A stretch of 33,600 bases of DNA, taken from the NCBI GenBank assembly GCA_028242535.1, contig JAOJYB010000011.1, forward strand, positions 1 through 33,600, written 5' to 3'. The notes beneath the pieces were generated by a model. That model was given only the letters and a program-made list of their open reading frames with translations, searched no databases and was not told the origin of the DNA. The position numbers were made by a program, and so were the translations under genes. Source of the stretch: Candidatus Nitrosopelagicus sp. Its GTDB lineage: Archaea > Thermoproteota > Nitrososphaeria > Nitrososphaerales > Nitrosopumilaceae. Each line of letters begins with the position of its first letter. Within the stretch, counting starts at the first letter, position 1. Shown here piece after piece: positions 1 through 33,600 of the stretch.

Positions 1-538
1 TACAGTTTTATTATTAACTACTGGACCTAGAAATCAACATTCCGTTGGTAATCACGTACCTACATGGAATGAATATGAAGAACTCATTGAATCACTATGC
101 TCTTCAATTTCTAAGTCGAAATTAAATCTCATTATTAAGCGCCATCCAGATATTGCTGAAAATGATTTTTCAACAAAATTCTATAAAAAATTAGCCGATG
201 TTCATATCTTCAAATCTGGTGATGTCTCTGATCTAATAATGGATTCAAATCTGGTTGTTTCTGTTGGTGTATCATCTGGAATTTTAGAGTCTCAAGTTGT
301 TGAAAAACCTGTAATCTCTATTAATGTTGATTATGATATCTATGGACCTACTAAGTACATTCCTAATTCATGTCCGCATATACAAGTTGCAGAATTTGAA
401 AAGATTCTTTCAAAATTAGTAGATGAACCACAAATGATTGATGAATTAATCCAGAAAGGTAAAAGTTCTATTAATGATTCTATCAGTAATATCGGTAATT
501 CGTCAAAAATACTATTTGACACTTTAAATGAATTGTAA
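1..538 (+). CDS. Glycosyltransferase-like protein, C-terminal part (5' end outside window)
   Basis: The reading frame is open from base 2 to the stop at 538 with no suitable start near the edge, so this is the 3' end of a larger gene. An internal ATG at 239 lies in the middle of the conserved fold and is not the start. The visible part looks like the C-terminal Rossmann domain of a GT-B enzyme. It has a KRHPD segment, a hydrophobic strand ending VSVGVSSG, and then ESQVVEKPVIS, the usual place for nucleotide-sugar contacts and a GKP-like turn. Capsule, polysialyl and CDP-glycerol transferases share this pattern. A divergent UDP-GlcNAc 2-epimerase of the NeuC/LegG type is possible, but its usual D-S-G-G/E signature is not seen. 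A sugar 4,6-dehydratase follows 51 bases downstream. Confidence 0.6.
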   Translation, partial: TVLLLTTGPRNQHSVGNHVPTWNEYEELIESLCSSISKSKLNLIIKRHPDIAENDFSTKFYKKLADVHIFKSGDVSDLIMDSNLVVSVGVSSGILESQVVEKPVISINVDYDIYGPTKYIPNSCPHIQVAEFEKILSKLVDEPQMIDELIQKGKSSINDSISNIGNSSKILFDTLNEL

Positions 539-562
539 TAATGATACTTCATTCGTAAGTTT

Positions 563-573
563 TTTAATTATAA
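563..573 (+). promoter_or_regulatory. TATA-like box upstream of the PseB-like gene
   Basis: TTTAATTATAA is centred 22 bases before the ATG at 590, and no Shine-Dalgarno sequence lies between. The spacing fits an archaeal promoter giving a leaderless mRNA. This is inferred from spacing only. Confidence 0.45.
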
Positions 574-589
574 CAAAAAATCACTTCCT

Positions 590-1591
590 ATGTACAAGAA
601 TAAAAAAATCCTAATTACTGGAGGGACTGGTTCATTAGGTACTGCACTGACTAAGCGATTATTGTCCATGGATGTTGAACAAATTCGTATTTTTAGTAGA
701 AACGAATTCAAGCAGATATCTATGGAATCTGAAATATACGATGATCGTTTAAGATTTCTAATTGGTGATGTAAGAGATCAAAAAAGATTACGACGTGCTA
801 TTGAAGATGTAGACATAGTTTTTCATGCTGCTGCTCTCAAACATGTACCAAAAATTGAATACAATCCATTTGAGGCAATTAAAACTAATGTTGAAGGATC
901 ACAAAATGTTATTGATGCGTGTTTAGAAAATGATATTGAAAGAGCAGTTTGTATAGGTACTGATAAAGCTGTTTCTCCACTGAACACATATGGTGCAACC
1001 AAATTACTGATGGAAAAATTATTCATTAATGCTCAACAATACTCTAATCCAAAAAAACATCCAACAAAATTCTTTGCAGTTAGATATGGTAATGTTTTTG
1101 GAAGTAGTGGTTCTGTTATACCTAAATTCATTGATCAAATAAAGAATAATCAAAGTTTAACCATCACTGATGAAAAAATGACACGATTTAGTATAACCAT
1201 GCAACAAGCTTTAGATTTTATATTGAAAGCAACTGAATTAGGAAATGGAACAGAAATTTTTATCCCACGATTAAAATCCTATAATTTGGAACAAGTTAAA
1301 AACACTCTTTTTGATTTATGTGGAACATCTGATTCAAAAATTATTGGTATAAGACCTGGTGAAAAATTACATGAAACATTGATTAATTTTGATGAAATGC
1401 GTTCTGCATGGATCTATAATGATCTATATGTAATTCTAAATGAGGGATTCAGTTCTGAGTATTTACAAAATACTTATCCTGGCTTAACTAAACTTGAGAA
1501 TATTAGTACTTACTCTTCAGATAATTCTGAAAAAATGAGTAATGATGAACTTAAACAAACCATTTTGGATTCAAATTTAATAAAAAAATAA
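590..1591 (+). CDS. UDP-GlcNAc 4,6-dehydratase family protein (PseB/FlaA1/CapD-like)
   Basis: An extended short-chain dehydrogenase of 333 aa, the usual length for soluble PseB/FlaA1. The NAD-binding GGTGSLG is at residues 11-17. A DVRD motif near 60-63 and HAAALKHVP near 79-87 follow. The active-site block runs TDKAVSP then N-x-YGATK, with Asp125, Lys126, Tyr134 and Lys138, the signature of the inverting 4,6-dehydratases. Family members turn UDP-GlcNAc into a 4-keto-6-deoxy sugar, the first step to pseudaminic acid and related 2,4-diamino sugars. There are no membrane segments, so it should act in the cytosol. The aminotransferase at 4197-5285 and the synthase at 3464-4195 are plausible later steps. 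Whether the product has L-altro or D-gluco form cannot be read from the sequence. Confidence 0.88.
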   Translation: MYKNKKILITGGTGSLGTALTKRLLSMDVEQIRIFSRNEFKQISMESEIYDDRLRFLIGDVRDQKRLRRAIEDVDIVFHAAALKHVPKIEYNPFEAIKTNVEGSQNVIDACLENDIERAVCIGTDKAVSPLNTYGATKLLMEKLFINAQQYSNPKKHPTKFFAVRYGNVFGSSGSVIPKFIDQIKNNQSLTITDEKMTRFSITMQQALDFILKATELGNGTEIFIPRLKSYNLEQVKNTLFDLCGTSDSKIIGIRPGEKLHETLINFDEMRSAWIYNDLYVILNEGFSSEYLQNTYPGLTKLENISTYSSDNSEKMSNDELKQTILDSNLIKK

Positions 1592-1651
1592 ATTTATAAT
1601 ATTTCAAGTTTTTTTATAAAGAAACAAATATCTGTAATTCTTCATTCTATT

Positions 1652-2146
1652 ATGAATGAAGTTTTAGATGAACGTAATGGTATTATTTTTAGACACTGTA
1701 GAAAAGAGGATATTAATTCTGTTAAAGAAATTAATGAAAAAACATTGCCTGATGGTCATTCTGATTATATTTATCAAGTTCTTCTAACTGAGTGTTCTGA
1801 AGCATTTATTGTAGCCGAAAAAAATACTAGAATAATTGGGTATGTCATGTGTGGAACTGATTTTGGATATTCAAATTTTGATACATCTGGAATTGTAAAG
1901 AAAGGACATATTGTTTCTCTTTCTTTATTAGAAGAACATCGTGGAAATGGAATTGGGAAAACTCTTGTAGCTGAAGCACATAAAGGTCTAAAACAGAAAG
2001 AATGTAACGAAACATATCTTGAAGTACGTCTTAGTAACACAATAACGATTAATCTTCATAAAGGATTTGGTATGGAAATTAAAAAAATCTTAAAATCATA
2101 TTATCGTGATGGCGAAGATGCATATCGTATGATTATAAAATACTGA
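1652..2146 (+). CDS. GNAT N-acetyltransferase, RimI/archaeal NAT-like
   Basis: A GNAT protein of 164 aa. The acetyl-CoA loop EEHRGNGIG sits mid-protein, preceded by the strand GHIVSLSLL. The end carries LEVRLSN, then a helix with GFG, and YYRDGEDAYRM. That C-terminal pattern (EVR-x-SN ... YY-x-DGEDAY-M) is typical of RimI and archaeal Ard1/Nat enzymes, which acetylate protein N-termini, rather than of sugar acetyltransferases. It may therefore be a protein-modifying enzyme that happens to lie in the glycan island. A TTTTTTATAAA tract about 38 bases before the ATG could be its promoter, leaving a short leader. No overlap with either neighbour. Confidence 0.72.
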   Translation: MNEVLDERNGIIFRHCRKEDINSVKEINEKTLPDGHSDYIYQVLLTECSEAFIVAEKNTRIIGYVMCGTDFGYSNFDTSGIVKKGHIVSLSLLEEHRGNGIGKTLVAEAHKGLKQKECNETYLEVRLSNTITINLHKGFGMEIKKILKSYYRDGEDAYRMIIKY

Positions 2147-2246
2147 ACAAAAAATATTCAATAATAGAATCATTGACTAGTGATGTCTAGAATCTGTAAT
2201 ACTATAGTCTCGTAATGAATTTAATGAAGAAATATTACTTTTTATT

Positions 2247-2930
2247 ATGATTTTATCAATTAGTCAACCCACACTTTATCCATGGATTGGATTCTTTGAT
2301 ATTATTAAAAAATCTGATACTTTTGTATTTCTTGATGATGTACAGTTCAATAGACACGGCTGGCAACAGAATAATCGAATTAAAGATCCAAATTCTGAAC
2401 AAGAAGTATGGCTAAACATACCTGTTAAAAAAACAAATTTGGATACTAAAATTAATGAGATAAAAATTGACAATTCACAAAAATGGAAAAGAAAACACAT
2501 ACGTGCACTTGAAACATGTTATGGTACAAATTTTAAACAAATAGATTGGTTGACTGAATTATTTTCTAAGGATTATGAAACCTTATCTAATTTTAATATT
2601 GATTTCATTGAAAGATGTTGTAAATATCTTGAAATCAAAACTAACTTGATTCTTTCTTCCACATTAAACATACCCGGAGAAAAAACTGAAAAACTAGTTA
2701 ATATCTGCAAATCTCTTTCAGCAGATTCATACCTTAGTACCATTGGAACAAAAGAAAAATATCTAAAAAATGAAGAGCATAAATTTGAAAATGTTGGAAT
2801 TGAAGTTATTTATCATGATTATAAACATCCCGTATATTCTCAACGTGGTAAAAAATTCTTAGACCATTTATCTATTTTAGATCTAATATTGAATCTAGGC
2901 TATGAATCTAAAAATTTTTTTTTAAGATGA
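2247..2930 (+). CDS. WbqC-like family protein
   Basis: A 227-aa protein that opens with ISQPTLYPWIGFFD, followed by VFLDDVQFNRHGWQ-x-NRI. This is the characteristic start of the WbqC family, found in many polysaccharide and nonulosonic acid clusters. The biochemical role of the family is poorly defined. It is soluble, with no signal peptide or membrane helix. The gene ends in a nine-T run encoding the last Phe residues and stops seven bases from the end of the convergent acetyltransferase gene. Its presence here supports a sugar-modifying role, but the substrate cannot be named. Confidence 0.82.
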   Translation: MILSISQPTLYPWIGFFDIIKKSDTFVFLDDVQFNRHGWQQNNRIKDPNSEQEVWLNIPVKKTNLDTKINEIKIDNSQKWKRKHIRALETCYGTNFKQIDWLTELFSKDYETLSNFNIDFIERCCKYLEIKTNLILSSTLNIPGEKTEKLVNICKSLSADSYLSTIGTKEKYLKNEEHKFENVGIEVIYHDYKHPVYSQRGKKFLDHLSILDLILNLGYESKNFFLR

Positions 2931-2937
2931 GATTATT

Positions 2938-3348
2938 TCACTCAAAATATTTTACAACAGTTTGTTGACTAATCACATATCCATTTTTTTGAAGAAACTT
3001 CATAAATTTTTTATTTCTTGGACTTACATTAAACACAAATCGTTTATTTTGTTCATTTTTCATTAAACACTCTAAAATCTCTTTGAGCATACTTTCTCTA
3101 AAATATTCTTTTTTCAAATGTAATCCAATTTCATCAGCTTTAGTTAAATAAACAGAACCAATTTTTTTATTTTTTTCAAAAATTATATACCATTTTGAAT
3201 ATGGTTTTGATAATACGAATTTTACATGTTCATCATAAGTGGGCATTTTTTTATGTGAAATATTTTCTCGTGGATCACGTTCTTTCAAGTGATTGAATAA
3301 AAATTTTAAATCTGATTTATTGATTAACCTAAATTTTAAATCATACAT
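2938..3348 (-). CDS. Small GNAT acetyltransferase, candidate sugar N-acetyltransferase
   Basis: A protein of 136 aa opening FRLINKSDLKFLFNHL, a usual GNAT first strand and helix. The middle has YIIFEKNKKIGSVYL, the beta4 hairpin, and the end has the FMKFLQKNGY helix-turn of the family. The pyrophosphate loop is weak: the stretch around HLKKEYFRESM replaces the usual Q/R-x-x-G-x-G/A, so acetyl-CoA binding may be altered. It lies next to a NeuB-like synthase, a DegT aminotransferase and an SpsF-like cytidylyltransferase. In that setting PseH or SpsD-type enzymes acetylate the new 4-amino group of the sugar. That role is inferred from context. Confidence 0.62.
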   Translation of the reverse strand: MYDLKFRLINKSDLKFLFNHLKERDPRENISHKKMPTYDEHVKFVLSKPYSKWYIIFEKNKKIGSVYLTKADEIGLHLKKEYFRESMLKEILECLMKNEQNKRFVFNVSPRNKKFMKFLQKNGYVISQQTVVKYFE

Positions 3349-3433
3349 TTTCCTTTCACTATATTTTTCATATTTTCATTATATATGGATTAATTATCTA
3401 TCATCACTTTGAATTTATTGGTGTAAATTAAAC

Positions 3434-3442
3434 AGATAAATT
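3434..3442 (+). promoter_or_regulatory. TATA-like box upstream of the short NeuB gene
   Basis: AGATAAATT is centred 26 bases before the ATG at 3464, within the divergent 115-base gap shared with the acetyltransferase gene. The match is modest. Confidence 0.3.
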
Positions 3443-3463
3443 CATTTTTTTTCTTGTTATAAT

Positions 3464-4195
3464 ATGAAGGCAATGATTGTAGCAGAAATCGCATCTAATT
3501 GGGAGGGAAGCATGACCAAAGCTGAAAAATTAATTCAAGAATCAAAAGATGCAGGTGCAGATGCTGTAAAATTTCAGATGTGGCGTGCAACAGATCTGTA
3601 TAATGATAAACATCCTGAATGGAAATTCATAAAAAAATCAGAAATCACTTTTGAAAAAGCAAAAAAATTAAAAAAAATTGCAGATCGTGCAGGAATTGAA
3701 TTTTTCTGTAGTGCATTTTATCCCGAAGCTGTCGAGTTTCTTAATAAATTGAATGTAAAAAGATACAAAATTGCATCACGAACTTGCTTATTTGATGATC
3801 CTTTCTCATTAGAAACTCTTGAAGCAAAATCATCTACTAAAAAACCAGTGATTATTAGTATGGGATTTGGTGGAAATAGAAAAAAAATTGAAAAAATTTT
3901 TTCCAAAAACAAAAAAACCTTTTGTTATTGTATATCTGAATATCCTACAAAAATGAGTAAAATAAATTGGAACCAGGCAAAAAACTATTCTGGATTTTCT
4001 GATCATACTTTAGGAATTACTGCTCCTGTAGTATTTTCGTTAATCAAAAAACAAATGAAAACAAAAGAAATTTTTATTGAAAAGCATGTTAAATTAAAAA
4101 ATTCTAAAGGGCCTGATGCCTCTTCATCAATTGATACTGAAGAATTAAAACAATTGGTAACACAAATCAGAATTATTGAAAAACTAAAAATCTAA
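3464..4195 (+). CDS. Short NeuB-like nonulosonic acid synthase lacking the SAF domain
   Basis: A 243-aa TIM-barrel synthase of the NeuB family. These enzymes condense phosphoenolpyruvate with an N-acyl-mannosamine-type sugar to give sialic, legionaminic or pseudaminic acid. Visible motifs are AEIASNWEG at 7-15, AGADAVKFQM near 30-39, FFCSAFYPE near 84-92, YKIASR, ISMGFGG, FSDHTLG and IEKHVKL. All are in NeuB order and include the metal and substrate histidines. The usual C-terminal SAF (antifreeze-like) domain of about 60 residues is missing. The protein ends just after the last barrel helix, and the next bases belong to a gene on the other strand. The longer paralogue at 24573-25628 keeps that domain. 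It may be a minimal synthase, may need a separate lid, or may be non-functional. Confidence 0.85.
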   Translation: MKAMIVAEIASNWEGSMTKAEKLIQESKDAGADAVKFQMWRATDLYNDKHPEWKFIKKSEITFEKAKKLKKIADRAGIEFFCSAFYPEAVEFLNKLNVKRYKIASRTCLFDDPFSLETLEAKSSTKKPVIISMGFGGNRKKIEKIFSKNKKTFCYCISEYPTKMSKINWNQAKNYSGFSDHTLGITAPVVFSLIKKQMKTKEIFIEKHVKLKNSKGPDASSSIDTEELKQLVTQIRIIEKLKI

Positions 4196-4196
4196 T

Positions 4197-5285
4197 CTAT
4201 GCATACTTGTTAACTGATTTAATTATTTTATCAACATCAGAATTAGTCAAATTTGGATGAATTGGTAATGATACAATCTTTTTCCCAAATTCTTCAGTAA
4301 CTGGTAATTTTGTTTGGTTTCTATAAAGACTCATTTGATGAGCTGGTTTGTAATGTATTCCAACTTCAATTCCATTTTCATTCATTTTCTTTATGAATTT
4401 TGTACGATTTTTTACAAGAATCCAATAAAGATGATAAGAACAATTTTTATCAAATGGAATTTTTTTATCTATACATATTTTTTCTTCATACTTTTTTGCA
4501 ATTGTTATTCTTTTTCTATTCATTTCATCAAGGTGTTCTAATTGGTTTAATCCAATAGCGGCTGAAAATTCATTCATGTAGTAATTATCTCCTAATTCTT
4601 TTACATCATATGATAGTCCTTTTCTATTTGTTATACCACACCAACGCTTAGAATTTAATCTATTTTTCATATTTTTAAAATTTTTATCATTTATTGAAAT
4701 TAATCCGCCTGTTGGCATAGCCAGATTTTTAACTGGATGAAAACTGAAACAAACAAATTTTCCATGACTACCAATTTTCTTTCCATTAAATGATGTTCCT
4801 GCTGCATGTGCAGCATCTTCTATTAAAGTTAATTTACTGTCTTTGCAAATTTTTTCTATATTCTTTAGATCACATGCTAGTCCTCCAAAATGAACTGGTA
4901 AGATTGCAACTGTTTTTTTTGTAATTGTATTTTTAATATCATCTATTGATATGCATCCTGTATTAGGATCTATGTCACAAAAAATAGGTTTTCCTTCATT
5001 TAGTACTATCGCATTAATTGTAGATACAAATGTTAGCGAAGGAACTATTACTTCTTTATTTTTTACATCCGATAATGATAATGCAAGGTTTAGTGCAGCT
5101 GTACCACTATTTACTGCAACACAATCTTTTGATTTTACATATTTCTTAAATTTGTCTTCAAATTTTTTAACTGAATTTGTACCTGCACCTGAAGCCCAAA
5201 AATGACTATCTAGCACCTTCTGAACTGACTCTTTTTCTTTTTTTCCTACATGAGGATCAAATAATTTTATTTTTTTCATCTTCAT
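4197..5285 (-). CDS. DegT/DnrJ/EryC1/StrS sugar aminotransferase (PseC/LegC/SpsC-like)
   Basis: A PLP-dependent aminotransferase of 362 aa, the normal length for the family. The cofactor block NSGTAALNLAL starts at residue 59, IEDAAHAAG is near 155-163 with Asp157, and SFHPVKN carries the PLP lysine at 186. The C-terminal GIEVGIHYKP is also typical. These enzymes transfer an amino group from glutamate to a 4-keto-6-deoxy sugar nucleotide, the step after the dehydratase encoded at 590-1591. The start overlaps the end of the upstream cytidylyltransferase gene by 29 bases, so the two are one operon. A second ATG two codons inside is equally possible as the start. It is convergent with the NeuB gene, with a one-base gap. 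Confidence 0.9.
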   Translation of the reverse strand: MKMKKIKLFDPHVGKKEKESVQKVLDSHFWASGAGTNSVKKFEDKFKKYVKSKDCVAVNSGTAALNLALSLSDVKNKEVIVPSLTFVSTINAIVLNEGKPIFCDIDPNTGCISIDDIKNTITKKTVAILPVHFGGLACDLKNIEKICKDSKLTLIEDAAHAAGTSFNGKKIGSHGKFVCFSFHPVKNLAMPTGGLISINDKNFKNMKNRLNSKRWCGITNRKGLSYDVKELGDNYYMNEFSAAIGLNQLEHLDEMNRKRITIAKKYEEKICIDKKIPFDKNCSYHLYWILVKNRTKFIKKMNENGIEVGIHYKPAHQMSLYRNQTKLPVTEEFGKKIVSLPIHPNLTNSDVDKIIKSVNKYA

Positions 5286-6024
5286 CTCTTTTTAGTGATT
5301 TTAACATACCTTCATTTGCTGGTATATGGGCATTAATCTTTACCAATTCTGGTTCCTCTGAGAATAATTTTAACACATCTTTCATGAAAATTGGCCTTCT
5401 CCCAATTTTTTTCACAATTTTTTTAATTAATTCGTAATCTTCAATTCTATCTAATGTTAAACGTAGTTGTCCAACATTCAATTCATTTTTTATATTTCCT
5501 AGTCTAAACCCATTCTTTTTATTTATCATATATGGGGTTACATGTTCTTTTTCTGATAATAGACTTGCGTTTTGCCATGATTTTTCTAATACATCAAATG
5601 AAAATATTTCTGAATCCATTCCTATAGGAAATGTTCTGATTAGTGTATTTGAGACATAATCAAAATCTTTCGTTAAATATTTCTCAATTACTTTATCGAC
5701 AATACCTGGATCAATTAACGGACAATCTGATGTTATTCTCAATATATTATTCAGGCTAAATTTTTTTGCACATTCATAATACCTATCTAAAACATTATCT
5801 GAACTTCCTCTAAAACATTCAATTCCTAATTCATTTGCTACTTTCTGAATCACATCATCCTGCTCTAAATTGGTTGTTGCTATGATGACTTTGTTTACTA
5901 ATTCACTTTGTGAAATCTGTTTTATAACATATTCTAAAACTGTATATTTTTCATCTATCTTCATTAATACCTTTCCTGGTAATCGTGACGATCCCATTCT
6001 AGCCTGAATTATACATCCAATCAT
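5257..6024 (-). CDS. SpsF/NeuA-type cytidylyltransferase
   Basis: A 255-aa nucleotidyltransferase. The N-terminal CIIQARMGSSRLPGK (residues 4-18) is the nucleotide-binding signature of the SpsF group in the CMP-sugar transferase superfamily. TSDCPLIDP near residue 98 supplies the metal-binding acidic residues. SpsF proteins accompany NeuB-like SpsE, DegT-like SpsC and the SpsD acetyltransferase in Bacillus spore-coat polysaccharide genes, and all three types occur here between 2938 and 5285. It probably activates the product of the short NeuB with CMP, although some SpsF homologues have been annotated as glycosyltransferases. It is the first gene of a two-gene operon and overlaps the aminotransferase start. 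The C-terminal tail DEDEKNK is low-complexity. Confidence 0.82.
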   Translation of the reverse strand: MIGCIIQARMGSSRLPGKVLMKIDEKYTVLEYVIKQISQSELVNKVIIATTNLEQDDVIQKVANELGIECFRGSSDNVLDRYYECAKKFSLNNILRITSDCPLIDPGIVDKVIEKYLTKDFDYVSNTLIRTFPIGMDSEIFSFDVLEKSWQNASLLSEKEHVTPYMINKKNGFRLGNIKNELNVGQLRLTLDRIEDYELIKKIVKKIGRRPIFMKDVLKLFSEEPELVKINAHIPANEGMLKSLKRDEDEKNKII

Positions 6025-6142
6025 TTTCCTTCAAAATTTCCAATATCTAGTAACAAGTACTTTTTTCTTAATATCATATAATATTGCTATCTTTTTTCTA
6101 CAAAAACATTACCAGTGATAATTAGGTGTCTGATTGATATAA

Positions 6143-6847
6143 TTGATAGGAAAGATAAAAAGTAATAAAAAAAAATGTTTATTCATGAATTATGTCTATT
6201 GTGCACATAGAGAATATTCATTTAATGTTTTCAAAAAACTGAAAAGAAAATATAAAAATTTTACATTAATAGATAATAAAAAGAAATTAACATTATCAAG
6301 ACTTAAAAAAATCAATCCAGAGTTTATATTTTTCCCTGACTGGTCTTGGTTTGTTCCAGAAGAAATTATAAAAAATTTTAATTGCATTTGTATTCATGAA
6401 TCAGATTTACCAAAATTTAGAGGTGGAAGTCCCATACAAAACCAAATTATTCGTGGTGTAAAAAAATCAAAATCTACTGCATTCCTTATGAATGAAAAAT
6501 TAGATTCAGGAAAAATAATTTCAAAAAAATCTTTATCTTTGGAAGGTTCTCTCGATGAAATTTTTTTAAGAATGGAGAAAAACAATTTTGAATTAATAAC
6601 AAATATTATTTCAAAAAAATTTAAACTCAGTCCTCAAAAAGGAACTCCGACCTATTATAAGAGACGAACTCCTTCTCAGAGTGAGTTAAAAGATTTGAAA
6701 AAATCAAAATTATACATACATAATTTTATCAGAATGCTTTCTGATCCATATCCAAATGCATACATCAAAATCGGTAAAAAGAAAATAATCTTTAAAACAT
6801 CACATTTTGATGGAAAAAATTTGTCGTTTGAAGGAGTTATTGAATGA
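6143..6847 (+). CDS. Sugar N-formyltransferase-like protein
   Basis: A 234-aa protein with the formyltransferase core. CIHESDLPKFRGGSP (83-97) matches the H-x-S-x-LP-x-x-RG loop, and KLDSGKI carries the catalytic Asp121. His85 is present, but the usual Asn two residues before it is Cys83. Members of this family move formyl from N10-formyl-tetrahydrofolate to an amino group, on Met-tRNA or on 4-amino sugars. The short length, without the C-terminal tRNA domain, and the setting favour a sugar. I chose the TTG at 6143 because the ATG at 6185 would cut into the first beta strand (KCLFMNY); this is not certain. The stop overlaps the deacetylase start (ATGA), implying coupled translation. Confidence 0.75.
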   Translation: MIGKIKSNKKKCLFMNYVYCAHREYSFNVFKKLKRKYKNFTLIDNKKKLTLSRLKKINPEFIFFPDWSWFVPEEIIKNFNCICIHESDLPKFRGGSPIQNQIIRGVKKSKSTAFLMNEKLDSGKIISKKSLSLEGSLDEIFLRMEKNNFELITNIISKKFKLSPQKGTPTYYKRRTPSQSELKDLKKSKLYIHNFIRMLSDPYPNAYIKIGKKKIIFKTSHFDGKNLSFEGVIE

Positions 6848-7557
6848 ATATACTAGTTCTTGCTGCACATCCAGATGATGAAGTTCTTGGAATGGGTGGA
6901 ACAATTAAAAAATTTACTAAAAAAGGATTTAATGTAAAAATTGTAATTTTTGCAACAGGAATAAGTGCTAGACGTTCTTCAAACTACAAAAATACTGAAA
7001 ATTATGATGTTGATGATAATACAATATTGAAGATGAATAAGCAAATTGAAAAATTGAAAATTGATGCTATATCTGCTTCTAAAGTTTTGGGAGTCTCAGA
7101 TATTGAATTTCTAGATTTTCCTGATAATGAAATGGATCTTATTTCTAATTTAGAAATTACAAAAAGTATAGAGAAAATTATTAAAAAATTTAAACCTGAC
7201 CAAGTCTTCACTCATTCAGGTTTTGATGTAAATGTAGATCATCGTATGTTATACAATGCAACTTTAGCTGCAACAAGACCTAAATCTAAATCTAAAATTA
7301 AAAGAGTGTATTCATTTGAAGTTCCATCTTCAACTGAATGGTATTTTCCTTCGCAATTTTCTCCTAATTTCTTTGTAAATATTGATAATGAAATAAAATC
7401 AAAAATTACTGCTCTTAAAAAATATAAAACTGAATTAAATAAATTCCCTCACCCACGCTCTACAATAGCGTTAGACGCAATTGCAAAAAAATGGGGATCT
7501 GTTTCTGGCTATAATAATGCAGAAGCCTTTACGTTAATACGTGAATTAACTGACTAA
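6844..7557 (+). CDS. PIG-L/LmbE family zinc deacetylase
   Basis: A 237-aa protein starting with LAAHPDDEVLGMGGT, the zinc-binding signature of PIG-L/LmbE deacetylases, with His9 and Asp12 as ligands and Asp11 as the likely general base. The third ligand, His133, lies in VDHRM. Relatives remove acetyl from N-acetylglucosamine units of GlcNAc-PI, mycothiol or bacillithiol precursors, antibiotics and surface sugars. There is no signal peptide, so it should act on a cytosolic precursor. It overlaps the formyltransferase gene by four bases. Deacetylase followed by formyltransferase suggests replacement of an N-acetyl by an N-formyl group on one sugar. That pairing is inference from gene order. Confidence 0.88.
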   Translation: MNILVLAAHPDDEVLGMGGTIKKFTKKGFNVKIVIFATGISARRSSNYKNTENYDVDDNTILKMNKQIEKLKIDAISASKVLGVSDIEFLDFPDNEMDLISNLEITKSIEKIIKKFKPDQVFTHSGFDVNVDHRMLYNATLAATRPKSKSKIKRVYSFEVPSSTEWYFPSQFSPNFFVNIDNEIKSKITALKKYKTELNKFPHPRSTIALDAIAKKWGSVSGYNNAEAFTLIRELTD

Positions 7558-7579
7558 TTGAAATATTTTATTTTATTAA

Positions 7580-8248
7580 TTACGGTGACCATTTTTCATT
7601 AATATCTCTGGCATTTTCATACCATTCGGCAACTTTTTCCCATGTTGTAACCTTCTCCCACTCGATTTGAAAATCTAAGTGATAATCCATTACTGCAAAA
7701 TAATCGTTCATAATATTTTCCCATGGTTTCTGGTCATTTCGAATTTTAGTTAAATACATTTTTCCAAAATAAGTTTCTGGTGATACTGAATAACTTCCAT
7801 CAAATAACGGCATTTTATTCCAAAACTCTCTCATGATTTCTGTTGTTGACACTAAGACAAAATCTGATATTCTATATTCATATGAAAATGTGTTCCAATT
7901 AACTGTCATAATTTTTTCTGGATGACATTTCTCTCTATACGTCTCAAAAATTTTTCTATTATGAATAAAAATATCCGATCTGGATTTGAGAATAATTTCT
8001 GAATCTATCGCTTTCAATCCTTCTTGTGAACCTATTATCTGAGCATTTATGTGAGTATCATGTGGTTTTGTTGGAGCAGGCTTTTCTATCTGAATTATTT
8101 CACAATCAATTCCACTTGGGTCCTCATTTTCCCAAGTAGAAAATACTATCTGGGCACCTGGAAAATTTTTGTTATACTCTGCTACTATGTCTTTTGTCCA
8201 TGAACTTACTCTCCCTTGTAATAAAATTCCAAATTCATGCTTTGCCAT
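7580..8248 (-). CDS. WavE-like lipopolysaccharide synthesis protein
   Basis: A protein of 222 aa. The start GILLQGRVSSWT, followed by FPGAQIVFSTWENED, then a segment NAQIIGSQEGL and ILKSRSDIFI, matches the WavE family in order. In WavE the R-S-D or R-T-D triplet is the likely DxD-like nucleotide-sugar site, and the family is thought to contain glycosyltransferases of LPS core and other surface glycans. It is soluble with no membrane segment. The gene stands alone on this strand, 22 bases tail-to-tail from the deacetylase gene and divergent from the large operon that starts at 8370. The donor and acceptor are not predictable. Confidence 0.75.
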   Translation of the reverse strand: MAKHEFGILLQGRVSSWTKDIVAEYNKNFPGAQIVFSTWENEDPSGIDCEIIQIEKPAPTKPHDTHINAQIIGSQEGLKAIDSEIILKSRSDIFIHNRKIFETYREKCHPEKIMTVNWNTFSYEYRISDFVLVSTTEIMREFWNKMPLFDGSYSVSPETYFGKMYLTKIRNDQKPWENIMNDYFAVMDYHLDFQIEWEKVTTWEKVAEWYENARDINEKWSP

Positions 8249-8345
8249 TAAATTTCAATTTAAATGATTACTCAATAAATATTGCCATCTAGTATTTTTT
8301 CTTCCAAAACATTATAGGGTTAGATTTTCACGATTATCCTGAGGC

Positions 8346-8356
8346 TTTATATTAAA
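8346..8356 (+). promoter_or_regulatory. TATA-like box for the 8370-12777 operon
   Basis: TTTATATTAAA lies 20 bases (centre) before the ATG at 8370 with no ribosome-binding site between. It is one of the clearer TATA matches in the window and would give a near-leaderless transcript for the whole operon. Confidence 0.5.
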
Positions 8357-8369
8357 GAATTTTAATAAA

Positions 8370-8909
8370 ATGGACGAAAATGATTTTAAAAAAAGTAAAG
8401 AATGGATTGAAAAAGCATTATCCGATTATAAACAAAAAATTGATCAACAAAAAAGTCATGAATTAGTTTTGAGTTCTTATATGGTTACAAAGCCATGGGG
8501 GCATGAGATATGGTTAGAACTAAATGAATTTTATGCATACAAAGTCATTCATATGAATGAAGGTTTTCAGAGTAGTCTTCAAATGCATGAAATGAAAGTA
8601 GAAGCAAATTATGTTATAGATGGTGAAGCGGAAGTTTTACTTGAAGATGATTCAGGTGAAATGAAATCATTTATTTTTAAAAAAGGAAGTGGTTGGGTTG
8701 TACCAAGAGGAAAAAAACACCGTGTCATCGCAAAGACAACATATACTGCAGTAGAAGTTTCAACACCTCATCTTGATGATGTAATTCGCTTTAAGGATGA
8801 TGCTAATCGTGTATCTGGAAAAATTGATGATGAACACAAAAAATGGTGGTTAAATGATGTTGCTCGATTTGAAAACGAATCAACCAATGAACAAAAAAAT
8901 GATTCATAA
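8370..8909 (+). CDS. Cupin protein, mannose-6-phosphate isomerase type II-like
   Basis: A 179-aa single cupin. After a charged N-terminal helix comes VTKPWGHEIW, then QMHEMKVEANYVIDGEAEV (the first cupin motif, with a metal histidine and glutamates) and the second motif VPRGKKHRV. It ends with a LDDVIRF-x-D-x-x-R-x-SGKIDDEH pattern, shared with the cupin half of the protein at 14237-15460. The family includes the C-terminal isomerase domain of GDP-mannose pyrophosphorylase fusions and many sugar-nucleotide isomerases or epimerases. It is the first gene of a tight operon with a nucleotidyltransferase-kinase, a SIS isomerase and transketolase, so an aldose-ketose or related isomerisation in that pathway is likely but unproven. 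Confidence 0.78.
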   Translation: MDENDFKKSKEWIEKALSDYKQKIDQQKSHELVLSSYMVTKPWGHEIWLELNEFYAYKVIHMNEGFQSSLQMHEMKVEANYVIDGEAEVLLEDDSGEMKSFIFKKGSGWVVPRGKKHRVIAKTTYTAVEVSTPHLDDVIRFKDDANRVSGKIDDEHKKWWLNDVARFENESTNEQKNDS

Positions 8910-8917
8910 AAATTAAC

Positions 8918-10459
8918 ATGAAATTTTGTATTCTTGCAGCAGGTATCGGTTCACGTAATAATGTACTAAATGGTTTGCATAAGGGTCTATTACCTATTCA
9001 AAACATTCCGATGATTTCTCATGTAATTAGTAAACTTGAATCTAAACAAGAAATTATTGTAGCAGTAGGTCACTTATCTAATCAAATAATTTCTTATCTA
9101 AAATTTGTTCATCCTGAAAGAAATATAAAATTTATAAATATTGATCATTTTTCTGGAAAAGGTTCTGGACCAGGGTATAGTTTATTGCAATGTAAAGAAG
9201 AATTACAATGTCCATTTGTATTTGGTACAATTGACACTTTTTTTGATGAAGAAGTTAAATTTGATGTAAAAAATAATTGGATTGGCATAGCAAAAATTCC
9301 CTCTAATCACTCAAAAAACTATTGTATGGTAAAAGGTGAAAAAAAATTAGAATCACTATATTATGGAACTGGAAATACTGTGTATAATGGATTTGCAGGC
9401 ATATATGACTATGAAAAATTCTGGAATGTATTGGAGACATCTGGGTTAGTGAATAATGAGCATCAAGTTACATCGGCAATCGCTGAATTAAAAAACGTCG
9501 AATTAAAAAATTTCAAGAATTTCTATGATACTGGAATTGAAGAAAAATATGTGAATTTACGAAAAAAAATTGGCAAAGAAATTGTCTTTGCAAAAAATGA
9601 TGAAGCGATTTTTCTAGATAATAAAAAAGTTGTTAAATATTTCTCAGATGAGACTAAATGTAAAAATAGAATCAAAAGAGTTAGTACATTGCAAAAATTT
9701 ATTCCATCTATAACTAAATTAACTCCAAATATGTTTGGGTATGATTTTGTAGATGGCGAATTATTATCGGAAATTAATGATGAAGAAATTTTTCTAGAAT
9801 TTCTTGAGGAATTTTATTCGTTTTCGATTCACCATGACACCACTGAGCAAAAAAACTTCTCTTCAAATTGTCTCAAGATGTATAAAACAAAAACATATGA
9901 TCGAGTAAAACCATTCCAAAATTCGATAATTGATAATATCAAAACCATTAATGAGATTCAGGTAGACAAAATATCAAAAATACTCAAAAAGATTAACTGG
10001 GAACATATTGTGAAAACAGCACTACCTTCATATTTTCATGGAGATCTACAACCTGAAAATATTATAATTGGAAAAGATAATAAAATCACTCTAATTGATT
10101 GGAGAGAGTCTTTTGGAGATAATACTGATATTGGTGATCTCTATTATGATCTTGGTAAGTTGTATCATGGATTATTAATTAATGGAAAAATGGTTAAAGA
10201 TAAAAAATTTTCTTTACAAATTGAAAATACAAAAGTAACATTATCATATTCCACAAAAGATAATTTGATGAAATTTAAAAGAATTCTAGAAATCTTTTGT
10301 AAAAAACATAACTTAGATTATGATAACGTTCAACTCTTAGGCGCTTTACAATATCTGAATATTGCTGAATTCTATATGAAGACAGAACCAGAATACTCAA
10401 AATTTATATTTTTGTTAGGAAAGCTACTAATGACAGAAATAATAGGAAAAAACGACTAA
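8918..10459 (+). CDS. Bifunctional sugar nucleotidyltransferase-kinase (NTP_transferase + APH-like fusion)
   Basis: A 513-aa fusion. Residues 1 to about 220 form a sugar-1-phosphate nucleotidyltransferase: LAAGIGSRN (6-14) corresponds to the G-x-G-x-R loop, K22 lies in GLHKGLLP, and GTIDTFF near 103-109 holds the metal Asp. Residues about 225-513 form a choline/aminoglycoside phosphotransferase-like kinase: HGDLQPEN at 374-381 with catalytic Asp376, and LIDW with metal Asp404. The two activities would phosphorylate a sugar or alcohol and then activate it with a nucleotide, the same logic as LicA plus LicC or HddA plus HddC. Eight bases follow the cupin gene and two precede the SIS gene. The substrate cannot be named, but a heptose-type sugar fits the neighbours. 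Confidence 0.85.
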   Translation: MKFCILAAGIGSRNNVLNGLHKGLLPIQNIPMISHVISKLESKQEIIVAVGHLSNQIISYLKFVHPERNIKFINIDHFSGKGSGPGYSLLQCKEELQCPFVFGTIDTFFDEEVKFDVKNNWIGIAKIPSNHSKNYCMVKGEKKLESLYYGTGNTVYNGFAGIYDYEKFWNVLETSGLVNNEHQVTSAIAELKNVELKNFKNFYDTGIEEKYVNLRKKIGKEIVFAKNDEAIFLDNKKVVKYFSDETKCKNRIKRVSTLQKFIPSITKLTPNMFGYDFVDGELLSEINDEEIFLEFLEEFYSFSIHHDTTEQKNFSSNCLKMYKTKTYDRVKPFQNSIIDNIKTINEIQVDKISKILKKINWEHIVKTALPSYFHGDLQPENIIIGKDNKITLIDWRESFGDNTDIGDLYYDLGKLYHGLLINGKMVKDKKFSLQIENTKVTLSYSTKDNLMKFKRILEIFCKKHNLDYDNVQLLGALQYLNIAEFYMKTEPEYSKFIFLLGKLLMTEIIGKND

Positions 10460-10461
10460 GT

Positions 10462-11103
10462 ATGGATTATCTAGATTTAATTAATTTATATAAAAAAGAA
10501 TCATCTGACGTAGTGAATAACTTATCTTCTGATGACCTACAAAAATTTGTCAATTTAGTTTTAAATGCATATGAATCAGAAAAAAAAATATTTGCGTGTG
10601 GCAATGGTGGTAATGCAGCATATGTAGCTAATCTTGTCGTTGATCTAAACATGCATCCGTTTGTGTCAGAAGACAAATCATCTCATGATATAAAACGAAA
10701 TAATTTTCATGCAATTAATCTATGTGAATCTGCAGCTACATTAACTGGAATCACAAATGATCTAGGATTTAATTCAGTATTCAAAGAACAATTGAAATAT
10801 CAAGCAGAAAAAGATGATATTTTATTTTGTATATCTGGATCTGGAAATTCAGGTAATGTACTTGAGGCAATGGAATATGCAAAAAATATTGGTATGAAAT
10901 GTGTTATAATGACTCGAAAATCTCCTTGTAAAGCAGAAAATTTTGCTGATATTTTGATTCAGGTTAATGGAACTTCTGAATTTCCAGGACAAACTGGGAA
11001 TAATAATAATAATTTCCATTTTGAAGACTGCATCTCTAAAATTACGCATATGATTACAGGAATATTAAAACTAAAGGTTACACAAAATGATAAATCCAAA
11101 TAA
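10462..11103 (+). CDS. SIS-domain isomerase, GmhA-like
   Basis: A 213-aa sugar isomerase (SIS) protein. The phosphosugar loop CGNGGNAA is at residues 46-53, and the second site SGSGNSGNV is near residue 129. The layout matches sedoheptulose-7-phosphate isomerase GmhA. Some active-site positions differ: the GmhA pattern GNGGSAAdAqH-x-x-x-E reads GNGGNAAYVANLVVD, so the catalytic Glu becomes Asp, and the later QExH motif reads FEDC. A divergent GmhA, or an isomerase of another phosphosugar, is therefore likely. The 3' end overlaps the transketolase gene by 17 bases. Transketolase makes sedoheptulose 7-phosphate, the GmhA substrate, which supports a heptose-like pathway. Confidence 0.8.
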   Translation: MDYLDLINLYKKESSDVVNNLSSDDLQKFVNLVLNAYESEKKIFACGNGGNAAYVANLVVDLNMHPFVSEDKSSHDIKRNNFHAINLCESAATLTGITNDLGFNSVFKEQLKYQAEKDDILFCISGSGNSGNVLEAMEYAKNIGMKCVIMTRKSPCKAENFADILIQVNGTSEFPGQTGNNNNNFHFEDCISKITHMITGILKLKVTQNDKSK

Positions 11104-11869
11104 TCTGCGAAAACATGTTCTAAGAATGGTTTTTGAAAAAAAATCTGGTCACATTGGTGGAAGTTTTTCATTAGCTGAACTAATTTCATATCTGTATTCA
11201 AATTTTGATCTTGTGTCTAATGAAAAAAATTCCCCAAAACTTATTTTATCAAAAGGTCATTCAGTTCCGATACTCTATGCAGTTCTATATGAACTAAAAA
11301 AAATAACTGATCATGAATTATCCTTATTCAGAGAAATTAACTCTCCGCTACAAGGTCACCCTGATAAACACAAGCTGAAATTTCTTCATGCAACAACTGG
11401 TTCTCTTGGTCAAGGATTAAGTATTGCAATTGGGCATGCACTAGGTCAAAAAATTCAAAATTCAAAAAATCCAATTTTTTGTATACTTGGTGATGGAGAA
11501 ATGCAAGAAGGTCAAGTATGGGAGGGATTTATGTTAGCACCTAAATTCAAATTAAATAATCTGATTACTTTCATTGATTATAATGGCGCACAAAGTGATG
11601 GTCTAGTTAGTGATTTATTAGATCTTGAACCTCTAAAACAGAAAATTACCTCTTTTAATTGGAATGTTCTAAGCATCTCTGGTCATAATTTAGAAGAAAT
11701 TGAAAATTCTGTTAATGCTAATATCAATAACCAATATGAAAAACCTACTTGCATAATACTAAATACAAAAAAAGGCCACGGTGTATCTTTCATGGAGAGT
11801 CCTGAATGGCATGCAAAAGTACCTAATGAAGAAGAATACAAAAAAGCCATTGAGGAATTAAGTTGTTAG
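11087..11869 (+). CDS. Transketolase, N-terminal (ThDP-binding) subunit
   Basis: A 260-aa protein covering only the first domain of transketolase. KKSGHIGGSFS near residue 20, SKGHSVP, QGHPD, TGSLGQGLS and the ThDP/Mg motif GDGEMQEG with a later YN are all in place. It must pair with the subunit encoded directly downstream to be active. Split transketolase is common in archaea and in many bacterial secondary pathways. The reaction moves a two-carbon unit between phosphosugars and could supply sedoheptulose 7-phosphate to the SIS enzyme encoded just upstream, with which it overlaps by 17 bases. It may also serve the general pentose phosphate pathway, and its placement in a glycan operon is then notable. 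Confidence 0.92.
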   Translation: MINPNNLRKHVLRMVFEKKSGHIGGSFSLAELISYLYSNFDLVSNEKNSPKLILSKGHSVPILYAVLYELKKITDHELSLFREINSPLQGHPDKHKLKFLHATTGSLGQGLSIAIGHALGQKIQNSKNPIFCILGDGEMQEGQVWEGFMLAPKFKLNNLITFIDYNGAQSDGLVSDLLDLEPLKQKITSFNWNVLSISGHNLEEIENSVNANINNQYEKPTCIILNTKKGHGVSFMESPEWHAKVPNEEEYKKAIEELSC

Positions 11870-12777
11870 CTACTAGAGATGCTTTTGGAGTTCAGTTGCT
11901 CAAATCTTCACAAAAAAATAATAATATTATTGTCTTGAGTGCTGATCTTTCTAAACCAACTCGTACAGAAAAATTTGCAAAAGAATTCCCTGATAGATTC
12001 TTTGAAATTGGAATAGCTGAATCAAATATGATAGGAATAGGATCAGGTCTATCCGAATATGGTTTTAAAGTAGTAATGACTTCCTTTGCCACATTTTTAA
12101 CAGGAAAATATGACGTCATACGGGTATCTTTAGCTTATTCAAATTCTCCTGTGATTCTAGTTGGAACTCATGGTGGATTGGCAATTGGTAAAGATGGTGT
12201 TACGCAAATGGGATTGGAAGATATTAGCTTAATGCGTTCTCTACCAAATATGATAGTCATGCAACCGGCAACTGCAATTGAAGCTGAAAAAATGGTAGAC
12301 TATCTTCTAACATCCACTCAAACTAATCCTGTCTATCTTAGACTAGGAAGACAACCTGTACCTGAAGTATTCGATGAAAATTACCAGTTTATTCCTAACA
12401 AGGGTGTAGTATGTAGAGAAGGAAAAGAACTTGCAATTTTTGTTTCAGGATGTTTGCTAGATGAAGTATTTAATGCTGTTAATGATTCTGGAAAAGACTG
12501 TGCAATAATTAATATTCATACAATAAAACCATTTGATAAAGAAATTTTATTAAAATATGCAAAACAATGTGGTAAAATAATTACAGTGGAGGATCATTCT
12601 ATTATTGGTGGATTAGGTTCTGCTGTATCTGAAATACTATCGGAAGAATATCCTACATTACAAAAACGTATAGGACTTAACGACATCTTTCCTGAATCAG
12701 GTTCTCCTACAGATCTATGGGAAAAATATGGAATCTCTAAAAATGCTATAAAAAAATCAATATTGGATTTTATTTAA
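11863..12777 (+). CDS. Transketolase, C-terminal subunit
   Basis: A 304-aa protein with the pyrimidine-binding and C-terminal domains of transketolase. TRDAFG at residues 4-9, VLSADLSKPT, FPDRFFEIGIAESNM (with the ThDP-activating glutamate in GIAES) and THGGLAIGKDG are conserved, followed by the last domain with TVEDHSIIGGLGSAV. Translation starts at a TTG at 11863 that overlaps the end of the N-terminal subunit gene by seven bases; no ATG is available before the conserved TRDAFG. The start fits the usual beginning of these subunits. It is convergent with the HAD phosphatase gene, with an 11-base gap of mostly T. Confidence 0.92.
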   Translation: MLATRDAFGVQLLKSSQKNNNIIVLSADLSKPTRTEKFAKEFPDRFFEIGIAESNMIGIGSGLSEYGFKVVMTSFATFLTGKYDVIRVSLAYSNSPVILVGTHGGLAIGKDGVTQMGLEDISLMRSLPNMIVMQPATAIEAEKMVDYLLTSTQTNPVYLRLGRQPVPEVFDENYQFIPNKGVVCREGKELAIFVSGCLLDEVFNAVNDSGKDCAIINIHTIKPFDKEILLKYAKQCGKIITVEDHSIIGGLGSAVSEILSEEYPTLQKRIGLNDIFPESGSPTDLWEKYGISKNAIKKSILDFI

Positions 12778-12788
12778 TTTTTCATTTT

Positions 12789-13322
12789 TTAAACTGTCCA
12801 CTCTTTTACTGTGTTTGATTCTGGTATATTTTCTGAATCAAACGGTTTGAAGAATTTTTCCAAAATATGTAAACATGCTTCTGCAACAGCTCTGTCTCCA
12901 CCATTACGTGTTGTGACAAAATTAGCGTATTTTTTTGCAAGTGAATTTGCATTTCCTGGAGCTATTGAGTATCCAATCTTTTGGAAAACAAAATGATCAA
13001 AAATTCCATCTCCCATATAGATTACCTCTTTTGGATTGTAATGCTCGGAAATCCAATCTATTCTTTTCAGAACACTCACTGTATCTAATGGATATTTCAT
13101 ATCATCAACAATTCTACGTTTAGTAATTTCTAAACCATTTTTATCTCCAGTAATGAATCTAATCTCCATTAAATTTCTCAACAATGATAATGCGTCATTA
13201 TCATCAGGTCCAAATACTTTCATAGATTTTCCTTCTTCAGTATACGCAAACTGACCTGTGGTCATAACTCCATCAACATCTAACAAGAATACTTTTGGAG
13301 TGTTACTGCTATCTTTTCCCAT
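12789..13322 (-). CDS. HAD phosphatase, KdsC-like
   Basis: A 177-aa HAD-superfamily protein of the KdsC type (small, without cap). LLDVDGVMT carries the nucleophile Asp15 and Asp17, ITGDKNG is motif II, and YMGDGIFD is motif IV. NGGDRAVAEA near the end matches the conserved KdsC tail. Relatives cleave the phosphate from Kdo 8-phosphate, sialic acid 9-phosphate or heptose phosphates. I chose the ATG at 13322 over one at 13388. The extra 22 residues would be unlike the family, and a TATA box (13342-13351 on this strand) lies 25 bases before 13322, inside the longer version. It faces the transketolase genes and is divergent from the dehydrogenase gene. Confidence 0.82.
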   Translation of the reverse strand: MGKDSSNTPKVFLLDVDGVMTTGQFAYTEEGKSMKVFGPDDNDALSLLRNLMEIRFITGDKNGLEITKRRIVDDMKYPLDTVSVLKRIDWISEHYNPKEVIYMGDGIFDHFVFQKIGYSIAPGNANSLAKKYANFVTTRNGGDRAVAEACLHILEKFFKPFDSENIPESNTVKEWTV

Positions 13323-13341
13323 AAAACCTTCCTTATTTCGT

Positions 13342-13351
13342 AGTTTATAAT
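13342..13351 (-). promoter_or_regulatory. TATA-like box upstream of the HAD phosphatase gene
   Basis: Read on the minus strand this is ATTATAAACT, centred 25 bases before the ATG at 13322. It decides the start of the phosphatase, because a start at 13388 would place this box inside the coding region. Confidence 0.5.
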
Positions 13352-13390
13352 GGTAGGTGAGAATTTTTAAGTAATCTTTACAAAACAATA

Positions 13391-13400
13391 AGATAAAATT
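13391..13400 (+). promoter_or_regulatory. TATA-like box upstream of the SDH-L dehydrogenase gene
   Basis: AGATAAAATT is centred 20 bases before the TTG at 13415. It is back to back with the phosphatase promoter in a 92-base divergent gap. Confidence 0.4.
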
Positions 13401-13414
13401 CTTACAGGTATAAT

Positions 13415-14230
13415 TTGAAACAAAAAAATATTACGAGTCCAACACTATGCATCTCAATTGCTAAACAAAGTGGAATGTTTGGAACAATTGTTCATAATGC
13501 AGGATATGAAGCTCTTAATCTAAATTTTTTCTATAAGGCATTCTCTGTTGATGATCTAAAGAATGCTATACTTGGTGTGAAATCTCTTGGAATAAGAGGA
13601 TGTAGTGTATCTATGCCCTATAAACAAGATGTAATAAAATATCTGGATAAATTGGATCCTCAAGCAGCTAAAGCTGGAGCTGTAAATACAATAGTCAATA
13701 CAGGTAGTAAACTAATTGGATATAACACTGATGTTGATGGTGTAACTGAATGTTTAAAAAAATTCAAGAATAAAAAAAATGATGTACTTGTCCTTGGTGC
13801 GGGAGGAATGACACGCGCAGTTCTCGTATCTTTGGAATCTTTAAAATTTTCAAATATCAAATTGAGTAGCAGATCTAGGAAAAAAGGTTTAAAGCTATTA
13901 GAAGATTTTAATTTTGAATTCATATCATGGAATGAAAAAGAAAAACTATCTCCAAATATGTTAATAAATACAACATCTGTAGGAATGCATCCTAATTCTT
14001 CTCAAATGCCAATTTCAAAAATAGCTGTGAAAAACTCCAAAATCATCGTTGATGTTATTTCAAATCCTGCAGAAAGTGAACTAATAAAATTTGCAAATAA
14101 ATGTAACAAAATTACAATTAATGGACTAACCCTAGCATTCCATCAATCTCTATCACAATTCAAACTATATACTGGAAGAAACCCACCTAAATTTAAAATG
14201 CAAAAAGCAATAAATGAATTTTACAAGTGA
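13415..14230 (+). CDS. Shikimate dehydrogenase-like protein (SDH-L type)
   Basis: A 271-aa member of the shikimate/quinate dehydrogenase family. The catalytic lysine is K70 in GCSVSMPYK, GAVNTIV follows, and NTDVDG holds D106. A Rossmann fold begins with VLGAGGMTRA. The N-terminal S-x-S-P that grips the shikimate carboxylate in AroE is replaced by SGMFGTIVHN, and the AroE motif N-V-T-x-P reads S-V-S-M-P. Both changes resemble the SDH-L group (Haemophilus influenzae HI0607 type), which uses shikimate poorly and whose true substrate is uncertain. It starts at TTG 13415, with no ATG before the conserved region. A role in cyclitol or sugar oxidation within the glycan pathway is more likely than aromatic amino acid synthesis. 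Confidence 0.82.
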   Translation: MKQKNITSPTLCISIAKQSGMFGTIVHNAGYEALNLNFFYKAFSVDDLKNAILGVKSLGIRGCSVSMPYKQDVIKYLDKLDPQAAKAGAVNTIVNTGSKLIGYNTDVDGVTECLKKFKNKKNDVLVLGAGGMTRAVLVSLESLKFSNIKLSSRSRKKGLKLLEDFNFEFISWNEKEKLSPNMLINTTSVGMHPNSSQMPISKIAVKNSKIIVDVISNPAESELIKFANKCNKITINGLTLAFHQSLSQFKLYTGRNPPKFKMQKAINEFYK

Positions 14231-14236
14231 TTAAAA

Positions 14237-15460
14237 ATGTCTATTGAAATAAAAAAGATTGGTTCTGTGAAAAAAGTAAAAAAACCTTGGGGGTATGAAA
14301 AATGGATTGCAGATGGTGCACCTAATTTCAAATATGCATTAAAAGAAATATTCTTTAAATCTGGATTTAAATCTAGTATACAGTTCCATGAATTTAAAGA
14401 AGAAACAAGTTATGTTCAAGAAGGAACTGGAATGTTATACTATTCTCTAGAAAAAATAAATTTTGAAAAATATCGAAATAATGGTTACACTAACGAGGAC
14501 ATGAAAGATATTCTGAACAATTTTCATCATGAAGAATTGAAACCTGGGATGGTTTATCATATTAAACCTGGAATAATACATAGAGTTGAGGCAGTGACTG
14601 ACTTAACTTTAATTGAATCATCTACTATTGAACTTGATGATGTAATTAGAATTAATGATGAATGGGGAAGAAATAATGGCACAATAAATAAAGAACATAA
14701 TAATTTTTCAGTACCTTCTAATTTCTTTATTTCACAAATTAAAAGAATGAATTTAATAAAAGAAAATGTTAGAGGTAAAGTACTTCTTTGTTCATACGGT
14801 GTAAACTTCCAACACACTATATCTAAAACTCTTCTTCAAAATGATTGTAGTGAAATCTGGCATTTTAATTTTGCCAATCCTAAAGAAAATGTTACGATTA
14901 GAAAATTAAATGAAAAAAATGAAATCCAATTTACGCTTGGACCAAAACTTGATGATATTCCAGAAAAAACATTCGATTCAATAATTTCATCTGAAGAATT
15001 ACCTTATCAAAAAACTCCACAAAATGTAATTAGTAAATACTATGAATTACTAAAAAATTCGGGAGTTTTAGTTGCGTCTACCGTAAATTCCGAACCTCCA
15101 ATTGAAACCATTGAAACTGATATACAAAAATTCGGACTCTCTAAAGATGAATTTATGAAATTATTCAAAAAAGAATTTTCTAATAATAAGTTGTATTCTC
15201 AACTAAATTCAATTGATGTTTTTCATAATTCTGATATAAACGACGGTTCAATTTCTAAATTAAGATCTGTCGCAAAAAATTTTCTTCTTAAAGTAGATCC
15301 TAATTCTAATTTCTATAAACTTCATTTACAAAAAACAGTTTTAAAAATGCGTGAAAAAAATCAAAAAAGTAAGAGTGACACATACATGCCTATTCCTTAT
15401 GAAAATGCACATTCTCCTGCATATTTCATAGCAATATGTAAAAAATCAATATCTAACTAA
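14237..15460 (+). CDS. Cupin-methyltransferase-like fusion protein
   Basis: A 407-aa two-domain protein. Residues about 15-165 form a mannose-6-phosphate isomerase-like cupin: KKPWGYEKW, IQFHEFKEETSYVQEG and IKPGIIHRV, then the tail LDDVIRI with GTINKEH, shared with the cupin at 8370-8909. Residues about 185-405 look like a degenerate class I methyltransferase. A first strand KVLLCSYG is followed by FDSIISSEELPYQ and a helix plus YELLKNSGVLVAST, the usual post-motif region. The glycine-rich SAM loop is poorly conserved, so activity is doubtful. Six bases separate it from the dehydrogenase gene, so they are probably co-transcribed. The stop codon overlaps the tail of the convergent flippase gene by eight bases. 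Confidence 0.68.
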   Translation: MSIEIKKIGSVKKVKKPWGYEKWIADGAPNFKYALKEIFFKSGFKSSIQFHEFKEETSYVQEGTGMLYYSLEKINFEKYRNNGYTNEDMKDILNNFHHEELKPGMVYHIKPGIIHRVEAVTDLTLIESSTIELDDVIRINDEWGRNNGTINKEHNNFSVPSNFFISQIKRMNLIKENVRGKVLLCSYGVNFQHTISKTLLQNDCSEIWHFNFANPKENVTIRKLNEKNEIQFTLGPKLDDIPEKTFDSIISSEELPYQKTPQNVISKYYELLKNSGVLVASTVNSEPPIETIETDIQKFGLSKDEFMKLFKKEFSNNKLYSQLNSIDVFHNSDINDGSISKLRSVAKNFLLKVDPNSNFYKLHLQKTVLKMREKNQKSKSDTYMPIPYENAHSPAYFIAICKKSISN

Positions 15461-16586
15461 TTCTCATTCTCTTGTTCATAACATAACTATACGTGCATAA
15501 GCTAGAATATGTTAAAACGTGAGTAACCGCAATTCCTATTGTTCCATACAAACTTCCTAATCCTATCATTCCTGTTATCATAATGATACTGGAAATAATT
15601 CCTCCAACTAATGGCACTCTTCCATTTTCTGAGCCTAAAAATTTTGAAAAATAAAATGTATTTATTGTGATTGGAATAATTGATAAACTCATTATTTGTA
15701 TTATCGAAACTACTTCGTTAAACTTATCAAATAACATTGGAATCAGTGTAGGTAAAATGAATACTCCTATCCCTGCTAATACAATTGATAGAAGAATTGT
15801 CTTTTTACGTAATTGTTCATTTTGTATTCCCTTTGATGATTTTGGCAGAATATATTTAAAAATAACACTTGGCAAAATACTCATTATTGTAATCACCTGA
15901 ATAGCTAAAGAGTAATTTCCTAAAATTGTAAAGCCTAGAATTGGTACTATGAGTAATTTGTCTGCTTGTGCTGTAATTATATTTGTTAACATAATAAAAT
16001 AATTTGAAGAAATAAAACTCCTATTCATTTTTAATTCTGAAAAATTAATTTTAAATCTAATTAAACCTGTAAAAAATATTTTTGCATAAATAAAATATGA
16101 TAATGCTATTCCTAACAATACTGTCTCTACTCCAAATGAATACAAAAAACCAAATCCTAAACTTATCATTAGTACTTTTTGAAGAATAGAAAATATTGCA
16201 TATTTTTTATAATTCTCGTAACCTAAGTTACTTGCAATACCATGTGTAAATAAGACCATTCCAATTGCTAATAATCCAAGATCTAATTTCTCAAAAAATA
16301 CTGTGAGAATTATAAATGAAATGATTGAACATGTTATTGAAATTAAAAATAATGTTGAAAAGATATTTTTATTTTTTGAAATAAATACAACAATCGTATG
16401 TTGCTGTCCTACTAATGACATTGTGGATGCAATTGCTGCTATACTGATAAAATAATGAATTTGACCATATTCTGATGGTAAAATTAATGTGGCTAAATAA
16501 AACCAAAAAACTGCAGAAATTCCATTTGCAGTCAAATCCCCTATTCCAATAAATGAAATTCCCTTGAAGTTTCTTGTTAGACCCAT
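15453..16586 (-). CDS. Wzx-like polysaccharide flippase (MATE/MOP superfamily)
   Basis: A 377-aa integral membrane protein with roughly ten to twelve hydrophobic segments spread over its length and no large soluble part. The N-terminal NFKGISFIGIGDLTANGISAVFWFY is shared with oligosaccharide flippases, as is the internal region around QADKLLIVPILGFTILGNYSLAIQ (a charged D-K in the middle of the protein followed by G-x-YSLA). These proteins move lipid-linked oligosaccharides across the cytoplasmic membrane, so this is the likely exporter for sugars assembled by the surrounding enzymes. It is somewhat shorter than the usual 400-450 residues. It stands alone on this strand, with a decayed SDR gene fragment just upstream. 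Confidence 0.82.
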   Translation of the reverse strand: MGLTRNFKGISFIGIGDLTANGISAVFWFYLATLILPSEYGQIHYFISIAAIASTMSLVGQQHTIVVFISKNKNIFSTLFLISITCSIISFIILTVFFEKLDLGLLAIGMVLFTHGIASNLGYENYKKYAIFSILQKVLMISLGFGFLYSFGVETVLLGIALSYFIYAKIFFTGLIRFKINFSELKMNRSFISSNYFIMLTNIITAQADKLLIVPILGFTILGNYSLAIQVITIMSILPSVIFKYILPKSSKGIQNEQLRKKTILLSIVLAGIGVFILPTLIPMLFDKFNEVVSIIQIMSLSIIPITINTFYFSKFLGSENGRVPLVGGIISSIIMITGMIGLGSLYGTIGIAVTHVLTYSSLCTYSYVMNKRMRIS

Positions 16587-16675
16587 TATATTTTTTCGAA
16601 TATGTTTGCTTAAGGTTGTTACTATTTTTTAAAATTATTTCTTAAATTTATCTTTCTTAGCTATTTGTCTTAAAA

Positions 16676-16792
16676 TTAGTGTATTGTTGAACCACCTGAA
16701 ACTATAATATTTTCTCCAGTTATGTAATTTGCATTTTTAGATATAACACTTGAGAGATGTATAGTTTCTTCAATTATACTAACTATCAAATA
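16676..16792 (-). pseudogene. Remnant of a short-chain dehydrogenase gene (C-terminal end only)
   Basis: On the minus strand the frame ending at the TAA of 16676-16678 encodes about 38 residues closing with NANYITGENIIVSGG and STIH. This is the standard C-terminus of FabG-like SDRs (Y-x-TGE/Q-x-x-x-V-GG) and matches ANYITGENILITGG at the end of the intact SDR at 17303-18049. An in-frame stop lies just upstream near 16793-16795 and no Rossmann or YxxxK region remains, so the rest has been lost. The DNA differs at many third positions from the intact gene, so it is not a recent copy. Confidence 0.7.
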
Positions 16793-16805
16793 CTAACTAT
16801 CGAAT
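16778..16805. repeat. 14-base tandem duplication
   Basis: ACTAACTATCAAAT at 16778-16791 is followed directly by ACTAACTATCGAAT at 16792-16805, one mismatch in 14. It lies at the broken end of the SDR remnant, in the gap between the flippase and hydratase genes. Confidence 0.8.
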
Positions 16806-16872
16806 TATATTGTAAATAATGTCACTGATTACAAATAAGCATAGACACTCGAAAAATCATGGTGTTTAATAG

Positions 16873-17316
16873 ATGATTGAACCAACCGATGCTAAATTAG
16901 ACAATCTCCATATAGGACAAAAAATAGAATTTACTGAAGTTATTTCTGAATCAATGGTTGAAAAATTTGCCAAGTTGTCAGGAGATTATAATCCACATCA
17001 TATGGACGAGTCTTACGCTGAGAAAACTAAGTTTAAAAAAAGAATTTGTCATGGAATGTTGTTGGCATCATTATTTTCTAGGTTGACTGGAATGTATTTA
17101 CCTGGAAAAGGTTCCTTATTCTTCTCTCAATCTCTAAACTTTATTTCACCTGCTTTTATTGATGATAAAGTTACAGTAGAAGGGGAAATCGTTAAAATCA
17201 GTCGTTCTACTGGAATGGTTACAATCAAAACAATAATTAAAAAAGAAAATAATATACGACTTATTACTGGGGATGCAAAAGTAATAATTCAGGAATCTGA
17301 TCTTGCTAGCCGATAA
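16873..17316 (+). CDS. MaoC-like (R)-specific enoyl hydratase
   Basis: A 147-aa single hot-dog domain. LSGDYNPHHMD at residues 35-45 is the hydratase-2 motif, with the catalytic pair Asp38 and His43. KRICHGML follows and forms the rest of the active site. PhaJ and MaoC relatives add water to trans-2-enoyl thioesters to give (R)-3-hydroxyacyl thioesters, or run the reverse dehydration. It is the first gene of a four-gene run with an SDR reductase, an acyl carrier protein and an acyl-AMP ligase. Together these could process a short 3-hydroxy- or enoyl-acyl chain. The 3' end overlaps the SDR gene by 14 bases. No clear TATA box was found upstream. Confidence 0.85.
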   Translation: MIEPTDAKLDNLHIGQKIEFTEVISESMVEKFAKLSGDYNPHHMDESYAEKTKFKKRICHGMLLASLFSRLTGMYLPGKGSLFFSQSLNFISPAFIDDKVTVEGEIVKISRSTGMVTIKTIIKKENNIRLITGDAKVIIQESDLASR

Positions 17317-18049
17317 ACATATTCTAATCACTGGGGCCAACGGCGGAATTGGTTTTGCAATTACAAAATTATTAGTAAAACAAAAATCTAAATTAACTTT
17401 ACTTTATCACGAAAATAATCAGAATATTGAAAAACTGAAGAATGAGTCAAGTGAATCATGTGATATTGAAATTAAAAAAGTGGATCTTACAAATACAATG
17501 GAATTGGATAAGATTATCACTTCTATTTTGGAAAAACACCCAATAGATATTTTCATTCATTCTCCAGCATATCCGGCTCAACACAAGCCTTTTATGAAAA
17601 CAACCTGGAATGATTTTCAAAAACAATTTGATTTGCAAACCAAGTCATTTTTTCAAATTTCAAAATATCTTATTCCTCATATGAAATCTAAAAAATCTGG
17701 TAAAATAATATCTATTTTGACTGCTTATGTAGCTGGAAAACCTCCTAATGGTGTAGTAGACTATGTAGTTGGAAAATATTCATTATTGGGACTTACAAAG
17801 TGTATGGCTACAGAATTAGGTTCATTTGGTATTAGAGTTAACTCTGTATCTCCATCTATGGTAAATACTCCGTTAACCGAACCTTTACCTGAATACTTAA
17901 AGAAAATGATAAAATCACAAGTACCGCTTGAAAATAGATTAGCAGAACCTTCAGAAGTTGCAGAAGTAGTTCTTTTCTTATGCACAGACGGTGCTAATTA
18001 TATCACTGGTGAAAATATTCTTATCACTGGTGGTTACTCGATGCGTTGA
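17303..18049 (+). CDS. Short-chain dehydrogenase/reductase, FabG-like
   Basis: A 248-aa classical SDR. The cofactor loop is GANGGIG at residues 11-17. The catalytic set is Ser137, Tyr154 and Lys158 (YVVGK), and the end is ANYITGENILITGG. The usual NAG after the fourth strand reads HSPA, a variation within the family. FabG-type enzymes reduce 3-oxoacyl thioesters to 3-hydroxyacyl thioesters. Placement between a MaoC hydratase and an acyl carrier protein fits that role, although sugar or other alcohol dehydrogenation cannot be excluded. Translation starts at TTG 17303 inside the end of the hydratase gene; the conserved first strand begins six codons later and no ATG is available. Confidence 0.85.
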   Translation: MLADKHILITGANGGIGFAITKLLVKQKSKLTLLYHENNQNIEKLKNESSESCDIEIKKVDLTNTMELDKIITSILEKHPIDIFIHSPAYPAQHKPFMKTTWNDFQKQFDLQTKSFFQISKYLIPHMKSKKSGKIISILTAYVAGKPPNGVVDYVVGKYSLLGLTKCMATELGSFGIRVNSVSPSMVNTPLTEPLPEYLKKMIKSQVPLENRLAEPSEVAEVVLFLCTDGANYITGENILITGGYSMR

Positions 18050-18058
18050 TGATGAAAA

Positions 18059-18295
18059 ATGCCAATTGATACTAACGAATTAGATATGAAGCTAGAGGAA
18101 ATATTAAAAAAGATTGGATTAGATGATATTAATTTAGAAAGTACAATCGAAGATATTCCAGATTGGGATTCATTTACACACATTCAACTCATTGACGCGA
18201 TTGAAGAGAAATTTAAGATTGAAATAGAATTTAATGATGCAATAATAATGACATCAATTCCGATTATAAAGAAGAAAATAATGAATTATTTGTAA
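18059..18295 (+). CDS. Acyl carrier protein
   Basis: A 78-aa acidic helical protein with the carrier-protein layout. It has a first amphipathic helix, then IEDIPDWDSFTHIQLI, in which Ser38 of the D-S pair is the expected 4'-phosphopantetheine site, then EEKFKIEIEF and a last helix. The usual DSL reads DSF here, a variation also seen in carrier proteins of secondary pathways. The setting, between an SDR and an AMP-forming acyl ligase, supports transport of an activated acyl chain. Acyl carrier proteins are uncommon in archaea, which build isoprenoid rather than fatty-acid lipids, so its presence is notable. A phosphopantetheinyl transferase would be required and is not in this window. The stop overlaps the ligase ATG (TAATG). 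Confidence 0.88.
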   Translation: MPIDTNELDMKLEEILKKIGLDDINLESTIEDIPDWDSFTHIQLIDAIEEKFKIEIEFNDAIIMTSIPIIKKKIMNYL

Positions 18296-19899
18296 TGGAA
18301 GAAAATATATCACTCATAAAGCATCAACAAATTTCTAAAAAGTTTAAAATTGATTATAACAATATCAGAGAATTATTCTATGAAAAGGTGAAAGATGGAC
18401 CTGATGATATATTCTTAATTAGTCCAGGAGAAAATACAGTTGAATTTACATATGCGAAGCTAAAATTGTTAATAAAAAATACATATAATATTTTTAGAAG
18501 CCTAGAATTAAAAAGTAAAGATAGAGTTAGTCTAATTTTTCACAATTCGCCTGAATTCGTAGCATTGTATTTTTCTGCATTATGCTTCGGTCTTACTGCT
18601 GTACCAATAAATCCAGATATTGCGTCAAAAGAGATGAGATACATCATAAATGATAGTAAATCTAAAGCGATTTTTTATAGTAATGTGTTAGAATCCAAGA
18701 TTAAAAATATTAAAAATTTAGATGATGTAAAACTAAAAAAGATCACATCGATAAATGATCAAGAATTTTCTTTAAAAAATGATGACAGTTTTGAGGAAAA
18801 TGAAATTTCCGTCTATGACGCTGCAGTTACGCTTTATACTTCAGGAACATCTGGGAATCCAAAAGGTGTTATATTATCACATCTAAATTTACTTTCCAAA
18901 TCGAAAGCCATTTCAGAATGGTTCCATTTTGATACAAAAACCAGAGCACTTTGTATTTTACCATTGGATCATATAGCTTGGCAAGTTACCAACTTACTGT
19001 CTCCGCTTTATCAAGGCGGTTCTACAGTAATTGTTCAAGAAAAAGTGAGTTTACGATCTTTTTGGGATTTAGTAAACAGATATGACGTAACTTGGACAAG
19101 TGGGATGGCATCGATTTTGCCAATCTTGTTAAGCAGATCCAAAGAAAGGAAAGATCAAACATTAAAGGCAATACTATGTGGTGGGCAAATATTAACTAGA
19201 ACAGTACAAAAACAGTTTGAAGATAGATTCAAAGTACCTATCTTTGATGGATATGGATTAACTGAAACTACTGGTTTTACGTGTATCAATGGTTTTCCTG
19301 CGGAAAAAAGAAGAATTGGATCAATTGGAAAAGTATTACCAGCGAATGAAATGACAATATTGGATGAAAATAGTAAAGATGTGGGCGAAAATAATGTTGG
19401 TGAGATTTGTATTCGTGGCTATAACGTAACCAGTGGTTATCTAGGATTAAAAGAAAAAAATAAGGAATCGTTTCGAGACGGATGGTTCCACAGTGGAGAT
19501 TTTGGTTGGAAAGATTCAGATGGATTCTTTTATTTTCAAGGTAGAGAAGATTTTTTGATTATAAAGGGAGGAATGAATATCTATCCTGCAGAATTGGAAA
19601 ATGTGTTATATCAACACCCAGATATTATTGAATGTGCAGTAATAGGTATTCCACATAAATTGCTAGGAGAAGACATATGTGCATTTGTGAAATGCAAAGA
19701 AGAGAGTGAAGTATCGGAAATGGAATTAAAAGAATTTTGTAAAAATAATATTGGTGGTTTTAAACAACCACAAAAAATAGTTATCATAAATCTGCTTGAT
19801 GATTTAGATGATATACCAAAAGGGCCTACAAAAAAAATTCTTTATAGAGATCTGAAAAAATACTATATGGAAAAATACCAAAAAAACTCAAAGAATTAA
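18295..19899 (+). CDS. AMP-forming acyl-CoA/acyl-ACP synthetase
   Basis: A complete ANL-superfamily adenylating enzyme of 534 aa. The P-loop TLYTSGTSGNPKGV is at about 179-192, YGLTETTG carries the A5 motif, WFHSGDFG the ATP-ribose Asp, and GREDFLIIKGGMNIYP the hinge. The acyl-adenylate lysine lies in PKGPTKKILYRD about 20 residues from the end. It activates a carboxylic acid with ATP and loads it on CoA or a carrier protein. Because it overlaps the carrier-protein gene by one base, an acyl-ACP ligase similar in logic to DltA is likely. The sequence looks more like fatty acyl-CoA ligases than D-alanine ligases, so the acid is probably an acyl chain. Its end faces the MBOAT gene 65 bases away. 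Confidence 0.92.
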   Translation: MEENISLIKHQQISKKFKIDYNNIRELFYEKVKDGPDDIFLISPGENTVEFTYAKLKLLIKNTYNIFRSLELKSKDRVSLIFHNSPEFVALYFSALCFGLTAVPINPDIASKEMRYIINDSKSKAIFYSNVLESKIKNIKNLDDVKLKKITSINDQEFSLKNDDSFEENEISVYDAAVTLYTSGTSGNPKGVILSHLNLLSKSKAISEWFHFDTKTRALCILPLDHIAWQVTNLLSPLYQGGSTVIVQEKVSLRSFWDLVNRYDVTWTSGMASILPILLSRSKERKDQTLKAILCGGQILTRTVQKQFEDRFKVPIFDGYGLTETTGFTCINGFPAEKRRIGSIGKVLPANEMTILDENSKDVGENNVGEICIRGYNVTSGYLGLKEKNKESFRDGWFHSGDFGWKDSDGFFYFQGREDFLIIKGGMNIYPAELENVLYQHPDIIECAVIGIPHKLLGEDICAFVKCKEESEVSEMELKEFCKNNIGGFKQPQKIVIINLLDDLDDIPKGPTKKILYRDLKKYYMEKYQKNSKN

Positions 19900-19964
19900 A
19901 TCAATCACAAATATCATATAATTATTGTCTCAACTAACTTTTCACTATGTTAAATTATCATTTA

Positions 19965-21440
19965 CTAAAATTTAAAATATATGAAATCGGTTGGATTACC
20001 ATCATATAATAATAAAATTGATAAAATTCCAGACACTAAGAACAAACACCAGTAATAATAGTTCATATTAGCAAATTTTTCTACTAGATTATTCTTTTTG
20101 TACGAAATAAAGTGTATAACGATGAATAAAATCATTAAAAAGATTGATATTTTGTGTGATTGGATAACTGAAATTGTTTCAATTATTTGGAAATCAAGAA
20201 TAATATATTTTTGCATCGAATAAAATAGATGACTCATATCAGGTATTCTAAATGCAAGAAATGAGAAAAATATCAAATATTGTGTGGTTAAGATCGAAAA
20301 AATTTTTCCAAATTTAGTTTTAAAGAATTTATGATTATATAAAAATGGAATTTTACGTCTTAGAATAGTATGAATGCCTACAAATATTCCTTGTAGTATA
20401 CCAAAAATGAGAAAATTCCAACCGTCTCCATGCCAGAATCCAATTAACATAAAAGCAATCATCAGACCAAGAAATATTCTTAATGATGAGTTTCTATTTT
20501 TAAAAATTAGTGGTAAGTATAGATAATCTCTTATCCATAATGACAGACTTATGTGCCATTTGTTCCAGAATTGAGTTGGAGATGTTGCAAAATAAGGTTT
20601 ATTGAAATTTGCAGGTATTTTAAATCCAAGAATAAGAGCAGCGCCAATTGCAATATCAGTATATCCCGAGAAGTCACCATATACTTGTACCGCAAATGCT
20701 AAAGCTCCTAAAATAATTGTAAATGACTCTGCTCCAATTGGGTTGAAAAATATATCATCTACCAGAGGTGCAATATTATCAGCAAAAAACATCTTCTTGA
20801 TAAATCCAAATGCCATTAGTGTAATTCCAAATTTTATATTTACACTCTGAAAAACTATCTTTCGAATATTTCCTCCTGTATTATACTCTTGAATTTTTTC
20901 ACGTAGTTGTGGTAAGAATTGTTTTGCTCTCAAAATCGGACCTGCTACAAGCTGTGGGAAAAATGCAACGAATAATGCAAATTCAGAAAATCTCTTACTA
21001 GGCTCAAGTGAACCCCTGTAGACATCAATGGTATAGCTCAACGTTTGAAATGTATAGAAAGAAATTCCAAGTGGCAAGACTAAATTATAATATGGAATTG
21101 CAGTGGCTAAATCAAAATAATTTCCTAAAATATTAAATTGCAATATTGCAAAATCTGTATATTTAAAGAATCCAAGTAAACCAAGGTTTCCAATTAAGCT
21201 TATACTTAGAAGTATTTTTTTTGTTGATTTTTCTTTTGAATTATAAATCATTTTTGCAAGATAATAATCAAGTACCGTTGAAAAAATCAATAAAACAATT
21301 AGATAATTACTAGAAAAATAAAAAAAGTAATAACTTCCGCCCAACAGTATTAAATGTTGAAATTTTCGATGTTTGATTATTGCAATAGCTGCTAAAATAA
21401 AAACAAAAAAAACAACGAAATCAATTGTTGTAAAGATCAT
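19965..21440 (-). CDS. MBOAT O-acyltransferase (AlgI/DltB-like)
   Basis: A polytopic 491-aa membrane protein with about ten or more hydrophobic segments. It carries the AlgI/DltB signatures: LPLGISFYTFQTLSYTIDVYRG near 122-143, FPQLVAGPI near 161-169, VQVYGDFSGYTDIAIG near 251-266, FWNKWHISLS at 291-300, and the catalytic histidine His337 in GFWHG. Family members pass an acyl or alanyl group from a cytosolic thioester across the membrane to a partner on the outside. The adjacent SGNH protein gene overlaps by four bases and lies upstream in the same operon. The acyl carrier and ligase encoded convergently at 18059-19899 could provide the donor thioester. Confidence 0.92.
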   Translation of the reverse strand: MIFTTIDFVVFFVFILAAIAIIKHRKFQHLILLGGSYYFFYFSSNYLIVLLIFSTVLDYYLAKMIYNSKEKSTKKILLSISLIGNLGLLGFFKYTDFAILQFNILGNYFDLATAIPYYNLVLPLGISFYTFQTLSYTIDVYRGSLEPSKRFSEFALFVAFFPQLVAGPILRAKQFLPQLREKIQEYNTGGNIRKIVFQSVNIKFGITLMAFGFIKKMFFADNIAPLVDDIFFNPIGAESFTIILGALAFAVQVYGDFSGYTDIAIGAALILGFKIPANFNKPYFATSPTQFWNKWHISLSLWIRDYLYLPLIFKNRNSSLRIFLGLMIAFMLIGFWHGDGWNFLIFGILQGIFVGIHTILRRKIPFLYNHKFFKTKFGKIFSILTTQYLIFFSFLAFRIPDMSHLFYSMQKYIILDFQIIETISVIQSHKISIFLMILFIVIHFISYKKNNLVEKFANMNYYYWCLFLVSGILSILLLYDGNPTDFIYFKF

Positions 21441-22420
21441 TGTTCTTTCATCTCTGTTAATAACATCTTAGCAATTTCTTGAGAATAGAAATCTGTTTTT
21501 TTATCATGAGAAATTAAATGATCATGATCTACCCAAATATCTAACTCATCATCATATTTGTCATGTAATCTAAAAACCTCAAAATCAAATTCTTGTTCTA
21601 AATTCTCTAGCATATCGTCAAAAATTTGTTTTTGTTGAATAGGTAATTGCTCTAACCAATTTTTGTGATGTGGAACAGTGAAAATTATTACTTCAATTTC
21701 GTTACTATGAAGTTCATGAATTAATTCTTTTAACGCAGCATATGTTCTATTTTTTTCCATAGGATAGATTTCATTTCCTCTGAAACTTGCTAATTTCCCA
21801 CCCACTTCAAGATCTTTTTGTTCAGCAGGAATTTTTGCATTATCGTCCTTTAGAAAAAAAGGTGTGTTTGGATATGGTCTTTGTAATACTTCATCATATT
21901 TTCCATCCCATGTCTGGAGAAAATGATTTATTGTATTGATTGTTGCAAATTTTGGATTATCAATCAATCCGGAGTTTAACGGAAGTGAAAAAACTGTTAA
22001 GAAATCTCTAGCTCTTGGAAGTTCAATAAATGAATCTATAGGTTTTTCAATTGTACTTCTTCCATGACTGTAAAATGTTTGATAAGCTATACCATAAATT
22101 ACAATTTCTGGTTTTTGAGAAATAACCAAATCTACAGTTCTTAATCTCTCTTCAGCGTCAAATGAACCTTGACCTAAGTGAAAAACTGTATGATTATGAC
22201 CTTCAATACTTAAAATATCTGATACTATAGTTGGATTAATTGCAAAAGTATGACTAGAACCAAAAATAAATATTTTTTCATCCGGTAACTCTTGCAAATA
22301 AAATTTTTCATGTTCTTCATATACATAATCTGGTAAACTTGACATGGTTGCAAAAAATATTGTAAATGCAATTGAAAAGGAAATAATCAAACAAAATACT
22401 ATTTTTTTATTGCTGATCAA
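21437..22420 (-). CDS. Membrane-anchored SGNH-fold protein (DltD/AlgJ/AlgX-like partner of MBOAT)
   Basis: A 327-aa protein with one N-terminal hydrophobic segment (about residues 6-25) acting as signal anchor, placing the rest outside the membrane. IFIFGSSHTF gives the block I serine (Ser56), and WVDHDHL near the end supplies the D-x-x-H pair (Asp298, His301). The order fits SGNH hydrolases and the DltD/AlgJ/AlgX proteins that finish acyl transfer for an MBOAT enzyme. The gene begins at a TTG at 22420, as no ATG occurs before the anchor, and ends overlapping the MBOAT start (ATGA). It probably places the acyl group on a surface glycan or S-layer sugar. Plain esterase activity is an alternative. 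Confidence 0.78.
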   Translation of the reverse strand: MISNKKIVFCLIISFSIAFTIFFATMSSLPDYVYEEHEKFYLQELPDEKIFIFGSSHTFAINPTIVSDILSIEGHNHTVFHLGQGSFDAEERLRTVDLVISQKPEIVIYGIAYQTFYSHGRSTIEKPIDSFIELPRARDFLTVFSLPLNSGLIDNPKFATINTINHFLQTWDGKYDEVLQRPYPNTPFFLKDDNAKIPAEQKDLEVGGKLASFRGNEIYPMEKNRTYAALKELIHELHSNEIEVIIFTVPHHKNWLEQLPIQQKQIFDDMLENLEQEFDFEVFRLHDKYDDELDIWVDHDHLISHDKKTDFYSQEIAKMLLTEMKEQ

Positions 22421-22590
22421 TCAAAATCACTTATATCTCACATATAGCAACTTCTGGATTTGTAAATAGTTATCTACTAAAAGTCATCAAAATAGTATTT
22501 CCTAAAGTTAAAATTGTCACTTATTGATCTATGTAATTTCCTCATCTAGTATAATCTGCTGATAATTTTTCTAATTTAAAATCGTACGTC

Positions 22591-22602
22591 TAATTTAAAT
22601 AT
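22591..22602 (+). promoter_or_regulatory. TATA-like box upstream of the START-domain gene
   Basis: TAATTTAAATAT is centred about 20 bases before the TTG at 22617. It supports TTG 22617 as a leaderless start rather than the ATG at 22647. Confidence 0.45.
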
Positions 22603-22616
22603 AGAATTACTATCAT

Positions 22617-23066
22617 TTGAAAATATTGTCTGTTATAACATTTTCAATGGATTTTTCTTCTCCGAAAGATAAATTATTAAAACTACTAACTGACTATGTT
22701 GAATTTCCAAAGTATCTTCCTCATCAAATAAAATCAGTAGAAATTATAGAAAAAACTAATGATTATATTATCACTGAAGAAACTCTACATTTCTCTACTG
22801 TTATTTCAAAAACTTTCAAGCAACAAACAAAACATTATGCTTATTCAAATAATGTGCTTAAAAGTCAAATACTTAGCGGACCGGCAAAAAATTCTACCAT
22901 TGAGATTATACTTGATGAAAAAAATTCTATTTCTCATATTATTGTAAATATAGACATTAAACTAGAATTCAAATACAAATTTCTATCGCCTCTCATAAAA
23001 AAATCTTATAAGACTTTTTTGATGAGTATTCTTTATAAGATGCAGAGCATTGCAAATTCAACATGA
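22617..23066 (+). CDS. START/SRPBCC-domain protein (Coq10/polyketide-cyclase-like)
   Basis: A 149-aa protein with the helix-grip layout. A first strand ILSVITFSMDF is followed by the short helix SPKDKLLKLLTDY, then FPKYLPHQIKSVEIIEK, a run of alternating strands, and a long C-terminal helix. The pattern D/E-F-P-K-Y-L-P is common in Coq10-like proteins, which bind hydrophobic ligands such as quinones or lipids. Starting at TTG 22617 keeps the first beta strand complete and agrees with the TATA box. The oxygenase gene follows after six bases, so both are probably on one transcript. The ligand is unknown; a lipid carrier or acyl intermediate is possible given the setting. Confidence 0.65.
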   Translation: MKILSVITFSMDFSSPKDKLLKLLTDYVEFPKYLPHQIKSVEIIEKTNDYIITEETLHFSTVISKTFKQQTKHYAYSNNVLKSQILSGPAKNSTIEIILDEKNSISHIIVNIDIKLEFKYKFLSPLIKKSYKTFLMSILYKMQSIANST

Positions 23067-23072
23067 GAAAAA

Positions 23073-23750
23073 ATGACTATAATTAATTGGGAAAATGTAT
23101 CTACACATTCTACTACATTCCAAAACCAATCTCCCTTTAAATTTGGATTTGTAGAAACTATATTTGAAAATTCATTTTATCAGAAACTTTTTGAAACTTA
23201 TCCTAAATTAAATGAGTTTAAAGACTCATCAGATATGTCAAAATCTCAATTTGTAATGGAATGGGGAAAAGAAAAATATGAACATATGGAGCCTGTAATT
23301 CCTGGAGAAGATCCTAAGTTTGGTAAAGAATGGAATGAACTAAAAGTATATGCCGAATCTGAAGAGTTTATCAAAATGTGGAGAGATTTTTCTGGAGTGC
23401 CTGTTAACAAAATAAAGGCTTTCAAATTTATTGCATATCGTAATGGGGGTTTTCAATTACCACATATTCATAATGTTGGTCCTAGCACAGTACAACTTTT
23501 CTTTTACTTTTCAAAAGGTTGGAAGGAAGGTGAAGCTGGTGGAACATATATGGCATCTGAAGAAGATGAATCAAAAATAATTTTTGAACCATATAATTTA
23601 GATAATACTATGGCAATATTTCATGATGGTCCTACCTCTGCACATGGAACTAGAATGATAACTAATAATCTTGAAAGAAAGGCCCTTCAAATAACATTGG
23701 AAGAATATAATGATGAAACTGGATGGACTGGCGGTAATCACAAAATCTAA
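23073..23750 (+). CDS. 2-oxoglutarate/Fe(II) oxygenase-like protein with an H-x-H metal motif
   Basis: A 225-aa protein with the double-stranded beta-helix pattern of prolyl-hydroxylase-type oxygenases. AYRNGGFQLPHIHNVG is followed by VQLFFYFSKGW, EAGGTYM, a strand with AIFHDGPTSAHGTRM, and ERKALQITLEEY. Candidate metal ligands are His131 and His191, and Arg202 could hold 2-oxoglutarate. The usual H-x-D reads H131-I-H133, so the carboxylate ligand is replaced by histidine. A changed metal site, a non-haem dioxygenase without 2-oxoglutarate, or an inactive protein are all possible. It is co-transcribed with the START-domain gene (six-base gap). The substrate is unknown; glycan or lipid hydroxylation would fit. 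Confidence 0.6.
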   Translation: MTIINWENVSTHSTTFQNQSPFKFGFVETIFENSFYQKLFETYPKLNEFKDSSDMSKSQFVMEWGKEKYEHMEPVIPGEDPKFGKEWNELKVYAESEEFIKMWRDFSGVPVNKIKAFKFIAYRNGGFQLPHIHNVGPSTVQLFFYFSKGWKEGEAGGTYMASEEDESKIIFEPYNLDNTMAIFHDGPTSAHGTRMITNNLERKALQITLEEYNDETGWTGGNHKI

Positions 23751-23785
23751 GATATTCATGTAAATTATTACTGTATTTTCTAGTC

Positions 23786-23795
23786 TTTATTATAA
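23786..23795 (+). promoter_or_regulatory. TATA-like box upstream of the CMP-sugar synthetase gene
   Basis: TTTATTATAA is centred 20 bases before the TTG at 23810. That spacing matches other leaderless genes here and favours the TTG, although the ATG at 23840 would also be in range with a short leader. Confidence 0.4.
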
Positions 23796-23809
23796 CTCAT
23801 AAGAAAAAT

Positions 23810-24493
23810 TTGAATAGTAGGTTCAAGAGTTTCATAATTATGTCCGAGAAAAGAAAAACATATTTTGTTATTCCTGCTAGAAGAGATTCAAAAGGTTTTC
23901 CATTTAAAAATAGAAAATTATTAGATTATACCATTAATCAGATTCCCTTAAAATTACATAAAAACACAATTGTGACTACTAATGATGAGAAAATAATTGA
24001 AAAGTTATCTCAATCAGAGATAAATATCTTGGAACGTGATGAGAAATTATCTCTAGATAGTACAAACATTAGAGATGTAATGGAAGATGTGATAGATAAA
24101 TTTTCTTTGGATTATTCTGATACAATTATTATGTTGTATCTAACATCACCTGAAAGAAAATTTTCAGACATAGAAAAAATATTAGATATTTACAAAGAAA
24201 ACAATATCTCAACACTAACGTGTTGTATGGAACCTAAATCTCATCCATGTCTATGTTTCCTAAAACAAGATAATAATCGTGGTAAACAAATTATTGAACA
24301 TGATCTACCTCGAAGACAGGATTACCCAGAATGCTTTGAATTAAGTCATTTTGTATGCATTTTTCAAGTTGGAATAATCAACAAATTAAATAAAAATATG
24401 TATAATGAAAATACCTATTTTCATAAAATTAATTCAAGTATAGATGTTGATCATGAAACTGATTTTAAAGAATTTTTACAAAAAAATCAATAA
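23810..24493 (+). CDS. CMP-nonulosonic acid synthetase (NeuA/PseF/LegF-like)
   Basis: A cytidylyltransferase of 227 aa. FVIPARRDSKGFPFKN near residues 19-34 is the CTP-binding signature of CMP-sialic acid synthetases. TIVTTNDEKI, LDSTNIRDVMEDV, LYLTSPERK and DVDHETDF near the end (where D-V-D-x-x-x-D binds metal) follow in family order. It activates a nonulosonic acid with CMP, and the full-length synthase at 24573-25628 directly downstream probably makes that acid. Start choice: TTG 23810 agrees with the TATA box, and ATG 23840 would give a protein ten residues shorter with the motif intact. A 79-base gap precedes the NeuB gene. Confidence 0.85.
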   Translation: MNSRFKSFIIMSEKRKTYFVIPARRDSKGFPFKNRKLLDYTINQIPLKLHKNTIVTTNDEKIIEKLSQSEINILERDEKLSLDSTNIRDVMEDVIDKFSLDYSDTIIMLYLTSPERKFSDIEKILDIYKENNISTLTCCMEPKSHPCLCFLKQDNNRGKQIIEHDLPRRQDYPECFELSHFVCIFQVGIINKLNKNMYNENTYFHKINSSIDVDHETDFKEFLQKNQ

Positions 24494-24544
24494 TTAATTT
24501 GATCCTTAATTCTATTATTATCGCAACTACAAAAATTATTACCA

Positions 24545-24553
24545 TTAAATATG
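24545..24553 (+). promoter_or_regulatory. TATA-like box upstream of the full-length NeuB gene
   Basis: TTAAATATG is centred 24 bases before the ATG at 24573, supporting that ATG over the second one at 24585 and suggesting a separate promoter for the three-gene NeuB operon. Confidence 0.35.
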
Positions 24554-24572
24554 AGAAATTCTCTTTTTATGT

Positions 24573-25628
24573 ATGGATTATAATATGAAAAATAAATTTG
24601 AAATTAATGGAAGAAACATAGGCTTTGGTGAACCATGTTATATTATTGCAGAAATTGGTATAAATCATAATGGCGATATTTCAATTGCAAAAAAATTAAT
24701 CGATGCAGCAGTAGATATAGGCGCAGATGCAGTAAAATTTCAAAAAAGAAATCTTGAGAGTATATATCAAAAAGATATTCTAGATGATCCTACTTTAGAT
24801 AGTCAAGGTACTGAGATCTTAATTGACGTTTTAAAAGAAGTTGAATTTAATGACCAAGAATTTGAAGAAATAAGAGATTACTGTAAAGAAAAAAATATTA
24901 CATTTTTGTGTACGCCCTGGGATATACCAAGTGTAGATTTTCTAGAGAAACTTGATGTACCTGCCTATAAAATATCTTCAGCAGATTTAACTAATTTTCC
25001 ATTGATTTCTTATATCTCAAATCTAAAAAAACCAATTATAATTTCTACAGGAATGTCTGAAATGGCTGAAATTGAAAGAACTGTAAATTTCGTTAAAGAA
25101 AAACAAGTTGAGTTCTCCTTATTACATTGTAATAGCACATATCCTTCTCCTGTAGAACTACTTAATCTCTCGTTAATTCCTATTCTACAAGAAAAATTTA
25201 ATGTTCCTATTGGCTACAGTGGGCATGAAACTTCCATACTGCCATCTTTAACTGCAACAAATATGGGTGCTGTTATAGTTGAACGTCATATCACACTAGA
25301 TAAAAAAATGGAAGGAATAGATCAAGCATCTTCTCTTGAACCTGATGAATTTAAGAAATTAATTCAAGACATTCGTGAATCTGAAAAAGCAAAAGGTACT
25401 CCACATAAAAAAATGACTAGAGGTGAAGTACTACAAAGAGAAGTATTAGGAAAAAGTATAATTTGTTCCAAACCAATCTCGAAAGGAGAATCATTTTCTG
25501 AAAATAATGTTGAAATTAGAACTCCTGCACGCGGATTATCTCCACAACATTTCTATGAATTAATAGGTAAAAATTCAAATCGTGACATAAAAAAAGGTGA
25601 TTACATTCAAGAGGACGATCTTAAATGA
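24573..25628 (+). CDS. neuB: N-acetylneuraminate/legionaminate/pseudaminate synthase (full-length NeuB family)
   Basis: A 351-aa enzyme with both NeuB domains. The TIM barrel carries IIAEIGINHNGD near 24-35, DIGADAVKFQKR near 48-59, LCTPWD, YKISSADLTN, ISTGMSE, HCNSTYP, GYSGHE and ERHITLD. The C-terminal SAF domain runs from about residue 285 and includes PARGLSP around 318-324, whose arginine reaches into the partner's active site in NeuB dimers. It condenses phosphoenolpyruvate with a six-carbon N-acyl sugar. Sequence motifs alone do not separate sialic from legionaminic or pseudaminic acid. Its stop overlaps the next gene (ATGA). The neighbouring CMP-sugar synthetase would activate its product. 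Confidence 0.92.
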   Translation: MDYNMKNKFEINGRNIGFGEPCYIIAEIGINHNGDISIAKKLIDAAVDIGADAVKFQKRNLESIYQKDILDDPTLDSQGTEILIDVLKEVEFNDQEFEEIRDYCKEKNITFLCTPWDIPSVDFLEKLDVPAYKISSADLTNFPLISYISNLKKPIIISTGMSEMAEIERTVNFVKEKQVEFSLLHCNSTYPSPVELLNLSLIPILQEKFNVPIGYSGHETSILPSLTATNMGAVIVERHITLDKKMEGIDQASSLEPDEFKKLIQDIRESEKAKGTPHKKMTRGEVLQREVLGKSIICSKPISKGESFSENNVEIRTPARGLSPQHFYELIGKNSNRDIKKGDYIQEDDLK

Positions 25629-26446
25629 TTCTTGGAATGAAAGTAAGAAAACCTGATTTATCTGATATGTTACAATTCAATCCAAAAGCACTTGAATTTC
25701 ATTTTTCTGATAGCGATTTAAATTTAGAATTAGATGGAAAATTTGATCAAAAATTAATTGTTCACTGTTTTGAATATTTTGAAAGAAGATTATTGGATAT
25801 TGCTAGTCTTGGTGAAACAAATCAAGTTCATTCAAAAGAAAAATCTATAGAATTAATACAAAAAGCCATTGACAAAACATTATCTCTCAACGAACAATTT
25901 TCTGGAACCCCCACAATGATTGTTCATCCTGGTGGATATTCATTAAATCTATCAACAGAATCTGAAATAAACAAAATGAAAGAACTGGTTGCAGAGTCAA
26001 TTAAACAACTAGATATGAAAAATGTCAACTTTCTGTTAGAAAACATGCCTCCATATGCTTGGTTCTTTGGAGGTCGTTGGAATAGCAATGTATTTTTGAG
26101 TGCTCAAGATATGAGAAGCTACTGTGATGAAACTGGTCTTAACGTTTGTTATGATATTTGTCACGCACATCTTTACTGTAACAAAAATAATCTAAATTTA
26201 GTTGATGAACTATTGAAAATAAAAGATAATGTGGAACATTTTCATTTATCTGACGCAGGTGGAGACGATGGTGAAGGTCTTCAATTTGGAGATGGTGATT
26301 TACCTTTTGATCAAGTAATTCCTATTCTTAATCAATTCACAGAAAAAACCTTTGCCGTTGAAGTATGGAAAGGACATGAACAAGGTGGTAAAGGATTCGA
26401 AGTATTTTTAGATAAGGTTAAAGAAGCAGGATTAATTATATCATGA
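25625..26446 (+). CDS. Xylose isomerase-like TIM-barrel protein (AP endonuclease 2 superfamily)
   Basis: A 273-aa TIM barrel with a full set of likely metal ligands: His101 in VHPGG, Glu139 in LLENMPP, Asp177 and His180 in YDICHAH, His207 in HFHLSD, and Glu246 in VEVW. The order H-E-D/H-H-E is that of sugar isomerases, epimerases and endonuclease IV. It overlaps the NeuB gene upstream and the dehydratase gene downstream by four bases each, so it is translationally tied to nonulosonic acid synthesis. That argues for a sugar isomerase or epimerase, perhaps preparing the NeuB substrate in place of the NeuC/LegG 2-epimerase, which is not seen in this window. The role is inference. Confidence 0.75.
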   Translation: MILGMKVRKPDLSDMLQFNPKALEFHFSDSDLNLELDGKFDQKLIVHCFEYFERRLLDIASLGETNQVHSKEKSIELIQKAIDKTLSLNEQFSGTPTMIVHPGGYSLNLSTESEINKMKELVAESIKQLDMKNVNFLLENMPPYAWFFGGRWNSNVFLSAQDMRSYCDETGLNVCYDICHAHLYCNKNNLNLVDELLKIKDNVEHFHLSDAGGDDGEGLQFGDGDLPFDQVIPILNQFTEKTFAVEVWKGHEQGGKGFEVFLDKVKEAGLIIS

Positions 26447-27432
26447 AAAATGCATTAATCTTTGGTGTCACTGGTCAGGATGGTTCGTATTTAGCAGAAT
26501 TTTTATTAAAAAAAGGTTATAATGTTTTTGGAACATTTCGAAGAACCAGCCATAAATGCTTTGAGAGAATAGAGGAACTTGAAATCTTTGAAGATATATC
26601 CAGAATCAAATGTGATTTAGCAGATGATCTTTCAATTCGTTCTGCTATAAAACAATCTGAACCAGATGAAATCTATAATTTAGCAGCTCAATCTTTTGTT
26701 GGTGCATCATTTCAACAACCTATCCTTACATCAGATATTACTGGATTGGGAACATTAAGAGTGTTGAATGCTATTCATGAATTTTCTCCTCATGCAAAAT
26801 TCTATCAAGCGTCATCTAGTGAAATGTTTGGAAATTCTCCTGGGATAAAGAATGAAGAATCTATTTTAAAACCTAGAAGTCCGTATGGAGCCGCAAAAAT
26901 ATTTGCACATCATATGACGAATCATTATCGGGAAGCATATGATCTTTTTGCATGTTGTGGAATATTATTTAATCATGAATCTCCATTAAGAGGAATAGAA
27001 TTTGTCACCAGACAAATTACTTATCGTTTAGCTCGCGTAAAATATAATATACAAAAAAAATTCCCTCTAGGAAATATCTATGCGCGAAGAGATTGGGGGT
27101 TTGCTGGTGATTATGTTGAAGCAATGTGGTTGATGTTACAACAAAAACAACCCGATGATTATGTTATTGCAACAGGTGAATCTCACTCCGTAGAAGAATT
27201 TCTTACTCTAGCAACACAGTATGCTGATTTAGGTGATTGGAAAGATATTGTCACTTTAGATAAACAACTTTTACGTCCATCAGATATTGATGAATTAATC
27301 GGTGATCCAACTAAAGCTCAACGTGTATTAGATTGGAAACCAAAAATGAAATTTGAGGATTTGGTAAAATCTATGGTAGAATATGATCTAGAATATATAA
27401 AATTACAAACTGAGCCCTTCAAAACTAAATAA
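26443..27432 (+). CDS. GDP-mannose 4,6-dehydratase family protein (Gmd or LegB-like)
   Basis: A 329-aa extended SDR. GVTGQDGSYL at 8-17 is the NADP loop, FRRTSH follows, and ASSSEMFG (123-130) with Ser126 and Glu127, plus SPYGAAK with Tyr148 and Lys152, complete the catalytic set. NHESPLRG, ARRDWGFAGDYVEAMW, YVIATGESHSVEEF and RPSDIDELIGDPTKA are strong Gmd signatures. Gmd makes the 4-keto-6-deoxy precursor of fucose, rhamnose or perosamine. The LegB enzyme of the Campylobacter legionaminic pathway, acting on GDP-GlcNAc, is related. Overlap with the isomerase and NeuB genes leans toward a LegB-type role, but GDP-mannose as substrate is equally possible. A 55-base gap precedes the radical SAM gene. 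Confidence 0.88.
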   Translation: MKNALIFGVTGQDGSYLAEFLLKKGYNVFGTFRRTSHKCFERIEELEIFEDISRIKCDLADDLSIRSAIKQSEPDEIYNLAAQSFVGASFQQPILTSDITGLGTLRVLNAIHEFSPHAKFYQASSSEMFGNSPGIKNEESILKPRSPYGAAKIFAHHMTNHYREAYDLFACCGILFNHESPLRGIEFVTRQITYRLARVKYNIQKKFPLGNIYARRDWGFAGDYVEAMWLMLQQKQPDDYVIATGESHSVEEFLTLATQYADLGDWKDIVTLDKQLLRPSDIDELIGDPTKAQRVLDWKPKMKFEDLVKSMVEYDLEYIKLQTEPFKTK

Positions 27433-27487
27433 TAAATACTAATGATTATAAGATTGATATCGGGATCTCTAGATAGAAGGTAATTAA

Positions 27488-29164
27488 ATGTCTGAAACGC
27501 TAATTCAACTATCAAATGAGAAATCTACTGAATTACTATCTGATCAACAACAAAATCCATTTTTAACCTCTAAAGTCATACGGAAGCCTGGTTTTTCACC
27601 TTGTAGAGTCTTATTTCTGTATCCTAATGAGCGTGGGATGAGTACAATACCTCCTTCAATTGCAGGTTTATCACAAATTCTAAAAGATGAAGGTCATGTA
27701 ACTTCACTTTTTGATACAACGTTTTACAAATTTGATGATGAAATTACAATTGAAGACTCGGATGCAATCACTTCAAAGGCCCTTACCAATAGACCCGTGA
27801 CAGATATTGATGACGATGATCTACATTTCAAAAAAACAACTAAATCTGCAGTAGATGATTTTCGCAAAGCTGTTCTTGAGTTTAAACCTGATATTATAGC
27901 GGTTTCATGTACTGAAACCACATTTTTACGTGGAATGAAAATAATTGATGAAACTAGAGATCTAGGAATTAAAAATTTGTTTGGAGGTGTTTTTCCTACA
28001 TTTGCACCTGATTTAGTAATGACATATTCAAATGTTGATATGATATGTGTTGGTGAAGGAGAAAACGCAATGATTGATCTAGCTAATACTATATCCAATA
28101 AAGATACTCCTTCAAATCTTACAAATCTTTGGATTAGACAAAAAGATGGGTCTATTCAAAAAAATAGTATATCCCGACCTGTATCTATTGATGAAATACC
28201 TGCCATCACTGACATTGAATTATTTGGTGAAGAAAGATTTTACAGACCTATGGGCGGTAAGATTCGACGATTACTTCCAGTTGAAACTCATCGTGGTTGT
28301 CCATTCACTTGTTCATTTTGTAATTCACCTGGTCAAAATAGATTGTATGGAGATGGAGATTTCAAAAAAGGCTTGTCATTTTTCCGTAAAAAAGATATGA
28401 ATTTAGTAAAAACTGAAATTGAGAATCACATTAAAAAGTATAATGTTGAATACATCTATTTTTGGGCAGATACATTTCTTGCTTGGGATCAAAACGAATT
28501 TGACCAATTTATAGAAATGTACTCAAAAATCAAACTTCCTTTTTGGTGTCAAACACGTATAGAAACTATTGATCAGGGAAAATTTGAACAATTAAAAGAA
28601 GTTGGCTTAGATCGAGTCACATTTGGTTTAGAACATGGAAATGCAAAATTTAGAGCAGAGGTAGTTAAAAGAGAATATAGCAATGATAGTGCAATTAGGA
28701 AAATAAAGATAGTAGAAAAACTAGGAATTACATTCAGCGTAAATAATATTATTGGATTCCCAGATGAAACTCGTGAACTAGCATTTGATACAATTGAATT
28801 AAATCGTCAATTCAAGTCTGATAATACCAGCTGTTCAATTCTTGTTCCATTTCATGGAACTGAACTTCATGATATATGTGTAAAAAAAGGCTATCTTGAT
28901 CCTAATGTCATTTGTGCAGTAAGTAATTCTGGTGAAAGTTTGTTAAATATGCCTCAATGGGATAAAAAAGACATTACACGTCTCAGAGATGTTTTTGCAA
29001 TGTATATTAAATTCCCAAAAAATCGCTGGCCAGAAATTAAAGAAGCAGAGACTAATATTGAATTACGAGAAGATTTGAGATCTGAATTTATCAAGACCTA
29101 TTGGTCGGACGCAAATGCAAAAATTGAAGATGATATTGCAGAGGCAGCAAAAGGCTTATTCTAG
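27488..29164 (+). CDS. B12-binding-type radical SAM protein
   Basis: A 558-aa protein. Residues about 38-225 form a Rossmann-like domain of the cobalamin-binding group (VLFLYPNERGMSTIPPSIA, then IIAVSCTE, NLFGGVFPT and VGEGE). The cobalamin His motif D-x-H-x-x-G is absent, as in many of these enzymes. The radical SAM cluster cysteines are Cys271, Cys275 and Cys278 in RGCPFTCSFC, followed by a barrel with YFWADTF, VTFGLEHGN and NNIIGFPDET. Such enzymes carry out methylations and other radical changes of sugars, lipids and peptides. AAGG and GTAATTAA before the ATG give a weak ribosome-binding site. Given the neighbours, methylation of a glycan or lipid part is plausible, but the substrate is unknown. 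Confidence 0.88.
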   Translation: MSETLIQLSNEKSTELLSDQQQNPFLTSKVIRKPGFSPCRVLFLYPNERGMSTIPPSIAGLSQILKDEGHVTSLFDTTFYKFDDEITIEDSDAITSKALTNRPVTDIDDDDLHFKKTTKSAVDDFRKAVLEFKPDIIAVSCTETTFLRGMKIIDETRDLGIKNLFGGVFPTFAPDLVMTYSNVDMICVGEGENAMIDLANTISNKDTPSNLTNLWIRQKDGSIQKNSISRPVSIDEIPAITDIELFGEERFYRPMGGKIRRLLPVETHRGCPFTCSFCNSPGQNRLYGDGDFKKGLSFFRKKDMNLVKTEIENHIKKYNVEYIYFWADTFLAWDQNEFDQFIEMYSKIKLPFWCQTRIETIDQGKFEQLKEVGLDRVTFGLEHGNAKFRAEVVKREYSNDSAIRKIKIVEKLGITFSVNNIIGFPDETRELAFDTIELNRQFKSDNTSCSILVPFHGTELHDICVKKGYLDPNVICAVSNSGESLLNMPQWDKKDITRLRDVFAMYIKFPKNRWPEIKEAETNIELREDLRSEFIKTYWSDANAKIEDDIAEAAKGLF

Positions 29165-29223
29165 TTTTTATTCAGCGATAAAAGATTTAGTAAAAAATGA
29201 ATTACAAAGAATAGCTCCATGAT

Positions 29224-29232
29224 ATTTAAATT
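29224..29232 (+). promoter_or_regulatory. TATA-like box upstream of the capsule-type glycosyltransferase gene
   Basis: ATTTAAATT is centred 25 bases before the ATG at 29253 with no ribosome-binding site, a good fit to a leaderless archaeal promoter. Confidence 0.5.
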
Positions 29233-29252
29233 CCAATCAAAAATGTAGAGAT

Positions 29253-30761
29253 ATGAAAGATAAAATCATGTTTTGGTTGGGTGTGGATTACACAACTTTC
29301 TCTTTAGCATATTCATTACAAGAAAAAATCGATTGTGATATGTACGCAATTATAGATATAACAAAAAAACCTAAAGTTTTTTTTGAAAATCAAAGTTTAG
29401 TAGATTTTAAAAAATTCTGGTTTTTTCATGATCAAATTGAAAAAAACGCTATAACTCCAGATATTGATTATTTAAGAAAATTTGAAAAAAAATATAAAAT
29501 TAATCTATGGAAACTAGCACAAAATGAAAGAATTTTTCTTTATCCAAGTTTTTATCAGTTCTCAAGAGATAAAATATTACAAATTTTAGAACAAGAGTGT
29601 AGATTTTTTGAAAAAATCTTGGATGAAATTAAACCTGACTATCTCTTCACTAAATTAGCTAGTTTTCATCATCAAGAGTTATTTCACAAAATGTGTATTA
29701 ATTCTGATACAAAGGTTCAAGCGATAAATTATGGCCTCTTAAGCCAAAACTGTATAATAACTCAAGAACATGAAAAATTGGATATAGTTGAAAATCTTGA
29801 AAATATAGAAAGAAAAAATAGAACTTTTGATGAACTCCGAACTTACATGAAATCATCTGATTTAGCAAAACAACTTGAAAACAATACAATTGCACCTAGT
29901 AATAAAATCCAAGATCAATTTTCTGCATCAATAGATTATTTTCTAAAATCTAATTCTGATAACACTGAAACTAATTATCCATATTATGGTAGGACAAAAT
30001 CAAAAGTATTCTTTTTTTATCTTAAATATATTCTCAAAACAAAATATCGTCGTTCATTTATTGAAAAAAATTTAGTACATTCTCCTTCTTATGATGTTCC
30101 ATTTGTTTATTTTCCATTACATCTTGAAATGGAAAGAAGTTTACTCATAACTGCTCCATATTTTGTTAATCAAATAGAAGTTATACGGAATATAGCAAAA
30201 TCATTACCGATTAACTTCAAATTATTTGTGAAAGAACACCCACTTCAATATGCACGTGGTTGGAGAAGCTCTAATGAATATAATGAAATAATGAAAATCC
30301 CGAATGTTGTTTTATTACATCCATCTGTAAGCAAAGAAGAATTATATGAAAAATGCTCGTTAATTGTTACTATAGCTGGTTCTGCTGGTTTTGAAGGATT
30401 GTTTTATGGTAAACCCATCATTACCCTTGCTGAATTAAATTACTCTTCATTAAGTTCTGTTGAAACTGTTACTGACATGAATCAACTTCCAGAAGTCATT
30501 GAAAAGTCACTACTAAAAAATATAGCATCTGATCAACTTGATCGATTTCTAACATTATTGGAAAAAAATACTACAACTTTTGATTATGCTAATTTTTTAA
30601 CAAAAATTAAACAAGAATTTTTCTATAATGGCAATCTTGTAGATGTGAAAATATCTGAATCCAAAATGAAATCATTTTTAGATTCAAATGCTGAAATATT
30701 GGATAATTTAGCTAATGCACACATTCAAAAAATTAATTGGTTTAAAAAAAATAAAATCTAA
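29253..30761 (+). CDS. Capsule polysaccharide synthesis-type glycosyltransferase (KpsS/LipB-like)
   Basis: A protein of 502 aa. The second half has the capsule-synthesis pattern: FPLHLE at 287-292, VNQIEVIRNIA, FVKEHP at 327-330, then IPNVVLLHPSVSKEELYEKCSLIVTIAGSAGFEGLFYGKPII. The E-H-P and the G-S-x-G-x-E-x-x-x-x-GKP stretch form the nucleotide-sugar site of this GT-B group, which includes Kdo transferases and KpsC/KpsS. The first half is less conserved and probably binds the acceptor. No membrane segment is present. Because the window has two nonulosonic acid synthases and two CMP-transferases, a CMP-activated donor is attractive but not shown. A perfect hairpin lies just after the stop. 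Confidence 0.78.
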   Translation: MKDKIMFWLGVDYTTFSLAYSLQEKIDCDMYAIIDITKKPKVFFENQSLVDFKKFWFFHDQIEKNAITPDIDYLRKFEKKYKINLWKLAQNERIFLYPSFYQFSRDKILQILEQECRFFEKILDEIKPDYLFTKLASFHHQELFHKMCINSDTKVQAINYGLLSQNCIITQEHEKLDIVENLENIERKNRTFDELRTYMKSSDLAKQLENNTIAPSNKIQDQFSASIDYFLKSNSDNTETNYPYYGRTKSKVFFFYLKYILKTKYRRSFIEKNLVHSPSYDVPFVYFPLHLEMERSLLITAPYFVNQIEVIRNIAKSLPINFKLFVKEHPLQYARGWRSSNEYNEIMKIPNVVLLHPSVSKEELYEKCSLIVTIAGSAGFEGLFYGKPIITLAELNYSSLSSVETVTDMNQLPEVIEKSLLKNIASDQLDRFLTLLEKNTTTFDYANFLTKIKQEFFYNGNLVDVKISESKMKSFLDSNAEILDNLANAHIQKINWFKKNKI

Positions 30762-30776
30762 TAATAATCTACTAAT

Positions 30777-30801
30777 CTTTTAGAATTAATCATTCTAAAA
30801 G
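30777..30801 (+). terminator. Perfect 10-bp inverted repeat between genes
   Basis: CTTTTAGAAT (30777-30786) and ATTCTAAAAG (30792-30801) are exact reverse complements around a five-base loop. It begins 15 bases after a stop codon and is followed by T-rich sequence and then the TATA box of the next gene. It could be a weak terminator hairpin or an operator for a dimeric regulator. The stem is AT-rich, so the terminator call is tentative. Confidence 0.4.
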
Positions 30802-30808
30802 TTTATAG

Positions 30809-30817
30809 TTTAATATC
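30809..30817 (+). promoter_or_regulatory. TATA-like box upstream of the first alkaline-phosphatase-fold gene
   Basis: TTTAATATC is centred 25 bases before the ATG at 30838, directly after the inverted repeat at 30777-30801. A repressor bound at the repeat would touch this promoter. Confidence 0.42.
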
Positions 30818-30837
30818 TAAAAAAAGTCTCATAATTT

Positions 30838-32202
30838 ATGAAATCAAATATTGTGCTACTCGTAATTGATTCCTTTAGGTCTGATAAATTCATGGAAAGA
30901 GCAAATTCTTCTAATACTTCTAATCTTAATCATCTTCTAAAAGATGGAACATATTTCTCCAATGCATTTTCAACCGCAGATGCAACACTTTTGTCCTGGT
31001 CTAGTATATTTACAGGAAACTACCCGTTCAGGACTGGAATTCGTTCATCACGGTTTAACAAATTAGATCAAGACACAACAACGCTTTTTCATCATCTACA
31101 AAAATCTAATTATTCTTTTTTCGGATTTATTCCAACCTTCTCTGAAATTATAGGTTTATTTCCAAAATTTGAAAATGAAAACTATCTCTACGATTTTACT
31201 GAAAGACTAGATACTGGATTAGGAGAAAAAATATTATCTACCTTTTCATCTCTTCCTAAAGATAAACCGTGGTTTTTTAATATACATTTAATGGATTTAC
31301 ATTCTCCATTAATTGTACCAAAAAAATTTGATAAAGATGATCATGGATTTTCTAAATATGAAAAAATAGTATCATCAATTGATTCCTGGATTAAAAAATT
31401 GATTGAAAAAATTAATTTGGAAAATACTATCCTAATTATAACTGCAGATCATGGAAGTTATATTAAAAAAATAAAAGTAAACTCTGAAGTAATTGATTTT
31501 GAAGATGATGGAGAGAAAGATCTTGTTACAAAAAAATTTACTAAGAAAACTCCTCGACTTCTAAAACCCTTGAAAGATAAAATCTTCTTTTCCTTAGAAA
31601 ATAAAAAAAAATCCCAAAAATTAAATATCTTATCTAAATTTGATTTAAAAAATCATGAAAAACGAAATTTACTATCTGGTCATTTCTCCACTGAACATTT
31701 CTTATTTGATGATAGTATTCATGTACCATTATTCTTTGTAGGAAAAAATATCCCTAAAGATAAAATCTTCTCAAAACAAGTTTCTTTAGTAGATTTATTA
31801 CCTTCTCTTTTGTATCTACTCGAAATTGATTTTGATTATTCTACTTGTGATGGAAATAATCTCTTTCCTTTAAAATCTGAAACAGTTTATCGTGAATCTC
31901 CTGCATACATTGAAAGTAATCCTCTCATTGGTCTGAAATCTAATGATGTGATAGGTATTCGGACATCTAGTTTCAAATATTTTCGCGATAAGGACTATAA
32001 AAATAAAAGAATTCATCTCTATGACCTAAATTCTGATCCTAATGAAAACAATAATTGTGCATCTACTAATTCCAAACAGGTCTCTATAATGGAAGATATT
32101 CTTCAAAAATTATTGGAGAACTTATCTAAAAATATCAAAGATGAAAACAATCTATCATCTGATGAAATAGAAAATGAATTACGAAAGATGGGTTATGTCT
32201 AA
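30838..32202 (+). CDS. Sulfatase/alkaline-phosphatase-fold protein with threonine nucleophile
   Basis: A 454-aa member of the type I sulfatase superfamily. VIDSFRSD near 9-16 holds the first metal Asp11, ITADHG the second metal pair, and HVPLFF and RTSSFKYFRD are C-terminal family features. The sulfatase C/S-x-P-x-R motif, needed for formylglycine, is missing: the equivalent place reads ATLLSWSSIFTG, with Thr50 as probable nucleophile. Thr is used by phosphoglycerol and phosphoethanolamine transferases and some phosphodiesterases. Unlike those, it has no signal peptide or membrane helix, so it should be cytosolic. A phospho-group transferase or phosphatase on a glycan precursor is the best guess. 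It has its own TATA box. Confidence 0.8.
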   Translation: MKSNIVLLVIDSFRSDKFMERANSSNTSNLNHLLKDGTYFSNAFSTADATLLSWSSIFTGNYPFRTGIRSSRFNKLDQDTTTLFHHLQKSNYSFFGFIPTFSEIIGLFPKFENENYLYDFTERLDTGLGEKILSTFSSLPKDKPWFFNIHLMDLHSPLIVPKKFDKDDHGFSKYEKIVSSIDSWIKKLIEKINLENTILIITADHGSYIKKIKVNSEVIDFEDDGEKDLVTKKFTKKTPRLLKPLKDKIFFSLENKKKSQKLNILSKFDLKNHEKRNLLSGHFSTEHFLFDDSIHVPLFFVGKNIPKDKIFSKQVSLVDLLPSLLYLLEIDFDYSTCDGNNLFPLKSETVYRESPAYIESNPLIGLKSNDVIGIRTSSFKYFRDKDYKNKRIHLYDLNSDPNENNNCASTNSKQVSIMEDILQKLLENLSKNIKDENNLSSDEIENELRKMGYV

Positions 32203-32231
32203 ATCTGTATTGAACTTTCTATAGTATAACC

Positions 32232-32240
32232 CATATATGA
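32232..32240 (+). promoter_or_regulatory. TATA-like box upstream of the second alkaline-phosphatase-fold gene
   Basis: CATATATGA is centred 23 bases before the ATG at 32259, so the second of the paired genes probably has its own leaderless promoter. Confidence 0.38.
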
Positions 32241-32258
32241 TAAAACTACCATTATTTC

Positions 32259-33377
32259 ATGAATCTTGTATTCATTACAATTGATGGTGCTAGACAAGAT
32301 CGAATTGTAAATGGTAAGAATTTTAAAAAATTAATTGAATCCAACTCTTTTTTTCCTAAAGTAATAACTAATGCACCTTTTACAATTGCTGCAATGCATG
32401 CTGTTTTCTCTGGAGTTTATGGATTCAAAAATGGTGTAAATAGTTATTGGTCTAGTCCAAATTTTAAAAAAAATCTTTTCAAAACACTTCCTCGATATAT
32501 GCATGATCACAATTATGTAACTTATGGTGATTCTATAAATAAACTAATTTTACCTCCTGATGGATTTGATGAATTAAAAATTCATGATGAACTACATGAT
32601 AATCTTACTGAACGTCATAAATTACTATTAGAAAAAATGTCTAATGAAAAAAAATTAGGAAAAAATTTCTTTCTTTATCTACATTATAGTAATATCCACA
32701 CTGGTATAATGGAAAAAGTTCTTAAACCATATGATAACTTTAGTGTTGAATATTTTTCTAATAAGAAAAAAAATTCTGAGTATTATGATAAATTATTTAA
32801 TGATGGAGACAAATATCTTGGAGAAATCTATCATCATTTCCAAAATTTAGGACTTGAGCAAGATACATTATTGGTTGTTATATCGGATCATGGTATTAGT
32901 ACTGGAGAAAAAATTGGTGAACGTGCATATGGTGTTTTTTGTTACGATACAACATTAATTTCAACTGCATTATTCTGTCATCCCAAATTAAATTCTATAA
33001 TTTTTAAGAATCAAGTACGTTCTGTAGATATCTTGCCAACAATTTTGGAAATATTATCAATACCATTTGATAAAAATTTTGAAAACATAGATGGTAAAAG
33101 CTTAGTTCCTTTAATCAATGGTCGTGATGAATCACGAATTGCATTTTCTCAATCTGGAAATCCTCTTGATTATGGTAAACCGCCAAAAGAACCTAATGTT
33201 TATTCTATTAGAACTGATGAATGGAAATATATTCGAAACATACATGATTCTACTGAAGAGCTATATCATCTTGTAAATGATCCCGATGAAAATTCAAATC
33301 TTATCTCCCAAGAAACGAAAAAATCTGTTGAAATGAGTCATTTGATGGATGAATTATTAAATCAAAAAACACAATAA
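32259..33377 (+). CDS. Second sulfatase/alkaline-phosphatase-fold protein
   Basis: A 372-aa protein of the same superfamily as its upstream neighbour but clearly different in sequence and shorter. FITIDGARQDR starts it with metal Asp9. VVISDHGIS is the second metal site, and SVDILPTILEIL plus IRTDEWKYIRN are typical C-terminal elements. The nucleophile region reads APFTIAAMHAVFSG, so Thr42 takes the place of the Cys/Ser that sulfatases convert to formylglycine. There is no signal peptide or membrane helix. The two neighbouring proteins may act on the same phosphorylated sugar or form a pair of phospho-transferases. It is followed 21 bases later by a methyltransferase gene. Confidence 0.8.
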   Translation: MNLVFITIDGARQDRIVNGKNFKKLIESNSFFPKVITNAPFTIAAMHAVFSGVYGFKNGVNSYWSSPNFKKNLFKTLPRYMHDHNYVTYGDSINKLILPPDGFDELKIHDELHDNLTERHKLLLEKMSNEKKLGKNFFLYLHYSNIHTGIMEKVLKPYDNFSVEYFSNKKKNSEYYDKLFNDGDKYLGEIYHHFQNLGLEQDTLLVVISDHGISTGEKIGERAYGVFCYDTTLISTALFCHPKLNSIIFKNQVRSVDILPTILEILSIPFDKNFENIDGKSLVPLINGRDESRIAFSQSGNPLDYGKPPKEPNVYSIRTDEWKYIRNIHDSTEELYHLVNDPDENSNLISQETKKSVEMSHLMDELLNQKTQ

Positions 33378-33398
33378 CTCTAAAATTTTTTGACACTT

Positions 33399-33600
33399 AT
33401 GGACTCTGACAATAATTCTGAAATTGAGGATGAATTAAAAAAACTAGGTTATTGGAACAATATCTATTCAAAACAAAATTACTTTGGAACTGGACCTACA
33501 ATCCTCGCATTAGAAGCTCAAAAACTAATTAAAACTAATTCTATTAGAAATATACTTGAATTAGGTTGTGGACAAGGCAGGGATTCATTATTTTTTGCAA
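33399..33600 (+). CDS. Class I SAM-dependent methyltransferase, N-terminal part (runs off window)
   Basis: The frame opens at ATG 33399 and stays open to the window end (67 codons). After an acidic N-terminus comes KLGYWNNIYSKQNYFGTGP, a common lead-in to small methyltransferases. ILELGCGQGRDSLFF then follows, which is motif I (E-x-G-x-G-x-G), the SAM-binding loop. The remainder is outside the window, so the substrate class cannot be judged. The 21-base gap to the upstream phosphatase-fold gene suggests co-transcription. Confidence 0.78.
   Translation, partial: MDSDNNSEIEDELKKLGYWNNIYSKQNYFGTGPTILALEAQKLIKTNSIRNILELGCGQGRDSLFFA

Follow-up and report, generated by a model that had tools for sequence, protein, structure and literature searches.

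Gene content of the locus and its host

The window, a stretch of 33,600 nucleotides that makes up a whole contig (C3), carries six genes in two facing groups inside a surface-glycan gene island of a marine ammonia-oxidising archaeon (Table 1). All six open reading frames named in the first-pass annotation are present with intact frames, and gene context bears out the surface-glycan setting that it proposed. The first group encodes a hydratase, a reductase, an acyl carrier protein (ACP) and an acyl ligase; the second encodes a membrane O-acyltransferase (MBOAT) and its SGNH partner, a type of pair that in bacteria transfers small acyl groups to sugars of the cell surface. The two groups converge across a 65-bp gap. 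Thus the overlapping MBOAT–SGNH pair does face the ACP run, as annotated, but the two do not form one transcription unit in the window. Neither a hexapeptide transferase nor an Rfam RNA family was found within the window.

Table 1. Positions of the genes in the window and the features that identify them
Feature	Position	Strand	Identifying features
MaoC-type (R)-specific hydratase, PhaJ-like	16873..17316	+	PF01575, 1.3e-19; hydratase motif GDYNPHH
SDR reductase	17303..18049	+	PF13561, 2.3e-47; TTG start overlaps MaoC end
Acyl carrier protein	18059..18295	+	phosphopantetheine site WDS, Ser38
AMP-forming acyl ligase	18295..19899	+	PF00501, 1.6e-77; start overlaps ACP stop
MBOAT membrane O-acyltransferase	19965..21440	-	PF03062, 1.8e-21; His337; C-terminal FIYFKF (Tyr488)
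SGNH-type partner, N-terminal hydrophobic segment	21437..22420	-	Ser56 (GxS), Asp298, His301; overlaps MBOAT start
Possible accessories: SRPBCC-like protein and 2OG-Fe(II) oxygenase-like protein	22617..23750	+	pair recurs in G217, adjoining SGNH–MBOAT (locus L172)

The host is an ammonia-oxidising archaeon, since the same assembly encodes AmoA (388 bits), and the archaeal origin suggested at first reading is therefore upheld. Genomes of the same family hold counterparts that are 40-70% identical to many of the window proteins. On these two grounds we rejected a bacterial contig or misbinning; as the window spans the entire contig, the exclusion is not absolute.

The carrier-loading genes and a second carrier cluster

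The closest solved relative of the MaoC protein is 1iq6, an (R)-specific enoyl-CoA hydratase (4.4e-28), and D38, P41 and H43 are kept across 19 aligned sequences, with the Asp-His motif of hot-dog hydratases in place. The adjoining reductase had been called FabG-like. Its assignment to the SDR family stands, with Tyr154 and Lys158 retained in an alignment with three relatives, but it is not a clean FabG: Ala141 occupies the usual catalytic Ser position of the Ser-Tyr-Lys set, where three homologues have Ser or Thr. The SDR of genome G089 is 49% identical to it. Given the Ser to Ala change, this protein may not be a working ketoreductase.

The ACP alone has no Pfam match and an NCBIfam ACP match of 7e-4, while a profile built from it and its relatives matches solved ACPs at 1.7e-7. 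Ser38 is kept in 36 aligned archaeal homologues and W36 is also conserved; the protein groups with ligase-type ACPs (99/91), on a long branch. The ligase carries the P-loop TSGTSGNPKG, and T182, S183, G184, K190, G191, E324, D402 and the A10-type Lys514 are conserved in the alignment. Its NCBIfam type, among the 25 families listed, is fatty-acid CoA ligase. No close source of this ligase was found in the family at E<=1e-60. Acyl ligases of the phylum are only ~30% identical to it, and a single scan of genome contigs returned two bacterial ligases at 23-24% identity. With just one weak partial ketosynthase match in the genome, de novo chain building is unlikely and the acid is probably loaded rather than built.

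The lack of a phosphopantetheinyl transferase (PPTase) had been named at the outset as an observation that would count against a carrier-based system. An AcpS-type PPTase is encoded in the same genome (G000:C23:7166-7483), and together with a Ser placed for 4'-phosphopantetheine it predicts a functional ACP. This AcpS is encoded in another conserved carrier cluster, in which FkbH-ACP-VOC-AcpS is accompanied by a hexapeptide acyltransferase and which gives the genome a second ACP. The FkbH-ACP pair is conserved in this genome and in its relatives.

The MBOAT–SGNH pair and its linkage to carrier genes

Two hallmarks of PatAB/AlgI-type transferases are readable in the MBOAT sequence: its His337 recurs in 90% or more of the 25 sequences aligned, and a C-terminal FxYxx[FI] ends all 25 aligned archaeal MBOATs. 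In the SGNH partner, Ser56 and His301 are invariant in 21 aligned sequences, and Asp298 is replaced by N or S in several relatives. The window SGNH itself has no Pfam match; five of the 21 aligned family members match Pfam DltD (best 1.7e-5), and family members also match AlgX (0.028). The SGNH gene adjoins the MBOAT gene in 26 of 27 loci.

Across a sample of 250 family genomes, an MBOAT of this kind occurs in 29, ACP matches in 40 and a PPTase in 43. MBOAT and PPTase co-occur above chance (Fisher 1.8e-4 over the 250 genomes, a value that ignores phylogeny and draft incompleteness). MBOAT and carrier genes are both present in 14 genomes and lie within 5 kb of each other in six of these, so that the absence of co-occurrence, which the first-pass annotation had offered as a ground for discarding its proposal, is not what we see. 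In five of the six linked genomes the two sets are on the same strand, the window being the exception. The arrangements are SGNH-MBOAT-ACP-FkbH-ACP-VOC-AcpS in G072, with a second ACP 42 bp from the MBOAT; SGNH-MBOAT-FkbH-ACP-MaoC in G064; SGNH-ACP-SDR-MBOAT in G096, where the ACP and SDR genes separate SGNH from MBOAT and the neighbourhood has no hexapeptide gene; ACP-LIG-hexapep-SGNH-MBOAT in G082; and FkbH-MaoC-SDR-AcpS-MBOAT, with broken frames, in G116.

Linkage is not universal. In 15 family genomes with the MBOAT–SGNH pair, three of them single-contig (G084, G088, G117), neither ACP nor PPTase was detected, and a carrier is therefore not obligatory for the transferase. The AU test rejected a specialised ACP-linked MBOAT clade holding all five linked copies (p 0.0005) but not one holding four of them (p 0.19); in G082 a linked and an unlinked copy are sisters. 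Since the ACP-linked MBOATs are not one clade, these trees point to more than one lineage in which the pairing originated or was retained.

The examined ACP loci are set among glycan genes such as those for nucleotidyl transferases, GT2, NeuB, DegT and flippases. Of the 36 archaeal ACPs at these loci, 30 have a hexapeptide acyltransferase no more than 6 kb away, in most cases together with a polysaccharide deacetylase. The window and G096 loci have MBOAT–SGNH in place of this usual soluble enzyme.

A candidate two-part acylation system and its known counterparts

The reading that we favour, tentatively and at a little under an even chance, is that a carrier-based acyl-activating unit in the surface-glycan island feeds an acyl-tyrosine MBOAT–SGNH transferase. 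AcpS from elsewhere in the genome would convert the ACP to holo-ACP in the cytoplasm, and the ligase would adenylate a small carboxylic acid and load it onto the phosphopantetheine of Ser38. MaoC and SDR would then act at the beta carbon, and a short (R)-3-hydroxyacyl or enoyl thioester is the most likely outcome. Through His337, the MBOAT would take the acyl group from a phosphopantetheine thioester, most likely that of the ACP, onto Tyr488 of the tail; from the tail it would move on to the SGNH partner at Ser56, and this protein would esterify a hydroxyl of an exported glycan. The FxYxxF tail of PatA/AlgI-type MBOATs works by such an acyl-Tyr shuttle (PMC12148441). Here we infer the identity of the acyl group, the ACP rather than CoA as its donor, and the glycan as its acceptor. 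This reading draws support from the PPTase and second ACP of the genome, the near-constant MBOAT–SGNH pairing, the co-occurrence and linkage figures, the scatter of linked MBOATs beyond one clade, and the two loci lacking a hexapeptide acyltransferase. Against it stand the genomes with no detected carrier, the acyl-CoA donors of characterised tail-bearing MBOATs, the convergent runs, the sister copies of G082, the usual hexapeptide neighbour of archaeal ACPs, and Ala141 of the SDR.

Nearly as tenable, in our judgement, is that the two groups are independent neighbours that adjoin because surface-glycan islands shuffle genes. The acyl group of the ACP unit (e.g. 3-hydroxybutyryl) would go to an amino sugar in the cytoplasm by a soluble GNAT or hexapeptide acyltransferase, and the MBOAT–SGNH pair would be an ordinary PatA/AlgI-type O-acetyltransferase using acetyl-CoA. 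The hexapeptide neighbours of archaeal ACPs, the convergent runs and the MBOAT–SGNH pairs without carrier genes in complete genomes fit this alternative. Characterised tail-bearing MBOATs are moreover thought to use acyl-CoA, with no carrier protein in known tail-type systems (PMC12148441). However, it does not predict the same-strand runs of five relatives, the ACP and SDR lodged between SGNH and MBOAT in G096, the close second ACP of G072, or a window where no hexapeptide transferase was found.

It is improbable that the ACP-ligase unit makes a small metabolite, soluble or lipid-like, with no connection to the surface glycan: archaeal ACPs do have partners (FkbH, VOC, LuxC/LuxE and ligase) that resemble secondary-metabolism starter-unit chemistry, but the cluster has no condensing enzyme and the examined ACP loci sit among glycan genes.

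Extended to relatives, our preferred reading is possible but more doubtful: tail-bearing archaeal MBOATs, of a type thought to use acyl-CoA in bacteria, would take acyl groups from carriers loaded interchangeably by FkbH or an AMP ligase, with MaoC, SDR or VOC as tailoring enzymes, and would esterify surface glycans with lineage-specific hydroxyacyl groups. Accounts of archaea generally deny them ACP-dependent fatty acid synthesis. Ammonia-oxidising archaea here keep a small carrier toolkit (ACP, AcpS, and FkbH or a ligase) in variable surface-glycan islands, and some lineages set it beside an MBOAT–SGNH envelope acyltransferase. This suggests what ACPs may serve for in archaea from which bacterial-type fatty acids are not expected, and extends the acyl-tyrosine shuttle, judged by sequence, to archaea. 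It also predicts that surface glycans of marine ammonia oxidisers bear short hydroxyacyl groups in ester or amide linkage, which mass spectrometry could test. The view that no archaeal system of this composition had been described holds within the open-access literature searched, where we found none, including none pairing Nitrosopumilus with MBOAT; papers on FkbH, archaea and ACP were, by title, not on archaeal surface glycans.

That an archaeon has acquired a true Dlt (D-alanylation) system is most improbable and already contradicted. The parts list of DltABCD(X) teichoic-acid D-alanylation is indeed shared (ligase, carrier protein, MBOAT, and a DltD-like SGNH protein encoded with it), DltB is the best solved match of the MBOAT (2.4e-27), and the SGNH partner has remote DltD similarity. 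However, the MBOAT scores 149 bits against the DltB NCBIfam model, below its cut-off of 375 bits, and its FxYxxF tail is fused, a feature absent from DltB, with no separate small FxYxxF protein resembling DltX adjoining it. Among the 25 NCBIfam families listed, the ligase has no DltA model and the ACP no DltC model, only weak generic ACP models; the DltC structure is a marginal match of the ACP profile (0.05). MaoC and SDR have no role in D-alanylation, the loci converge, and no teichoic acid is expected. We rejected Dlt membership on the types of ligase and carrier, on the fused tail and on the lack of a DltX; with the 15 genomes in which no carrier was detected, the label "Dlt-like" is not supported in its strict sense.

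Bacterial carrier-protein pathways for N-acyl sugars of O-antigens and flagellin glycans, such as Vibrio cholerae O1 tetronate and 3-hydroxybutyryl viosamine, likewise place an ACP, an acyl ligase and a reductase in a surface-glycan cluster, and two relatives of the window have LuxC/LuxE partners of the ACP; the nearest acyltransferase in the window, in contrast, is MBOAT–SGNH and not a soluble enzyme. FkbH-ACP acyl-loading modules supply glyceryl-ACP in polyketide pathways. The conserved archaeal FkbH-ACP pairs resemble them but stand in glycan islands, where a hexapeptide acyltransferase and AcpS, MaoC or VOC accompany them, and the window unit has a ligase instead of FkbH. With PatA–PatB and AlgI the locus shares a catalytic-His MBOAT, the C-terminal acyl-Tyr shuttle motif and an SGNH partner, whereas here the host is archaeal and a carrier protein with its loading enzyme stands alongside in several genomes.

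A six-gene cluster in a surface-glycan island

An archaeal AmoA (388 bits) in the same assembly (1.0 Mb, 81% complete) identifies the host as an ammonia-oxidising archaeon, presumably a marine one given its genome type, and for many genes of the window, which is the entire contig C3, genomes of the same family hold 40-70% identical counterparts. The six ORFs named in the first-pass annotation are all intact and correctly placed (table). The carrier run (MaoC to ligase) and the membrane pair (MBOAT and SGNH) do not form one operon, because the ligase and MBOAT genes converge, their 3' ends 65 bp apart; SGNH precedes MBOAT with a 4-base overlap. Ser38 of the ACP is conserved in all 36 aligned archaeal sequences.

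Genes of the cluster in the window and basis of their assignment
Gene	Position	Strand	Assignment
MaoC	16873-17316	+	family match strong
SDR	17303-18049	+	family match strong; overlaps MaoC
ACP	18059-18295	+	weak but consistent: NCBIfam 7e-4; solved ACPs matched by a profile of its relatives, 1.7e-7
AMP ligase	18295-19899	+	family match strong; overlaps ACP
MBOAT	19965-21440	-	family match strong
SGNH	21437-22420	-	via homologues: Pfam DltD matched by 5/21 aligned members

The remaining genes encode two NeuB proteins, cytidylyltransferases, a DegT aminotransferase, a SIS isomerase, a transketolase, a flippase, a capsule-type protein and sulfatase-like proteins; by this predicted content, the window is a surface-glycan island. 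At 8918-13388, consecutive genes for an NTP-transferase/kinase fusion, the SIS isomerase, a split transketolase and a HAD phosphatase resemble a pathway to a heptose-type sugar nucleotide. A stretch of about 35 codons at 16677-16785 (- strand), lying between the genes for the flippase and MaoC, encodes the C-terminal end of an SDR (NANYITGENIIVSGGSTIH) but lacks the remainder of the gene; this truncated remnant suggests earlier recombination within the island. SRPBCC-like and 2OG-Fe(II) oxygenase-like genes adjoin SGNH-MBOAT both in the window (22617-23750) and in a relative (locus L172, 16062-17173).

Carrier systems and the proposed acyl group

The search for a phosphopantetheinyl transferase (PPTase) that the first-pass annotation had called for located a single gene in the host genome, on contig C23. 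There it lies directly behind FkbH, an ACP and a VOC-fold (methylmalonyl-CoA-epimerase-like) protein (locus L065, 4116-7504), surrounded by a divergent hexapeptide acyltransferase, a polysaccharide deacetylase, a GT2 and a sugar nucleotidyltransferase. Among the archaeal carrier systems, the FkbH-ACP-VOC-AcpS type is more widely distributed: the cluster FkbH-ACP-(MaoC or VOC)-(SDR)-AcpS recurs in about 25 relatives of the same family, and an AMP ligase replaces FkbH beside the ACP in seven others. The two kinds of carrier separate in the ACP tree, where the window ACP groups with the ligase type (99/91) on a long branch. In two of the seven ligase-type loci (L066, 11874-14244; L090, 5732-8090), LuxE (acyl-protein synthetase) and LuxC (acyl reductase) follow ACP and ligase, one member of each being typed and the other assigned by clustering; this order suggests reduction of a carrier-bound acid. 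One relative, G064, has a further ACP-VOC-ligase-formyltransferase-AcpS set (L182, 6299-9845) besides SGNH-MBOAT-FkbH-ACP-MaoC.

In the window, the ligase most likely loads a small acid onto the ACP; MaoC, perhaps also the SDR, would set the beta carbon of the carrier-bound acyl, and the resulting thioester would be used for decorating a surface sugar. The closest solved relative of MaoC is a PhaJ-type hydratase. The thaumarchaeal carbon cycle has crotonyl- and 3-hydroxybutyryl-CoA intermediates; from these and the MaoC family, our guess is a short 3-hydroxyacyl group, e.g. 3-hydroxybutyryl. Since Ala141 aligns with its catalytic Ser position, the SDR may be something other than a typical ketoreductase. 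Chain building is unlikely, as the genome yields only a weak, partial ketosynthase match.

Linkage of carrier genes to the membrane pair

Of the 250 family genomes, 29 carry an MBOAT relative; among 200 genomes sampled from the phylum, none outside the family has one at E<=1e-30. An SGNH gene adjoins MBOAT in 26/27 loci. A PPTase is present in 43 of the 250 and in 13 of the 29 (Fisher 1.8e-4, uncorrected for phylogeny or assembly incompleteness). An ACP or PPTase is found in 14 MBOAT genomes, six of which carry these genes within 5 kb of MBOAT (the window, G064, G072, G082, G096 and G116), co-directionally in all except the window, the AcpS of G082 being divergent. The G116 run (L180, 3833-8720) places FkbH, MaoC, SDR, AcpS and MBOAT on one strand, with frames broken in this assembly by decay or assembly error. 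Neither ACP nor PPTase was found in 15 MBOAT genomes, including the single-contig G084, G088 and G117, and the carrier-linked and unlinked MBOATs of G082 are sisters. We conclude that the pairing is recurrent but optional. A single clade of ACP-linked MBOATs is rejected for five copies (AU p 0.0005) but not for four of them (p 0.19).

That the MBOAT draws its acyl group from the cluster's ACP has slightly less than an even chance. Somewhat further below even is the probability that it uses acetyl-CoA and the ACP serves a soluble transferase: a hexapeptide acyltransferase lies within 6 kb of 30/36 ACPs, and in MBOAT-SGNH pathways other than Dlt, acyl-CoA is thought to be the donor (PMC12148441). 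The window and G096 are the two ACP loci that have MBOAT-SGNH and lack a nearby hexapeptide gene.

Relation to known MBOAT systems

Of the earlier reading, a carrier-protein acylation unit next to MBOAT-SGNH within the surface-glycan island of an archaeon is supported; a Dlt system is rejected. The open-access literature, to which our search was largely limited, yielded no description of such an archaeal cluster. The best solved-structure matches of the archaeal MBOAT are DltB, yet DltB works with a separate DltX and a carrier-bound donor in place of a fused tail (PMC12148441), whereas the archaeal tail is fused. In PatA, the tail Tyr carries the acyl group and passes it to the SGNH partner (PMC12148441), and the archaeal MBOATs share this type of tail, a C-terminal FxYxx[FI] in 25/25 aligned sequences (FIYFKF in the window). 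By this feature, the archaeal MBOAT belongs with the PatA/AlgI kind, despite DltB being its best solved match.
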